DNA of 58,984 nucleotides, taken from assembly GCA_012519695.1 (NCBI GenBank), contig JAAYPT010000107.1, positions 1-58,984 on the forward strand. The letters run 5' to 3'. This document shows, in pieces, positions 1 through 58,984 of the stretch. The translations under genes and the position numbers were made by a program. The notes beneath the pieces were generated by a model. It saw nothing but the letters and a program-made list of their open reading frames with translations. It was not told the DNA's origin and did no database searches. The DNA is from Clostridiales bacterium (GTDB lineage: Bacteria > Bacillota > Clostridia > Lachnospirales > Lachnospiraceae). Within the stretch, counting starts at the first letter, position 1, and the number at the start of each line of letters is the position of its first letter.

Positions 1-120
1 TAGTTTGCTCATAATGGGTATTGCCATAAGCAAAAAGAATGATAGGTATAAACAAGGAGAATAAAAACGCACTTTAACGCTTTAATGTTGTTGCGCTTTA
101 CAGAATTTTTGATAAATTCA

Positions 121-149
121 TTGAATTTTCGGTAGAAGTATATTAGAAT
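121..149 (+). promoter_or_regulatory. SigA-type promoter of nfnAB
   Basis: TTGAAT (121-126) and TAGAAT (144-149) are separated by exactly 17 bases, upstream of the nfnA ribosome binding site (GGAGG near 184-188). Nothing else is recognisable in bases 1-196. Seen in sequence; activity is inferred. Confidence 0.6.
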
Positions 150-196
150 AGAAACGTTGAATAAAATGTACGAAACTAAGTTGCGGAGGTTTAAGA

Positions 197-1084
197 ATGT
201 ACCCAATCGTAAAAAAGAAAAAACTGGCTGATAAGATTTATCTTATGGAAGTAAAGGCACCACGCGTTGCTAAGTCTTGTCTGCCGGGAGAATTTGTAAT
301 TGTAAAAATGGATGAAGAAGGAGAACGTATCCCTCTTACAATTTGTGATTACAATCGAGAAGCAGGAACCATTACTATTGTATTCCAGACAGTAGGTGCT
401 TCTACAGAGAGAATGGTAAGTTTAGAAGAAGGAGATGCATTCCAGGATTTTGTAGGTCCTTTAGGATGTGCTTCTGAGTTAACTGAGACACCAATTGAAG
501 AATTAAAGAAAAAGAAAATTGTATTTATTGCCGGTGGTGTAGGTACAGCTCCGGTATATCCGCAGGTAAAATGGCTGCATGAAAATGGTGTAGACTGTGA
601 TGTTATCATGGGTTCTAAGACAAAGGACCTGTTGATTTTAGTAGATGAGATGGAAAAAGTAGCAGGAAATCTGTATGTAACAACCGATGACGGTTCTTAT
701 GGTTTCCACGGTATGGGAACCAATCAGTTAGAAGAACTGGTGAATGCAGGAAATAAATATGATTTATGTATTGCAATCGGACCTATGATTATGATGAAGT
801 TTGTCTGTCTGCTTACAAAGAAATTAGAGATTCCAACCGTTGTTTCCCTGAACCCAATTATGGTAGACGGAACCGGAATGTGTGGAGCATGTCGTGTAAC
901 TGTTGGCGGAGAAGTGAAGTTTGCCTGTGTTGATGGCCCGGAATTTGATGGACATAAGGTAGATTTTGATCAGGCAATGAAACGTCAGCAGATGTATAAG
1001 ACAGAAGAAGGAAGAGCCATGTTAAAATTACAGGAAGGTGATACACATCACGGTGGCTGTGGACATTGCGGAGGTGACAAATAA
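197..1084 (+). CDS. nfnA: NfnA-type ferredoxin-NADP+ reductase subunit (sulfide/dihydroorotate dehydrogenase-like FAD/NAD-binding protein)
   Basis: 295 aa. Small subunit of the NfnAB NADH-dependent reduced ferredoxin:NADP+ oxidoreductase, a cytosolic flavin-based electron-bifurcating enzyme that links NADH, NADPH and ferredoxin in anaerobes. An FAD-binding beta-barrel motif (RIPLT, about residues 44-48) is followed by an NAD(P)-binding Rossmann segment (GGVGTAP, 113-119) and a C-terminal [2Fe-2S] region (CGAC at 229-232, then FAC ending at 244). The tail HHGGCGHCGG is cysteine- and glycine-rich. A good GGAGG lies ahead of ATG 197. The stop overlaps the nfnB start by one base, so translation is coupled. 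Without nfnB beside it, PyrK-like or hydrogenase-gamma-like roles would have to be considered. Confidence 0.9.
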   Translation: MYPIVKKKKLADKIYLMEVKAPRVAKSCLPGEFVIVKMDEEGERIPLTICDYNREAGTITIVFQTVGASTERMVSLEEGDAFQDFVGPLGCASELTETPIEELKKKKIVFIAGGVGTAPVYPQVKWLHENGVDCDVIMGSKTKDLLILVDEMEKVAGNLYVTTDDGSYGFHGMGTNQLEELVNAGNKYDLCIAIGPMIMMKFVCLLTKKLEIPTVVSLNPIMVDGTGMCGACRVTVGGEVKFACVDGPEFDGHKVDFDQAMKRQQMYKTEEGRAMLKLQEGDTHHGGCGHCGGDK

Positions 1085-2469
1085 TGGATGTAATGAAGAA
1101 AGTACCAGTAAGAGAGCAGGAGCCACAGGTTCGTGCCAAGAATTTTGAAGAAGTATGTTTAGGATATAATAAAGAAGAGGCAATGGCAGAAGCTACCAGA
1201 TGCCTGAATTGTAAAAATGCACAGTGTGTAAAAGGTTGTCCGGTTTCCATTGATATTCCGGGATTTGTTTCTCAGGTAAAAGAAGGCAACTTTGAAGAAG
1301 CATATCATATTATTAGTAAGTCCAGCGCACTTCCTGCTGTATGTGGTCGTGTATGCCCACAGGAAAGCCAATGTGAAGGAAAGTGTATTCGTGGTATCAA
1401 AGGAGAAGCGGTTTCTATCGGTAAGATGGAACGTTTTGTAGCTGACTGGGCAAGAGAAAATGGAATCAAGCCACAGCCTGCAACCGAGAAGAAGGGACAT
1501 AAGGTAGCTGTAATCGGTTCTGGTCCGGCAGGTCTTACCTGTGCAGGAGACTTAGCAAAGATGGGATATGATGTTACCATTTTCGAAGCACTTCATGAAG
1601 CAGGTGGAGTATTGATTTATGGTATTCCGGAGTTCCGTTTACCAAAGAGCAAGGTAGTAGCCAAGGAAATCGAGAATGTTAAGGCACTTGGCGTTAAAAT
1701 AGAGACAAATGTTGTAATCGGAAAATCTACTACCATTGATGAGTTAATGGAAGAAGAAGGATTTGAAGCAGTATTCGTAGGTTCCGGAGCAGGACTTCCA
1801 AGATTTATGGGGATTCCGGGAGAACAGGCAAACGGAGTATTTTCTGCAAACGAGTTCCTTACCAGAAATAACCTGATGAAAGCCTTTAAAGAAGAGTATG
1901 ATACTCCGATTATGAAAGGAAAGAAAGTAGCTGTTGTTGGTGGTGGAAATGTTGCTATGGACGCTGCAAGAACAGCATTAAGACTTGGTGCAGAGGTACA
2001 TATTGTATACCGAAGAAGTGAATCCGAGCTTCCAGCCCGTGTGGAAGAAGTTCATCATGCCAAGGAAGAAGGAATTATCTTTGATTTATTGACCAATCCA
2101 ACCGAGATTTTAGTGGATGAAAACGGATGGGTAAAAGGAATGACCTGTATTCGTATGGAATTAGGTGAGCCGGACGAGTCCGGAAGAAGAAGTCCGGTAG
2201 AGATTCCGGGTTCTGAGTTTGAATTAGACTTAGATACTGTTATCATGTCACTTGGAACATCACCAAATCCATTAATTTCCTCTACTACAAAAGGACTGGA
2301 AATTAATAGAAGAAAATGTATCGTAGCAGAAGAAGCAAACGGTGCTACCAGCAAGCCGGGAGTCTTTGCCGGAGGAGATGCAGTAACAGGAGCTGCTACT
2401 GTAATTCTTGCAATGGGAGCAGGAAAAGCTGCTGCAAAAGGTATTGACGAATATCTTTCTAACAAGTAA
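1084..2469 (+). CDS. nfnB: NfnB-type NADPH-binding subunit (GltA-type glutamate synthase small-chain family)
   Basis: 461 aa. Large subunit of NfnAB, carrying FAD, the NADPH site and two [4Fe-4S] clusters. The N-terminal ferredoxin-like domain has cysteine sets CLNCKNAQCVKGCP (about 39-52) and CGRVCPQESQCEGKC. An FAD-binding GxGxxG (VIGSGPAG, about 143-150) and an NADPH-binding GGGNVAMDAAR near 280 follow. This family is often annotated 'NADPH-dependent glutamate synthase, homotetrameric'. The adjacent overlapping nfnA and the absence of a glutamate synthase large subunit favour the transhydrogenase role. Length is typical. A terminator follows. Confidence 0.9.
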   Translation: MDVMKKVPVREQEPQVRAKNFEEVCLGYNKEEAMAEATRCLNCKNAQCVKGCPVSIDIPGFVSQVKEGNFEEAYHIISKSSALPAVCGRVCPQESQCEGKCIRGIKGEAVSIGKMERFVADWARENGIKPQPATEKKGHKVAVIGSGPAGLTCAGDLAKMGYDVTIFEALHEAGGVLIYGIPEFRLPKSKVVAKEIENVKALGVKIETNVVIGKSTTIDELMEEEGFEAVFVGSGAGLPRFMGIPGEQANGVFSANEFLTRNNLMKAFKEEYDTPIMKGKKVAVVGGGNVAMDAARTALRLGAEVHIVYRRSESELPARVEEVHHAKEEGIIFDLLTNPTEILVDENGWVKGMTCIRMELGEPDESGRRSPVEIPGSEFELDLDTVIMSLGTSPNPLISSTTKGLEINRRKCIVAEEANGATSKPGVFAGGDAVTGAATVILAMGAGKAAAKGIDEYLSNK

Positions 2470-2484
2470 AATAAAAGAAACCAA

Positions 2485-2520
2485 AGAAAAGGGATTGCCG
2501 TAAAGGTAAGTCCCTTTTCT
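2485..2520 (+). terminator. Intrinsic terminator after nfnAB
   Basis: AGAAAAGGGA pairs with TCCCTTTTCT around a 16-base loop; the T run is part of the right arm. It lies between the nfnB stop and the fprA ribosome binding site. Confidence 0.6.
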
Positions 2521-2578
2521 GGTATATAGAGAAATATGTTGCGTTAACGTATGAAAGCTAATCAAGGAGGAAAGAATA

Positions 2579-3745
2579 ATGAAGGATACTACAATTACAC
2601 AAAACATTTTGTATATTGGAGCAGATGATAAAGATATTGATTTATTTGAAAGCCAATATCAGGTTCCGAATGGAGTTTCTTATAACTCTTATCTTATTAT
2701 GGATGAAAAAATCGCGGTTATGGATACTGTAGATGCAAGAAGAACAGAGGAATGGCTTACAAATCTGGAAAAAGCATTAGCAGGAAAAACACCGGATTAT
2801 TTGGTAGTTTCCCATATGGAACCGGACCATGCTTCTAATATTCAAAAGTTAGTAGAGAAATATCCGAACATGAAAGTAGTTGGAAATGCAAAAACATTCC
2901 CAATGATTAATCAGTTCTTTGATGTAGATTTATCCCAGCGTTCTGTTGTTGTAAAAGAAGGCGATACCTTAAGTCTTGGACAGCATGAATTGCAGTTCTT
3001 CATGGCACCAATGGTACATTGGCCGGAAGTTATGGTTACTTATGAAAAGAGCGAGAAAATTTTATTCTCAGCAGATGGATTCGGAAAATTCGGTGCACTT
3101 GATACAGAAGAAGACTGGGCATGTGAAGCAAGACGTTATTATTTCAATATTGTTGGAAAATACGGTGTACAGGTACAAGCCCTCTTGAAAAAGGCTGCAA
3201 CATTAGATATAGCTATGATTTGTCCGTTGCATGGACCGATTTTAAAAGAAAATTTAGGATATTATATTGGAAAATATAATACTTGGAGCAGTTATGAACC
3301 GGAAGACGATGGTGTACTGGTAGCATATGCTTCGATTCATGGAAATACCAAAAAGGCAGCAGAAAAGATGAAGGAAATATTAGAAGCGAAGGGAGCTGCC
3401 AAGGTTGCAATTACAGACTTGTCAAGGGATGATATGGCAGAGGCAGTAGAAGATGCATTCCGTTATGATAAGGTGGTGCTTGCAGCAGCAACCTATGACG
3501 GCGGAGTATTCCCGTGTATGGAAGATTTTCTTCATCATTTAAAGAGCAAGAATTATCAAAAACGTAAGATTGCCCTGATTGAAAATGGTTCTTGGGGGCC
3601 AATGGCAGCAAAGACCATGAAGGGAATTTTAGAAGGAATGAAGGAAATTACAATTTGCGAGAAAACAGTTACCATTAAGTCCACCATGAAACCGGAAAAT
3701 GTAACACAAATGGAAGAACTTGCAGAGGAATTACTGGCAAAGTAG
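2579..3745 (+). CDS. fprA: FprA-type flavodiiron protein (oxygen and/or NO reductase)
   Basis: 388 aa, the usual length for a class A flavodiiron protein. The N-terminal metallo-beta-lactamase-fold domain holds the diiron ligands in HMEPDH (about residue 80) and later H and D residues (MVHWPE, SADGFGKFG). The C-terminal flavodoxin domain starts at about 248 with an FMN-binding loop (YASIHGNTKKA). These enzymes detoxify O2 or NO in anaerobes using electrons from rubredoxin or a flavin reductase. Strong AAGGAGG ahead of ATG 2579. The gene sits between nfnAB and sdaAB; a 9-base gap to sdaAB suggests co-transcription. O2 versus NO preference cannot be read from the sequence. Confidence 0.92.
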   Translation: MKDTTITQNILYIGADDKDIDLFESQYQVPNGVSYNSYLIMDEKIAVMDTVDARRTEEWLTNLEKALAGKTPDYLVVSHMEPDHASNIQKLVEKYPNMKVVGNAKTFPMINQFFDVDLSQRSVVVKEGDTLSLGQHELQFFMAPMVHWPEVMVTYEKSEKILFSADGFGKFGALDTEEDWACEARRYYFNIVGKYGVQVQALLKKAATLDIAMICPLHGPILKENLGYYIGKYNTWSSYEPEDDGVLVAYASIHGNTKKAAEKMKEILEAKGAAKVAITDLSRDDMAEAVEDAFRYDKVVLAAATYDGGVFPCMEDFLHHLKSKNYQKRKIALIENGSWGPMAAKTMKGILEGMKEITICEKTVTIKSTMKPENVTQMEELAEELLAK

Positions 3746-3754
3746 GAAAAAGAA

Positions 3755-4429
3755 ATGAATTTATTTGATATTGTGGGACCTGTAATGGTAGGCCCTTCCA
3801 GTTCCCATACAGCAGGTGCTGTACGGATTGGATATATTGCACATTTATTATTGAATGAAAAAGTACACAAGGCAGAGATTTACCTCCATGGCTCTTTTCT
3901 GGCAACAGGAAAGGGGCATGGAACAGATCGTGCCATTATTGCCGGACTATTGGGAATGCATCCGGAGGATGAACGAATTCCCAATAGTTTTCAGGTGGCA
4001 AAGGAATGCGGGATGGAGTTTACCGTTGCGGGAATTGAACTTCGGGATGCCCATCCTAATTCTGTCTTATTAAAACTTACCGGAGAACACGGAAGAGAAT
4101 TGGAGGTTCAGGCAGCGTCTCTTGGTGGAGGTAGAATTAAGATATGCAAATTAGATGGATTAGAGGCGAATTTCTGTGGAGATTATCCTACATTGATTGT
4201 GCATAATCAAGATCAGCCGGGACATGTAGCAGAGGTTACCTCTATGTTGGCACATAAGTCTGTGAATATTGCTACCATGCAGTTGTATCGAGACAGAAGA
4301 GGCGGCAATGCAGTTATGATTATCGAATGTGATAAAGAATTGCCAAAAGAATCTATTGAATGGCTAGAAAAATTAGAAGGAATTCGAAAGGTCACATATT
4401 TGAGTTTGGTGGAAAATTATGAGTTTTAA
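3755..4429 (+). CDS. sdaAB: L-serine ammonia-lyase, iron-sulfur-dependent, beta subunit
   Basis: 224 aa. Regulatory/partner subunit of the [4Fe-4S] L-serine dehydratase, which deaminates serine to pyruvate. The N-terminal serine dehydratase beta domain has the typical GPSSSHTAG motif at residues 12-20. A C-terminal ACT domain (about 148-224) begins PTLIVHNQDQPGHVAEVTS. The gene overlaps sdaAA by 11 bases, so the two subunits are translationally coupled. The beta-before-alpha order as separate genes is the common clostridial arrangement. Confidence 0.95.
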   Translation: MNLFDIVGPVMVGPSSSHTAGAVRIGYIAHLLLNEKVHKAEIYLHGSFLATGKGHGTDRAIIAGLLGMHPEDERIPNSFQVAKECGMEFTVAGIELRDAHPNSVLLKLTGEHGRELEVQAASLGGGRIKICKLDGLEANFCGDYPTLIVHNQDQPGHVAEVTSMLAHKSVNIATMQLYRDRRGGNAVMIIECDKELPKESIEWLEKLEGIRKVTYLSLVENYEF

Positions 4430-5288
4430 ATCTTTAAAAGAAATCGTGGATTGTGCCAATAAAGAAAAGAAGCCTTTTTGGCGAGTTATTTTAGAAGAGG
4501 ATATGTCAGAACGTATGGTATCCGAAGAAGAATCTTTTGGAACGATGAAGGGAATGTACGATACTATGCGAATGGCGGATGCCTCGTATGATGAAAAATT
4601 GAAATCTGCCAGTGGTCTGGTAGGTGGTGATGGGAAAAAAATGAAAGAGGCAGTAGAGGCAGGAAAAACCATGGCAGGAGATTTTATCGGAGATGTTATG
4701 GTAAAAGCGTTGAAAATGGGAGAATCCAATGCCTGTATGAAACGAATTGTTGCAGCACCCACAGCAGGCTCTTGTGGTGTTATGCCGGCAGTATTTTTAA
4801 CCTATCAGGAAAAATATAAAGTGTCGGATGAAAAAATGATTGAGGCAATGTTTGTGGCTGCGGGTATCGGCGAAGTAATTGCAGAGCGGGCTTTTATTGC
4901 AGGTGCAACAGGAGGCTGTCAGGCAGAGATAGGAAGTGCCAGTGCAATGGCAGCAGGTGGATTGGCTTATCTACAGGGGGGTGCCGAAGAAGAAATTGTA
5001 CATGCGGCAGCAATGTCCTTGAAGAATCTGTTAGGATTGGTATGTGATCCGGTAGCGGGATTGGTAGAGGTTCCCTGTGTAAAGCGAAATGTGATAGGAG
5101 CAGTCAATGCGATTACCAGTGCGGATATGGCAATGGCTGGAATTGTCAGTCGCATTCCGCCGGATGAAGTAATTGACGCTATGCGCGCAGTAGGTATGGC
5201 ATTGCCCGGAACGTTAAAAGAAACAGGAGAAGGCGGTTTGGCAGCAACACCCGCCGGAGAAGAAATCGCAAGAAGAATGTCAAAATAA
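4419..5288 (+). CDS. sdaAA: L-serine ammonia-lyase, iron-sulfur-dependent, alpha subunit
   Basis: 289 aa catalytic subunit. Conserved cysteines that ligate the oxygen-sensitive [4Fe-4S] cluster are visible in APTAGSCGVMPA, GATGGCQAEIGSA and CDPVAGLVEVPC. It forms the enzyme with the overlapping upstream sdaAB. The length matches the family. A terminator and an interspersed inverted repeat follow. Confidence 0.95.
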   Translation: MSFKSLKEIVDCANKEKKPFWRVILEEDMSERMVSEEESFGTMKGMYDTMRMADASYDEKLKSASGLVGGDGKKMKEAVEAGKTMAGDFIGDVMVKALKMGESNACMKRIVAAPTAGSCGVMPAVFLTYQEKYKVSDEKMIEAMFVAAGIGEVIAERAFIAGATGGCQAEIGSASAMAAGGLAYLQGGAEEEIVHAAAMSLKNLLGLVCDPVAGLVEVPCVKRNVIGAVNAITSADMAMAGIVSRIPPDEVIDAMRAVGMALPGTLKETGEGGLAATPAGEEIARRMSK

Positions 5289-5306
5289 CAGGAAAAGAAG
5301 AGACGA

Positions 5307-5336
5307 GACCGAATCTTAAAAAGATTTGGTCTTTTT
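5307..5336 (+). terminator. Intrinsic terminator after sdaAA
   Basis: GACCGAATCTT pairs with AAGATTTGGTC (one G-U pair) around an AAA loop, followed by TTTTT. Confidence 0.8.
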
Positions 5337-5367
5337 AATGTAATAGGGAATTGCATCCTATTACATT
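5337..5367. repeat. Inverted repeat, possible member of an intergenic repeat family
   Basis: AATGTAATAGG and CCTATTACATT are perfect 11-base arms around GAATTGCAT. Related TGCAATAGG sequences also occur just after terminators near 7428, 19464 and 47951; this copy and the 19464 copy are followed by similar GCTCYGCTAA sequences. Confidence 0.5.
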
Positions 5368-5486
5368 AAAATCGCTCTGCTAATAAAAAATTCTATGAAA
5401 AAATTTTTATTATTTTGAAGACATTTACAGGTGACTCTCGTTATAATAAATGAACAGGTAGTAAAGAAGAAAGGAGGCGGATAAAA

Positions 5487-6008
5487 ATTAACCAAGAAGA
5501 ATATTTTGATTATCTGTTAGATACATATCAGAAATTAGTGTATTCTATATGTTTTAAATTTACAGGTAATCAGTTTGACGCAGAAGATTTGACTCAGGAT
5601 ACGTTTTTATCCGTCTATAAAAATTTAGCTACATTTCAAAGGGATTATGAAAAGGCGTGGATTTGTAAGATTGCCACAAACAAAGGATTAGACTTTTGCA
5701 AGGCAGCAGGAAGAAGAAGTGAACCTACGGAAGATACTTATTTTGCAGAAGTAAAAGACAACAGAGATGGACCGGAAGCGGCATACTTACAGGAAGAATC
5801 CAAAGAATATGTATTTACTATCTGTCAAAGCCTGAAAAGTCCATATAAAGAAGTAGCGACAGAACATTTTTACCGGGAAAAATCAGTAAAGGAAATAGCC
5901 GAAGAAACGGGAAAAGGAATAAAAACAGTACAGACCCAAATATATCGAGCGAAAGCAATGATTAAGAAGTTGATAGAAGGGAGGGCAACCAGAAGATGGC
6001 AGAAGTAA
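5487..6008 (+). CDS. ECF-type RNA polymerase sigma factor, apparent ATT start
   Basis: About 173 aa. Sigma-70 region 2 (about residues 5-70, with DAEDLTQDTFLSVYKN) and region 4 (about 110-165, HTH with VKEIAEETGKGIKTVQTQIYRAK) mark an extracytoplasmic-function sigma factor. The first conventional start codon in frame is GTG 5538, which would delete part of region 2. Upstream the frame stays open to a TGA at 5451 with no ATG, GTG or TTG. A perfect AAAGGAGG (5470-5477) sits 9 bases before ATT 5487, giving the normal N-terminus (I/M)NQEEYFDYLL. ATA 5481 is too close to the ribosome binding site. It overlaps the anti-sigma gene downstream. Upstream TTGAAG and TATAAT (5442-5447) are 21 bases apart, a poor SigA fit. 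Confidence 0.85.
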   Translation: MNQEEYFDYLLDTYQKLVYSICFKFTGNQFDAEDLTQDTFLSVYKNLATFQRDYEKAWICKIATNKGLDFCKAAGRRSEPTEDTYFAEVKDNRDGPEAAYLQEESKEYVFTICQSLKSPYKEVATEHFYREKSVKEIAEETGKGIKTVQTQIYRAKAMIKKLIEGRATRRWQK

Positions 6009-6505
6009 ACAAAGAACATATTACAAAAGAAATGTTTGAAAACTGGCAACAGGGAATGTTGAATAGTCAGGAAGAAGAAGCCTTTTTGTTACATACAGGA
6101 AAGTGTACCTATTGTGCAGAACAATTTGGAAACTGGATGGAACATGACTTAATGGAGCCACCTGCTTATTTAAAAGAAGAAATTGTAAAGAGAACCAGAC
6201 AGGTAGATGTACAGACGGTAGTCAAAGTAAAGCGGACGACAAAGCGAATGCAGTTAATGATATATAGCCTGAAGGTAGGTCTTGCGGTTGTAGCTTCCAT
6301 ATTTTTATTAACCATAACAACAAACTTTCAAAATATGAAGTCGGTAGCACCACAGGAACAATCAAAACAGACAGAAAGTGTTCAGAGAAAGGAAAGTATT
6401 ACAGATAGATTAAATCAAGGTAGTAGTTTTGTTAATGATGCACTAAATAGTATGACAAGCGGTTTCTTTCAGATAGAGCGGGAAACGTCGGAAGAACAGA
6501 AATAG
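5996..6505 (+). CDS. Membrane-anchored zinc-finger anti-sigma factor
   Basis: 169 aa. The N-terminal cytoplasmic domain has the ZAS-type motif H-x3-C-x2-C (HTGKCTYC, about residues 33-40), which holds a sigma factor. One transmembrane helix follows (about 94-108, VGLAVVASIFLLTIT), then an extracytoplasmic tail of about 60 residues. It overlaps the sigma gene by 13 bases, the usual arrangement of a cognate pair. The signal it senses is unknown. Confidence 0.85.
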   Translation: MAEVNKEHITKEMFENWQQGMLNSQEEEAFLLHTGKCTYCAEQFGNWMEHDLMEPPAYLKEEIVKRTRQVDVQTVVKVKRTTKRMQLMIYSLKVGLAVVASIFLLTITTNFQNMKSVAPQEQSKQTESVQRKESITDRLNQGSSFVNDALNSMTSGFFQIERETSEEQK

Positions 6506-6516
6506 GAGGAATTAAG

Positions 6517-7047
6517 ATGACAGGAAAGAAAAATGGATTTTTAGCATTTTGTTTTTCATTGATACCGGGAGTGGGAGAAATGTATATGGGATTTATGAAA
6601 CAGGGATTAAGCATTATGGGAGCATTTTGGGGATTAATATTTGTAGCTTCCTATCTGCATATCGATCAGGTGCTATTCGTATTACCGATATTGTGGTGTT
6701 ATAGTTTGTTCCATGTACACAATTTAAGAAGTTTGCCGGATGAGGAGTTTTACGCAGTGGAAGATGATTATCTGTTTCATATAGAACAGGTATTTCAAAA
6801 AGAAAAGTGGAAACAAAAGCAGAAAAATGTTGTTGCAGGAGTTTTAATTTTTGTAGGTGCAGCAGTATTGTGGAGACAGTTTTCTGATTATTTATATGAT
6901 TTTCTACCAGAAGGAATTTGTCTGGAGGTTGTTGAGCAGGTTCCGCAGATTGTAGTAGCAGTAATCTTGATTATAATAGGAATTATGATGATTCGTGGAA
7001 AAAAGGCAGCATTAGATAAAGGTGAGGAAAAGGAGGAAAACTTATGA
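6517..7047 (+). CDS. Small multi-pass membrane protein, TM2-like
   Basis: 176 aa. The N-terminus (LIPGVGEMYMGFMKQGLSIM) resembles TM2-type paired helices. Two more hydrophobic segments occur near residues 107-122 and 143-162. It is third in the sigma/anti-sigma operon, 11 bases after the anti-sigma gene, and overlaps the next gene by 4 bases. A role in the envelope stress response is inferred from context only. Confidence 0.7.
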   Translation: MTGKKNGFLAFCFSLIPGVGEMYMGFMKQGLSIMGAFWGLIFVASYLHIDQVLFVLPILWCYSLFHVHNLRSLPDEEFYAVEDDYLFHIEQVFQKEKWKQKQKNVVAGVLIFVGAAVLWRQFSDYLYDFLPEGICLEVVEQVPQIVVAVILIIIGIMMIRGKKAALDKGEEKEENL

Positions 7048-7361
7048 GAACCAGAAGAGTAGGAAGTATTACTTGTGGGAGTTTGTTAATCGTATTTGGA
7101 ATGTTGTTTTTCGTGCATATGATTTTTCCATCCTTAAGTCTGGTAATTATTATGAAGCTATGGCCTGTAATTCTAATTGCATTGGGAATAGAAATGCTTG
7201 TGGCGAATATAAGGCAATCTGCCCGGGAGAAAGAGATTATCAAGTATGACAAAGGTGCCATTGTTATTACATTTTTGCTGGTATGCTTTTCCATGGGAAT
7301 GGGAATTCTCCAAATGGGAATGGAATATTATGTGCAGCACGGGTATGTGTATCTTTCTTAA
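7044..7361 (+). CDS. LiaF/LiaI-like transmembrane protein (DUF5668-like)
   Basis: 105 aa with three hydrophobic segments. The GSLLIVFGMLFF...LWPVILIALGIEML pattern is typical of the small transmembrane region of LiaI/LiaF/DUF5668 proteins found beside envelope-stress regulators. Last gene of the sigma operon, ATGA overlap with the previous gene, AAGGAGG ribosome binding site. The C-terminal helix lies within the last 35 residues. Function inferred. Confidence 0.7.
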   Translation: MRTRRVGSITCGSLLIVFGMLFFVHMIFPSLSLVIIMKLWPVILIALGIEMLVANIRQSAREKEIIKYDKGAIVITFLLVCFSMGMGILQMGMEYYVQHGYVYLS

Positions 7362-7398
7362 AATGAAATTAGTCGTGAGCGACACCGCTCGGGCGCGC

Positions 7399-7423
7399 AA
7401 GAGTCCGCTTGCCGGACTCTTTT
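7399..7423 (+). terminator. Intrinsic terminator after the sigma operon
   Basis: AAGAGTCCG pairs with CGGACTCTT around CTTGC, followed by TT. Nearly the same stem recurs after spoIIIAH (24804-24829). Confidence 0.75.
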
Positions 7424-7520
7424 GTGCTGCAATAGGAAATAAATTGTGCGTATTTCACAAAAAAAACAATGAGTAAACTGTAAAAAAGAAACAAAGTCAC
7501 AAAAGAAATACAAAATACTA

Positions 7521-7549
7521 TTGATTTTTTCTGAAATAGGCACTATACT
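7521..7549 (+). promoter_or_regulatory. Promoter of the maltodextrin operon
   Basis: TTGATT (7521-7526) and TATACT (7544-7549) with 17-base spacing. The predicted transcription start at about 7556 lies just before the nested operator at 7562-7599. Confidence 0.7.
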
Positions 7550-7561
7550 TATAGTATCAAA

Positions 7562-7599
7562 TGAAAACGTTACCGGAAACGCTTTCGGAACCGTTTTCA
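7562..7599. promoter_or_regulatory. Nested triple LacI-type operator
   Basis: Three operator-like cores with a central CG (AAACGTTA, AAACGCTT, ACCGTTTT) are centred at 7568/69, 7580/81 and 7592/93, exactly 12 bases apart. The whole 38 bases are also one imperfect dyad centred on the middle CG: the outer TGAAAACG and CGTTTTCA arms are perfect and 15 of 19 positions match overall. It lies just downstream of the predicted start of transcription, suited to a roadblock or start-site repressor. The LacI-family gene at 10770 is the obvious candidate; CcpA is an alternative. Confidence 0.7.
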
Positions 7600-7638
7600 G
7601 AATATGATTCATATCATTATATTAGGAGGATGTATACT

Positions 7639-8985
7639 ATGAAAAGAAAATTGGTATCACTTATGTTAGTGGCTGCTATGGCTGTATCAATGCTTGCAGG
7701 ATGCGGTAATAGCAATGGGAAAACTAGTAATTCAGGTGGGAAAAAAGATGCAAGCAGCGAAGGAACCGTATACTTTTTGAATTTCAAGCCGGAACAGGCA
7801 GATCAGTGGAAGGAACTTGCTGAAAAGTACACAGACGAAACAGGAGTACCTGTAACTGTTGAAACAGCAGCTTCCGGAACTTATGAATCTACTTTGAAGT
7901 CTGAAATGGCAAAAGACGAAGCTCCTACATTATTCCAGGTAAATGGACCGGTTGGATTGGCTTCCTGGAAAGATTACTGCTATGACTTAAAGGATAGTGA
8001 TCTTTACAGCCAGTTAAAGAGTGATGATTTCGCATTAAAATCAGATGACGGACAGGTATTGGGAATTGCATACGTTATCGAAACATACGGAATCATTTAC
8101 AACAAAGCGTTAGTAGCTGATTATTGTGCATTAGACGGAGCTAAAATTTCAGATGCTTCTGAAATCAACAGCTTTGATAAGTTAAAAGAAGTAGCTGATG
8201 ATATGCAGGCTCGTAAGGATGAGTTGGGAATCAACGGAGCATTTACTTCCGCTGGTATGGATTCTTCCTCAGACTGGAGATTCAAAACTCATTTAGCAAA
8301 CCTTCCAATCTACTATGAATACAAAGCAGATGGAATCGAATCTACCGATGCTATCAAAGGAACTTACCTTGATAACTACAAGAATATTTGGGATTTATAT
8401 ATCACAGATTCTACAATTGAACCAACAATGCTTTCTAGTGCAACCGGTGAAGATGCAGCAGCAGAATTTGCAATGGGTGAAGCTGTATTTTACCAGAATG
8501 GTACATGGGCATACAATGATATCAAAGACAATGAAGTAGATGATGATGATATGGGAATGCTTCCGATTTACATTGGAGTTGACGGTGAAGAGAATCAGGG
8601 ACTTTGTACCGGATCTGAAAACTACTGGTGTGTAAACAAGAAAGCTTCTGAAGAAGATATTAAGGCTACATTAGATTTCATTAACTGGGTAATGACAAGT
8701 GATGAAGGATGTGAATTTGTAAGAGATGAATTACAGTTCGTAACACCTTTCAAATCTATGGATGATTACTTACCAGAGAACCCATTAGTAAAAGCTGCAA
8801 ATGAATATGTAGATGATGGAAAAGAATCTGTTGCATGGTGCTTTACAACAATGCCATCTGAAGAGTGGAAGAATGGTGTAGGAAGTGCATTACTTGAATA
8901 TGCACAGGGCACAGGCAATTGGGATGCAGTTAAAACCGCATTTGTTGACGGATGGGCTTCCGAATATGCAGCAGCAAACAAATAA
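7639..8985 (+). CDS. Extracellular solute-binding lipoprotein, probable maltodextrin-binding (MalE-like)
   Basis: 448 aa. A lipoprotein signal peptide with lipobox LAGC (Cys22) is followed by a Ser/Gly/Lys linker and a family-1 sugar-binding fold. ATG 7639 has AGGAGG nine bases upstream; ATG 7630 lies too close to it. The protein captures sugar outside the membrane for the permeases encoded next. Maltodextrin is inferred from the co-transcribed 4-alpha-glucanotransferase. A strong stem-loop lies between this gene and the permease gene, as often seen where the binding protein is needed in excess. Confidence 0.88.
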   Translation: MKRKLVSLMLVAAMAVSMLAGCGNSNGKTSNSGGKKDASSEGTVYFLNFKPEQADQWKELAEKYTDETGVPVTVETAASGTYESTLKSEMAKDEAPTLFQVNGPVGLASWKDYCYDLKDSDLYSQLKSDDFALKSDDGQVLGIAYVIETYGIIYNKALVADYCALDGAKISDASEINSFDKLKEVADDMQARKDELGINGAFTSAGMDSSSDWRFKTHLANLPIYYEYKADGIESTDAIKGTYLDNYKNIWDLYITDSTIEPTMLSSATGEDAAAEFAMGEAVFYQNGTWAYNDIKDNEVDDDDMGMLPIYIGVDGEENQGLCTGSENYWCVNKKASEEDIKATLDFINWVMTSDEGCEFVRDELQFVTPFKSMDDYLPENPLVKAANEYVDDGKESVAWCFTTMPSEEWKNGVGSALLEYAQGTGNWDAVKTAFVDGWASEYAAANK

Positions 8986-9014
8986 GACGCAAATAGTTTA
9001 GCAGAATTTAAGTG

Positions 9015-9044
9015 AATAGGGCAGGGAATGCCTGCCCTATTTTC
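9015..9044 (+). terminator. Intercistronic stem-loop (attenuating terminator) between binding protein and permease
   Basis: AATAGGGCAGG and CCTGCCCTATT form a perfect 11-bp stem around a 5-base loop, followed by TTTC. It is probably partly terminating and stabilises the upstream message, favouring binding protein over permeases. The next gene's ribosome binding site follows directly. Confidence 0.7.
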
Positions 9045-9063
9045 AATAGAAAGGGAGAAAGGT

Positions 9064-9906
9064 ATGCAAAAATCAATTAAAAAATACTTTCCTATTTTTG
9101 CACTGCCAACTTTAGTAGCATTTACAATCGGATTTTTAGTTCCTTTTATTATGGGTATTTATTTATCGTTTTGTAAGTTTACAACGGTTACCGATGCAAA
9201 ATTTGTAGGTATTAGTAATTATTTAAAAATATTTACGGATAAAACATTTATACATGCATTGTGGTACACTGCTTTATTTACAATTGTTTCAGTAGTGTTA
9301 ATCAATGTATTGGCATTTGCTATTGCGATGCTTTTAACAAAGGGAATTAGTGGTACTAATGTTTTTAGAACTGTATTTTTCATGCCAAACTTAATTGGTG
9401 GTATTGTATTGGGATATACATGGCAGTTGTTATTAAATGGTATTTTAGCACATTTCCAAAAGACTTTGACTTATAGTTCTACATATGGTTTCTGGGGATT
9501 GGTTATCTTAATGTGCTGGCAACAGATTGGATATATGATGATTATCTATATTGCAGGTATTCAGAATATTCCGGGAGAATTAATAGAAGCTGCTAAAATT
9601 GACGGTGCAACTTCCGGACAGATTTTGAAAAATGTAACAATTCCGATGGTTATGCCATCTATTACAATTTGTACATTTTTGACCTTGACCAATGGATTCA
9701 AGTTGTTTGACCAGAACTTGGCATTGACCAACGGTGAACCATCCAATATGTCAGAGCTGTTAGCTTTGAATATCTTTAATACATTCTACGGCAGAACCGG
9801 ATGGGAAGGCGTAGGACAGGCGAAAGCAGTTATATTCTTTATTCTGGTAGCAATAATAGCAGTTATTCAGATGAGACTTACCAGAGATAAGGAGGTGCAG
9901 CAGTAA
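9064..9906 (+). CDS. ABC sugar transporter permease, MalF type
   Basis: 280 aa with about six transmembrane helices. The EAA loop that contacts the ATPase is visible (ELIEAAKIDGATSGQI, about residues 176-191). ATG 9064 follows GGGAGAAAGG; the upstream in-frame ATG lies in the stem-loop. The stop overlaps the next gene by one base. It forms the membrane channel with the following permease. No ATPase gene is present in the operon. Confidence 0.9.
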   Translation: MQKSIKKYFPIFALPTLVAFTIGFLVPFIMGIYLSFCKFTTVTDAKFVGISNYLKIFTDKTFIHALWYTALFTIVSVVLINVLAFAIAMLLTKGISGTNVFRTVFFMPNLIGGIVLGYTWQLLLNGILAHFQKTLTYSSTYGFWGLVILMCWQQIGYMMIIYIAGIQNIPGELIEAAKIDGATSGQILKNVTIPMVMPSITICTFLTLTNGFKLFDQNLALTNGEPSNMSELLALNIFNTFYGRTGWEGVGQAKAVIFFILVAIIAVIQMRLTRDKEVQQ

Positions 9907-10745
9907 TGGGTGTAAGAAAAGCAAAACATGGTTGGATATTGACGATATTGTTTGCGTTGATTTCAATCGCATGGGTATTTCCGATTGTATTGGTAGCAAT
10001 CAATTCATTTAAGAAAAAGGTTTATATTAGCCGACAACCATTTTCTATCCCGGTGGATAAAATGTTTGTCAAGTTTGAAAATTATGTTAGAGGTATTGAG
10101 AGAATACATTTCTTTGATGCATTTAAGAATTCCTTGTTTATTACAGTATTCTCAGTAGTAGCAATTATCTTATGTACATCAATGTGTGCATGGTATATTT
10201 CAAGGGTAAATTCTAAATTTTCAAAAGGGATGTATTGCCTATGCTTATTTTCAATGATTGTACCATTCCAGATGGTAATGTTTACGTTATCAAAATTAGC
10301 AAATATGTTGCATTTATATAGCCCAGTAGGTATTATACCGGTGTACCTAGGTTTTGGAGCAGGCCTTGCGGTATTTATGTTCTGTGGATTTGTAAAGGGC
10401 ATACCGCTTGAAATAGAAGAAGCAGCCATGATTGATGGATGTAATCCATTACAAACATTTTTTAAAGTAGTACTTCCAATTTTAAAACCAACCTGCATTA
10501 CAGTTACAATTTTGCAGACAATGTGGATTTGGAACGACTATTTATTACCATATCTGGTATTAGATATTAAGAGATGGAAGACAATTCCAATTGCAATTCA
10601 GTACTTAAAAGGTGGATATGGTTCCGTAGATATGGGTGCTATGATGGCGATGCTGGTATTAGCAATTATACCAATTATCGTATTCTATATGGCTTGCCAG
10701 AAATATATTATTGAAGGGGTTGTTGCAGGGGCTGTAAAGGGATAA
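9906..10745 (+). CDS. ABC sugar transporter permease, MalG type
   Basis: 279 aa, about six transmembrane helices, EAA loop EIEEAAMIDGCNPLQTF (about residues 163-179). Translation is coupled to the MalF-type gene (TAATG). It is the second half of the heterodimeric channel. Confidence 0.9.
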   Translation: MGVRKAKHGWILTILFALISIAWVFPIVLVAINSFKKKVYISRQPFSIPVDKMFVKFENYVRGIERIHFFDAFKNSLFITVFSVVAIILCTSMCAWYISRVNSKFSKGMYCLCLFSMIVPFQMVMFTLSKLANMLHLYSPVGIIPVYLGFGAGLAVFMFCGFVKGIPLEIEEAAMIDGCNPLQTFFKVVLPILKPTCITVTILQTMWIWNDYLLPYLVLDIKRWKTIPIAIQYLKGGYGSVDMGAMMAMLVLAIIPIIVFYMACQKYIIEGVVAGAVKG

Positions 10746-10769
10746 ATTCAAGAAAAGGCAGGAAATGAT

Positions 10770-11798
10770 ATGATAACGATTAAAGACATAGCAAAGGAGT
10801 CCGGATATTCGGTAAGTACCGTATCTAGGGTACTAAATAATCGAAGGGATGTAAGCCCTGAGACAAAAAAAAGAATAGAGGAGATTGTTGCGGAACATCA
10901 TTTCGTGCCAAATAATAATGCAAAGCATTTAAAGCAAAATAGTAGTAAGACCATAGCGGTTTTGGTAAAGGGAACTTCGAATATGTTGTTTGCCAGCATT
11001 GTAGAAGAAATACAGAAAAAAATAGAAAAAACAAGATATACAGCAAGTATCACCTACATAGATGAGGATGATAATGAAGTAGAGCAAGCGGTTATTGTAT
11101 GCAGGGAACGCAAACCAATGGGAATGTTATTCCTTGGAGGTAATCCAAAGTCATTTGAAGAATCTTTCCAGGAAGTAAATGTTCCCTGTGTACTGGTAAC
11201 CAACCAGGGGAATGCTCTGAAATTTGATAATTTATCAAGTGTTGCAACAGATGACCCGGCGGCAGCAGAGTGTGCCATCGATTATCTGATTGAACAAGGA
11301 CATACCAAAATCGGAATCTTAGGAGGAGATTTTAGTTTGTCCCATACAAGTAAACAGCGTTATGCCGGCTGTGTGAAAAGTTTTACCAAACATAAGGTAG
11401 CTTTTGACGAAAGTGTATATTATGAAAAGGCTCGATTCTCTTATGACAGTGCATATGGTGCAATGCAACGTCTGTATAAAAGAGCAAGTGATATTACTGC
11501 AATATTTGCAATGAGTGATGTTGCTGCAATTGGAGCAATACGAGCTTTGATTGATATGGGGGTAAGAGTTCCGGAAGATGTTTCCGTCATGGGATTTGAT
11601 GGAATTGCTCTGGCAAAATATTATAATCCAAAACTTACCACCATACAGCAACAGTACGGTACCCTGGCATCCAGAAGTGTAGAAATACTGTTAAATTATA
11701 TTGAGTTAAGCACTAGTCCGGTGCATGAGATTGTACCATTTACTCTCATCGAAGGCGAAAGTGTGAAAAAAATAATAGGAGGAACGCAGCATGCGTAG
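10770..11798 (+). CDS. LacI-family transcriptional regulator, probable maltodextrin-operon repressor
   Basis: 342 aa. The N-terminal LacI HTH (ITIKDIAKESGYSVSTVSRV) is followed by a periplasmic-binding-protein-like effector domain (about residues 60-335, ending EIVPFTLIEGESV). It lies inside the sugar operon and overlaps malQ by 8 bases, so it is likely autoregulated through the operator at 7562-7599. The effector is probably maltose or maltodextrin (inference). Confidence 0.9.
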   Translation: MITIKDIAKESGYSVSTVSRVLNNRRDVSPETKKRIEEIVAEHHFVPNNNAKHLKQNSSKTIAVLVKGTSNMLFASIVEEIQKKIEKTRYTASITYIDEDDNEVEQAVIVCRERKPMGMLFLGGNPKSFEESFQEVNVPCVLVTNQGNALKFDNLSSVATDDPAAAECAIDYLIEQGHTKIGILGGDFSLSHTSKQRYAGCVKSFTKHKVAFDESVYYEKARFSYDSAYGAMQRLYKRASDITAIFAMSDVAAIGAIRALIDMGVRVPEDVSVMGFDGIALAKYYNPKLTTIQQQYGTLASRSVEILLNYIELSTSPVHEIVPFTLIEGESVKKIIGGTQHA

Positions 11799-13290
11799 TA
11801 GTGGAATTTTAATGCATATTTCTTCTTTACCATCCCCGTATGGTATTGGAACCATGGGAAAGGAGGCAAGAGAGTTTGTTGACTTTCTCGTAAAATCAGC
11901 GCAAACATACTGGCAGGTGTTACCAATTTGTCCAACAAGTTACGGAGATTCACCTTACCAGTCTTTTTCCAGTTTTGCAGGAAACCCATATTTTATCGAT
12001 TTAGATACTTTATGTGAAGAAGGTTTATTAGAAAAAAAAGAATGTGAAGCTTATCCTTGGGGAGATAATGCCAAGGAAGTAGATTATGGAACTTTATATG
12101 AGAGCCGTTATCCTTTATTGCACAAGGCATATGAAAGATTTAAAAAGGCAGTTCCGGAAGCATACAATCAGTTCTGTAAAGAACAGGAAGATTGGTTAGA
12201 AGATTATGCATTGTTTATGGCATTGAAAGATGCACATAATGGCGTAGCTTGGAGCCAGTGGGAAGAAGAATTAAAACTTCGTAAACCGGAAGCTATGAAT
12301 AAGGCAGCAACAGAGCTGGCAGAAGAGGTAGCGTTCTGGAAAATGCTTCAGTACTTATTCTATCAGCAGTGGGATGCATTAAAGACATATGCAAATGATA
12401 ACGGAATCAAGATTATTGGTGATGTTCCAATTTATGTAGCAATGGATAGTGCCGATGTATGGGCAAATCCAACACAGTTCTATTTAGATGAAAAATTAGA
12501 TCCAATTGATGTAGCAGGTTGTCCGCCAGATGCATTCTCAGAAGATGGACAGCTTTGGGGAAATCCATTGTTCCGTTGGGATGTTATGAAAAAAGATGAC
12601 TTTACCTGGTGGACAAAACGAATGGAAAAAATGACAAAGCTTTTTGACGTAGTAAGAATTGATCATTTCCGTGGATTTGACTCTTATTATGCAATTCCAT
12701 TTGGCGATAAGACTGCACGAAATGGGGAATGGAGAGAAGGTCCGGGAATTGAACTTTTCCGTACCATGGAGAAAAAGCTTGGTAAGATGAATGTCATTGC
12801 AGAAGACTTAGGTTTCTTAACAGATTCTGTAAGACAGATGTTAAAAGATTCCGGATATCCGGGAATGAAATTAATACAGTTTGCTTTTGATACCAGAGAA
12901 GATGGAGATTATCTGCCTCATAACTATACCCAGAATTGTATCGTATATGCAGGAACACATGATAATGATACCATTATCGGCTGGATGGATACTGCATCAA
13001 AAGAGTGTGTAGAATATGCAAAAGAATATTTGAAGCTTGATCGTGCAGAAGGATATCATTGGGGCGTAATGCGTGGTGTATGGGCTAGTGTAGGCGATAT
13101 GGCAGTAGTTACTATGCAGGATATTCTGGGAATCGGAAGTGAAGGAAGAATGAATATTCCTTCTACATTAGGATGTAACTGGAAGTGGCGTATGAAAGAA
13201 GATGCCATAGATGATAAACTTGCAGAAAAAATTCGTAATTATGTAGAAGTATATGGACGAGCTCCAAAGAAAGCGGTAGAAGCAAAATAA
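11791..13290 (+). CDS. malQ: 4-alpha-glucanotransferase (amylomaltase, GH77)
   Basis: 499 aa, normal family length. GH77 motifs are visible: PSPYGIGTMG near the N-terminus, GDVPIYVAMDSADVW, the nucleophile region VRIDHFRGF, the acid/base region IAEDLG and GTHDNDT. The enzyme disproportionates maltodextrins in the cytosol. Start at ATG 11791 with AGGAGG upstream, overlapping the regulator gene. Last gene of the sugar operon. Confidence 0.95.
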   Translation: MRSSGILMHISSLPSPYGIGTMGKEAREFVDFLVKSAQTYWQVLPICPTSYGDSPYQSFSSFAGNPYFIDLDTLCEEGLLEKKECEAYPWGDNAKEVDYGTLYESRYPLLHKAYERFKKAVPEAYNQFCKEQEDWLEDYALFMALKDAHNGVAWSQWEEELKLRKPEAMNKAATELAEEVAFWKMLQYLFYQQWDALKTYANDNGIKIIGDVPIYVAMDSADVWANPTQFYLDEKLDPIDVAGCPPDAFSEDGQLWGNPLFRWDVMKKDDFTWWTKRMEKMTKLFDVVRIDHFRGFDSYYAIPFGDKTARNGEWREGPGIELFRTMEKKLGKMNVIAEDLGFLTDSVRQMLKDSGYPGMKLIQFAFDTREDGDYLPHNYTQNCIVYAGTHDNDTIIGWMDTASKECVEYAKEYLKLDRAEGYHWGVMRGVWASVGDMAVVTMQDILGIGSEGRMNIPSTLGCNWKWRMKEDAIDDKLAEKIRNYVEVYGRAPKKAVEAK

Positions 13291-13329
13291 GTATAGAAAA
13301 ACAGACATATCATAAGAAAAAGGTATTGT

Positions 13330-13378
13330 AAAAAAATCTCCTGCATATACTGGTAACAGTAGAACAGGAGGTTTTTTT
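13330..13378 (+). terminator. Terminator-like hairpin that contains the spoIVA ribosome binding site
   Basis: A7-TCTCCTG (13330-13343) pairs with CAGGAGG-T7 (13365-13378) over 14 bp with one G-U pair. The loop holds a second hairpin, TACTG-GTAA-CAGTA. The right arm contains the AGGAGG of spoIVA (13366-13371) and its U7 tail abuts ATG 13379. It can end the malQ operon transcript, and in a spoIVA message it would hide the ribosome binding site. Confidence 0.7.
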
Positions 13379-14866
13379 ATGGAAAATATCAGTGCCGGTA
13401 CATATAACATTTATAAAGATATCAGCGCAAGGACAAATGGAGATATTTATATTGGCGTGGTAGGACCAGTGCGGACAGGAAAGTCTACGTTTATCAAACG
13501 TTTTATGGACGTGATGGTATTACCTGAAATGGAAGATGAAAATGACAGAGAGCGGGCAACGGATGAGTTGCCACAGTCTGCACAGGGAAAAACCATTATG
13601 ACGACTGAACCGAAATTCGTACCAAAAGAGGCTGCCAAAATACAGTTGGCGGAAGACTTAGAAGTAAAAGTAAGATTGATTGACTGCGTGGGATTTATGG
13701 TAGAAGGAGCAACCGGCCATCAGGAAGATGGAAACGAGCGCATGGTAAAAACCCCATGGTTTGACTATGAGATTCCTTTTACACAGGCGGCAGAAATCGG
13801 AACACAAAAGGTAATTCGAGAACATTCTAATATTGGAATTGTACTTACCACAGATGGGAGCATTACAGAACTTCCAAGGGAAAGTTATATTCCCGCAGAA
13901 GAAAAGACCGTAGCACAATTAAAAAAGCTAGGAAAACCATTTATTGTGTTGCTAAATACTCAAAAGCCATACAGTGCAGAAAGCCAGAAGTTGTCAGAGG
14001 AGTTGGCGCAGAAATATAGTGTATCTGTGTTGCCTGTGAATTGTGAGCAACTTAGAAAAGATGATATTTATCGAATTTTGGAAAGTATTCTTTATGAATT
14101 TCCAATTGAACGTGTGGAATTTTATCTGCCCAAATGGGTAGAAATGCTGGAAAACACTCATAAGATTAAGGAAAATATAATTGAAAATGCAAAGAATATT
14201 TTAAATCAGTTTACCTATGCCAGAGATGCCAGAAATGTTACACTTGCACCAGAGGGAGAATATATTAAGAAAATAAAGCTGGATAAAATGGAATTATCCA
14301 AAGGAAGGGTACAGATTATTTTTGATATTGATGAAAAATACTATTATGAAAATATGAGTGAATTAACCGGTGTGCCGATTCAGGGAGAGTATCAGTTGAT
14401 TTCCATGATAAAAGAATTATCCGGAATGAAACGAGAGTATGATAAGGTGGCAAGTGCCATGGAAGCAGTGAAACAAAAAGGATACGGAGTGGTAACGCCA
14501 CAGCTTTCTGATATCGAAATCGAAGAACCGGTTCTTATTAAACATGGAAATAAATTTGGTGTAAAAATCAAAGCACAATCTCCATCTATTCACATGATTA
14601 AAGCCAATGTGGAAACGGAAATTGCACCGATTATCGGAAATGAAGAACAGGCACAGGATTTAATCGGATATATCAAGACCTCAAGAGATCAGGAAGATGG
14701 TTTGTGGCAGACCAATATTTTCGGTAAATCTATCGGAGAACTGGTAGAGGACGGAATACGAAGCAAGATAACCATGATGGATGATGAAAGTCAGCTAAAG
14801 CTTCAAGATACCATGCAAAAGATTGTAAATGACAGCAATGGTGGTCTGGTATGCATTATTATATAA
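13379..14866 (+). CDS. spoIVA: Stage IV sporulation protein A (spore coat basement ATPase)
   Basis: 495 aa, the usual length. The N-terminal GTPase-like ATPase domain has Walker A GPVRTGKST (about residues 29-37) and the SpoIVA-typical TTEPKFVP and DCVGFMVEGA motifs. Middle and C-terminal domains follow, ending in a short hydrophobic GGLVCIII tail as in other SpoIVA proteins. It polymerises on the forespore surface as the base of the coat and is expressed in the mother cell under SigE in known species. A convincing SigE promoter is not obvious; CATATCAT near 13306 is a weak -10 candidate. Confidence 0.97.
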   Translation: MENISAGTYNIYKDISARTNGDIYIGVVGPVRTGKSTFIKRFMDVMVLPEMEDENDRERATDELPQSAQGKTIMTTEPKFVPKEAAKIQLAEDLEVKVRLIDCVGFMVEGATGHQEDGNERMVKTPWFDYEIPFTQAAEIGTQKVIREHSNIGIVLTTDGSITELPRESYIPAEEKTVAQLKKLGKPFIVLLNTQKPYSAESQKLSEELAQKYSVSVLPVNCEQLRKDDIYRILESILYEFPIERVEFYLPKWVEMLENTHKIKENIIENAKNILNQFTYARDARNVTLAPEGEYIKKIKLDKMELSKGRVQIIFDIDEKYYYENMSELTGVPIQGEYQLISMIKELSGMKREYDKVASAMEAVKQKGYGVVTPQLSDIEIEEPVLIKHGNKFGVKIKAQSPSIHMIKANVETEIAPIIGNEEQAQDLIGYIKTSRDQEDGLWQTNIFGKSIGELVEDGIRSKITMMDDESQLKLQDTMQKIVNDSNGGLVCIII

Positions 14867-14876
14867 TAAGCATAGT

Positions 14877-14911
14877 GGTTAGGAAATGGAATAACATTTC
14901 CTAACCTTTTT
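14877..14911 (+). terminator. Intrinsic terminator after spoIVA
   Basis: GGTTAGGAAATG pairs perfectly with CATTTCCTAACC around a 6-base loop, followed by TTTTT. Confidence 0.85.
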
Positions 14912-14972
14912 ATGTACAAGGCAGAAAAAATTTAGTATAATATAACATATATGGGCAAAAGAAAGGAAACAT

Positions 14973-15734
14973 ATGAAGGTAACGTATATTCATCACAGTG
15001 CATTTTATGTAGAATGGAATAAGAAAGTATTGGTATTTGACTATTACGATGGAAAAAGTTCCGGAGATTGTATCTATTATGGAGAAATGCCGGAGTTTCC
15101 AGAAGATACCGAAATGTATGTGTTTTCCAGTCATGGGCACAGAGACCATTTTGACATGGAAGTGTTAAAGTGGAGTTGTCGATATCCAAACATTCATTAT
15201 ATTTTTGCAAAAGAAATCAAAAAGAAACTGGGAAATTCTGCATTGCAGAGGCTTCTTCCAAATAGTGACATAGCAAAGCTAAAGGAAAACATACACTACA
15301 TGAAGCCACAGGAAAACTTAGTGCTTGGCGATATCAAGATAGAAACATTAGAGTCTACAGACAGTGGAGTGGCATTTGTGGTAACGTATGGAGAGCAGAC
15401 AATTTATCATGCAGGAGACTTAAACTGGTGGCATTGGGAAGGTGAGACCGAAGAAGATAATCAATATCAGGAACACACCTATAAAGAACAGGTGAATTGT
15501 TTGAAGGACAAGCATATTCAGGTGGCATTTGTAGTATTAGACCCAAGGCAAAGCAAAGATATGACGATTGGAATGGATTATTTTTTAGAACAGGTGAAGG
15601 CGGATTATGTGATTCCTATGCATATGTGGAAACAATATGAATGGATTCGTCAGTATAAGGATACCTTGCCGGAAGAAAAGGCAGCTCATGTGATAGAGAT
15701 TTCCCATGAAAATCAGGAATGTTTGCAGATATAG
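14973..15734 (+). CDS. MBL-fold metallo-hydrolase (UlaG/YtkL-like)
   Basis: 253 aa. The HGHRDHFD metal-binding motif (about residues 51-58) and later His/Asp residues (YHAGDLNWWHW, IPMHMW) mark a metallo-beta-lactamase-fold hydrolase of the cytosolic UlaG-like branch. The substrate is unknown. GAAAGGAAA precedes ATG 14973 and a TATAAT lies near 14936. Possibly co-transcribed with rnhA 25 bases downstream. Confidence 0.8.
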   Translation: MKVTYIHHSAFYVEWNKKVLVFDYYDGKSSGDCIYYGEMPEFPEDTEMYVFSSHGHRDHFDMEVLKWSCRYPNIHYIFAKEIKKKLGNSALQRLLPNSDIAKLKENIHYMKPQENLVLGDIKIETLESTDSGVAFVVTYGEQTIYHAGDLNWWHWEGETEEDNQYQEHTYKEQVNCLKDKHIQVAFVVLDPRQSKDMTIGMDYFLEQVKADYVIPMHMWKQYEWIRQYKDTLPEEKAAHVIEISHENQECLQI

Positions 15735-15759
15735 AATAAGTTAGAAAAGGACTAAAAGA

Positions 15760-16239
15760 ATGGAAGTAAAGATATATACCGATGGTGCAGCAAGAGGTAA
15801 TCCGGAAGGACCGGGAGGTTACGGAGCTGTACTCACTTATATGGATGCCAGCGGAAAAATCTATAAAAAAGAAATTTCCGCAGGATATAAAAAGACAACG
15901 AATAACCGAATGGAGTTATTAGCAGCAATCCGAAGTTTACAGCAACTTAATCGGGCATGCAAAGTGGACTTATATTCCGATTCCAAATATTTAGTAGATG
16001 CATTTAATCAGAAATGGATTTATGGATGGATGAAAAAGGGGTGGAAAAAGTCAGATGGAAAGTCTGTAAAAAATATTGATTTATGGAAAGAATTATTACA
16101 GGCAATGCAACCGCATGAAGTAGTTTTTCATTGGGTAAAGGGGCATGACGGACATGTCATGAATGAGCGTTGTGACTATTTAGCAACAACGGCGGCAGAT
16201 GGGGATAATCTGTTGGAAGATACTATTTCCGACACTTGA
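15760..16239 (+). CDS. rnhA: Ribonuclease HI
   Basis: 159 aa. All active-site carboxylates of RNase HI are seen: [11 protein letters not shown]-type start (Asp7), RMELLAAI (Glu), YSDSKYLV (Asp), and a C-terminal Asp in NERCDYLA, with the conserved VKGHDGH loop. It degrades RNA in RNA/DNA hybrids. The stop codon lies within the -35 box of the downstream promoter. Confidence 0.95.
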
Positions 16240-16264
16240 AAATGAACAAACCATATGATATGAT
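16236..16264 (+). promoter_or_regulatory. Promoter of the small-membrane-protein/alaS operon
   Basis: TTGAAA (16236-16241) and TATGAT (16259-16264) with 17-base spacing, overlapping the end of rnhA. No T-box is visible before alaS. Confidence 0.65.
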
Positions 16265-16289
16265 TAAACTTTGATAGGAGGTGCAGAAT

Positions 16290-16424
16290 ATGACATTTTG
16301 GGCTAGTTTTTTACAGTATGCAATTATTTTTGTTCTTCTCGTTGCAGTCGCGGGACTGGGAATCTTTTTGGGAAAGAAGTTGCGTGACAGAAGCGATGCT
16401 AAAAAGGGCTTAAGCGAGAAGTAA
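16290..16424 (+). CDS. Small single-span membrane protein, 44 aa
   Basis: A strong GATAGGAGGTG precedes ATG 16290. The product is MTFWASFLQY, a hydrophobic stretch (AIIFVLLVAVAGLGIFLG) and a basic tail KKLRDRSDAKKG. It lies between a good promoter and alaS, with 33 bases to the alaS start, so it is expressed with alaS. Function unknown; similar short membrane proteins are common in Lachnospiraceae genomes. Confidence 0.7.
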   Translation: MTFWASFLQYAIIFVLLVAVAGLGIFLGKKLRDRSDAKKGLSEK

Positions 16425-16457
16425 AATAAAGAGAATAGACAGTTGGAGGAATTTGTT

Positions 16458-19112
16458 GTGAAAAAATATGGAGTAAATGAATTGCGTAGAATGTATTTGG
16501 AATTTTTTGAAAGCAAAGATCATCTCGCAATGAAAAGTTTTTCACTTGTACCGCATAATGATAACAGTTTGTTATTAATTAATGCAGGAATGGCACCTTT
16601 AAAGCCATATTTTACAGGTCAGGAGATACCACCAAAGAGACGTGTAACTACATGTCAGAAGTGTATCAGAACCGGAGATATTGAAAATGTAGGAAAGACA
16701 GCAAGACATCTTACCTTCTTTGAAATGCTTGGAAACTTTTCCTTTGGAGATTATTTTAAGCATGAGGCAATTGCCTGGTCTTGGGAGTTCCTTACCAAAG
16801 TGGTAGGTATGGAGCCGGAACGTTTATATCCATCTATTTATGGAGAAGACGAAGAAGCATTTGAAATCTGGACAAAGGAAATCGGAGTACCGGCTGAGAA
16901 AATCACACGTTTCTATCGTGATGAAAACGGAGAGTGTGATAACTTCTGGGAGCATGGTGCAGGCCCTTGTGGTCCATGTTCCGAGATTTATTATGACCGT
17001 GGAGAAAAATACGGCTGTGGTAGTCCGGATTGTAAAGTTGGTTGCGAATGTGACCGTTTCATGGAAGTTTGGAATAACGTATTTACTCAGTTTAATGGTG
17101 ATGGTCATGGACATTATGAAGAACTTGCAAATAAAAATATTGATACCGGTATGGGATTGGAACGTCTTGCAGTAGTAGTACAGGATGTTGGTTCTGTTTT
17201 TGATATTGATACGATGAAGGCAATTCGTGATAAAGTCTGTGCAATCAGTGGCAAGGCTTATCAGGTAGACGCAATGGATGATGTTTCCATTCGTTTGATT
17301 ACAGATCATATTCGTTCTACTACCTTTATGATTTCTGACGGAATTATGCCATCCAATGAAGGAAGAGGATATGTACTGCGTCGTTTGATTCGTCGTGCAG
17401 CACGTCACGGAAGATTATTGGGCATTAATGGTAAATTCTTAGCAGACTTAAGTGCAACAGTTATCGCAGAAAGTAAGGACGGATATCCAGAGTTAGAAGA
17501 AAAGAAAGAGTTTATTTTCAAGGTATTATCTCAGGAAGAAGAAAAGTTTGACAAGACCATTGATCAGGGACTTTCCATTCTCTCTGAAATGCAGGAAGAA
17601 TTGAAAAAGACAGGAGCAAAAGTGCTGTCAGGAGAAAATGCATTTAAGCTCTATGATACTTATGGATTCCCTATGGATTTAACACAGGAAATCTTAGAAG
17701 AACAAGGATTTACCATTGATGAAGAAGGTTTCCAAAAGTGCATGGACGAGCAGAGAAATAAAGCAAGAAGTGCAAGAAAAGAAACCAACTACATGGGAGC
17801 AGATGCAACGGTTTACGATGAAATCGATACAGCAATCACTTCCGAGTTTGTAGGCTATGATAGATTAACACATACTTCTAAAATCAGTGTACTTACAACT
17901 GAAACAGAGTTGACAGAGGCTTTATCTGACGGAGATAAGGGAACCATTATTGTAGATGAGACACCATTCTATGCTACCATGGGTGGTCAGAATGCCGATA
18001 CAGGTGTGATTCGTGCCGGAGAAAGCGAATTTAAGGTAGAAGATACCATTCATTTGCGTGGTGGAAGAATCGGACATGTTGGAACTGTAACTAAGGGAAT
18101 GTTTAAAGTAGGAGATAGTGTAGAACTTTCCGTAGATGCAGAAAAACGTGCTTTGATTGGAAGAAACCACAGTGCAACACATTTACTTCAGCGTGCTCTT
18201 CGTGAAGTATTGGGAAGTCATGTAGAACAGCATGGTTCTGATGTAAACGAAGACAGATTGCGTTTCGACTTTTCACATTTTGCAGCAGTGACTCCAGAAG
18301 AAATTGCACAGGTAGAAAAGATTGTAAATGCCAAGATTGCAGAGGCTATTCCGGTTGTTACAGAGGTTATGTCCTTAGAGGAAGCGAAGAAAACAGGAGC
18401 AATGGCACTGTTTGGTGAAAAATACGGAGAAAGTGTTCGCGTTGTAAAAATGGGTGATTTCTCCATAGAACTTTGTGGTGGTACTCATGTGGCAAATACA
18501 GGAAGTATCGGAGCATTTAAGATTATTTCTGAGTCCGGTGTAGCAGCAGGTGTAAGACGTATTGAAGCTTTAACTTCAAAAGCTGTATTTGAATATTATG
18601 ACAAATTAGAAGAAACAATAAATGAAGCAGCTAAGATTGCTAAGACGAATCCGGCAGGATTGGTAGAAAAATTAGAGCATTTAGTAGCAGAAATGAAAGA
18701 ACTTCAAAGCGAAAATGAATCCTTAAAGAGCAAGGTTGCAAAAGATGCACTTGGTGATGTTATGAATCAGGTTGTAGAAGTAAATGGTGTAAAACTTCTT
18801 GCTGCAAGTGTATCTGGTGTAGATATGAATGGACTGCGTGATTTGGGTGACCAGTTAAAAGAAAAACTTGGCGAGGGTGTTGTTGTATTAGCATCTGATT
18901 TAGAAGGAAAAGTAAATCTGGTAGCTATGGCAACAGATGACGCTATGAAGAAAGGTGCTCATGCAGGTAACTTAATCAAAGCCATTGCAGGAAAAGTCGG
19001 TGGTGGCGGCGGTGGACGTCCAAACATGGCACAGGCTGGAGGTAAGAATCCGGCAGGTATTCCGGACGCTATTGCTGAGGCAAAAGTAGCATTAGAAGGA
19101 CAGATAAAATAA
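16458..19112 (+). CDS. alaS: Alanyl-tRNA synthetase
   Basis: 884 aa, normal length. Class II catalytic core at the N-terminus (NELRRMYLEFFESKDH, PLKPYFTG), editing domain with zinc ligands HSATH and CGGTH, and a C-terminal DHHA1 domain ending in a glycine-rich KVGGGGGGRPNMAQAGG. GTG 16458 is preferred: GGAGGA ends 7 bases upstream and the protein then starts MKKYGVNELRR. An in-frame TTG 16443 lies within the ribosome binding site. Confidence 0.97.
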   Translation: MKKYGVNELRRMYLEFFESKDHLAMKSFSLVPHNDNSLLLINAGMAPLKPYFTGQEIPPKRRVTTCQKCIRTGDIENVGKTARHLTFFEMLGNFSFGDYFKHEAIAWSWEFLTKVVGMEPERLYPSIYGEDEEAFEIWTKEIGVPAEKITRFYRDENGECDNFWEHGAGPCGPCSEIYYDRGEKYGCGSPDCKVGCECDRFMEVWNNVFTQFNGDGHGHYEELANKNIDTGMGLERLAVVVQDVGSVFDIDTMKAIRDKVCAISGKAYQVDAMDDVSIRLITDHIRSTTFMISDGIMPSNEGRGYVLRRLIRRAARHGRLLGINGKFLADLSATVIAESKDGYPELEEKKEFIFKVLSQEEEKFDKTIDQGLSILSEMQEELKKTGAKVLSGENAFKLYDTYGFPMDLTQEILEEQGFTIDEEGFQKCMDEQRNKARSARKETNYMGADATVYDEIDTAITSEFVGYDRLTHTSKISVLTTETELTEALSDGDKGTIIVDETPFYATMGGQNADTGVIRAGESEFKVEDTIHLRGGRIGHVGTVTKGMFKVGDSVELSVDAEKRALIGRNHSATHLLQRALREVLGSHVEQHGSDVNEDRLRFDFSHFAAVTPEEIAQVEKIVNAKIAEAIPVVTEVMSLEEAKKTGAMALFGEKYGESVRVVKMGDFSIELCGGTHVANTGSIGAFKIISESGVAAGVRRIEALTSKAVFEYYDKLEETINEAAKIAKTNPAGLVEKLEHLVAEMKELQSENESLKSKVAKDALGDVMNQVVEVNGVKLLAASVSGVDMNGLRDLGDQLKEKLGEGVVVLASDLEGKVNLVAMATDDAMKKGAHAGNLIKAIAGKVGGGGGGRPNMAQAGGKNPAGIPDAIAEAKVALEGQIK

Positions 19113-19138
19113 TTTCCGAAATATTTTTATGAAAGGTA

Positions 19139-19166
19139 TTGACTTACGGGAAATATCTGCTAAAAT
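19139..19166 (+). promoter_or_regulatory. Promoter of rpsU
   Basis: TTGACT (19139-19144) and TAAAAT (19161-19166), 16-base spacing, between alaS and rpsU. Confidence 0.65.
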
Positions 19167-19245
19167 AATTGTTAGTGCAATAAAATATTACCCAAACAGT
19201 TGAATATGCACAATACGCAACTGGAGGGAGGTTAGGTGTGAGACT

Positions 19246-19422
19246 ATGTCAAATGTAATCGTTAAAGAAAACGAAACTTTGGATAGCGCTTTACGCAGAT
19301 TTAAAAGAAACTGTGCGAAAGCAGGGATTCAGCAGGAAATTCGTAAGAGAGAACATTACGAAAAACCAAGCGTAAGACGTAAGAAAAAATCCGAAGCAGC
19401 TAGAAAGCGTAAATATAATTAA
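19246..19422 (+). CDS. rpsU: 30S ribosomal protein S21
   Basis: 58 aa, basic. [20 protein letters not shown] and the C-terminal [14 protein letters not shown] are the S21 family pattern. It has its own promoter and terminator. Two upstream purine-rich ribosome binding sites (GGAGGGAGG, about 19222-19231) lie farther than usual from ATG 19246. Confidence 0.95.
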
Positions 19423-19431
19423 TTGTGTAAA

Positions 19432-19463
19432 AAGACCATCACAGGAATGTGGTGGTCTTTTTT
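19432..19463 (+). terminator. Intrinsic terminator after rpsU
   Basis: AAGACCATCACA pairs with TGTGGTGGTCTT (one G-U pair) around GGAA, followed by TTTT. Confidence 0.85.
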
Positions 19464-19498
19464 ATGCAATAGGAATTGCATAAAAAATGCTCCGCTAA
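19464..19498. repeat. Intergenic repeat copy
   Basis: ATGCAATAGGAATTGCAT forms a short imperfect palindrome followed by AAAAAATGCTCCGCTAAGG. It resembles the sequence at 5337-5390 in both the palindrome and the GCTCYGCTAA tail. Confidence 0.45.
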
Positions 19499-19540
19499 GG
19501 ATATATCATTTCATTAACAAAATTTTCTTTTCAAATCTCA

Positions 19541-19570
19541 GGAATATTCTTTCTAAAATTCTCATATATA
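19541..19570 (+). promoter_or_regulatory. SigE-type promoter of the spoIIIA operon
   Basis: GGAATATT (19541-19548) and CATATATA (19563-19570) with 14-base spacing match the known SigE consensus (about GKATATT, N13-15, CATACAMT). The leader to the spoIIIAA start would be about 25-30 bases. SigE control is what is known for this operon in Bacillus and Clostridium. Confidence 0.75.
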
Positions 19571-19601
19571 TGAAATCAGGTGTAGGGAAGGAGGACAACT
19601 T

Positions 19602-20540
19602 ATGGAGGAAATAATCAATGTATTTCCAAAACCACTTCAACATTTGTGTAAGAAAAGTTTTCAAAAGGAAATAGAACCGGAAGAAATAAGGCTTCGGATA
19701 GGACAGCCCGTGATGATAATTGGAAAAGCCCAGGAGTATTTCTGGAATGTGGAAATGAATGTGCTGGAAACGCGGGAAAAAGAAGCCTATCGTTGGAAGG
19801 AAGAAGATATGCGAGAAACGCTTTCTCATATGAGTCAGTATTCCATGTATGCCTTAGAAGAAGAAATTCGAAGAGGATTTTTTACCATGGAGGGAGGACA
19901 TCGTGTTGGAATTGTAGGAAAAACCGTATGTGAACAGGGAAAAATCACAGCCATGCGTAACATCAGTGGTCTGAATATACGAGTTGCACGAGAAAAACCA
20001 GGTTGTGCAAAAAAGATACTTTCCTATATGAGAAAGGGAGAAGAGATACATAATACATTGATTTTGTCGCCACCGGGAATTGGAAAGACCACAATGTTAC
20101 GAGATTGTATTCGAACCTTGTCAAACGGTGATGAAAAAATAGCGGGGAAAAAAGTAGGAGTAGTAGATGAGCGAAGTGAGATAGCAGCGTCTTTTCAGGG
20201 AATTCCTCAAAACGATTTGGGAATTCGCACCGATGTATTGGATTGTTGTCCAAAGGCAGAGGGAATGCGGTTATTGCTGCGCAGTATGTCTCCGCAGATT
20301 ATCGCGGTAGATGAATTGGGAGGACAGGAAGATTATCAGGCAGTAGAGGAAGTATTGCATTGTGGGTGTAGAATCCTTGGAACTATGCATGTAGGAAGTA
20401 TCGATGAGTTAAAAGAAAAAGTATATTTATCCGAGTGGTTAAAAAGAGGAGTTTTTGAACGATTTGTATTTTTAAAAAGAACTTTAGAAGGGGAACGGGA
20501 ATTTGAAGTATATGATGAGGCGTTGAGACAACTATGTTAA
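19602..20540 (+). CDS. spoIIIAA: Stage III sporulation protein AA (ATPase)
   Basis: 312 aa. Secretion-type ATPase of the SpoIIIA-SpoIIQ feeding-tube complex in the mother-cell membrane around the forespore. Walker A PPGIGKTT (about residues 151-158) and Walker B IIAVDELG are visible. AAGGAGG precedes ATG 19602. First of eight consecutive genes, overlapping spoIIIAB by 7 bases. Confidence 0.95.
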   Translation: MEEIINVFPKPLQHLCKKSFQKEIEPEEIRLRIGQPVMIIGKAQEYFWNVEMNVLETREKEAYRWKEEDMRETLSHMSQYSMYALEEEIRRGFFTMEGGHRVGIVGKTVCEQGKITAMRNISGLNIRVAREKPGCAKKILSYMRKGEEIHNTLILSPPGIGKTTMLRDCIRTLSNGDEKIAGKKVGVVDERSEIAASFQGIPQNDLGIRTDVLDCCPKAEGMRLLLRSMSPQIIAVDELGGQEDYQAVEEVLHCGCRILGTMHVGSIDELKEKVYLSEWLKRGVFERFVFLKRTLEGEREFEVYDEALRQLC

Positions 20541-21049
20541 AAATTGCAGGTGGAATCATTGTGCTTGTGGCAGCTGCCTTTTACGGGTGGCGGTTATCCA
20601 TGGAGCAACAGGAACATTTAGAACAGTTATTGGCAATGAAAGAAATGTTTTTAATGTTAGAAGGGGAGATTTCTTATACAAAAACACCTCTTAGAGAAGC
20701 ATTTGTACGCATTGCAACTCAAAACAAAGAGCCCTTTGCAGGATTTTTAAAGAAGGCAGCAGAAGGTCTTTTAGAAAATCGAAAAAGTATGGGAGACTAT
20801 TGGAGAAGTCTGGTAGAACAAGAAAAAAATCGATTTTTATTTTCCAAAGAAGAACGGGAATTATTAAAAAGAGCAGGAGAAAATTTTGGGTATCTGGATG
20901 GACAGATGCAGTTGAAAAATTTGGAGTTATATATTGGACAGGCAGAAGTGATGATAGAGCAGTTTCAAAAGGAGTTAAAAGAGAAACAGAAACTTGCCCA
21001 GACATTAAGTGTGATGTGCGGGTTATTTGTGATTATTCTGCTGTTATAG
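20534..21049 (+). CDS. spoIIIAB: Stage III sporulation protein AB
   Basis: 171 aa. N-terminal membrane helix (about 2-18), long helical region with the characteristic EGEISYTKTPLREAF, and a C-terminal hydrophobic segment (about 155-171). This is the GspF-like component of the SpoIIIA complex. Overlaps spoIIIAA. Confidence 0.93.
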   Translation: MLKIAGGIIVLVAAAFYGWRLSMEQQEHLEQLLAMKEMFLMLEGEISYTKTPLREAFVRIATQNKEPFAGFLKKAAEGLLENRKSMGDYWRSLVEQEKNRFLFSKEERELLKRAGENFGYLDGQMQLKNLELYIGQAEVMIEQFQKELKEKQKLAQTLSVMCGLFVIILLL

Positions 21050-21062
21050 ACACGGAGGAACA

Positions 21063-21257
21063 ATGAGTATCAGTTTAATCTTTAAAATTGCGGCAGTAGG
21101 AATTTTAGTTACCGTACTAAGTCAGGTATTAAAACATAGTGGGCGGGAAGAACATGCATTTCTTACCAGTCTGGCAGGACTTTTGATTGTATTATTTTGG
21201 ATTGTGCCCTACATATATGATTTATTTGAAACTATGAAAAATCTTTTCGCATTGTAG
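21063..21257 (+). CDS. spoIIIAC: Stage III sporulation protein AC
   Basis: 64 aa, two transmembrane helices, typical size. Starts MSISLIFKIAAVGILV with a VLKHSGREEHAF loop as in other SpoIIIAC proteins. Membrane part of the SpoIIIA channel. Confidence 0.93.
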   Translation: MSISLIFKIAAVGILVTVLSQVLKHSGREEHAFLTSLAGLLIVLFWIVPYIYDLFETMKNLFAL

Positions 21258-21272
21258 CACTAGGGAGGCAAA

Positions 21273-21659
21273 ATGGACATTATAAAAATTGCAGCCCTTG
21301 GGCTTGCAGGAACTTTGCTTGGAATTATGTTAAAAGGGCAGAAAAAAGAATATGAGTTATTTATTTCCATGGGAGCCTGTCTGTGTATTTTTTATTTTAT
21401 TGTTACGAAGTTGGAAATTGTGCTATCCGTAATAAATCAGATGCAAAACTATGTAAAAATCGATGCAGGGTATGTAGGACTTCTTTTCAAAATGATAGGA
21501 ATTACATATATCGCAGAGTTTTCGGCAAATTTGTGTAAAGATGCAGGGTATCAGGCAGTTGCAGGTCAGATAGAAATGTTTGGAAAACTATCCATATTAG
21601 CAATTAGTATGCCGGTATTGTTGGTGTTATTAGAAACCGTAGGAGAATTTTTGACGTGA
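21273..21659 (+). CDS. spoIIIAD: Stage III sporulation protein AD
   Basis: 128 aa, multi-pass membrane protein with the SpoIIIAC/AD-family pattern (LLFKMIGITYIAEFSANLCKDAG). Overlaps spoIIIAE by 4 bases. Confidence 0.93.
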   Translation: MDIIKIAALGLAGTLLGIMLKGQKKEYELFISMGACLCIFYFIVTKLEIVLSVINQMQNYVKIDAGYVGLLFKMIGITYIAEFSANLCKDAGYQAVAGQIEMFGKLSILAISMPVLLVLLETVGEFLT

Positions 21660-22819
21660 AAAGATGGATGCTGGGATTAGGATTGGTGGTATTGTTAGGT
21701 GGGAATTCCATACAGGCATATGCAATGGAAGAAGACCAGGAAGAAGCTCTCACAGAGTCGGTATCAGAAGATGATACCATAGAGGAATATTTAGAACAGT
21801 TAGATTTTGATGAAGTGGATAGCATGTTAGCAGAAAAGGGAACCGGAATTACATTTGAGGGATTGGTACAAAGCATTATAGATGGAGAAGAAATAGATAA
21901 AGGAGAATTGCTAAAGAAGTTTCTGACGGTAATATTTGAAGAAGTTTTGGCATTTCGATATGACCTGTTGCAGATGATTCTGCTGTGTGTGGTATTTTCC
22001 ATTCTTTATAATTTTACCAATATATTTGAAAATCCGGCAGTAACAGAGATTAGTTTTTACATGGTATATATGTTGCTTTTGGTGCTCTTATTAAAATCCT
22101 TTTTCGTTCTAAAAGATGTGGTTTTGGTGGTGTTAGAGGACATGCTGGTATTTTTAAAATTATTAGTCCCCACCTTTTCCCTAAGTATGGTGTTTTCCGG
22201 ACAAATGACAATCGGAACGGCATTTTACGAGCTTACTTTTTTTGTAATATATGCAATTGAATGGCTGATGAATAATTTAGTTGTTCCGGCGATACAGATA
22301 TATGTAATAGTAGAAATGATGAATTATCTCACGGAGGAAGAAATGCTGTCAAAACTGACAGAGCTTATCAAAGAGGGAATAGAATGGCTGTTAAAGCTGG
22401 TATTTACCATGGTTGTAGGGATTAACGTGGTACAAAATCTCTTAACGCCGGTAATTGATAGTTTTAAGTCTAACCTGATATCCAGAACAGCCGGAATGAT
22501 ACCGGGATTGGGAACTTCCATTAATGCAGTTACAGAAATCATGGTTGGAAGTGGAATTGTAATAAAAAACGGAGTAGGAGTGGCAGCCATATTAATATTG
22601 TTGGTATTGTGTGCAGGACCGGTGATAAAAGTATGGGTAATGACATTTTTGTATCGTATGGTTGCTGCGGTTATGCAGCCCATTGCAGATAAACGAATGT
22701 TAGGTTGTATTAGTGGTGCAGGCGAAGGGGGAAGATTGCTTGGAAGAGTAACGGTAACAACCGTTGTAATGTTTTTAGTAACCATAGCAATGGTAACGGC
22801 AGCTACTACATTTCGGTGA
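21656..22819 (+). CDS. spoIIIAE: Stage III sporulation protein AE
   Basis: 387 aa. A signal-peptide-like N-terminus is followed by an acidic region (about 25-75) and about seven or eight transmembrane segments (from about 100). GTG 21656 overlaps the spoIIIAD stop. Polytopic membrane component of the SpoIIIA complex. Confidence 0.93.
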   Translation: MKRWMLGLGLVVLLGGNSIQAYAMEEDQEEALTESVSEDDTIEEYLEQLDFDEVDSMLAEKGTGITFEGLVQSIIDGEEIDKGELLKKFLTVIFEEVLAFRYDLLQMILLCVVFSILYNFTNIFENPAVTEISFYMVYMLLLVLLLKSFFVLKDVVLVVLEDMLVFLKLLVPTFSLSMVFSGQMTIGTAFYELTFFVIYAIEWLMNNLVVPAIQIYVIVEMMNYLTEEEMLSKLTELIKEGIEWLLKLVFTMVVGINVVQNLLTPVIDSFKSNLISRTAGMIPGLGTSINAVTEIMVGSGIVIKNGVGVAAILILLVLCAGPVIKVWVMTFLYRMVAAVMQPIADKRMLGCISGAGEGGRLLGRVTVTTVVMFLVTIAMVTAATTFR

Positions 22820-22866
22820 GTCGTAACACGTTAACTTACATAGCAGAAATAGGAAAGGAGCAACAT

Positions 22867-23412
22867 ATGGAGGTAGTATACGGTTGGGTAAAAAATTTAG
22901 TTTGCTTTTACATCTTTATAACGGCAGTACTACATTTGTTGCCAAAAGAAAGCTATCGAAAATATGTTCGATTCTTTACGGGACTGTTATTAGCAATATT
23001 GGTACTGACTCCGGTACTTTCCTTGTTTGGAAATCGTGAGAATCTTTATGAAAAAATAGAACAGATGGGATTTTTTCAGGAAATGGAGAATCTGAAACTG
23101 GATACCGCATATCTGGAGACATCCCAACAGAAAATTTATCAGGAGGAATATGAAAAGGCAATTTGTATGGATATAGAACAGATGGGAAAAAGACAGGAAT
23201 TACAGGCGAAAAAGGTGGAGGTAGGTCTTACGGAAGAATGTCTGGTAAAACATATTTATATAGAAACCGCATTTATATCTGAGGATTCTGCCAAACAAAA
23301 AGCAGCGTTTGCAAAAGGTGCAGAATACCCACAGGTGTATGAATTGCAAAAAGAACTGGCGAAGTTTTATCAGGTTGATGAAGAAGAAATAGAGATTGTA
23401 GTAAAAGAATAG
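22867..23412 (+). CDS. spoIIIAF: Stage III sporulation protein AF
   Basis: 181 aa from ATG 22867, which has GGAAAGGAG seven bases upstream; the longer frame from GTG 22816 has no ribosome binding site and overlaps spoIIIAE. Two N-terminal transmembrane helices (about 5-22 and 38-54) are followed by a soluble ring-building domain. Confidence 0.9.
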   Translation: MEVVYGWVKNLVCFYIFITAVLHLLPKESYRKYVRFFTGLLLAILVLTPVLSLFGNRENLYEKIEQMGFFQEMENLKLDTAYLETSQQKIYQEEYEKAICMDIEQMGKRQELQAKKVEVGLTEECLVKHIYIETAFISEDSAKQKAAFAKGAEYPQVYELQKELAKFYQVDEEEIEIVVKE

Positions 23413-23422
23413 AGGTGGAAGG

Positions 23423-23983
23423 ATGAAGTGGGAAAAGTGGAAGAAAATTCCAAAAAATCAAATATTAATCGGGGGATTGGTGGGAATATTATTACTGGTA
23501 ATTGCCATTCCCATAGACGGTGGAAAGAAAAAAACGCAGGAAATATCCACGCAGCAGACCATGACAGAGGGAGAATCACAGGAAGGAGTTTACGAAAAAA
23601 AGTTAGAACGTAGATTGACCGAAGTGTTAGAAAAAATAGATGGTGTGGGAAAGGTAGAAGTAATGATTACACTGAAAGACAATGGAGAAAGTGTAGTAGA
23701 AAAGGATGTAACCACCGGTAGTCAGAATACGCAGGAGGGAGAAGGGAGTTCTGCACGAAATACGGCAGAGAATCAGTCGCAGGAAGAAACTGTGTTTTCA
23801 GGGCAACAGGGAAGTGGGCAGCAACCCTTTATTTCAAAAGAAGTAACCCCACAAATCGAAGGAATTCTGGTAGTGGCAGAAGGAGGTGGAAATTCCGTTG
23901 TGATAAAAAATATTTCAGATGCAGTTTTAGCATTATTTCCAGTAGAAGCACATAAAATTAAGGTAGTTAAGATGAATCTTTAG
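23423..23983 (+). CDS. spoIIIAG: Stage III sporulation protein AG
   Basis: 186 aa. One N-terminal transmembrane helix (about 14-29), then a ring-building-motif domain split by a Ser/Gln/Gly-rich insert (about 95-140), with the conserved GVGKVEVMITL and IEGILVVAEGGG. In known species SpoIIIAG forms a ring in the space between the two membranes. Confidence 0.93.
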   Translation: MKWEKWKKIPKNQILIGGLVGILLLVIAIPIDGGKKKTQEISTQQTMTEGESQEGVYEKKLERRLTEVLEKIDGVGKVEVMITLKDNGESVVEKDVTTGSQNTQEGEGSSARNTAENQSQEETVFSGQQGSGQQPFISKEVTPQIEGILVVAEGGGNSVVIKNISDAVLALFPVEAHKIKVVKMNL

Positions 23984-23995
23984 GAGGGTGTTGTT

Positions 23996-24751
23996 TTGAA
24001 AAACATATTCAGGAAAAATCAGATTATTATTACAGCTCTGGCAATGATGATTGCAGTAGCAGGGTATTTGCAGTATACCGGAAGTCAGAGTGATGATAAG
24101 ATTGCAAAAGAAGCAAGTGCGGATTTAAGTGATACTACATATGAGATTTCTGACGAAGAATTTAGTGCAGATAATATCTTTACAGACACAGAAACAGGAG
24201 AAGAAACCGCGGCGCAGACAGAGGCGGCAGCACAGCCACAGGCAGAAACCCAGACGGAAGAAGCACCGTTAGGAATCCAGACCGGAGAAGACATTGCAGC
24301 TCAGAATGCAAAGGAAAAAGAGGCAGTAGAAAATCCGGGAGAAGCAGTACTTACAAGCAATACAGTGGAAAATGTAAATTTTGCGGCAGAAGTAAAATTA
24401 AATCGTGAGCAAATGCGTTCACAGAATAAGGCTACTTTATTAGAGGTAATCAATAATACTAATATTTCACAGGAACAAAAGCAAAATGCCATTGATGCAA
24501 TGGTTGCCATTACAGATATTTCAGAACGGGAAAATGCGGCAGAAATGCTGTTAGAGGCAAAAGGATTTACAGATGTTGTGGTAAGTATTACCGATGATAA
24601 TGCAGATGTGGTTCTGAATATGGGAGAGGTGACAGATGCAAAACGTGCACAGATTGAGGATATTGTAAAACGTAAGACAAATGTGAATCCGGAAAATATT
24701 ATTATTACACCAATACAGGGAGGTACATCTGGTACAGTAACACAAGAATAG
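23996..24751 (+). CDS. spoIIIAH: Stage III sporulation protein AH
   Basis: 251 aa. One N-terminal transmembrane helix (about 10-27), an Ala/Glu/Gln-rich linker (about 55-115) and a C-terminal YscJ/FliF-like domain that pairs with forespore SpoIIQ. Last gene of the operon; the start is TTG 23996 after AGGAGG. Confidence 0.93.
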   Translation: MKNIFRKNQIIITALAMMIAVAGYLQYTGSQSDDKIAKEASADLSDTTYEISDEEFSADNIFTDTETGEETAAQTEAAAQPQAETQTEEAPLGIQTGEDIAAQNAKEKEAVENPGEAVLTSNTVENVNFAAEVKLNREQMRSQNKATLLEVINNTNISQEQKQNAIDAMVAITDISERENAAEMLLEAKGFTDVVVSITDDNADVVLNMGEVTDAKRAQIEDIVKRKTNVNPENIIITPIQGGTSGTVTQE

Positions 24752-24803
24752 CTAAAAGAGAAATAAAATGTTTGATAGGAAGGTTATGCAAGAGAAAAGC
24801 GCG

Positions 24804-24829
24804 AAAGAGTCCGGTGATGCGGACTCTTT
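24804..24829 (+). terminator. Intrinsic terminator after spoIIIAH
   Basis: AAAGAGTCCG pairs perfectly with CGGACTCTTT around GTGATG. The following T run is weak. The stem is nearly the same as at 7399-7421. Confidence 0.7.
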
Positions 24830-24865
24830 ATTCTATTGTAATATCATAGGATAAAAAAGCCGGGG

Positions 24866-24894
24866 TTGAGAAGTAATAGTGGTATTGGTATAAT
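24866..24894 (+). promoter_or_regulatory. Promoter of the 24.9-kb small gene and GTPase
   Basis: TTGAGA (24866-24871) and TATAAT (24889-24894) with 17-base spacing. Confidence 0.65.
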
Positions 24895-24924
24895 TAGAAT
24901 GAAAAGTACAAGGAGAAAATGTTT

Positions 24925-25131
24925 ATGGGAAAGACAGAAAAAAACGAGAAAAAGATAAAAAAGTATTCAATATCAGGTTTAAGTATCGGAGTATGTATGG
25001 GGATTGCTTATGGAATTGTTTTTCATAACCTGGCATTGGGGCTTGGAATCGGTTTGTGTTTTGGCTCTACATTTGGTGCTGTAACACAAAAGAAAAAAGA
25101 TAGCGAAGAAAATACGAAAAAGAAAAAATAA
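24925..25131 (+). CDS. Small glycine-rich membrane protein
   Basis: 68 aa. Basic ends enclose two hydrophobic stretches rich in small residues (SIGVCMGIAYGIVF and LALGLGIGLCFGSTFGAV), a glycine-zipper-like pattern. ATG 24925 is 9 bases after AAGGAG; ATG 24919 is only 3 bases after it. Probably co-transcribed with the downstream GTPase. Function unknown. Confidence 0.6.
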   Translation: MGKTEKNEKKIKKYSISGLSIGVCMGIAYGIVFHNLALGLGIGLCFGSTFGAVTQKKKDSEENTKKKK

Positions 25132-25149
25132 AAGCGAGGAAGATACAAA

Positions 25150-26088
25150 GTGGTAAAGATAGACTTAATTACCGGCTTTTTAGGAGCAGGGAAAACAACA
25201 TTTATTAAAAAGTATGCTCAATATTTATTAGATAAGGGAATGCAGATTGGAATTTTAGAGAACGATTTTGGCGCAGTAAACGTGGACATGATGTTACTGC
25301 AAAATCTCATGGGAGATAATTGTGAATTAGAAATGATTTCGGGCGGATGTGACAAAGAGACACACAGAAGACGTTTTCGTACAAAATTGATTTCCATGGG
25401 AATGTGTGGATATGACCGAGTGATTGTAGAGCCATCCGGCATTTTTGATATGGATGAATTTTTTGACGTACTTCGTGATGAACCATTGGAACAATGGTAT
25501 GAGATTGGTAACGTAATTACCATTGTAGATGCAAAATTGGAAGAAGAGATGTCAGAGGAAGCAAATTATCTTTTGGCATCGGAAGCCGCATATGCCGGAC
25601 GTATTATCTTAAGTCACGCAGATGAAGTCACAGAAGAACAAAAGAGTCATACCATACAGCATTTAAACAAAGCATTGGAACAGATACAATGCAAAAGAAG
25701 ATTAGAAAAAGAAATTTTGTGTAAAAGTTTGCCAAATCTTTCACAAGCGGATTTTGAAGAATTATTGAACTGCGGGTATGTAATGGAAAATTATCGGAAA
25801 ATGGATATGGAGGAACAAAAAGGTTTTGATTCTTTGTATTTTATGAATGAAAACGTGACGGAAGATAACATTCAAGAGATTGTAAAGAAAATAATGGATG
25901 ATTCCGAATGTGGTTCTGTTTTCCGTGTAAAAGGCTTTGTAAAAAATGCAGAAGATAAGTGGTTACAACTGAATGCAACGCATAATGGAATTACTATGCA
26001 GCCCATTGAAGTAGGACAAGAGGTATTGATTGTAATTGGTGAAAAATTGCAGGAAGATAAAATTAAAAGTTATGTAGAACAAAAATAA
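25150..26088 (+). CDS. CobW/COG0523-like GTPase lacking the CxCC metal motif
   Basis: 312 aa. N-terminal P-loop GFLGAGKTTF (about residues 9-18) and the ENDFGAVNVD switch region are typical of G3E-family (CobW/YjiA/HypB-related) metallochaperones. The invariant GCxCC is replaced by GGCDKETHRRRF (about 65-76), leaving one cysteine. The guanine-specificity NKxD appears as SHAD. The C-terminal CobW-like domain is present. The start is GTG 25150. Metal delivery would be the family role, but loss of CxCC makes that doubtful here. Confidence 0.75.
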   Translation: MVKIDLITGFLGAGKTTFIKKYAQYLLDKGMQIGILENDFGAVNVDMMLLQNLMGDNCELEMISGGCDKETHRRRFRTKLISMGMCGYDRVIVEPSGIFDMDEFFDVLRDEPLEQWYEIGNVITIVDAKLEEEMSEEANYLLASEAAYAGRIILSHADEVTEEQKSHTIQHLNKALEQIQCKRRLEKEILCKSLPNLSQADFEELLNCGYVMENYRKMDMEEQKGFDSLYFMNENVTEDNIQEIVKKIMDDSECGSVFRVKGFVKNAEDKWLQLNATHNGITMQPIEVGQEVLIVIGEKLQEDKIKSYVEQK

Positions 26089-26148
26089 GATAGTGAGTGA
26101 TATAATAATTATATAGTTAAAAAAGACAAAAAATAAAGGAGATATAGT

Positions 26149-26460
26149 ATGATTCGACATATTTTATTTTGGAAGTATACAGAAAAGGTAAAAGGGGAAC
26201 AGAAAGAAAAAGAAGCACTTGAATTTTTGCAGAATTCAGTGGCAACAATGGAAGGGAAAATTGATGGATTGTTGCATGCGGAAATTGGAAACAATATTGC
26301 AGGCGGGGAATATGATTTGGTATTTTATGCAGAACTTCAGAATGAGGCTGCATTAAAGACATTTCAAAACCATCCATTACATGTGGCACATCGTGAACGA
26401 TGCAAGGATATTGTAACAGACCGGCTTTGCGGAGATTTAAAGACAGAGAAAGAGAAATAA
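26149..26460 (+). CDS. Dabb-family (stress-responsive alpha/beta barrel) protein
   Basis: 103 aa. The N-terminal MIRHILFWKY and the later YDLVFYAELQNEAALKTFQNHPLHVAH fit the dimeric Dabb ferredoxin-like fold. AAGGAG precedes ATG 26149. No catalytic assignment is possible. Confidence 0.8.
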   Translation: MIRHILFWKYTEKVKGEQKEKEALEFLQNSVATMEGKIDGLLHAEIGNNIAGGEYDLVFYAELQNEAALKTFQNHPLHVAHRERCKDIVTDRLCGDLKTEKEK

Positions 26461-26511
26461 AAAGAGAAGCAATATTAAAAATATAAAGTGGGAATAAATA
26501 AAGGAAAAGGC

Positions 26512-26540
26512 TTGCATAGAAAATAAAAAGCTATTATGCT
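26512..26540 (+). promoter_or_regulatory. Promoter of deoB
   Basis: TTGCAT (26512-26517) and TATGCT (26535-26540) with 17-base spacing. Confidence 0.6.
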
Positions 26541-26571
26541 GAAAGTAAGTAAATATAGGAGGTGCTGTGCT

Positions 26572-27729
26572 ATGAAAAGGGTTTTTTTAATTGTATTAGA
26601 CAGTGTTGGAATCGGAGAAATGCCAGATGCAGCAGCATTTGGAGATGAGGGAAGCAATACCTTGAAGGCAGCTTCTACCAGTCAATATTTTTCTATGCCT
26701 AATATGAGAAAATTGGGGCTATTTAATATTGATGGAGTAGAAATTGGAGCAAAGGAAGAATATCCTACGGGGGCTTTTGCAAGAATGACAGAACAGTCTA
26801 TGGGAAAAGACACTACGATTGGACACTGGGAGATTGCAGGTATTATTTCGGAATCTCCGTTGCCTACCTATCCAAAAGGATTTCCTAAGGGAATTATTGA
26901 GGAATTTTCTCGAAAAACAGGACGTGGAGTATTGTGCAATAAACCATATTCCGGAACAGAGGTTATCAAAGATTACGGAGAACAACATATGAAAACCGGA
27001 GATTTAATTGTATATACTTCGGCAGACTCCGTATTTCAGGTGGCAGCCCATGAAGATGTTGTACCGGTAGAAAAATTATACGAATATTGCCAGATAGCCA
27101 GAGATATGCTGGTAGGAAAAAATGGAGTAGGAAGAGTAATAGCTCGTCCCTTCGAGGGAAAACCGGGAGCCTTTGTGCGAACGGTAAGACGTCATGATTT
27201 TTCGTTAGTTCCTCCCAAAGTAACCATGCTGGATCAGATAAAAGATGCTGGATATGAAGTATTAGGTGTTGGAAAAATATTTGATATTTTTGCAGGAAAA
27301 AGTATTACAGATTATGTGAGAACTACAGGAAATCTGGATGGCATTGATAAGACACTTGACTATATGGACAGAGATTTTGAAGGACTTTGTTTTGTAAATC
27401 TGGTAGATTATGATATGCTTTACGGACATCGTAACGATGTGGAGGGATATGCAAAGGCACTAACGTATTTTGATGAACGGTTACCTGAAATTCTCGGTAA
27501 AATGCGTGAAGAAGATATCCTCATGATTACGGCAGACCATGGATGTGACCCATCCACACCATCCACCGACCATTCCAGAGAGTATACTCCATTAGTGATG
27601 TATGGAAAGAACATTCCGGCAGGTGGTAATTTTGGAACACGGCGGACTTTTTCCGATATTGGTGCAACAATATTAGAATATTTTGGCATAAAAAAGAAAA
27701 TTTCCGGGGAAACGCTTCTTAAATTTTAG
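26572..27729 (+). CDS. deoB: Phosphopentomutase
   Basis: 385 aa. Alkaline-phosphatase-superfamily metalloenzyme that interconverts (deoxy)ribose 1- and 5-phosphates in nucleoside salvage. Metal-binding and phosphorylation motifs are seen: VLDSVGIGEMPDA at the N-terminus, GKDTTIGHWE with the Thr nucleophile, and ADHGCDP near the C-terminus. ATG 26572 follows TAGGAGG. A single gene between its own promoter and terminator; no nucleoside phosphorylase lies beside it. Confidence 0.96.
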   Translation: MKRVFLIVLDSVGIGEMPDAAAFGDEGSNTLKAASTSQYFSMPNMRKLGLFNIDGVEIGAKEEYPTGAFARMTEQSMGKDTTIGHWEIAGIISESPLPTYPKGFPKGIIEEFSRKTGRGVLCNKPYSGTEVIKDYGEQHMKTGDLIVYTSADSVFQVAAHEDVVPVEKLYEYCQIARDMLVGKNGVGRVIARPFEGKPGAFVRTVRRHDFSLVPPKVTMLDQIKDAGYEVLGVGKIFDIFAGKSITDYVRTTGNLDGIDKTLDYMDRDFEGLCFVNLVDYDMLYGHRNDVEGYAKALTYFDERLPEILGKMREEDILMITADHGCDPSTPSTDHSREYTPLVMYGKNIPAGGNFGTRRTFSDIGATILEYFGIKKKISGETLLKF

Positions 27730-27738
27730 AAAAAAAGA

Positions 27739-27783
27739 GGAATTATTGTAAGATTTTGTGATTTTACAGTAATTCCTTTTTTT
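27739..27783 (+). terminator. Intrinsic terminator after deoB
   Basis: GGAATTATTGTAA pairs with TTACAGTAATTCC (one G-U pair) around a 12-base loop, followed by a T run. Confidence 0.85.
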
Positions 27784-28142
27784 AATGAAAAAAACTTAGC
27801 AGTTTATTAGCAATAGAATGGGAAAAAATTATAGGCAATTCTTTCAAAAAAATTTTTTTTTTGAAGAGAAATTTCCTAAAAAAACAGAAATTTAGTAAAA
27901 GGTCATAAAAAGAAAAAAAAGCAATATGCAATTGTTACAAAAAAGTAAAAAAATAATAAAGAAACAGTGTTAGTGATTCACAAAAAAATGGAGTATTTTG
28001 GTAAACTTTGAGGCTCAAAACAAAGATTGACATTATTTTAACATGGGATTAAATTAGATAAAGAAATTACTGTGGCAGTGTGAGTTTGCACGGATACCGT
28101 CAACCGTCAGAACTGCCGGCAGGTGGAAAGGAAGTGAATAGA
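27784..28142. other. AT-rich intergenic region before the atp operon
   Basis: No gene is visible. The first 230 bases are very AT-rich with A and T tracts (for example around 27845-27862), as expected of an UP-element-like or bent region. The promoter at 28027-28055 and the 5' leader of atpB fill the rest. Confidence 0.6.
28027..28055 (+). promoter_or_regulatory. Promoter of the atp operon
   Basis: TTGACA (28027-28032) and TAAATT (28050-28055) with 17-base spacing. The leader to atpB is about 80 bases. Confidence 0.75.
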
Positions 28143-28832
28143 ATGGATGCTTTCGTAGAGTCACTATTAGAGGAGTTAAACTGTGAAACAGTTTTTACCA
28201 TCCCCCTATTTGGTGGAATTCCCGTATCTGAAGCAGTGGTAGTTACCTGGTTTATTATGGCAGGGCTTACTGTTGCCGCCTTTTTACTCACCAGAAATCT
28301 GCGAGTGGAACAACCGGGACGAAGGCAGCTGATTGTAGAAACAGCCGTGGAAGGAATCTACGGATTCTTTGAAGACACCATGGGAGGACTTGGAAAGGAA
28401 TATATTCCATATTTAAGTGCTGTTGCTATCTACATAGGAATTTCGAATCTGATAGGATTAATCGGGTTCAAACCTCCCACCAAGGACTTGAATATTACCG
28501 CTGCACTGGCAATTATGAGTATTGTTTTAATTGAAATTGCCGGCGTACGCAAGAAGGGTATGAAGGGATGGCTTAAGAGTTTTGCAGAACCAGTACCAAT
28601 TATTCTTCCTATTAATATTCTGGAAGTATTTATCAGACCATTGTCATTATGTATGCGACTATTCGGAAATGTATTAGGTGCATTCGTAGTTATGGAACTG
28701 ATAAAGTTATTAGTACCAGTTGTGGTACCAGTGGCGTTCAGCTGCTATTTTGATATTTTTGACGGTTTAATACAAGCATATGTGTTTGTATTCCTTACAT
28801 CATTATTTATTAAAGAAGCTATTGAAGAATAA
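28143..28832 (+). CDS. atpB: F-type ATP synthase subunit a
   Basis: 229 aa membrane subunit forming the ion half-channels. The essential arginine helix is visible (FIRPLSLCMRLFGNVLGAFVV, Arg near residue 179). ATG 28143 has GGAAAGGA about 10 bases upstream; in-frame GTG 28134 is too close to it. First gene of atpBEFHAGDC; no atpI is seen upstream. Confidence 0.95.
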   Translation: MDAFVESLLEELNCETVFTIPLFGGIPVSEAVVVTWFIMAGLTVAAFLLTRNLRVEQPGRRQLIVETAVEGIYGFFEDTMGGLGKEYIPYLSAVAIYIGISNLIGLIGFKPPTKDLNITAALAIMSIVLIEIAGVRKKGMKGWLKSFAEPVPIILPINILEVFIRPLSLCMRLFGNVLGAFVVMELIKLLVPVVVPVAFSCYFDIFDGLIQAYVFVFLTSLFIKEAIEE

Positions 28833-28853
28833 GAAGAAAAGGAGTGTATTACT

Positions 28854-29078
28854 ATGAATACAATTATCGCTATTGGAGCAGGAATCGCAGTTTTAACAGG
28901 AATCGGAGCAGGAATCGGAATCGGTGTTGCAACCGCTAAAGCAACAGATGCTATTGCAAGACAGCCAGAAGCAGAAGGTAAGATTAGTAAAGCATTATTA
29001 TTAGGATGTGCACTTGCAGAAGCAACCGCTATTTACGGTTTCGTTATCGCATTACTTATTATCATGTTCTTAAAATAA
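28854..29078 (+). CDS. atpE: F-type ATP synthase subunit c
   Basis: 74 aa hairpin of two hydrophobic helices joined by the polar loop ARQPEAEGK. The ion-binding carboxylate is the Glu in [11 protein letters not shown] (helix 2). The glycine repeat [15 protein letters not shown] is in helix 1. The Gln found at the helix-1 site in Na+-binding c subunits is Ile here, and the residue after the Glu is Ala, which favours protons (inference). Confidence 0.95.
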
Positions 29079-29111
29079 TAACAGGAAAACAATAAGAAAG
29101 GCGGCGGTAAC

Positions 29112-29561
29112 ATGTTAAGTTTAGACGTTTGGAATCTGCTGTTTACGGTAATCAACGTACTGGTATTGTACCTGTTAATGAAGAAGCTTTTATTTAAGCC
29201 TGTACTGGCAGTGCTAGAGAAGCGAAAAGAAATGATTGCAGCTAACATGGAAGAAGCAAGAAAGAGTCAGCAGGAAGCAGAAGAACTGAAGGCTGATTAT
29301 GAAGAAAAACTTTCTGTGGCAAAAGAAGAAGCACAGAATATTGTTCATAACGCAAGAGAATTGGCAGAACAGGAAAGAACAGGCATTTTAGAGAAGACCA
29401 GAGCTGAGTCAGAGCAGATGATAGAAAAAGCCAAGGCTGCCATTTTGTCAGAGCAAGAGCAGGCACAGCAGGAAGCAAAAGAAGAGATTGCCAAACTTGC
29501 GGTATTAGCTGCAAGAAAAATTATAGAAGCAGGTGATGCCCATGACACAGACAGCTATTAA
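29112..29561 (+). CDS. atpF: F-type ATP synthase subunit b
   Basis: 149 aa. N-terminal membrane helix (about 5-25) followed by a long charged, heptad-like helix rich in Ala, Glu and Lys (about 35-140), the peripheral stalk. Overlaps atpH. Good ribosome binding site AAAGGCGG. Confidence 0.94.
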   Translation: MLSLDVWNLLFTVINVLVLYLLMKKLLFKPVLAVLEKRKEMIAANMEEARKSQQEAEELKADYEEKLSVAKEEAQNIVHNARELAEQERTGILEKTRAESEQMIEKAKAAILSEQEQAQQEAKEEIAKLAVLAARKIIEAGDAHDTDSY

Positions 29562-30045
29562 TTATGCGAAGGCACTTCATGAATTAAATATCAGCAGAGA
29601 GAGTATGCAGACGATAAAAGCAATTATCGAAGCAGTTCCGGCTGTATGTGAAGTGTTAGAAGCCCCGGTTGTCCCAAAGGAAGAAAAACGTCGTGTGGCA
29701 GACCGGATTTTCCCGGAAGAGACGAGATCCTTTGTAAAACTTTTATGTGATTATGACCGGGCAGATCAGCTTGCAAATATCTGTGAGGCATATGAGATAG
29801 AATACAGACGTATTCATCATATTTTAAAGGCTGAAATATATTCAGCAAAGCCTCTGGGTGATGAAAAGAAACAGGAAATTGAAAAGTTTTTACAGAAGCA
29901 ATATCCAGATATGACTTATCAATTATCCTACGATATTGAGAAAAAACTGATGGGTGGAACCAAAATCGTAGCCGGAAATATGGAATACGATAATAGCTAC
30001 GAAGGACGTCTGCATCAGTTGGAATTAAAATTAACCGGGAGGTGA
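29542..30045 (+). CDS. atpH: F-type ATP synthase subunit delta
   Basis: 167 aa, normal length. [18 protein letters not shown] fits the OSCP/delta N-terminus and [24 protein letters not shown] the C-terminal motif. Possible starts GTG 29533 and ATG 29536 would add two or three residues; ATG 29542 has AGGTG at a suitable distance. Overlaps atpF and (slightly) the region before atpA. Confidence 0.93.
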
Positions 30046-30050
30046 AAGCG

Positions 30051-31562
30051 GTGAGTGCAATCAGCGCATCAGATATTATTTCCATTTTAAAAAGCGAAAT
30101 CGAGCACTATGACTGGGAAAAAGAAGGTCAGGAAACAGGTGAAGTTATCTGGGTAGGTGACGGAATTGCAACTGTATACGGAATCGATCATGCTGTATAT
30201 GGTGAAATCGTCGTTTTTGAGAATGGATTAAAAGGTATGGTACAGGATATTAGAAGAAATGAAATCGGATGTATTCTGTTCGGAAAAGATACCGGAATTA
30301 AAGAAGGAACAAAAGTTGTTCGAACAAAGAAAAAGGCAGGTATTCCAGTAGGTGATGCCTATGTGGGAAGAATTATTAACGCTCTTGGAGAACCGATTGA
30401 TGGAAAAGGAGAAATCAAGGCAGAGGACTATCGTCCAATCGAAGAAGATGCTCCTGGAATTCTTGATCGTAAATCCGTAAATACACCAATGGAAACAGGA
30501 ATTCTTGCAATTGATTCTATGTTCCCAATCGGACGTGGACAGCGTGAATTAATCATTGGAGACAGACAGACAGGTAAGACTGCAATTGCAACAGATACCA
30601 TTTTGAACCAGAAGGGAAAAGATGTTATCTGTGTATATGTAGCTATCGGTCAGAAAGCTTCCAGTGTTGCAAAGTTAGTATCCACATTACAGCAGCATGA
30701 TGCAATGGATTATACAATTGTATTATCATCAACAGCAAGTGATCCGGCATCATTACAGTATATTGCACCATATGCAGGTACTGCATTAGCAGAGTACTTT
30801 ATGTATAAGGGAAAAGATGTATTAATCGTATATGATGATTTATCCAAACATGCGGTAGCATACCGTGCATTATCTCTGTTATTAGAGCGTTCTCCAGGAC
30901 GTGAGGCATATCCGGGAGATGTATTCTATCTTCATTCCAGATTGTTAGAGCGTTCCAGCCGTTTGAGTGATGAATTAGGCGGAGGTTCTATTACCGCATT
31001 ACCGATCATTGAAACACAGGCAGGAGACTTATCTGCATATATTCCAACAAACGTAATTTCTATCACAGATGGACAGATTTTCTTAGAGAGTGATTTGTTC
31101 TTCTCTGGTATGAGACCGGCGGTAAACGTAGGACTTTCCGTATCTCGTGTTGGTGGAGCAGCGCAGACAAAGGCAATGAAGAAGGCAACCGGAAGTATCC
31201 GTATCGACTTGGCACAGTTCCGTGAAATGGAAGTGTTTACACAGTTTAGTTCTGATTTGGACGAAAGTACAAAGGAACAGTTAGCACACGGAAATGTTTT
31301 GATGGAATTATTAAAGCAGCCATTGTGTCATCCAATGAGTATGCCGGAGCAGGTAATTACACTTTGTGCAGCAAATAACGGAGTTTTCGATAAGGTTCCT
31401 GTACCGAAAGTAAAAGAAGCACAGATGAATCTGTTAGCACATATGGCAGATGCGCATCCGGAATTGGTAAAAGAAATTGAAGAGCAAAAAGTGCTTAATG
31501 ATGAGACAGCAGACAAGATTGTAGCAGCTGCAAAGGAATATGTGCAGACAGCAGTAATGTAA
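30051..31562 (+). CDS. atpA: F-type ATP synthase subunit alpha
   Basis: 503 aa. Walker [10 protein letters not shown] (about 167-175), the alpha-type arginine finger region [19 protein letters not shown], and N- and C-terminal domains as usual. GTG 30051 gives the family start (V/M)[13 protein letters not shown] and lies about 7 bases after GGGAGGTG; a GTG at 30042 lies inside that site. Confidence 0.96.
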
Positions 31563-31577
31563 GGATGGTGAGGAAAA

Positions 31578-33900
<2,323 letters not shown>

Positions 33901-33910
33901 GAGTGGTTTC

Positions 33911-34321
33911 ATGAATACATTTTTTTTAAAAGTGATTGCGGCAGACCATACTTTTTTCCAAGGAAAATGCCAGTCATTGATTGTACCTGCCATTGATGGT
34001 GAAAAAGGAATACTTCCACACCATGAAGATATGGTAATCGCGGTAAACGAAGGTGAGATTCGTGTAACAGCAGAAGATGGTACCGTACATATTGGTATTG
34101 TAGGTATGGGATTTGTACAGATTATCAATAACCGTGTCACACTGTTAGTAGAAACGGCAGAAAGACCGGAAGAAATTGATGCACGAAGAGCAAAAGAAGC
34201 TCAGGAACGAGCTATGGAGCAGATGCGTCAGAAACAGAGTATACAAGAGTTTCATCATTCCCAGGCATCTCTTGCAAGAGCAATGTCAAGATTGAAGGCA
34301 ACCAGCAAGTATAATCAGTAA
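33911..34321 (+). CDS. atpC: F-type ATP synthase subunit epsilon
   Basis: 136 aa. N-terminal beta-sandwich (IVPAIDGEKGILPHHEDMV) and C-terminal helical hairpin (about 85-130). Last gene of the operon. Confidence 0.94.
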   Translation: MNTFFLKVIAADHTFFQGKCQSLIVPAIDGEKGILPHHEDMVIAVNEGEIRVTAEDGTVHIGIVGMGFVQIINNRVTLLVETAERPEEIDARRAKEAQERAMEQMRQKQSIQEFHHSQASLARAMSRLKATSKYNQ

Positions 34322-34324
34322 GAA

Positions 34325-34370
34325 AAAACTACTGTAATTAAGTGGAATCACTTATTGCAGTAGTTTTTCT
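34325..34370 (+). terminator. Intrinsic terminator after the atp operon
   Basis: AAAAACTACTG...AAGTG pairs with CACTT...CAGTAGTTTTT around GAAT, with a one-base bulge and one wobble pair. Confidence 0.85.
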
Positions 34371-34391
34371 ATTATATAATAGTGAAAGGGA

Positions 34392-34420
34392 TTGCAATTT
34401 TTCCATAAGGAAATTATAAT
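34392..34420 (+). promoter_or_regulatory. Promoter of pepF
   Basis: TTGCAA (34392-34397) and TATAAT (34415-34420) with 17-base spacing. Confidence 0.7.
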
Positions 34421-34468
34421 GATAAATAGTGTTCCTAGAAGATAGGAAGAGGATAAAGGAGAATTATA

Positions 34469-36274
34469 ATGGCAAAAGAATTATTAAAAAGAGAACAGGT
34501 AGCAGTAGAAGATACCTGGGCAGTAGAAGATATTTATGCAACAGAGGAAGCATTTTTAGCAGATGCAGATAGTGTAGAAAAGAAACTGAAGGAAGAACTT
34601 ACCAAGTATGATGAAAAGTATTTAAATGAGAGTGGTGCACATCTGTTAGAATATTATAAGAATTTAGAAGAGGTTATGCTGATTTTAGATAAGGTATTAA
34701 ATTATTCTGAAAGAAATGCAGATGTAGATACTTCAAATACTCATTATCAGGCATTAAGAGGTAAAGCAGAAAATCTGTACTATAAATTAGCAGAAGTAAC
34801 TGCTACGATTGGAAGTTATATTGTAGCAATGGATGCTGCAAAGATAAATCAGTATTTTAAAGAAGTACCGGAGTTAGAAGAATATAGAGTAAGCATTGCG
34901 GATTTAAGAAGATTAAAACCACATATGCTATCTTCAGAAGCAGAAGCTTTGTTAGCAGCATCTAACGACATGGGAAGTGCAGTAGATAAAGTATATAGCT
35001 TATTGGAAAATGCAGATTTTGAAAATCCAACAGTAAAAGACGAAAACGGGGAAATGGTGAAGGTAAGCAGCGGAAGATTTGTTCCAATGTTAGAGAGTAA
35101 GGACGTGCGTGTTCGCCGTGAGACATTCCAGGCATATTATGCAAGATATGAACAGTACAAGAATACATTTGCATCCTTATATGAAGGAAAAGCAAAGGCT
35201 AACTTTTTCTATGCAAAAGCAAGAAAATACAGTTCTTCTATGGAAGCAGCAGTAGATGCAAACAATGTGCCAAAGGAAGTATATTACAACTTAATTGAAG
35301 CTGTAAATGAAAACATGGACTATATGCATCAGTATATGAAGCTGAGAAAGAAATTATTAGGTGTAGAAGAACTTCATATGTATGACTTATATACACCAAT
35401 GGTAGAGCAGGAAGAGGAAGAAATCACTTATCCAATGGCGCAGAAGGAAATCGCAGAAGCATTACAGGTACTTGGTGATGATTATGTAAGCGTATTAAAA
35501 CGTGGATTTGAAAATCGTTGGATTGATAAATATGAAAACGAAGGAAAGAGAAGCGGAGCTTATTCTGCCGGAAACTACGGAGTACATCCATATGTATTGA
35601 TGAATTATCAGTATAACTTAGATTCCGAATTTACCTTGGCACATGAAATGGGACATGCGCTTCATTCGTATTATTCTTCCAAGAATAATAATATTTTTGA
35701 TAGTGAGTATAAAATATTTGTGGCAGAGGTAGCATCTACCTGTAACGAAGCATTGTTAATGGATTATTTGTTAAAACGTACAAACGACAAGAAGAAAAAA
35801 GCATACTTAATCAACCATTTCTTAGAGCAGTTCCGTACAACCTTGTATCGTCAGACGATGTTTGCAGAATTTGAACTTCGTACTCATGAAATTGTAGAGC
35901 GTGGGGAAGCACTCACAGCAGAAGCTTTGAAAAAAGTATATTATGACTTAAATGTAAAATATTACGGAAATGATATTGTAGTGGATGATGAAATTGCAAT
36001 TGAATGGGCAAGAATCCCACATTTTTATTACAATTTCTATGTATATCAGTATGCGACCAGTTTTTCTGCATCTATGGCACTCAGCAAGAAGATTTTAGAA
36101 GAAGGAAAACCGGCAGTAGATAAATATCTGGAATTCTTAAGTGGTGGTTGTACAAAGTCCCCAATTGAGTTATTAAAAGGTGCAGGTGTGGATATGACAA
36201 CAAAGAAACCAATTAGCGAAGCACTTAAGACATTCGGTGAATTAATAAAAGAACTGGATGAAATGTATGCATAA
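34469..36274 (+). CDS. pepF: Oligoendopeptidase F (M3B metallopeptidase)
   Basis: 601 aa, typical. Zinc site HEMGHALH (about residue 390) with a downstream Glu in FVAEVASTCNEA. Cytosolic enzyme that cleaves short peptides. AAAGGAG precedes ATG 34469. Followed by prfC after 46 bases. Confidence 0.94.
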   Translation: MAKELLKREQVAVEDTWAVEDIYATEEAFLADADSVEKKLKEELTKYDEKYLNESGAHLLEYYKNLEEVMLILDKVLNYSERNADVDTSNTHYQALRGKAENLYYKLAEVTATIGSYIVAMDAAKINQYFKEVPELEEYRVSIADLRRLKPHMLSSEAEALLAASNDMGSAVDKVYSLLENADFENPTVKDENGEMVKVSSGRFVPMLESKDVRVRRETFQAYYARYEQYKNTFASLYEGKAKANFFYAKARKYSSSMEAAVDANNVPKEVYYNLIEAVNENMDYMHQYMKLRKKLLGVEELHMYDLYTPMVEQEEEEITYPMAQKEIAEALQVLGDDYVSVLKRGFENRWIDKYENEGKRSGAYSAGNYGVHPYVLMNYQYNLDSEFTLAHEMGHALHSYYSSKNNNIFDSEYKIFVAEVASTCNEALLMDYLLKRTNDKKKKAYLINHFLEQFRTTLYRQTMFAEFELRTHEIVERGEALTAEALKKVYYDLNVKYYGNDIVVDDEIAIEWARIPHFYYNFYVYQYATSFSASMALSKKILEEGKPAVDKYLEFLSGGCTKSPIELLKGAGVDMTTKKPISEALKTFGELIKELDEMYA

Positions 36275-36320
36275 GTAGGGAAAGAACAGTGATAAGGGAA
36301 TAGAAAGCGAGGACATTTTT

Positions 36321-37913
36321 TTGGCAGATTTACAAAAAGAAATAGAAAAACGTAGAACGTTTGCGATTATTTCTCATCCGGATGCGGGAAAAACAACTTT
36401 AACAGAAAAGTTTTTGTTATATGGTGGAGCTATTAATTTAGCCGGTTCTGTAAAAGGAAAAGCTACAGCAAGACATGCGGTATCTGACTGGATGGAAATA
36501 GAAAAGGAGAGAGGTATTTCTGTCACCTCCTCTGTATTGCAGTTTAATTATGGCGGATACTGTATCAATATTTTGGATACTCCGGGACATCAGGACTTCT
36601 CAGAGGATACCTATCGTACCTTGATGGCAGCAGATTCTGCCGTCATGGTAATTGATGGTTCTAAGGGTGTAGAGGCACAGACCAGAAAGTTATTTAAGGT
36701 ATGTGTTATGCGTCATATTCCAATTTTTACATTTATCAATAAGATGGATAGAGATGCTAACGATACCTTTGATTTGTTAGACGAGATTGAAAAAGAGCTG
36801 GGAATAGCAACTTGTCCAATTAACTGGCCAATTGGTTCCGGAAAGAATTTTAAAGGTGTGTATGATCGTAATACAAGAAAAGTAAAAATCTTTGAAGATA
36901 CTTTAAAGGGAACAAAAGAAGGAACAGAACGTGACTTTGATATTGATGATCCGGCATTGGGAGAATTCGTAGGTGAAGACCAAAAAGCACAGCTTTTAGA
37001 AGAAATTGAGCTTTTGGATGGAGCAAGTGCTGAATTTGATATGGAATTAGTATCAAAGGGAGAATTATCTCCGGTGTTTTTCGGTTCTGCTTTGACAAAC
37101 TTTGGTGTAGAGACATTCTTGCAGCATTTCTTACAGATGACATCTTCACCGTTGCCGAGAAAAGCAGATATTGGAGAAATTGATCCGTTTTCAGAAGAGT
37201 TCTCTGCGTTTGTATTTAAGATTCAGGCAAATATGAATAAGGCGCATCGTGACCGTATCGCATTTATGCGTATATGTTCCGGAAAGTTTGAAGCAGGGAT
37301 GGAAGTAACCCATATTCAGGGTGGAAATAAAAAGATACGTTTATCTCAGCCACAGCAGATGATGGCACAGGAGCGTAAGATTGTAGAAGAAGCATATGCA
37401 GGTGATATTATTGGTGTGTTTGATCCAGGTATTTTCTCTATTGGTGACACGATTACCAATGCCAATGAAAAGTTTGCATTTGAAGGAATTCCTACATTTG
37501 CACCGGAACATTTTGCGAGAGTACGCCAGCTAGATACCATGAAGCGTAAGCAGTTCGTAAAAGGTATCAGCCAGATTGCACAGGAAGGTGCGATTCAGAT
37601 ATTCCAGGAATATAATACCGGTATGGAAGAGATTATCGTAGGTGTGGTAGGAGAACTTCAGTTTGATGTATTGAAGTATCGTCTGGAGAATGAATACAAT
37701 GTAGAAATTCGCTTAGAAAAACTGCCATATGAGCATATTCGCTGGATTGAGAATAAAGAAATTGATATGGATAAGCTAATAGGAACCTCTGATATGAAGA
37801 AGATTCAGGACTTAAAGGGAAATCCATTACTGTTGTTTATCAATAGTTGGAGTGTGGGAATGACCTTAGATAGAAACGAAGGACTGGAATTATCTGAGTT
37901 CGGAAGAGACTAG
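36321..37913 (+). CDS. prfC: Peptide chain release factor 3
   Basis: 530 aa translational GTPase that recycles RF1/RF2. G1 SHPDAGKTTLTEK (about 16-28), G3 DTPGHQDF and G4 NKMDRDA are present, with the RF3-typical C-terminus (LLLFINSWSVGMTLDRN). The start is TTG 36321, preceded by GCGAGGA about 8 bases upstream; it gives MADLQKEIEKRRTFAIISHP. Confidence 0.95.
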   Translation: MADLQKEIEKRRTFAIISHPDAGKTTLTEKFLLYGGAINLAGSVKGKATARHAVSDWMEIEKERGISVTSSVLQFNYGGYCINILDTPGHQDFSEDTYRTLMAADSAVMVIDGSKGVEAQTRKLFKVCVMRHIPIFTFINKMDRDANDTFDLLDEIEKELGIATCPINWPIGSGKNFKGVYDRNTRKVKIFEDTLKGTKEGTERDFDIDDPALGEFVGEDQKAQLLEEIELLDGASAEFDMELVSKGELSPVFFGSALTNFGVETFLQHFLQMTSSPLPRKADIGEIDPFSEEFSAFVFKIQANMNKAHRDRIAFMRICSGKFEAGMEVTHIQGGNKKIRLSQPQQMMAQERKIVEEAYAGDIIGVFDPGIFSIGDTITNANEKFAFEGIPTFAPEHFARVRQLDTMKRKQFVKGISQIAQEGAIQIFQEYNTGMEEIIVGVVGELQFDVLKYRLENEYNVEIRLEKLPYEHIRWIENKEIDMDKLIGTSDMKKIQDLKGNPLLLFINSWSVGMTLDRNEGLELSEFGRD

Positions 37914-37946
37914 AGACATATCTGGAAATGTGATATAAAGAAAAAA

Positions 37947-37985
37947 GGATGATAACTGATAATCGTTCAGTTATCATCCTTTTTG
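37947..37985. terminator. Bidirectional terminator between prfC and the ABC/GntR genes
   Basis: GGATGATAACTG pairs perfectly with CAGTTATCATCC around a 9-base loop, with an A run before and a T run after, so it serves both converging units. Confidence 0.85.
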
Positions 37986-37996
37986 TATGTTGTTTA

Positions 37997-38854
37997 TTAC
38001 TCAAGGTTTACTTTCCTGCGTATAATCAACCGCGTAATAAGATAGAATATAACACCAAGAATTAAGTTAAATATACAGGTTGCAGGGAGAAAAGAACTGT
38101 ATATTCTTCGGGTAAGTGTCAAAGAATCCAATTCTGTTCCCAGCAAAGTGTTAAGGTTAATCACAATCATAAGAATACTGGAAAGTATTTGTGTAACTAT
38201 GTAAAATGCAATATAAAATCCAATAGAAGATGCTAATTTATGACGTTCCATCAACTGACCCAGTGCAATAGCAAGGTATCCCATAGTTAATGAAAAGAAG
38301 CAGCCAACAATAAGTGACAGGCAACATATCCCCAGAAGTTGTAATGGTCCATATCCAAATATATCCTGGAAAGAAGCAGTGGTTTGGGCACCACCGGACA
38401 AGGCGGAAACAAAACCGGAAAGAAATGCGCTTTTTTCATTGGCAGAATCAGCATGTGCAATTGCGTAATAACTACTGGAAAAACTTATAGCAAAGATAGA
38501 ACCTACGGTAAGTAATACATCAAAACAATTCCAGAGAAATGCCACAATTAATTTGGAGTTTAAAAGTTGTGTGTGTGTAACCGGAAGAGTAAACATTAAA
38601 TACCCTTCTGAGGTAAACAAATTTTTGTAAAATCGAACCATTGAATAAATATAGGCTGCAAGTGTAAGTACAATCATTGAGAGTGCATATAAAATAATCA
38701 ATAAAATCACTAATGGCAGTGAAGTATCACGTTGCAAAATATCGGTACATAGAATAAGACAACCTACAACGGTAATAAGAACAATGGTAAGATTCAGTGG
38801 AAGTAAAATTCTACGAGTTGCTTCAAATTCATGTTTCATTAATTTTTTTAACAT
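37997..38854 (-). CDS. ABC-2-type transporter permease
   Basis: 285 aa with about six transmembrane helices; the N-terminal MKHEFEATRRILLPL is typical of YtrC/YtrD-like or bacitracin-type permeases. Overlaps the ATPase gene by 7 bases. Works with it in an exporter whose substrate is unknown. The pattern GntR-ATPase-permease resembles the cell-wall-antibiotic-responsive ytr module. Confidence 0.82.
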   Translation of the reverse strand: MLKKLMKHEFEATRRILLPLNLTIVLITVVGCLILCTDILQRDTSLPLVILLIILYALSMIVLTLAAYIYSMVRFYKNLFTSEGYLMFTLPVTHTQLLNSKLIVAFLWNCFDVLLTVGSIFAISFSSSYYAIAHADSANEKSAFLSGFVSALSGGAQTTASFQDIFGYGPLQLLGICCLSLIVGCFFSLTMGYLAIALGQLMERHKLASSIGFYIAFYIVTQILSSILMIVINLNTLLGTELDSLTLTRRIYSSFLPATCIFNLILGVIFYLITRLIIRRKVNLE

Positions 38855-39543
38855 TTGAATACCTCCCGGAATAATGTATCTATGGACTTATTCTCGTTTT
38901 CTCTGATGTCATCTACCGAGGTTTGCATATGGATTTGACCATTTTGAATAAAAATGACTTCATCTAAGATATTCTCAATATCCGAAATCAAATGAGTGGA
39001 AATGAGAATGGAAGCATTTTCATCATAATTAGAGATAATCGTATTTAAAATATAATCTCGGGCTGCCGGGTCTACGCCGGCAATGGGTTCATCTAATAAG
39101 TATAAATCTGCCTTACGACTCATTACTAAAATAAGCTGTACTTTTTCTTTGGTTCCTTTGGAAAGGGTTTTTAACTTGCTGTTTGGATCAATATTCAACT
39201 TAGCCAGCATGTCATAAGCACGTTCCGTTTCAAAATCTTCATAGAAATCAGCAAAGAAACCAATGATTTCTTTTACCTTCATCCAGTCATTTAAGTAGGT
39301 ATGGTCCGGCAAATAAGAAATCATTTTTTTACTTTCGATTCCAATCGGTTCTTCCTTAAGATAGATTTCACCGGAAGAAGGAGTAAGAAGACCGGCAATT
39401 AATTTTATGAAAGTTGTTTTTCCGCTTCCGTTTGGTCCAAGCAGACCGATAATGTGTCCACCATCAATTTGCAGATTGATATTGGAAAGGGCAGGGTAGC
39501 GTCCATATTGTTTGCTCAAATTTTTACATTCTAATAAAGTCAT
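38848..39543 (-). CDS. ABC transporter ATP-binding protein
   Basis: 231 aa. Walker A GPNGSGKTT (about 34-42), signature LSKGTKEKVQL, Walker B LYLLDEPIAGVDP. Overlaps the GntR gene by 4 bases and the permease by 7, so the three are one translationally coupled unit. Confidence 0.93.
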   Translation of the reverse strand: MTLLECKNLSKQYGRYPALSNINLQIDGGHIIGLLGPNGSGKTTFIKLIAGLLTPSSGEIYLKEEPIGIESKKMISYLPDHTYLNDWMKVKEIIGFFADFYEDFETERAYDMLAKLNIDPNSKLKTLSKGTKEKVQLILVMSRKADLYLLDEPIAGVDPAARDYILNTIISNYDENASILISTHLISDIENILDEVIFIQNGQIHMQTSVDDIRENENKSIDTLFREVFKC

Positions 39544-39911
39544 TTGGCATCCCCCTCAATTGTTTGTTTCATAAGAGATACGGTTTCGTCTTTCTGGAAA
39601 CCTAATTTTTGCATATTTTCAAGAAATTGAGAAATAATTTCCCGTGCCATTTCTGACTTTATATCATCAATCATCTTTGTATCCTCCGTAATAAATCGTC
39701 CACTGGTTCGCTGGGAATAAACAAGACCTGTCCGTTCTAATTCGGAAAGTGCCTTTTGCATGGTGTTTGGGTTTACAGAAGCCTCAGCTGCAAGCTCCCG
39801 CACAGAGGGAAGCTTATCCCCGGGCTTGTATACACCGGAAATAATATCCATTTGAATTTTTTCAATAATCTGTATAAAAATTGGTCTATCGGAATCTAAG
39901 TTCCATGGCAT
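39540..39911 (-). CDS. GntR-family regulator, YtrA subfamily
   Basis: 123 aa. GntR winged helix at residues 8-75 (PGDKLPSVRELAAEASVNPNTMQKAL) and a short C-terminal helical region, as in YtrA. It probably represses its own operon through the inverted repeat at 39929-39960. Confidence 0.92.
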   Translation of the reverse strand: MPWNLDSDRPIFIQIIEKIQMDIISGVYKPGDKLPSVRELAAEASVNPNTMQKALSELERTGLVYSQRTSGRFITEDTKMIDDIKSEMAREIISQFLENMQKLGFQKDETVSLMKQTIEGDAK

Positions 39912-39928
39912 AATATCACCTCGTTTTC

Positions 39929-39960
39929 AATGTATTATTGTACTATCCGAGTAATACATT
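39929..39960. promoter_or_regulatory. Operator of the GntR/ABC operon
   Basis: AATGTATTA and TAATACATT are perfect 9-base inverted arms 14 bases apart, just upstream of the GntR start. A YtrA-type operator is known to be an inverted repeat over the promoter. Confidence 0.65.
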
Positions 39961-40005
39961 AAATGCTTTTGGCAAAAAAGTCAAGGATTTTTCGTGTTTC
40001 TCAAG

Positions 40006-41094
40006 TTATCGCATTAAGCATTCTAAAAGTTTATCGTTCATTTCCGGATTCATGAAACAGAAACGGATGTATTTATTGTCCAGAAACGGGAAAGTAGAAC
40101 AGTCACGAATCATCATTTTTTCACGAATTGCACGGTCAAATAAAAGTTCGGAAGTAAGAGTATCGTCCATAAGACGTACTAACATAAAATTGCCACTGGG
40201 CTTGTATACCTTAAATCTGGAATCCTTAGAAAAAGCATCATACATTCTGGCACGTTCGGAAGAAATCAGCTGACGTGTTTTTTGAATATAATCAGTGTCT
40301 TTGAACATGATTTCTCCGGCAATTACAGCAAGTGAGTTAATGGTCCATGGATTTTTGCGTGTATTGATTGCCTTGATTAAATCCCGGTTACCGGTAATGG
40401 CATAGCCAAGGCGCAGTCCCGGTGCTGCAAAAAACTTAGAAGTTCCTCGCAGGATTACAATATTATTATAAAAAGCAGTCAACGGAATGGAATCAATTTC
40501 ATCATAATTATCTGCAAATTCCACATAGGTTTCATCCACCATGACAAAAATGTCGTATTGCTTACAGATGTCTAAAATCGTACGCATATCCTTTTGGGTA
40601 ATGGCAGTAGAAGTTGGGTTATTTGGATTACAGATAACCAATAAGTCAATGTTTTCATTTAACTGAGAAGTAAAGTGTGTAACATCCAGACCAAAGCCCT
40701 GTTCTTCCTTCAATGGATAGTAGAGACAAGTGCCGCCTCCCAGAGAAATTTCACGTTCATACTCAGAATAGGTAGGACCAAGTATCAAAGCCTTTTTCGG
40801 GTGTTCAATCTGAATGAAGAGAGAAATCAGTTCAGTGGAACCATTTCCCATGATAATATTTTCGTAATCAGTATTGACGTAATCTGCAATACACTTTCGA
40901 AGCGAGGTATACTCTCGGTCAGGATATGTGGTAATAGCATCAATATGATTAGCAAGCGTTGTTTTTAAAAGAGGGGAAACTCCAAGTGGGTTTACGTTTG
41001 CACTGAAACTTGTAATTTCTTCCTTTTTAATACCATAGATTTGTTCTATTTTTTCCAGGTCGCTGCCATGGAAATGATCTTTATGTTGTAACAT
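40006..41094 (-). CDS. PLP-dependent class I/II aminotransferase, HisC/CobD-like
   Basis: 362 aa. Fold-type I features: NPNNPT (about 178-183), DETYVEF, and the PLP lysine in GTSKFFAAPGLRLGYA. The N-terminal HGSDLEKIEQIYG and SANVNPLG resemble CobD (threonine-phosphate decarboxylase) and HisC. There are no cobalamin or histidine genes nearby, so the substrate stays open. Diverges from the 41-48 kb operon with only about 70 bases between. Confidence 0.8.
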   Translation of the reverse strand: MLQHKDHFHGSDLEKIEQIYGIKKEEITSFSANVNPLGVSPLLKTTLANHIDAITTYPDREYTSLRKCIADYVNTDYENIIMGNGSTELISLFIQIEHPKKALILGPTYSEYEREISLGGGTCLYYPLKEEQGFGLDVTHFTSQLNENIDLLVICNPNNPTSTAITQKDMRTILDICKQYDIFVMVDETYVEFADNYDEIDSIPLTAFYNNIVILRGTSKFFAAPGLRLGYAITGNRDLIKAINTRKNPWTINSLAVIAGEIMFKDTDYIQKTRQLISSERARMYDAFSKDSRFKVYKPSGNFMLVRLMDDTLTSELLFDRAIREKMMIRDCSTFPFLDNKYIRFCFMNPEMNDKLLECLMR

Positions 41095-41116
41095 GTTTAT
41101 GCCTCCAAACTTTTCA

Positions 41117-41145
41117 TTTACACCTTCGTGGAAATCGTTTATACT
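41117..41145 (+). promoter_or_regulatory. Promoter of the DUF5717 operon
   Basis: TTTACA (41117-41122) and TATACT (41140-41145) with 17-base spacing. The predicted start of transcription (about 41152) leaves only about 9 bases before ATG 41161 and about 42 before TTG 41194. Confidence 0.7.
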
Positions 41146-41193
41146 TAATTATAACGAATAATGACAAAAAAGCAACTAAAAGCAGGTGACGAT

Positions 41194-44100
41194 TTGCGAA
41201 AGAAAATACAGGAATTGGCAGCAGGAAAATGTGATAAAAAGTGTCCTATTGTGGAATTTTCAGAAGAAGAATTAAAAGTAACCGTATTAGAGGAACAGAC
41301 GTTACATGGAAAGTTTACCATAACAAGTGTGAATGAAGTGCCGATGCGTGGCATTATCTATTCTTCCAATCCACGAATGGAATGTCTGGAATCCCAGTTT
41401 CAGGGAACACAAGTAACCATAGAATATGAATTTCACAGTGAAGGCATGGTAGAAGGAGATTCTTCCAAGGGTAACTTTTATGTTATCTGTAATGAAGGAG
41501 AATATGACCTTCCTTTTTTGGTATCTGTTTCTAAGGGATATCCCCAAAGTTCCATGGGAATGATTGATAGTATTTTTAGTTTTGCCAATCTTGCTCAGAA
41601 GTCTTATGAAGAGGCAGTAGAGATATTTGGAAAGCCGGAATTTATCAATATTTTTAAAGACAGAGAACAAGAAGAACGGTTGGGATATTTAGGTTTATTA
41701 AAGAAGCCGTGTACCATGGCGCAGGTAGAAGAATTTCTTATTTTAACGAAAAAGAAAAAACGAATTACTTTTTCCATCGAAGAAAGTCAAACACAGATAG
41801 ATGGAATTGGACAAAATGAGAAGCAGCATATCATCCTGAAAAAGGATAACTGGGGCTATGCCACAATTGAAGTAAAAAGCGATGCAGCGTGTGTTGAACC
41901 GGTGAAAAAAGTGATTACTACCGAGGATTTTATAGGAAATAGAGCAGTTGCGGAGTATGTAATTTTAGAGGACAAGTTACATGCAGGGAACAACTATGTA
42001 AGAATCACTTTTGAAAATCAGTTTCAACAAGAGAGCGTAGAAATTTGTATTATAAAAGACAAAAGGCAGGAAGAAAAGGAAAAAACTTATTTAGAAATTC
42101 AAAAACACAGAGAATCCCTACTAAAATGTTATGTGGCATTTCGCCTGAATCAAATGGTAACAGGGGTATGGGCAAAAAGAACCTGTGAAGAATTAGATTT
42201 TTTGATGAATATCGAGCCGGAGAATAAGTGGTGTGCTTTATATAAGGCGCAGGCACTTTTAATCAATCGGCAAAAGCAGGAAGCGCAGTGGTTATTAGAT
42301 GCCTTTCGTAGAGAAAATAAGGAAAAAGATACACCATTATATGCATATTATTTGTATTTATGTACCTTAGCAGATTCGGAGCCGGCATATGTGAATCAAT
42401 TAACAAGCCAGATAGAAGAAATCTATCATTGCAATCAGGAAAATGCCCTATTGTTGTGGATTTTACTATACATAGATGAAGAATTAAATTATAGTAGCAA
42501 TCGTAAATTAGAAGCCGTTGCAAGACAGATAGAGAGAGGATGCAATAGTCCGATTCTCTATGTTGAGGCATATTATCTGTTAAGTCAGGAGCCGTATCTA
42601 ATTCATAAGGGCGATAAGCTGGAGCGAAAGATTTTAGGATGGGCTGCTAAGAAAAACATTTTGACTGCAAAAATGGCAGAACAGGTGAAACAGTTAATTC
42701 CACAGTTGAATTCCTTTCACTTAGGATGGTATCGGATTATGGAAGCATGTTATGAGAAGTTTCCTTCCAATGAATTATTGCAGGAAATTTGTAGTTACTG
42801 TATACGAGCAGGACGTTACGGAAAACAGTTTTTCACATGGTATGATGCAGGGGTTCGTGAAGAGTTGCGAATCGGTGGGCTTTATGAGGCATGGATGTTG
42901 TCGGCAGAGCCGGAACAGTTGCAGAAAATTCCAAAGTTAGTAACCATGTATTTCCAGTATCACAGTAACTTGGCATATCAGCAGAGAGCTATGCTATATA
43001 GTGCAATCATAAGTAATAAGCAAAGTATGAAACAGGTATACCAAGGGTATCAAAAGGCTATTGAGGAATTTGCTTTAGAACAGGTAAGAGCCGGAAGAAT
43101 AGATAAAAATCTGGCAGTGATTTATAAGGAAGTGCTGACACCGGCAATGATTAATGAAGAATCGGCACAATGGCTTTCAAATGTAATTTTCTCCAAACAG
43201 ATTATCTGCAAAGAGGAAAAAGCAGTGCGGGTGATTGTCAGACAGTATCAATTACAACAGGAGCAGGCAGTTCCGTTGATAAATCACAGTGCCTATGTAA
43301 ATATTTACGGAACAGAGTACAGTATTCTGTTAGAGGATGCAAAGGGAAATCGTTTCTTACCCAAGGAAGATATCATAATAAAGCCATTTATGAAGATTGC
43401 TCCATTTCTCAGAAAAGGAATGGAATATGCTAATGATAAGTTGAGCTATATGTTAAGTTATTTTGACCGGAAAAAGATATGGCAGACCTATGAAGAGGAG
43501 GACTTACCATACTTAAAGAAATTAATGGAGTCCGAAAAAATCAGCAAGGAATATGAAGAGGAAATTCGACTTCAGTTGATTGCATATTATTATGACAATT
43601 ATCGGGGAGATACCTTAGACGAGTTTTTGCTGAATTTATCCTTTGAGCGTTTGGAGCGCAATATCAGAGGAAAACTTATGGAACTTTTGGTAGCAAGAGG
43701 ACATTACCATAAGGCATATGAACTGGTGGTGGCATATGGAAGTGAAAACCTTTCCGCGGCGAAGTTGTTGTCTGTAATCTGTAATCGAATACGGGAAATA
43801 GAAGAGGAGCCGGATGACTTCTTAATTGGAATGTGTAGAAGTGTATTTTTGCGAGGAAAGTACAATGATTTAGTATTACATTACATGTGCCGGTATTTTT
43901 ACGGAAATTTGAAAGAAATGACCGGACTTTGGCAGGTGGCAAGAGACTTTGAAACGGAATGCCATGACTTGGAAGAACGTTGTGTAGTACAGTTTTTGTA
44001 TACCGGAAGTTATGCAAGATGTATGGAAGATATTTTTGAAAGTTACGAGAAGAATGGTGGAAGAAAATTAATTGTGCTTGCTTACCTTTCTCAAATGGCA

Positions 44101-44733
44101 CATAAGTATCTGACAACGGATATGGAAGTTTCGGATTATGTATTTGAAAAAATCTTAGAGTTACTGGAAGAAGGAGACGAATTAAACGAACCGTGTCGTC
44201 TTGGATTTTTAAAATGGTGTGCTAAGATTGGAACATTGACAGAAAAACAAAAGAAACAGGCAGAAGTGATTCTGCAATGGGCAATTGGAGAGAAGAAGTA
44301 TTTTCCTTTTTATACAAAGTTGCCGGCAGAATTTGCGGAAAAGTATATGTATTATGATAAAACATTCCTGGAGTATCGAACTGTACCGGATACCAGAGTG
44401 GTAATCAGTTTTGGAAAATGGGAAAGTGAGGAGTTTCAGGAATGTGAAATGACAAGGATGTACAGTGGCATATTTGTTAAACCGTTTGTGCTGTTTTTCG
44501 GGGAGGAGATTCCTTATTATATTAAAGAAGAGAAAAAAGGCGAAATGGTAGTAACGGAAAGTGGTCATATACGAGGTGGCGAACAGTGTCCTGCCACGGA
44601 AGAAAATCGATATCAGTTATTGAATGATATGATTACCAGTTGGCATATGAAGGATGAAAAGACACTGAAAAAACTTTTAGAGCAGTATAGAGAAATGAAT
44701 CAGTTAGTACAGGAGAAGTTTACAGTAATATAA
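41194..44733 (+). CDS. DUF5717-family giant repeat protein
   Basis: 1179 aa from TTG 41194, which has AGGTGA four bases upstream; ATG 41161 (1190 aa) has no ribosome binding site and almost no leader. Residues up to about 290 look beta-rich, with two domains (for example RGIIYSSNPRMEC and YATIEVKSDAACVEP). The remainder is helical with a TPR/solenoid-like character (repeated aromatic, Ala and Leu at helix-pair spacing). No signal peptide or transmembrane helix. No function is known. First gene of a tight four-gene operon, 15 bases before the next gene. I recognise this family mainly from Lachnospiraceae. Confidence 0.8.
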   Translation: MRKKIQELAAGKCDKKCPIVEFSEEELKVTVLEEQTLHGKFTITSVNEVPMRGIIYSSNPRMECLESQFQGTQVTIEYEFHSEGMVEGDSSKGNFYVICNEGEYDLPFLVSVSKGYPQSSMGMIDSIFSFANLAQKSYEEAVEIFGKPEFINIFKDREQEERLGYLGLLKKPCTMAQVEEFLILTKKKKRITFSIEESQTQIDGIGQNEKQHIILKKDNWGYATIEVKSDAACVEPVKKVITTEDFIGNRAVAEYVILEDKLHAGNNYVRITFENQFQQESVEICIIKDKRQEEKEKTYLEIQKHRESLLKCYVAFRLNQMVTGVWAKRTCEELDFLMNIEPENKWCALYKAQALLINRQKQEAQWLLDAFRRENKEKDTPLYAYYLYLCTLADSEPAYVNQLTSQIEEIYHCNQENALLLWILLYIDEELNYSSNRKLEAVARQIERGCNSPILYVEAYYLLSQEPYLIHKGDKLERKILGWAAKKNILTAKMAEQVKQLIPQLNSFHLGWYRIMEACYEKFPSNELLQEICSYCIRAGRYGKQFFTWYDAGVREELRIGGLYEAWMLSAEPEQLQKIPKLVTMYFQYHSNLAYQQRAMLYSAIISNKQSMKQVYQGYQKAIEEFALEQVRAGRIDKNLAVIYKEVLTPAMINEESAQWLSNVIFSKQIICKEEKAVRVIVRQYQLQQEQAVPLINHSAYVNIYGTEYSILLEDAKGNRFLPKEDIIIKPFMKIAPFLRKGMEYANDKLSYMLSYFDRKKIWQTYEEEDLPYLKKLMESEKISKEYEEEIRLQLIAYYYDNYRGDTLDEFLLNLSFERLERNIRGKLMELLVARGHYHKAYELVVAYGSENLSAAKLLSVICNRIREIEEEPDDFLIGMCRSVFLRGKYNDLVLHYMCRYFYGNLKEMTGLWQVARDFETECHDLEERCVVQFLYTGSYARCMEDIFESYEKNGGRKLIVLAYLSQMAHKYLTTDMEVSDYVFEKILELLEEGDELNEPCRLGFLKWCAKIGTLTEKQKKQAEVILQWAIGEKKYFPFYTKLPAEFAEKYMYYDKTFLEYRTVPDTRVVISFGKWESEEFQECEMTRMYSGIFVKPFVLFFGEEIPYYIKEEKKGEMVVTESGHIRGGEQCPATEENRYQLLNDMITSWHMKDEKTLKKLLEQYREMNQLVQEKFTVI

Positions 44734-44748
44734 AGGTGGTGATAAGGG

Positions 44749-45966
44749 ATGCAACCGTTAAAAGAGGAATGGTATATCGGAATTGAAATAGGACGGAAAT
44801 GGACGATGGTCAGTTACTATACCGAAGGGATGAAAGAACCGGAGACGAAAGGACTGGTGAATGGAAGTCAGAGTTACCGAATCAGTACAGGACTTGGGAA
44901 AAAAGAGGGGATGAACCAGTGGTATCTGACAGAACAACCTAAGCAGCTTGTAGTGGAAGACTTATTGGATAAGGCGGTAAAGGGAGAAATCGTAGAAGCA
45001 GAGGAAAGTTATTATGCCCAAGAATTATTTAGCGTGTTTTTGCGAAAAGTAATTCGAATGGTATTACCAACAAAAGGATTGGCAGGAGTTACAAAGTGTG
45101 TGTTAAGCCTAGAACAGCTTTCCAAAGAAGTGGTAGACTTGCTGACAAAATGGGCGGTAGAAGTGGGCATGAAGCCAGAACAATTTCTGATTCAGGATAA
45201 TAAGGAGAGCTTTTATGCCTATACGGTTAATCAGCAACCGGAGTTATGGATGTATGAGGCAGCCCTGTTTTCCTGTGAAAAAAATGAAGTTAGTTATTAC
45301 ACTATGAACCATGACCGAAAAACGAAACCACAGGTATCCAAGGTAACCAAGCAATACATTGGGGAATTACCGGAGGAAAGGGAAGAACGAGATTTGGAAT
45401 TTGCCAAAATATTGGAAAAGACATTAAATGGAAGACTGATTTCTTCGGTATACCTTATAGGAGACGGTTTTGAAGGGGACTGGATGAAGACTTCATTGCA
45501 GGTGGTATGTCGAGGGCACAGAGCCTTTCAAGGGAAAAATCTTTATACCAAGGGAGCATGTTATTCCGGTATGTTAGAAGAACATGCCCAGGATATGGAA
45601 ACGGTATATTTTTGCGAGTATAAGACAAAGAAGAATATATGTTTAAAGGCATCTCATCAGGAACGAGAATATATGTATCCGCTGGTGGAGGCAGGAAAGA
45701 ACAGACATCAGGTGCAGCAGGATTGTACCATTTTATTGGAAGGAGAACCTTCTTTGGATATATGGGTACAGCCTTTGGGAACAAAAGAGGCTGTTATTGA
45801 AAGTCTTGAGCTTTCCGGGTGGAAACCCATGGAGAACAAAAGAAGTCGTTTAAAGCTTCAGGTAGTAGGAACTTTAGAAGAAGGCATGAAACTTCAGATA
45901 AAAGATATTGGCTTAGGAGAAATTTTACCGGGAAGTAATCAGGAATGGGAATACGAAATAGGGTAA
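44749..45966 (+). CDS. DUF5716-family protein with Hsp70/actin-fold signature
   Basis: 405 aa. Segments fall in the order of the Hsp70 ATPase core: phosphate-1-like YIGIEIGRKWTMV (9-21), a helix then KCVLSLEQLSKEVVDLLTKW and FLIQDNKESFYAY (146-158) at the place of DnaK's NEPTAAALAY, and an adenosine-like VYLIGDGFEGDW (234-245) followed by KNLYTKGACY (263-272). A beta-rich C-terminus (about 320-405) recalls an Hsp70 substrate domain. The DLGTT and DLGGGT residues are not conserved, so ATP hydrolysis is doubtful. Fold call is inference from motif order. Second gene of the operon. Confidence 0.7.
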   Translation: MQPLKEEWYIGIEIGRKWTMVSYYTEGMKEPETKGLVNGSQSYRISTGLGKKEGMNQWYLTEQPKQLVVEDLLDKAVKGEIVEAEESYYAQELFSVFLRKVIRMVLPTKGLAGVTKCVLSLEQLSKEVVDLLTKWAVEVGMKPEQFLIQDNKESFYAYTVNQQPELWMYEAALFSCEKNEVSYYTMNHDRKTKPQVSKVTKQYIGELPEEREERDLEFAKILEKTLNGRLISSVYLIGDGFEGDWMKTSLQVVCRGHRAFQGKNLYTKGACYSGMLEEHAQDMETVYFCEYKTKKNICLKASHQEREYMYPLVEAGKNRHQVQQDCTILLEGEPSLDIWVQPLGTKEAVIESLELSGWKPMENKRSRLKLQVVGTLEEGMKLQIKDIGLGEILPGSNQEWEYEIG

Positions 45967-45976
45967 GGAGAAGACC

Positions 45977-46711
45977 ATGAGTAAAGTATGGATATGTCAG
46001 AATAAAACAGCAGGTACTCCTTTGTATCTCATACAGCAGCAGATAAATGTATATTCTTTAGAAGAATTGTGTTATTATTTATATCAAAATGCCGAGGCAA
46101 TAGAAGAAACATTTTTTGATGAAAAGCTATTGCTTTGGTTAGAAAAGGAGCTGGGGCTTGTAAATTTGTGTGAGAAATTGCGAACAGGGTTAGCACAAGG
46201 TAAAGATGGATTTTGGTGTATGTTAGTTCTTCTTTGGGAAAGCGGATATTATACCAAAGAAGAACTGAAAAAAGTAAAAACCATTATTACACAAATTATA
46301 AAAGCAAAGCCGGAAGAACGTAAGAAATTGCAGGCAGACCGGATGCTTCAAGAGGGAAGATATAAAGGAGCAATGTGGGAATACTTACAACTGTTAAATC
46401 TGAGTACAGATAAAATGTTTGAAAGTAAACTATGGCATAATATGGGAACAGCTTATGCAAAACAGTTTTTATTTCAGCGTGCGGCACAATGTTACAAGAA
46501 AGCGTATGAATTAGGGGATAATGAGGAAAGTCGTCAACAGTATTTGCTGGCAACTGCTTACGCGGAAGGACAGAAACTGGAAGAAAACCGTGTGCCATTT
46601 CGAGAGGAACAGTTGCGGCAGGTGAGGGAGCAGGAAGATATTTGGCGTTATGAAAAAGAAGTATATCAAAGATTAGAACAGCTAGTAGAAGAATATATGA
46701 GAAGCGAGTGA
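45977..46711 (+). CDS. TPR-like helical protein of the DUF5717 operon
   Basis: 244 aa, soluble, helical. One clear TPR-like unit is seen at about 155-190 (KLWHNMGTAYAKQFLFQRAAQCYKKAYELG), and a second half before it. AAGGAG precedes ATG 45977. Ten bases after DUF5716 and four before the next gene. Unknown function; probably a partner-binding subunit. Confidence 0.7.
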   Translation: MSKVWICQNKTAGTPLYLIQQQINVYSLEELCYYLYQNAEAIEETFFDEKLLLWLEKELGLVNLCEKLRTGLAQGKDGFWCMLVLLWESGYYTKEELKKVKTIITQIIKAKPEERKKLQADRMLQEGRYKGAMWEYLQLLNLSTDKMFESKLWHNMGTAYAKQFLFQRAAQCYKKAYELGDNEESRQQYLLATAYAEGQKLEENRVPFREEQLRQVREQEDIWRYEKEVYQRLEQLVEEYMRSE

Positions 46712-46715
46712 GAAA

Positions 46716-47867
46716 ATGGGATTATTTAAGAGAAAGAGAAAAAAGTATATTGCAGAAGCAATGGTGGAAAATGGGGAATTTGTCCAAACAGAGAAAAAGG
46801 AGTCACGTCATGTGGCAATGGAATACTGCGAGCAGATTATGGAGGCAGCAAAAGACTTAGAAGAGACAAAGCGAGAATATCGAGTTGTGACCGATTATCT
46901 GACGGATATACAGATGATAGAAGAACTTCCGGAACCGGATATGAAAAAGATACAGGAGTCTGCACAACAGGTACAAAATTTAAGTGAAACAAAAGATATT
47001 TATCGAGCAAAAGAAAAGACGATTTCGGATGCACAATTTGTACAGATGGATCAGTTGCAGGATGAAATACCCGATGCCATTGGAAGATTAAAGGCGAATG
47101 AGGCTTATCAGGCAGCTATAAAGCGGGATATGCAATATTTGGAAGGAGAAAAAAATGAATGGCATATTCATCAGGAAAGCCGTTCAAAAGAGTATCAGAT
47201 ATTGCAGCGTGTATTGTATGGAATGGTGGCATTATTTGTCGTAGCAGTAATTGCCATTGTAGTACTTTCAAAGGTAATTCGATTGGATGTGCAAATGTGG
47301 CTTTTCGGTGCAGTGTTAGTAACAGGCGGTGTATGTGGCGGAGTGCTTTTGCGCATGCAGAATGATGAAAGAGAGGTAAAAAAATCTCAAGCAAGTATCA
47401 ATCGGGCAATTACGTTGTTAAATGGTGTAAAATTAAAATACGTTAATATTACCAATGCAGTGGATTATGCCTGTGAGAAATATCATGTACACAATGCAAA
47501 TGAATTAAATTATATTTGGAAACAGTATTTAGAAGCGGTAAAAGAACGTGAAAAGTTCCAGCGTACTAATGAAGATTTAGAGTATTTTAGTAGCAGATTG
47601 ATACGAGATTTGCATGCATATCATTTGTATGATGCAAAAATATGGGTACACCAGACAAAAGCATTGCTAGATAAAAAGGAAATGGTAGAAGTAAAACATG
47701 AGCTTTTGATAAGAAGACAGAAACTGCGTGATAGAATTGATATGCAGATTGATAGTATTCAGGGAGCAAAAAGTGAGATAGAAAAACTCATAAAAGATTA
47801 TAGTCAACATGAGGGAGAAATTCGAGAGATATTGAATTCTCTTGATAAGATATGTGGAGTGTCTTAA
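46716..47867 (+). CDS. Coiled-coil membrane protein of the DUF5717 operon
   Basis: 383 aa. Long charged helical regions (about 30-160 and 215-383) flank two closely spaced transmembrane helices (about 170-190 and 195-212). The layout puts both coiled coils on the same, probably cytoplasmic, side. Unknown family to me. Likely anchors the operon's soluble proteins at the membrane (inference). Confidence 0.7.
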   Translation: MGLFKRKRKKYIAEAMVENGEFVQTEKKESRHVAMEYCEQIMEAAKDLEETKREYRVVTDYLTDIQMIEELPEPDMKKIQESAQQVQNLSETKDIYRAKEKTISDAQFVQMDQLQDEIPDAIGRLKANEAYQAAIKRDMQYLEGEKNEWHIHQESRSKEYQILQRVLYGMVALFVVAVIAIVVLSKVIRLDVQMWLFGAVLVTGGVCGGVLLRMQNDEREVKKSQASINRAITLLNGVKLKYVNITNAVDYACEKYHVHNANELNYIWKQYLEAVKEREKFQRTNEDLEYFSSRLIRDLHAYHLYDAKIWVHQTKALLDKKEMVEVKHELLIRRQKLRDRIDMQIDSIQGAKSEIEKLIKDYSQHEGEIREILNSLDKICGVS

Positions 47868-47897
47868 TTAGAAATTACATATAACAATAAAAGGAAA

Positions 47898-47947
47898 AGA
47901 CTCTGGTAGAAAAGAAAAACATATATTTCTTTTTTACCGGAGTTTTT
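47898..47947 (+). terminator. Intrinsic terminator after the DUF5717 operon
   Basis: CTCTGGTA and AAAAGAAA pair with TTTCTTTT and TACCGGAG, with a small mismatch and one G-U pair, followed by TTTTTT. A TGCAATAGGAAATTG repeat copy lies at 47951. Confidence 0.75.
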
Positions 47948-48069
47948 TAATGCAATAGGAAATTGTGTCAATATAAAGTTGAAAGTTCTCAAATTCTTTA
48001 AAATATCATCACATAGCCATCACTTAAGAATTTTACAATTACTTTACAATTGGAAAAGGAGTTGGGAAT

Positions 48070-48777
48070 ATGATACAAAAGGTATTTAACCGGTATGAGA
48101 AAAAGTATATGCTTACCCGGCAACAATATGAAGCTATCAGGCAAAGAATGGAACCGTATATGGAAAAAGACCAGTACGGACTACATACCATTCGAAATAT
48201 CTATTATGACACGGAGGATGACGAATTAATACGCACGTCATTGGAAAAACCAAAGTACAAAGAAAAATTTCGAGTACGATGCTATGGTGAACCAAATGCA
48301 GAGAGTGATTATTTTTTGGAAATCAAAAAGAAGTATAAAGGCATTGTAAATAAGCGAAGAATTGTGATGAAACCACAGGAAGCAAAGGCGTATTTAGAGA
48401 ATGGAGAAAAGCCCAGGGAGCAATCACAGATTTTTCGGGAAGTGGATTATGTGTGGAATCATTATCAACTGATTCCTAAGATATACTTAGCGTATGACAG
48501 GATTGCATTGTTTGGAAAGGAAGATGCAGAATTTCGTGTAACTTTTGACCAGAATATCCGAAGTCGGGATTTTGCATTGACATTAGAAAAAGATACGGAA
48601 ACTACAAAGCTATTAAAGGATGGCTATTATCTTATGGAAGTAAAAATATCCAATGCAATGCCTTTGTGGTTTGTGAAAATTTTAACGGAGCTTGAAATTC
48701 GCAGTACTTCATTTTCAAAGTATGGAAATGTATATCGTAGAAATTTAGAGAAAAACGGAGGAAGAAAAGTATGTTAG
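48070..48777 (+). CDS. VTC-domain protein (polyphosphate polymerase-like)
   Basis: 235 aa. RYEKKYMLTRQQYEAI at the N-terminus, KEKFRVRCYG, FLEIKKKYKG and VNKRR basic pairs, and YDRIALFG match the tunnel-shaped VTC/TTM fold that in yeast Vtc4 makes polyphosphate. In bacteria this gene, a DUF4956 membrane gene and a secreted repeat or CotH protein are usually neighbours, as here. Overlaps DUF4956 by 7 bases. Confidence 0.85.
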   Translation: MIQKVFNRYEKKYMLTRQQYEAIRQRMEPYMEKDQYGLHTIRNIYYDTEDDELIRTSLEKPKYKEKFRVRCYGEPNAESDYFLEIKKKYKGIVNKRRIVMKPQEAKAYLENGEKPREQSQIFREVDYVWNHYQLIPKIYLAYDRIALFGKEDAEFRVTFDQNIRSRDFALTLEKDTETTKLLKDGYYLMEVKISNAMPLWFVKILTELEIRSTSFSKYGNVYRRNLEKNGGRKVC

Positions 48778-49415
48778 ATGCAATATGGATGGCATTTGTG
48801 TATGCCGTAGCAGCAGGTGTGTTAGGAGTAATTATTTCTCTTACCTATATGAAAACAGGAAAGGTATCTAAAAATTTTGCAAGGACATTGATTATTTTGC
48901 CTGTTTTGGTATCGGTTGTAATTACTATGGTAAATGGAAATTTAGGAACTTCAGTGGCGATTGTGGGAGCATTTAGCCTGATTCGTTTCCGTTCCTTGCA
49001 GGGAAGTTCCAGAGATATTGCATTTATCTTCTTTGCAATGACCGCAGGACTTACCTGTAGTATGGGATATTTGCCTTTTGCAGCAGCCGTTACGGTATTT
49101 GTATGTGTGATTTTAGTGGTTCTTCAATTATCACATTATGGAGAAAAACGTACTGAGGAAAAGGACTTACGGATTACCATTCCGGAAAATTTAGATTACA
49201 CCAATATTTTTGAAGAGATTTTTGAACAGTACACCAAGGGACATAAATTATTGCAGGTAAAAACCACAAATATGGGAAGCCTTTATGAACTTCGCTATCA
49301 TACCACATTGAAAGAAGCGGCAAAAGAAAAGGAGTTTTTAGATGCATTGCGGTGCAGAAATGGAAATCTTACGGTGATTCTCGGAAGAACAGACATGGAA
49401 GAGGAGGAATTATAA
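48771..49415 (+). CDS. DUF4956 membrane protein
   Basis: 214 aa. Four transmembrane helices in the first 125 residues (with SLIRFRSLQGSSRDIAFIFFAM between), then a cytosolic alpha/beta domain. It is the membrane partner of the VTC-type gene; TAATG coupling links it to the lipoprotein gene. Confidence 0.88.
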   Translation: MLDAIWMAFVYAVAAGVLGVIISLTYMKTGKVSKNFARTLIILPVLVSVVITMVNGNLGTSVAIVGAFSLIRFRSLQGSSRDIAFIFFAMTAGLTCSMGYLPFAAAVTVFVCVILVVLQLSHYGEKRTEEKDLRITIPENLDYTNIFEEIFEQYTKGHKLLQVKTTNMGSLYELRYHTTLKEAAKEKEFLDALRCRNGNLTVILGRTDMEEEEL

Positions 49416-51067
49416 TGAAGCAAGGGTACATAAAAAAACTGGGAATTCTGTTTCTTAGTGCAACATTGGTTTTGGGTGTGGCAGGATGTAACAGTAGTAC
49501 GAAGGAGTCAGAATCTGACACACAGACCGAAGAATCAGGAGAAAAACAGGGGATGCAGCAGGGACCGGGAATGGAACAACAGCTAACTCAGGAAGAATTA
49601 GAAGCCTATGAAGAGGCAGATGACATTGAAATAGAAGCACTGGAGTTAAAAACAGATTGGAATGAGCAGGCAAAGATTATCCTGGGGGATACTGTTTCCA
49701 TAGACGGAACCGGAGCAGAAGTGTCTGATGATAATACGGTAACTATTACTGAAGGCGGTTCCTATGTGATTTCAGGAGAATTATCCGATGGAATGATTGA
49801 GGTGGATACAGAGGAAGAAGTGAAGCTGATATTGCAAGGAGTGAGCATTACCAACGAGGATGGACCTGCAATTTATGTAAAAGAGGCAAAGTCTTGTTAT
49901 ATAGAAACAGCAGAGGGAACCGAGAACATACTTAGTGATGGAGAAAGTTATGCTGAAACCGAAGATAAGCAAAAAGCTACCATTTTTTCTAATGACAGAT
50001 TGGTATTATTAGGAGAAGGTAGTCTTACCGTAAATGGAAACTATAAGCATGGAATTTGTAGTGATGATGAGGTATATGTAGTAAGTGGAACGTATACGAT
50101 TACCGCTGTCAAAGATGGAATTCATACCAATAACTGGATTAGCGTGGAAGGCGGTAAAGTTCAGATTACAGCTACGGATGACGGAATGCAAAGTAAAGGT
50201 CCTGTTGCACTTAATGGAGGTACAATAACCATTGCAGCAGAGGATAAGGGTGTTACAGCATATGGGGACCTGACGGTAAATGACGGAACGATTCAGATTA
50301 GTAAATGTGAAGAAGGATTGGAAAGTAAAAATGATCTTACTATTAATGGCGGCACTACAGAGATTACAGGAAATGATGATGGACTAAACGCGAGAACTTC
50401 CATAACTATTAATGGAGGAATTCTATATGCGGAAATGAACGCAGGGGATGCGATAGATTCCAATGGAAGTATGACGATTACAGGCGGTTTGATTTTAGCT
50501 TTTGGTGCACAGATGCCAGAGGGTGGTGCAGACTGTGATATGAATGAGATAAAGATTACAGGCGGAACATTGATTGCTACCGGAGGAACCAATAGTGCAC
50601 CTTCTGAATCGGAAAGCAGTCAAATCTCCGTGTTACTGGGAAGTGCATCCAAAGGTGATATGATAGGAATCTTAGATAGCGATGGTAATACGGTATTTGC
50701 ATTTGAGGCACCGGGTAATTACAGTAATATGTTATTATCCACAGCTACTATTACATCTGATCAGGATTATACGGTTTATACCGGAGGAACCATTACTGGT
50801 GATAGTTATCATGGATATTATGAAAATGGTTCTTGTACCGGAGGAACAGAATCGATTTCCTTTACTACCGATGGTATGGTAATAAGTGCCGGAGGAACTT
50901 CTAATGATATGGGAGGTTTCGGTGGCGGTGGAAAGATGCCGGAAGACGGAGAAAAACCGCAGATGCCGGAGAACGGAGAAAAACCGCAGATGCCAGAGAA
51001 TGGAGAGATGCCACAAAAGCAGGAACAGGGGGAAATGACAGAAAGTGATGATGCAACAGACAATTAA
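49415..51067 (+). CDS. Secreted lipoprotein with repeated beta-strand domain (DUF4353-like carbohydrate-binding)
   Basis: 550 aa. Lipobox GVAGC (Cys at about 24). Residues about 100-400 are repeated 'I(T/N)GGT(I/L)' strand turns, a right-handed beta-helix-like domain annotated in relatives as carbohydrate-binding. The C-terminal tail repeats MPENGEKPQ units (about 505-540). Exported and anchored outside the membrane. ATG 49415 follows GAGGAGG. Likely works with the upstream VTC/DUF4956 pair; in many relatives a CotH kinase gene is also present, but not here. Confidence 0.85.
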   Translation: MKQGYIKKLGILFLSATLVLGVAGCNSSTKESESDTQTEESGEKQGMQQGPGMEQQLTQEELEAYEEADDIEIEALELKTDWNEQAKIILGDTVSIDGTGAEVSDDNTVTITEGGSYVISGELSDGMIEVDTEEEVKLILQGVSITNEDGPAIYVKEAKSCYIETAEGTENILSDGESYAETEDKQKATIFSNDRLVLLGEGSLTVNGNYKHGICSDDEVYVVSGTYTITAVKDGIHTNNWISVEGGKVQITATDDGMQSKGPVALNGGTITIAAEDKGVTAYGDLTVNDGTIQISKCEEGLESKNDLTINGGTTEITGNDDGLNARTSITINGGILYAEMNAGDAIDSNGSMTITGGLILAFGAQMPEGGADCDMNEIKITGGTLIATGGTNSAPSESESSQISVLLGSASKGDMIGILDSDGNTVFAFEAPGNYSNMLLSTATITSDQDYTVYTGGTITGDSYHGYYENGSCTGGTESISFTTDGMVISAGGTSNDMGGFGGGGKMPEDGEKPQMPENGEKPQMPENGEMPQKQEQGEMTESDDATDN

Positions 51068-51090
51068 AAAATATTAAAGAATACTAAGAA

Positions 51091-51127
51091 AAACAAGGAG
51101 TCTTATGGAAGAGCTCCTTGTTTTTTT
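51091..51127 (+). terminator. Terminator between the lipoprotein gene and cotJC
   Basis: AAACAAGGAG pairs perfectly with CTCCTTGTTT, followed by TTTT. It can serve the lipoprotein transcript; the A run before it gives partial function for the opposite strand. Confidence 0.75.
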
Positions 51128-51141
51128 GAAAAATATAGTTC

Positions 51142-51549
51142 TTATCTACAATCGAATGCTGGATTGGCAGCATAGAAGTTTTTAGAATCTAATTGATCCT
51201 GTACAATGCGCAGTCCTTCTCCGAAACGTTGGAAATGTACAATTTCCCGGGCGCGTAAGAAACGAATCGGATCAGCAACTTCAGGGTCTTTTACCAGACG
51301 AAGAATGTTATCGTAGGTGCTGCGGGCTTTTTGTTCCGCCGCAAGGTCTTCAAATAAGTCTGTAATTGGATCACCTTTAGACTGGAATTCACATGCATTG
51401 AAAGGAATACCACCGGCAGCCTGCGGCCACAGGGCGAGAGTGTGATCTACATAGTATTTATCGAAACCGGAAGCTTTGATTTCTTCCGGAGTCAGGTCCT
51501 TAGTTAGCTGATAGACGATAGTAGACACCATCTCGAGGTGTGCTAGCTC
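51142..51549 (-). pseudogene. cotJC: C-terminal part of interrupted cotJC (manganese-catalase-like spore coat protein)
   Basis: The reading frame from ELAHLEM to the stop is CotJC-like: metal-ligand motifs ELAHLE and REIVHFQRFGE, plus PFNACEFQSKGDPI and EDLAAEQKARSTYDNIL. A full CotJC has about 50-60 more residues before the (T)EELAHLE motif. Here the frame upstream of ELAHLE reads H-P-C-T-Y and then meets a stop at 51565-51567, with no ribosome binding site or start. The missing N-terminal part must lie beyond the right edge of the window if the element is excisable. Confidence 0.85.
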
Positions 51550-51576
51550 GTATGTACACGGATGTTATCCATAATA
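51550..51576. other. Probable attachment-site junction of the element
   Basis: The 27 bases between the cotJC Glu codon (51547-51549) and the recombinase stop codon (51577-51579) must contain the crossover point. Related genes encode G-T-E-E-L-A; the frame here reads C-T-Y-E-L-A, so the core may include GTACA (complement of 51553-51558). The other half-site is outside the window. Confidence 0.6.
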
Positions 51577-53193
51577 TTAAACTGGCTTGATTTTAGGATA
51601 AACATCAAGGGTAAAGAGCACTTCATCCACATTTCCACGCTTGTTCTTGATGTTCTTAGTATATACAATTTTATCTATCAATTCCTTGAGAGAAGTATTT
51701 TTCTCGACAGGAGAGAGAGAATCATAGCTTGCCAGCAACGTTTCACACTTAGGGATGAATTCGTTTCTCTCCTTGATTTTGCGAGACAGCACTTCATAAT
51801 CTGTAACAACTGTGTCCAAGGATGCAGTTGCCTCTTTTAAATCATTTTCTAATTTTCCCATACGTTCTGTAAATACTGTTTCGGTATAAATGCCACGCTC
51901 AAGGAAATCAAACAATTTCTCACGTCTGGAGGAAATATCGTCAACTGCTTTTTGCTTGGCTTCCATGATAGCACGCTTGCTTTCTAAGGCGTTATTGCTT
52001 ATTTTTTCGGTTGGAAGCTGGTATTTATATCCGTCACAAATTTCTGCCAGGGAGCGAAGAACTTCTTTCTCTACTTTATCCAAATAGTCAGAAATAGAGG
52101 GGCAGCCACGAGTGGGACAGATAAAGGAGGCTTCCTTGCCAGCTTGCTTGTATGGCTTCCTTTGCATTGGAGCACCGCAAACGGAACAGAAAACGAGTCC
52201 GGCAAGAGGGTTCCGCTGGGAGTGTTGAGCACCTACGGGTATACAGGGATTCTCATTTCGTATTTGCTCCGCTTGATTAAACAATTCTACACTTATAATG
52301 GGTTCGTGCAGTCCTTTGCAGAGCTCGTGCTCTGCATTGACAGGGCGAGAAACCTTTACTACGCCGTTTTCAATTCGTTTAACAGATTTTCGGTGATTCC
52401 AGCGCAAGTAACCGCAATAAACAGGGTTAGCAAGAAGCCCACGCAAACTGCTTATGGTCCATTTTCCACCGCCACGAGTGTGGAGATTACGTTCGTTTAA
52501 GTAATCTGCAATACGCTGCATACCGTAGCGCATAGAAGTTTTTCCGTCTCCGTTTATATATAAGTCAAAGGCTAGCTTTACAATAGCGGCTTCCTCCGGT
52601 ACAGGCTCTAAAGTAAATCCGGTATCTTCTTTAAGGCGTACACGCTTATAACCAAACGGAGGGATGTTGCCAACGTATTTTCCATCCTGAACAGAACGTA
52701 AGCGTCCACGGTTCAAACGACGTTTTATAGTTTTGTATTCCCTTCTACTCATAAATAAGCCAAACTCAAAGTATTCCTCATCGTATTCGTCAGAAGGATC
52801 ATATATCTTGAGAGGTGTCACAATAAGAGTATCGGAAAAACGGAAAGAACGTGATACGCGTCCTTGGTCTATCGTATCACCACGGGCAAGACGTTCAACT
52901 TCCATGACAAATACACCATCCCAGATGCCGGCATCAACATCTTTTAATAAATTGCACATTTCCGGTCTGGAATCTATGGAATCACCGGAGACAACTTCTT
53001 CGTAAAATTTTGAAATAACAACTCCGTAACGGTGAGAAAGTTCCAAGAGTGTTTCCCTGTGACGTTTTAAAACATCATATCCACTGGAATGTTCTGCCTC
53101 CATATCATCACGGGACTTACGGAGATAAGCGCAGTAAGACCCGGAAGTATCAAGAGGAGAAGAAGAGTTATAATTTTTCTTTTCAGAAATCAT
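51577..53193 (-). CDS. Large serine recombinase
   Basis: 538 aa. Resolvase/invertase catalytic domain at the N-terminus (Ser in YLRKSRDD, about residue 28; later ERLARGD), recombinase domain (about 180-300), a zinc-ribbon (CSVCGAPMQRKP...CPTRGCP, about 335-370) and a C-terminal coiled coil (about 400-500). It integrates and excises the element by site-specific recombination. ATG 53193 is used; in-frame TTG 53199 would add two residues. Translation seems coupled to the 22-codon ORF at 53183-53251. Confidence 0.93.
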   Translation of the reverse strand: MISEKKNYNSSSPLDTSGSYCAYLRKSRDDMEAEHSSGYDVLKRHRETLLELSHRYGVVISKFYEEVVSGDSIDSRPEMCNLLKDVDAGIWDGVFVMEVERLARGDTIDQGRVSRSFRFSDTLIVTPLKIYDPSDEYDEEYFEFGLFMSRREYKTIKRRLNRGRLRSVQDGKYVGNIPPFGYKRVRLKEDTGFTLEPVPEEAAIVKLAFDLYINGDGKTSMRYGMQRIADYLNERNLHTRGGGKWTISSLRGLLANPVYCGYLRWNHRKSVKRIENGVVKVSRPVNAEHELCKGLHEPIISVELFNQAEQIRNENPCIPVGAQHSQRNPLAGLVFCSVCGAPMQRKPYKQAGKEASFICPTRGCPSISDYLDKVEKEVLRSLAEICDGYKYQLPTEKISNNALESKRAIMEAKQKAVDDISSRREKLFDFLERGIYTETVFTERMGKLENDLKEATASLDTVVTDYEVLSRKIKERNEFIPKCETLLASYDSLSPVEKNTSLKELIDKIVYTKNIKNKRGNVDEVLFTLDVYPKIKPV

Positions 53194-53251
53194 AAGCAAA
53201 TACCTCGCTTAGTGCATACCAATTTTTTTTATAAGTGATTCCTGATAACAT
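53183..53251 (-). CDS. 22-codon leader ORF overlapping the recombinase start
   Basis: A near-perfect AAGGAGG lies 8 bases before ATG 53251. The ORF encodes MLSGITYKKNWYALSEVFAYDF and stops at 53183-53185, eight bases inside the recombinase gene, in another frame. Ribosomes ending here could restart at ATG 53193. A translated leader or a genuine microprotein. Confidence 0.5.
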   Translation of the reverse strand: MLSGITYKKNWYALSEVFAYDF

Positions 53252-53564
53252 ATAAACAACCTCCTTAATAAAAAATAGTAAGACTAGAATCATCATTAGC
53301 CTTACAGATAGTGTCATAATATCAAGAAATACGCATAAAATCAATATGCATAAATGCAATACATGTAGAATAACTACATGAGAATAAAAATGAATTTATT
53401 ATTATACCACAAAGTCAAAATAAATAGAATGAGCTTATGTGCAAAAACGTAAATGTGCAAAAAAAGTGTTCAGCATACCGAACAAAGTTTGTGTTATATT
53501 TACACTATCAAAGGAAGTACTTCTGGAAAAACTAAATACAAAAAGAGAAAGTTGGGACCAGAAG
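53194..53564. other. Divergent regulatory region between recombinase and XRE gene
   Basis: Apart from the 22-codon ORF (53183-53251) I see no gene. It holds the recombinase promoter (53316-53344), an ATACGCAT motif at 53329-53336 and a TGTTC/GAACA inverted repeat near 53467-53484 ahead of the XRE gene. Confidence 0.6.
53316..53344 (-). promoter_or_regulatory. Promoter of the recombinase, with ATACGCAT motif
   Basis: On the minus strand TTGATT (53344-53339) and TATTAT (53321-53316) have a 17-base spacer. ATACGCAT/ATGCGTAT (53329-53336) lies within the spacer and recurs twice in the promoter at 53979-54008. Confidence 0.6.
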
Positions 53565-53759
53565 ATGAAAAACAGATTGAGCGAAATACGCTGGAGAAAG
53601 GGATGGAGCCAGGCGGCTCTTGCACGTCGTTCTGGAGTGGCAAAAACTACAATATGTGAAATAGAAAATGGAAATATTAGCAATCCCAGTGTGGAAATAG
53701 CATATAAGTTATCTAAAGCATTAAATGTAGATGTGTGGGAAATATTTTATATAGAATAG
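53565..53759 (+). CDS. XRE-family HTH regulator
   Basis: 64 aa, a single Cro/CI-type HTH (LSEIRWRKGWSQAALARRSGVAKTTICEIENGNISNPS) and helix 5. ATG 53565 gives a normal start; its ribosome binding site (GGGA) is weak, and the frame is open upstream without a better site. Candidate controller of the recombinase promoter and of the 54-kb promoter. Confidence 0.85.
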   Translation: MKNRLSEIRWRKGWSQAALARRSGVAKTTICEIENGNISNPSVEIAYKLSKALNVDVWEIFYIE

Positions 53760-53779
53760 GAAAAGCGGGAGAAAAGAGT

Positions 53780-53908
53780 ATGGAATACAAAAGAGTTATT
53801 ATCAAGTTGCTGGAAGGAATGGAAGAAGAAAAGGAAGAGGAGTTTTTAAAAGTGTTGTATACAATTATAATTAGACATGTGATAAGAAATGATAAAAGTA
53901 CGATTTAA
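53780..53908 (+). CDS. Small unknown protein, 42 aa
   Basis: ATG 53780 follows GCGGGAGAAAAG, 20 bases after the XRE gene. The product has a Glu-rich centre (EGMEEEKEEEFLKVL) and a basic end. It is likely co-transcribed with the regulator. Small Glu-rich proteins beside XRE genes are common on clostridial mobile elements; no function can be given. Confidence 0.5.
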   Translation: MEYKRVIIKLLEGMEEEKEEEFLKVLYTIIIRHVIRNDKSTI

Positions 53909-53971
53909 AACCATTTTTAGTGTTAATAGTAGTAGATATACTATTAGTATAGAACATATTAAAAAATATTG

Positions 53972-54008
53972 ATACGCATTGACTTTTGGGGAAGATAATG
54001 CGTATAAT
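53972..54008 (+). promoter_or_regulatory. Promoter with inverted-repeat operator
   Basis: TTGACT (53979-53984) and TATAAT (54003-54008), 18-base spacing. TACGCATT (53973-53980) and AATGCGTA (53997-54004) are perfect inverted arms that overlap the two boxes, 16 bases apart. Confidence 0.7.
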
Positions 54009-54135
54009 AGGATTGTGAAAAGATGTGAAAATAATATGTATCTGAGGTAATGTGAAAAAAGTACATAGAAACAAAAAGTAATAGTGTGTTAATTATTTAG
54101 AATGGGCATACTCTTAATATATAGGAGGTGTGCCA

Positions 54136-54156
54136 ATGAAAAAAAGGAGTGTATAG
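54136..54156 (+). other. Six-codon uORF (MKKRSV) before the 54-kb gene
   Basis: AGGAGGTG sits 7-8 bases before ATG 54136. The six codons include the AAGGAG that serves the next start, ATG 54158, one base after the uORF stop. Confidence 0.4.
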
Positions 54157-54157
54157 T

Positions 54158-54349
54158 ATGTACGGAACAAGAGAGAGTGGAAAAATGAATTTTTATATGA
54201 CACCACAAAAAGAATATAAGATCCATCAGCAAATTCAAGTACAGTATACAATTTCAAAGAATGTTGGAAAAGGTATAACTAATCAAATGAGTAATTGCGT
54301 AAGAGAAATGGTTCATTTTATATCAGCAGGGTTGGAAATGAAGGGATAA
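54158..54349 (+). CDS. Small unknown protein, 63 aa
   Basis: ATG 54158 is 8 bases after AAGGAG. The sequence (MYGTRESGKMNFYMTPQKEYKI... ISKNVGKGITNQMSNCVREMVHFISAGLEMKG) is soluble and unlike any family I recognise. It is first after the operator-bearing promoter, 8 bases before the next gene. Confidence 0.55.
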   Translation: MYGTRESGKMNFYMTPQKEYKIHQQIQVQYTISKNVGKGITNQMSNCVREMVHFISAGLEMKG

Positions 54350-54357
54350 GGTAATTT

Positions 54358-54839
54358 ATGAAAGAAGAAAATAAAATTGAAGAAAAAACTGTTAAGAAAG
54401 TAAGTGATGGTGGAGAAAAAGAGAAAGTTAAAAAAGAACCTGAAGAAGAAATAGAAGAAATTCCGGAAGAATTGCACGAAGTTCTTGAAAGTGTTCCACC
54501 AAAACAGAGAAAGGTAATAGAAAGGTCCTTGATGACCATTCAGATGGCAGGAAATATAGCATCTCCGGAGTCTGCTGTTATGAAGAAGATAACAGAGGAG
54601 CATATAACTGAATATTTAGAAGGCGCTAGAGAAGAGATGCGTAATTCTTATGAAGAAAGAAAAAGCAATAGATGGTTTTTACTAGCAGTTGTTATAGCTT
54701 CCATGATTTTTTTGTTGTAATTATTTTGATTCTAAAGGATAATCCTAATATAATGGAAAAAGTAATATATACCTTAGGAGGAGTAATTGCAGGAGCATTT
54801 GGAGGATATGGAATAGGTAAGAATAAACGTGAAGAATAA
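54358..54839 (+). CDS. Membrane protein probably completed by a -1 frameshift
   Basis: The zero frame (54358-54720) gives 120 aa: charged N-terminus, then a first transmembrane helix RWFLLAVVIASMIFLL and a stop. At 54708-54714 the bases T-TTT-TTG form a slippery heptamer. A -1 slip there continues in frame to 54839 as VVIILILKDNPN...GGVIAGAFGGYGIGKNKREE, giving about 160 aa with a longer hydrophobic region and a second membrane segment. The second part has no ribosome binding site of its own at ATG 54753. Alternatives are a mutation or an indel error in a T7 run. The shape resembles DUF2335-like membrane proteins (tentative). Confidence 0.55.
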
Positions 54840-54847
54840 AGTGAAAA

Positions 54848-54861
54848 TTGCACTGGTGCAA
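54848..54861. repeat. Palindrome TTGCACTGGTGCAA, copy 1
   Basis: A near-perfect palindrome within GAAAATTGCACTGGTGCAA (54843-54861). The same 19 bases with one change (C for T) recur at 58954-58972. Confidence 0.6.
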
Positions 54862-54910
54862 TAAAAAAAGAAAGAAAAGGAGTAATCCTTCTCTTTCTTT
54901 TTTTATTGCA
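54857..54910. terminator. Bidirectional terminator with 19-base arms
   Basis: TGCAATAAAAAAAGAAAGA (54857-54875) and its exact complement (54892-54910) enclose a short loop with an AAGG/CCTT extension. A and T runs at both ends suit the converging genes. Confidence 0.85.
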
Positions 54911-54932
54911 AATTACTTGCTGGATTTTTAGA

Positions 54933-55559
54933 TTATTCTAAGCCGAATTGAGCCTTAGACATAACCTTGCCTTCCGAAAAGGTTATGGTTGCATTTGAAC
55001 CAAGGGAAGTTCCATTCCATTGATAAACTTGTGCTGTAGAACCGGAGATATCTGTATCAGACAATAAAGAACCTTCTCCACCAAGAAGATTTACAACATC
55101 ATCATAGGACATACCAGTTTCTATAGAATTATATTGTTCTATAGAAATTTCTACATCATCCCCGGAAGAGACTCCAAACTGAGCTTTGTTTATTACTTTG
55201 TCGTCTTGAAAAGTAACAGTAGCATTTCCCCATCCATCAGAGGCGGTCCATTGGTACATCACTGTTTTAGTACCGGCAACATCTGATTCAGAAATGTTTT
55301 CACCATCTTGACCAATGATGTTTTTAACCTCTTCATAGCTCATACCGTTTTGGATGCTGTCAAACTTTTCTTCGTTGATACCGGCTGATTCTTTTGCAGA
55401 ATTGTTGTTGCTGGATGAGGTGCTTTCAGATTTTTTACCGGATGACTTTTTGCTATCCTTTGAATTTCCACCTCCGACAGCAGCGATAACAACAATAACA
55501 ATAATTGCAATTATCACCCATTTGAGTTTTCCACCTTTTTTCTTTCCTTGCTTTGACAT
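54933..55559 (-). CDS. Membrane-anchored protein with two tandem DUF3862/BLIP-like repeats
   Basis: 208 aa. Lys-rich start, one transmembrane helix (about 14-30), Ser/Lys/Asn linker (about 31-60), then two homologous domains of about 65-70 residues: NGMSYEEVKNIIGQDG...YQWTASDGWGNATVTFQDDKVINKAQFG (about 71-133) and TGMSYDDVVNLLGGEG...YQWNGTSLGSNATITFSEGKVMSKAQFG (about 145-207). The fold family (SmpA/BLIP-like) is used for protein binding. Extracytoplasmic. AAGGAGG precedes the ATG. Confidence 0.8.
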   Translation of the reverse strand: MSKQGKKKGGKLKWVIIAIIVIVVIAAVGGGNSKDSKKSSGKKSESTSSSNNNSAKESAGINEEKFDSIQNGMSYEEVKNIIGQDGENISESDVAGTKTVMYQWTASDGWGNATVTFQDDKVINKAQFGVSSGDDVEISIEQYNSIETGMSYDDVVNLLGGEGSLLSDTDISGSTAQVYQWNGTSLGSNATITFSEGKVMSKAQFGLE

Positions 55560-55680
55560 TTTACAAGTCCTCCTTTAAATTTTTATTAGCCTAATGGCTT
55601 GTGGATGTTTAGAACAACTAAAACTACCACAAAACGACATAAAAGAACATGATATTCTATGAAATTCTAAAAAAATATAA

Positions 55681-55718
55681 AAAAAGAAAGCCGATAATCC
55701 CTATCAGCTTTCTTTTTT
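55681..55718 (-). terminator. Terminator of the toxin-antitoxin/HTH operon
   Basis: AAAAAGAAAGC and GCTTTCTTTTT form a stem with extra GATA/TATC pairing; it overlaps the HTH stop codon. Confidence 0.7.
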
Positions 55719-56108
55719 GTCTTTCAAATTGTGCAGCAGTTGCTTGCAATAAGAAGCAATGATTTTTTGATTCTCCGGTGTGAGTTGATTAAAAGTACGC
55801 ATGGTTTCTAAGATGATGTCAAAAAGGGGATTGTTCCTTTCTTCGATTAACTGTGAAACCCAAATACCAACTTCGTCCTCAGGTGGCAATTCTACAAACA
55901 TTTTATCTGTACCGGTACGAAGCCATTCCTCATTTACAAAATTGCCATTCCAATTAATATTGCAAATAAGTTTTATCATTCGGTCCGTAACAGAACTTTT
56001 CCCGTTTTCTATGAGACTTAATGTAGCCTTTTTCATACCGAGAATTTCACCAAACTTATCCAATGTCAAACCAAGAGTTTTTCTCAATTCTCTAATTCGT
56101 TCATTCAT
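55704..56108 (-). CDS. XRE-family HTH protein linked to the toxin-antitoxin operon
   Basis: 134 aa. N-terminal Cro/CI HTH (RIRELRKTLGLTLDKFGEILGMKKATLSLIENGKSSVTDR) and a C-terminal helical region of about 60 residues. The start at 56108 overlaps the antitoxin stop by 4 bases. Typical of short phage/ICE regulators (LRTGTDKMF motif). It may regulate the upstream toxin-antitoxin genes. Confidence 0.85.
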   Translation of the reverse strand: MNERIRELRKTLGLTLDKFGEILGMKKATLSLIENGKSSVTDRMIKLICNINWNGNFVNEEWLRTGTDKMFVELPPEDEVGIWVSQLIEERNNPLFDIILETMRTFNQLTPENQKIIASYCKQLLHNLKDKKES

Positions 56109-56335
56109 AAACCAAGCTCCTTTAAGGCATCTTCGCTGGAAAGAAACTCTTTGCAATCGGAGCTCTTGGAAATGTCATCCAGCATTTTTAAATCCCATTC
56201 ATCAGGAGCTACCTCCTCAATGTTTTCCCAAAAGTCGGAAGAAAAGTGGCTGCGAATGTAGTTCCAAACGTTTTCCGCATCTGCTTCTCCCATAACACAT
56301 ACAGCACCTAAAATTCGTTCTTTAACTGCGCTCAT
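56105..56335 (-). CDS. Probable antitoxin partner of RelE-like toxin
   Basis: 76 aa, acidic. AGGAGG lies before ATG 56335. No recognised DNA-binding motif; C-terminal DEWDLKMLDDISKSSDCKEFLSSEDALKELGL is like the flexible toxin-binding tail of RelB-type antitoxins. It follows the toxin gene by 10 bases. Assignment rests on position. Confidence 0.6.
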   Translation of the reverse strand: MSAVKERILGAVCVMGEADAENVWNYIRSHFSSDFWENIEEVAPDEWDLKMLDDISKSSDCKEFLSSEDALKELGL

Positions 56336-56345
56336 AATGCACCTC

Positions 56346-56576
56346 CTAATAATATACTTGTCCACGACTGTCAATTTTCTCAATATACAGAATATTCCCG
56401 CTTTTATCAAATATGATGCGGTAATCACCTACACGCAAACGGTAGCCTTGTCTTCCTTGAAGCTTTTTCACATCACCGGAAGGAAGAAGATTGATAGCGT
56501 TGATTATGCGCTTTCGTGTAGTTATATCCTGCTTTTTCAGAAATTTAACAGCTTGCTTTGAATATTGGATTTCCAT
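56346..56576 (-). CDS. RelE/ParE-family toxin
   Basis: 76 aa. KFLKKQDITTRKRIINAINLLP, KKLQGRQGYRLRVGDYRIIFD and the strand ILYIEKIDSRGQVYY are the RelE fold with the basic/aromatic residues of an mRNA interferase. AAGGAGA precedes the ATG. Order toxin-antitoxin-HTH. A bacteriostatic ribosome-dependent endonuclease is the family role. Confidence 0.85.
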   Translation of the reverse strand: MEIQYSKQAVKFLKKQDITTRKRIINAINLLPSGDVKKLQGRQGYRLRVGDYRIIFDKSGNILYIEKIDSRGQVYY

Positions 56577-56659
56577 AAAGTTCTCCTTTCCTTACATGCA
56601 TATCATATCATCCGAAATAGTGGAAGTCAATAAAAAAGTTTAAAAAACAAACAAAAGCA

Positions 56660-56688
56660 TTGACAAAGTTTAAAAATCATATTATCAT
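56660..56688 (+). promoter_or_regulatory. Promoter of the 56.7-kb genes with GTTTA motifs
   Basis: TTGACA (56660-56665) and TATCAT (56683-56688), 17-base spacing, in the divergent region with relE. AAGTTTAAAAA occurs near 56637 and again near 56666, and GTTTATAAATC near 56689, which may be repressor sites. Confidence 0.65.
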
Positions 56689-56721
56689 GTTTATAAATCA
56701 AACAGAAAGCGAGGTGAGAAG

Positions 56722-56931
56722 ATGGTAAAAGGACCTTTTGAAAAACAGATTGTATCGCATGAAATAAGAAATACACATGCAACAGTTACAGTAACAGGAA
56801 CAGAAAAAGATTATGAAAAAGCAAAAGAGGTTATCAGAAAAGCGGTACGCGTATATAACCACTTTTCTGATAACAAAATGAGTTTTGAAGTTAGATTGAT
56901 TAGGCGGAAAAAACCCAAAGAAAATTTATAG
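56722..56931 (+). CDS. Small unknown protein, 69 aa
   Basis: AAGCGAGGTGAGAAG lies before ATG 56722. Alternating strand/helix pattern (HATVTVTGTEKDYEKAKEVIRKAVRVYNHFSDNKMSFEVRLIRRKKP) and basic C-terminus. No family recognised. Diverges from the toxin operon. Confidence 0.65.
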   Translation: MVKGPFEKQIVSHEIRNTHATVTVTGTEKDYEKAKEVIRKAVRVYNHFSDNKMSFEVRLIRRKKPKENL

Positions 56932-56948
56932 AAGGAGAGGTGAGAGGT

Positions 56949-57134
56949 ATGAGTGAAAAGGAACCACTGGAATTAACTTTAGAAGATGGAACACTGACAT
57001 TAGGAAGTGAAAAGTTACGTTACGTAGAAAAATATACAATAGAAGTCAGTTCTACATTACAAAAAGGAAAAGCAGAACTGACATTAAAAATGCTGGTCAA
57101 TTTTTCTGATAATAGGCAAGAGCGCAATCCTTAG
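56949..57134 (+). CDS. Small unknown protein, 61 aa
   Basis: ATG 56949 is about 8 bases after AAGGAGAGG; an in-frame GTG at 56940 lies in that site. Beta-rich (LELTLEDGTLTLGSEKLRYVEKYTIEVS...ELTLKMLVNFS). Its last 38 bases overlap the end of the converging DUF2513 gene. Confidence 0.55.
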   Translation: MSEKEPLELTLEDGTLTLGSEKLRYVEKYTIEVSSTLQKGKAELTLKMLVNFSDNRQERNP

Positions 57135-57462
57135 CAAGCTCAATCAAGATTGGAAGAGAAGCAGAACCTTTTGACTTTATTTTTTTCCAAACTGTATCAG
57201 TACGTATGTTTGCTAAAAACTCATGACCTGTGGGTGTCAGATCAGAAACAAGTATGGATATACCCCTGTCATAATAGTGAGGAGTTGTTATGAGTCCGGA
57301 CTGAGACATTTGTGAAATGTGATAAATAATTTCATCATGTGAGTAATTAATTAAAAAATTAGAATCACAAGAATCTTTGGAATACATCCAAGAATGATTA
57401 AAGTCACAAGAATCTTCTATTGTTAGAAGAATATCGCGAATACAATTAGTATTTAAACGCAT
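57097..57462 (-). CDS. DUF2513-like protein
   Basis: 121 aa. MRLNTNCIRDILLTIEDSC, YHISQMSQSGLI and VSDLTPTGHEFLANIRTDTVWKKIK match the small winged-helix-like DUF2513 proteins common on mobile elements. ATG 57462 leaves a leader of about 25 bases from the promoter in the 33-base repeat; ATG 57480 would leave almost none. Confidence 0.8.
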   Translation of the reverse strand: MRLNTNCIRDILLTIEDSCDFNHSWMYSKDSCDSNFLINYSHDEIIYHISQMSQSGLITTPHYYDRGISILVSDLTPTGHEFLANIRTDTVWKKIKSKGSASLPILIELAKDCALAYYQKN

Positions 57463-57491
57463 ATAATCACAACCTTTCATTATTTGATAAG

Positions 57492-57524
57492 GAGATTATA
57501 GCATAACAAGAAAATTAAAGAAAG
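57492..57524 (-). promoter_or_regulatory. 33-base repeat with extended -10 promoter, copy 1 (DUF2513)
   Basis: Identical over 33 bases to 58487-58519. On the minus strand it contains TGCTATAAT, an extended -10, about 10 bases from the predicted start of transcription of the DUF2513 gene. Confidence 0.7.
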
Positions 57525-57711
57525 TTTGGAGGAATTTTTTAACAAGGTTATAAAGATCCATTAAAAAGCTGAATAAGGTAATCATTTCCCATAGAGACCT
57601 TCGCACACACCTCCTTTCTATAAAAAAATGGAGTTGCGAAGGCAACATATAAATACTAGCACAGTCAAAATAATTATTCAAATTATAATGCGACAAAAGC
57701 GAGGTGAGAAG

Positions 57712-57909
57712 ATGGAAAATAGAAAGACATATATGAATCTAGCACTGAGTACAGGAAAGATTTTGAAAGGAGAAAAAATCCGTGAACTTGTTAATTTTAT
57801 AGTTAATAAGTTCGCGGAAGAAAACATAAGCAGAGATGAAGCGTATCAGGTGTTGGAGGAAGTGAAAGAAGTAGTAGGGGAAGTGGCTATTGTACAACAC
57901 ATTGATTAG
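57712..57909 (+). CDS. Small unknown helical protein, 65 aa
   Basis: ATG 57712 follows AAGCGAGGTGAGAAG. Charged, helical, with KIRELVNFIVNKFAEENISRDEAYQVLEEVKEVV. No family recognised. Its stop overlaps by four bases the end of the converging 177-aa gene. Confidence 0.65.
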   Translation: MENRKTYMNLALSTGKILKGEKIRELVNFIVNKFAEENISRDEAYQVLEEVKEVVGEVAIVQHID

Positions 57910-58439
57910 AGATTTTTTTGAAGCATTTCCTGCAATGTATAAGAAATATTGCGAAGTATATAATTTTTGTCCTCAGATTTACTTACAGGCATACTAGTGG
58001 CAGATTTCAAATTAACAACATACTTTTCACAATATTTTTTGCCGGAAGAATAGTATTCAAGATAAAAAGTTATAGGATCTACAATCTTGTCATATCGAAG
58101 CTGGCATATATGAGAATGACCGGGAGCAATAGAACAATGAGATAAATCTTTTAAAAAGTCTCGGGCAGGTGAAATGTAACAGTCAGAAAAATCGAAGTCT
58201 GTTTCAAACTTAGTTATTGTTGCAAGTGAGTTGCCAAAATTCTTTACGACCATATAAAAGGAAGGCGTACCGGGATTGATTGATTCTCCATATATACAAA
58301 TGATGGCACGGGTAGATTCCTCAATCATCTTGGAATTTTGATGAGCGGTGATTATTGAAATAATGATTGCAACTGTGCTTGTAAGTAATGATACAGAAAT
58401 ACCAATTATTTGAAGAATATCAGACGTTTGTAGATTCAT
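57906..58439 (-). CDS. Membrane-anchored unknown protein, 177 aa
   Basis: One N-terminal transmembrane helix (about 9-31), then a beta-rich extracytoplasmic or cytosolic domain (IICIYGESINPGTPSFYMVVKNFGNSLATITKF...). AAAGGAG precedes ATG 58439. Similar 'TM plus Ig-like' proteins occur on clostridial prophages and plasmids. Driven by the second copy of the 33-base promoter repeat. Confidence 0.7.
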   Translation of the reverse strand: MNLQTSDILQIIGISVSLLTSTVAIIISIITAHQNSKMIEESTRAIICIYGESINPGTPSFYMVVKNFGNSLATITKFETDFDFSDCYISPARDFLKDLSHCSIAPGHSHICQLRYDKIVDPITFYLEYYSSGKKYCEKYVVNLKSATSMPVSKSEDKNYILRNISYTLQEMLQKNL

Positions 58440-58486
58440 AAAAAATCTCCTTTTGTAAGTACTTGGCTTTTAGTAAAGCCTGTAAA

Positions 58487-58519
58487 GAGATTATAGCATA
58501 ACAAGAAAATTAAAGAAAG
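58487..58519 (-). promoter_or_regulatory. 33-base repeat with extended -10 promoter, copy 2 (177-aa gene)
   Basis: Same 33 bases as 57492-57524, about 48 bases upstream of the 58439 start on the minus strand. The plus-strand ribosome binding region AAAGCGAGGTGAG follows directly. Confidence 0.7.
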
Positions 58520-58532
58520 CGAGGTGAGAAAT

Positions 58533-58688
58533 ATGACAGTACAGGAAAAAGAAATGTTTGAGGAAACAGTAAAGAACTTGGCAATGCTGGACCGTGATAG
58601 TGCTTTAATGGTAAATGCTGCAACAACAGCGTTACTGATGAAACAGACGGCAGAAGAAATGGCGAAAAAGGATATTCCGGCAGCGTAG
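58533..58688 (+). CDS. Small unknown protein, 51 aa
   Basis: GCGAGGTGAG lies before ATG 58533. The product is helical (MTVQEKEMFEETVKNLAMLDRDSALMVNAATTALLMKQTAEEMAKKD). It resembles small Ala/Met-rich proteins of clostridial phages. Function unknown. Confidence 0.6.
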   Translation: MTVQEKEMFEETVKNLAMLDRDSALMVNAATTALLMKQTAEEMAKKDIPAA

Positions 58689-58741
58689 GAAAGAAGTACA
58701 AACCGTAAAGCATACATATTAAAAGATAGGAGGTGGTTCCA

Positions 58742-58918
58742 ATGGCTGTAATAATGGAGCTGAATGGTGGGAAAATCAGAATACATGACGATTCCATGGT
58801 AAAGACAAAAGAGGAAAACGATAGAATTATCGAACGAGTAAGTCAAATTATGATAAATGCAGAATTTAGAAGAATGAAGGAAGAAGAAAAGAAACGAGAA
58901 AAGGAAGGAACCGCCTGA
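58742..58918 (+). CDS. Small unknown protein, 58 aa
   Basis: ATG 58742 follows AGGAGGTGG. A short strand-rich start (MAVIMELNGGKIRIHDDSM) is followed by a charged helix with a Lys/Glu-rich end. Unknown function. Confidence 0.6.
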   Translation: MAVIMELNGGKIRIHDDSMVKTKEENDRIIERVSQIMINAEFRRMKEEEKKREKEGTA

Positions 58919-58943
58919 GAGGCGGTAGGAAGGACAAGCAATT

Positions 58944-58984
58944 ATGAGAAAAAGAAAATTGCACCGGTGCAAATACAAGAAAAA
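58944..58984 (+). CDS. Start of a further small gene (runs off the window)
   Basis: AGGAAGGA lies about 10 bases before ATG 58944; the first residues are MRKRKLHRCKYKK. The reading frame is open to the edge. It contains palindrome copy 2. Confidence 0.35.
   Translation, partial: MRKRKLHRCKYKK
58959..58972. repeat. Palindrome TTGCACCGGTGCAA, copy 2
   Basis: Perfect 14-base palindrome within GAAAATTGCACCGGTGCAA (58954-58972), 18 of 19 bases identical to 54843-54861. Confidence 0.65.

Follow-up and report, generated by a model that had tools for sequence, protein, structure and literature searches.

The window, the 58,984-nt stretch of DNA analyzed here, is the entire contig C55 of a draft genome (G000) in 111 contigs, and by its gene content it ends inside a temperate prophage integrated into cotJC. 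The prophage probably entered the gene by means of its own large serine recombinase (LSR) and is probably excised in the mother cell, which would restore CotJC.

Two halves of cotJC and the element between them

The C-terminal part of CotJC in the window opens with GAG CTA GCA CAC CTC GAG, encoding ELAHLE (Table 1). We take this motif to hold the Mn-catalase metal ligands; the break would thus lie within the CotJC metal site. The initial annotation placed the break just before ELAHLE, which proved correct with one refinement: GAG is present at both ends of the element, so the restored run reads ...GTEELAHLE. The same annotation noted an LSR close to the break and a truncated frame, and both hold, with 27 bases between the LSR stop (51577) and GAG, and an in-frame TAA six codons upstream of the C-terminal part with no start codon in between. 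The N-terminal fragment with a matching core, sought beyond the window, is present on another contig of the draft, C66 (488-688, plus strand; profile positions 1-68, E 3.1e-19), where the gene order is cotJA, cotJB, the N-terminal part of cotJC and then phage lysis genes. Fusing the C55 and C66 flanks at the shared GAG yields a continuous CotJC of 199 aa. A profile search found no second CotJC match elsewhere in the draft that would make excision needless.

Table 1. Features of the cotJC end of the window
Feature	Position	Strand	Evidence
cotJC 3′ part, from the shared GAG codon through LAHLE... to the natural stop	51142..51549	-	PF05067 (profile search, E 3.9e-24, from profile position 64)
GAG common to both ends, crossover core; symmetry of the joined attP gives GA as the central dinucleotide	51547..51549	-	
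Element-side arm of attR, with GGATAACA; partner TGTTATCC on C66	51549..51575	-	
LSR (class A), 540 aa when started at the listed TTG, with an ATG six bases further in	51577..53199	-	PF00239, PF07508, PF13408
GTTC-N8-GAAC inverted repeat between the LSR and the divergent regulator, also in L058; candidate operator	53468..53483	.	by eye
Cro/CI-type regulator, oriented divergently to the LSR; the G418 LSR has a homologue next to it	53565..53759	+	listed ORF 53439-53759
Prophage cargo: DUF3862/BLIP-like secreted-type protein	54933..55559	-	
Second HTH regulator	55704..56156	-	
Phage protein of unknown function, phrog_9607	57906..58439	-	
Small ORF also present in the G418 element (80% across 44 aa)	58733..58918	+	

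One alternative is that the two halves of CotJC function apart as separate polypeptides, with class-B elements supplying an in-frame ATG to the C-terminal part. Class-B elements do contain ATG-led in-frame ORFs of 154-163 aa that span this part. However, the class-A C-terminal part has the upstream stop and lacks a start before the motif, and three-piece cotJC genes exist. The split also presumably parts the metal site between the halves, and this explanation is very improbable.

The two ends of the element lie on different contigs of the draft and have no 20-mers in common, as might be seen if C55 and C66 were unrelated sequences brought together by assembly or binning. Such an artifact is hardly credible, given that the same split architecture is found on single contigs in G399, G400, G402, G403, G409 and G420, and that another relative, G418, has the same attachment arms as G000 and an LSR 75% identical to that of the window. 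Both attL and attR of G000 fit one degenerate pattern. When the element ends are joined, they form a symmetrical attP-like site in which 16 of 22 arm bases are palindromic, a level reached by 5 of 20,000 shuffles. Three features of a skin-like element are present: a site-specific recombinase is encoded, a sporulation gene is split within its coding sequence with both parts in one draft, and a shared core allows an exact join that restores the frame.

The LSR has resolvase, recombinase and zinc ribbon domains in Pfam and matches a PHROG integrase (E 5.5e-100). Integrase and repressor genes lie at one end of the element, and the other end carries lysis genes; the products recognized are integrase, HTH, Rha, amidase and holin, and the tail assignment is weak. 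This gene content, known here from both ends of the element, fits a temperate tailed prophage with a serine integrase. The element is phage-like, so it could integrate without developmental control. This leads to a less probable alternative, namely plain lysogeny, where cotJC is a convenient dispensable attB, and the prophage disables the gene and exits solely on induction, with no tie to sporulation. Separately, Dorea phage DO134P1 encodes an LSR relative at 41%.

Recurrent interruption of cotJC

cotJC is a hotspot for LSR elements. Of the 29 genomes of the genus, 17 have the gene divided into two or three pieces and 7 have it whole. Tiling cotJC pieces were found, by our own judgment, in 50 of the 80 family genomes that were chosen from 397 and re-searched. 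Five LSR types occupy four places within the gene, some single cotJC genes hold two elements, and several elements are just 2-4 kb in length. A class-B LSR (identity at least 79%) is found in 10/13 class-B genomes with both halves; by comparison, the 7 genomes with a whole gene contain a single broken copy. Among IMG/VR relatives, a cotJC piece accompanies none of the five class-A loci and two of the 21 class-B loci (L177 and L180).

The recurrent cutting of cotJC by other mobile elements is suggestive, though not proof, of a rejoining of the pieces at spore formation. Plain lysogeny is harder to reconcile with several LSR types at different places in one mother-cell-type gene, and with small elements that still keep their LSR. 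The favored reading, excision in the mother cell, would proceed as follows. The prophage would integrate by its own LSR at the metal-ligand codon of cotJC. The mother cell is the presumed site of cotJC use, and there the LSR, together with a directionality factor, would excise the element. CotJC would be made in that cell, while the spore chromosome would retain the element. Excision would be free of cost to the element because the mother cell dies, and this would account for many separate elements in one catalytic coat gene.

A broader proposal, on which our confidence is evenly balanced, is that cotJC is an intron-like target across the family. In addition to the variety of LSR types and places, there are three-piece copies that would need two excisions, elements shrunk to near the recombinase alone, and a few Spo0A-type DNA-binding proteins that could link excision to sporulation. 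A second gene of spore type, LysM-GH18, also appears to be cut by relatives of the window's LSR, so genes of the mother cell, which is doomed, may be favored by this LSR family.

Persistence and control of the elements

The translated cotJC parts contain no internal stop, and their pN/pS values are low, at 0.050 for split class-B genes and 0.030 for the split class-A pair, compared with 0.058 for whole genes. Clean halves argue against plain lysogeny. Nevertheless, LSR_B is 99-100% identical among G399, G407, G420 and G421, which means that insertions can be young and that clean halves are weak evidence. For these four genomes, the identity also led us to reject the idea that the class-B LSR is an old, vertically kept element, and the horizontal spread of LSR_B is consistent with plain lysogeny. 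The G030/G348 pair points the other way: the element pS is 0.68-0.69, compared with 0.60 for host cotJB, and the pN/pS of the cotJC N-terminal part is 0.07, suggesting long persistence of the element. Counting against excision, the G348 LSR is only 289 aa. In G350, the 3′ part of the LSR and attR are missing, and at least this one split copy looks unable to excise; yet both cotJC halves are clean, as plain lysogeny would allow. The extracts of PMC11222575 describe insertion mutants of cotJC-type genes in Clostridioides difficile with less catalase activity and no significant coat defect. This mild phenotype also favors plain lysogeny, since it implies that cotJC may be dispensable.

A sigma-K-type −10 sequence (CATAnnnTA) precedes cotJA in 11 of the 18 relatives inspected; C66 begins at cotJA, so the G000 cotJA promoter is outside the contig. 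sigK scores above the cut-off in 27/29 genus genomes, including G000. In the visible element, consensus sigma-E and sigma-K promoters have one match each on the window side, with 0.61 and 1.43 expected, and none on C66; a promoter of either type beside the window LSR was ruled out as an above-chance signal. The lack of a mother-cell promoter signal in this visible part favors plain lysogeny. Upstream consensus matches occur at 5 of 16 cotJC-linked LSR_A-type loci, as against 3 of 30 others (Fisher p 0.105). For SPbeta, the extracts of PMC4191935 indicate constitutive expression of the integrase, with the mother-cell promoter located on sprB. Hence, an LSR promoter without sporulation control does not contradict excision in the mother cell.

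No directionality factor was seen in the visible class-A parts, including the ORFs common to the G000 and G418 elements, and a candidate small ORF upstream of the LSR was found in class C only. Stand-alone Spo0A_C proteins were rejected as a general feature, with none inside the cotJC elements of the genus. Among 70 re-searched family genomes, a Spo0A_C protein lies beside a cotJC piece in G350, G253, G030 and G348, and 5.7 kb from the piece in G150; those of G030 and G348 are full Spo0A paralogues. The suggestion in the initial annotation of a sporulation-excised element is upheld in its structural part, namely an LSR element that splits cotJC, an existing second half, an exact join that restores the frame, an unsplit sigK in G000 and recurrence in relatives. 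Its developmental part did not gain the same support, as the G000 assembly holds attL and attR only, with no excised cotJC junction or circle, and the sigma-factor matches are at chance level.

Comparison with known interrupted genes

The interrupted sporulation genes named in the extracts of PMC10747680 are sigK, spsM, spoVFB and gerE, to which that paper adds its own case, yabG; no report of a split cotJC was among the matches listed in the open-licence PMC literature. Repeated interruption of a single coat gene by distant recombinases, affecting over half of the genus and numerous genera of the family, would bring isolated examples under a testable rule, namely that mobile DNA finds safe harbor in genes needed solely by a doomed cell. 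The cotJC elements also constitute a natural set of LSR/att pairs whose empty sites can be read.

The closest parallel is SPbeta in spsM of Bacillus subtilis, likewise an LSR prophage in a sporulation gene that is restored by precise excision. As described in the extracts of PMC4191935, mother-cell excision of SPbeta has been demonstrated and sprB is the factor, whereas for cotJC the target differs, excision is inferred and the element is seen at its ends. The skin elements of B. subtilis and C. difficile are also LSR elements that split a mother-cell gene, but their target is sigK, while in cotJC many LSR types and places converge on one gene. The gin element in gerE of Bacillus cereus has several serine recombinases and is non-phage, like the G418, class-B and small cotJC elements. 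According to the extracts of PMC5595907, gin differs in having 28.6 kb and three recombinases, whereas the small cotJC elements span 2-4 kb with a single LSR, and one gene can harbor two elements. The yin element of Clostridium botulinum is also prophage-like, has an LSR and interrupts a sporulation gene, although its target is yabG and the extracts of PMC10747680 describe it as unique to one strain. In C. difficile R20291, the attR of prophage phi027 adjoins a CotJC-like catalase gene; in the extracts of PMC11222575, this neighboring gene is not described as split or restored, and two other paralogues are present. Finally, the cyanobacterial elements that are excised from heterocyst genes likewise occupy genes of a cell that is terminally differentiated, but the organisms, genes and cell type are different.

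Two parts of cotJC in the draft genome

The G000 draft comprises 3.16 Mb in 111 contigs, one of which, C55, is the window in its entirety. The initial annotation described a CotJC frame broken at ELAHLE, without a start and with a stop upstream, and a large serine recombinase (LSR) ending 27 bases from the break. Each of these features was borne out: the truncated frame has an in-frame stop six codons upstream with no start codon in between, and 27 bases separate it from the end of the 540-aa LSR. An N-terminal fragment had also been predicted, and a second intact cotJC was named as evidence against excision. A PF05067 search of G000 returned only two matches, both partial: the window piece and a piece on a second contig, C66, covering profile positions 1-68. 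The predicted fragment is therefore present, and no intact second copy was found by this search. C66 (6,592 bases) carries cotJA and cotJB, which we take to be such from position and likeness, followed by cotJC up to ...LLTDIGTEE; beyond it, on the opposite strand, lie genes for a Rha antirepressor, an amidase endolysin and a holin, together with a gene whose product gave a weak tail match. Joining the flanks at the shared GAG restores the frame, giving an uninterrupted 199-aa CotJC. The joined element ends have 16 of 22 palindromic arm bases around a central GA, a symmetry matched by 5 of 20,000 shuffles. A pattern fitting all four junction types found only the element-host junctions attL and attR in the G000 assembly. 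The window prophage also carries accessory genes (see table), among them a toxin that looks RelE-like by eye and its partner ORF, which has no match in Pfam or PHROG.

Coordinates of cotJC parts, accessory genes and related loci
Feature	Location	Strand	Remark
cotJC C-terminal part	window 51142-51549	minus	opens at ELAHLE
cotJC N-terminal part	C66:488-688		
BLIP/DUF3862-like protein	window 54933-55559		carried by prophage
RelE-like toxin and partner ORF	window 56105-56428 and 56346-56576 (-)		toxin by eye
Class B LSR gene, two pieces	G398:C12:670907-671752 and 735433-736293		~64 kb apart
Whole cotJC, G176 (L114)	C4:77038-77631		
Class B attR piece, G176 (L114)	C4:94055-94159		16.4 kb downstream of cotJC
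AbiEi/AbiEii-type toxin-antitoxin genes	L128:12977-14502, L105:5853-7408, L138:17964-18572		near class B attR
Two cotJC C-parts	G060:C68:14663-15091 and 18203-18631		3.1 kb apart
Spo0A_C proteins	L092:934-1269, L170:3762-4274, L157:1262-2068, L163		stand-alone proteins or full Spo0A paralogues, within or next to cotJC elements
LysM-GH18 C parts	L036, L059, L061, L063, L067, L074, L075, L080		
LysM-GH18 N parts	L072, L073, L093		

Recurrence of split cotJC in relatives

Among 29 genomes of the genus, including G000, 7 have an uninterrupted cotJC and 13 (G000 among them) have it in two pieces, broken near codon 65; the gene is in three pieces in 2 (G400, G402) and cut only near codon 175 in 2 (G403, G423); one kind of piece was seen in 3 (G406, G411, G416), and no cotJC was found in 2 (G412, G419). 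Three classes of break and element can be distinguished, whose LSRs share 22-26% identity over long alignments. Class A (G000, G418) breaks at GAG. The G418 LSR is 75% identical to that of the window, and its break and arms, TTATGGATAACA and TGTTATCCATAA, are as in G000, with a less symmetrical joined site (100 of 20,000 shuffles). As far as they are visible, the two elements have in common the LSR, a regulator, a small ORF and a weakly similar second HTH protein; by eye, the visible G418 genes are plasmid- or island-like. In class B, of which 13 genomes have both halves, the break lies some eight bases upstream of that in class A; its arms are TGGAACATT and AATGTTCCA, and 1 of 20,000 shuffles equalled the symmetry of the joined site. 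The class C break falls within TTCGGTGAAG, near codon 175.

Class B elements span ~18-80 kb where both ends lie on one contig. Their LSR (at least 79% identity) is present in 10 of the 13 class B genomes; in G415 it is a piece at a contig edge, and at this identity it was not found in G413 and G417. Only one of the seven whole-gene genomes, G398, has it, elsewhere in the genome and in two pieces. The whole cotJC and attR remnant of G176 perhaps represent an escape from the split state. Of the toxin-antitoxin genes near class B attR, the L128 pair, when tested, gave a strong AbiEii match and AbiEi just below its cut-off; L105 and L138 were judged by eye.

Across the family, 244 of 397 genomes have a CotJC match. 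In our reading of a re-search of 80, a subset of the genomes with weak or partial best matches, from which it was mostly picked, at least 50 have tiling pieces. Breaks lie near codon 30 in at least 14, codon 65 in at least 27, codon 137 in at least 4 and codon 172 in at least 1; at least 4 (G059, G111, G173, G194) have three or more pieces, and three codon-65 splits (G262, G349, G364) have an additional cut near codon 172 among the matches listed. The codon-30 elements and the one codon-137 element fetched (G273) have a fourth and a fifth LSR type, each 22-29% identical to those of classes A, B and C, the only types with which they were compared. Outside the 80, one cotJC of G253 contains two small elements within ~7.3 kb, and a whole cotJC lies elsewhere in that genome. 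The paired C-parts of G060 look as if two element ends lay in tandem. Broken sporulation genes are no general feature of these drafts, since, of the 29 genus genomes, 27 exceed the curated cut-off for sigK and 27 exceed the cut-off for Spo0A_C, which is also exceeded by 69 of 70 genomes from the family. The splitting of cotJC, with a second half and a restorable frame in G000, is shown, as is its recurrence in relatives.

Small elements and an apparent second target

Several elements are small. That of G256 (~2.4 kb) encodes an LSR and a 136-aa ORF; that of G259 (~2.5 kb) encodes an r1t-type holin and an LSR and is thus a prophage remnant. Class C elements pair the LSR with a ParE-type toxin (G400, ~2.8 kb) or a chemoreceptor-like protein (tested in G349, judged by eye in G364). 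A small ORF (...MRLTVTNIYP...ARLYQIFKKYA) preceded by ATA-N17-CATA is recognizable upstream of the class C LSR in four of five loci examined, and was not seen at the fifth, L160; we infer that it is a candidate directionality factor. The start codon of the G400 copy reads ATA. The ~1.6-kb G350 element encodes Spo0A_C as a stand-alone protein (E 4.7e-31); its LSR gene is missing the 3' part and reads on into cotJC. Since attR is lost, this element should not be excisable.

LSRs of the window's type (LSR_A) also appear to cut another gene. Among 46 LSR_A-type loci (some duplicates, window included), cotJC pieces adjoin the LSR in 16, and in 11 of the remaining 30 a LysM-GH18 gene is apparently cut, apparently in its catalytic domain. 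Of eight of these 11 searched with Pfam, seven match part of Glyco_hydro_18 and one LysM only. An NCBIfam search of the protein gave no name above cut-off; we liken the gene to YaaH/SleL, a mother-cell gene in Bacillus.

Selection, regulation and proposed excision

No internal stops were found in either translated set of cotJC parts (the first, which takes in whole genes, with 24 N-parts over codons 1-60 and 23 C-parts over codons 68-178; the second with 13 C-parts and 6 N-parts). Values of pN/pS are 0.050 for class B splits (78 pairs), 0.030 for class A (one pair) and 0.058 for whole genes (10 pairs), which is not proof of use after insertion because, between some species whose cotJC has diverged, the class B LSR is almost identical. 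G030 and G348 have a common Spo0A paralogue beside attL, with pS of 0.68-0.69 for element genes and 0.60 for host cotJB, and a cotJC N-part pN/pS of 0.07 over 65 codons; the G348 LSR reads 289 aa only. This pair argues for long persistence of the element, with two separate insertions of related elements as a possible alternative.

Of 18 genomes examined, 11 have upstream of cotJA a -10 of sigma-K type (CATAnnnTA) together with an AC-type -35, matching what we take to be the sigma-K consensus; the G418 region is off consensus, and six could not be read because the sequence was too short or the start misplaced. The G000 region was likewise unreadable. On this basis, mother-cell use of the cotJ operon is probable. 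We propose excision in the mother cell as the best explanation for the split gene, and lean modestly towards it. The missing mother-cell promoter at LSR_A is not decisive, because the SPbeta integrase is constitutively expressed and the mother-cell promoter sits on sprB (PMC4191935).
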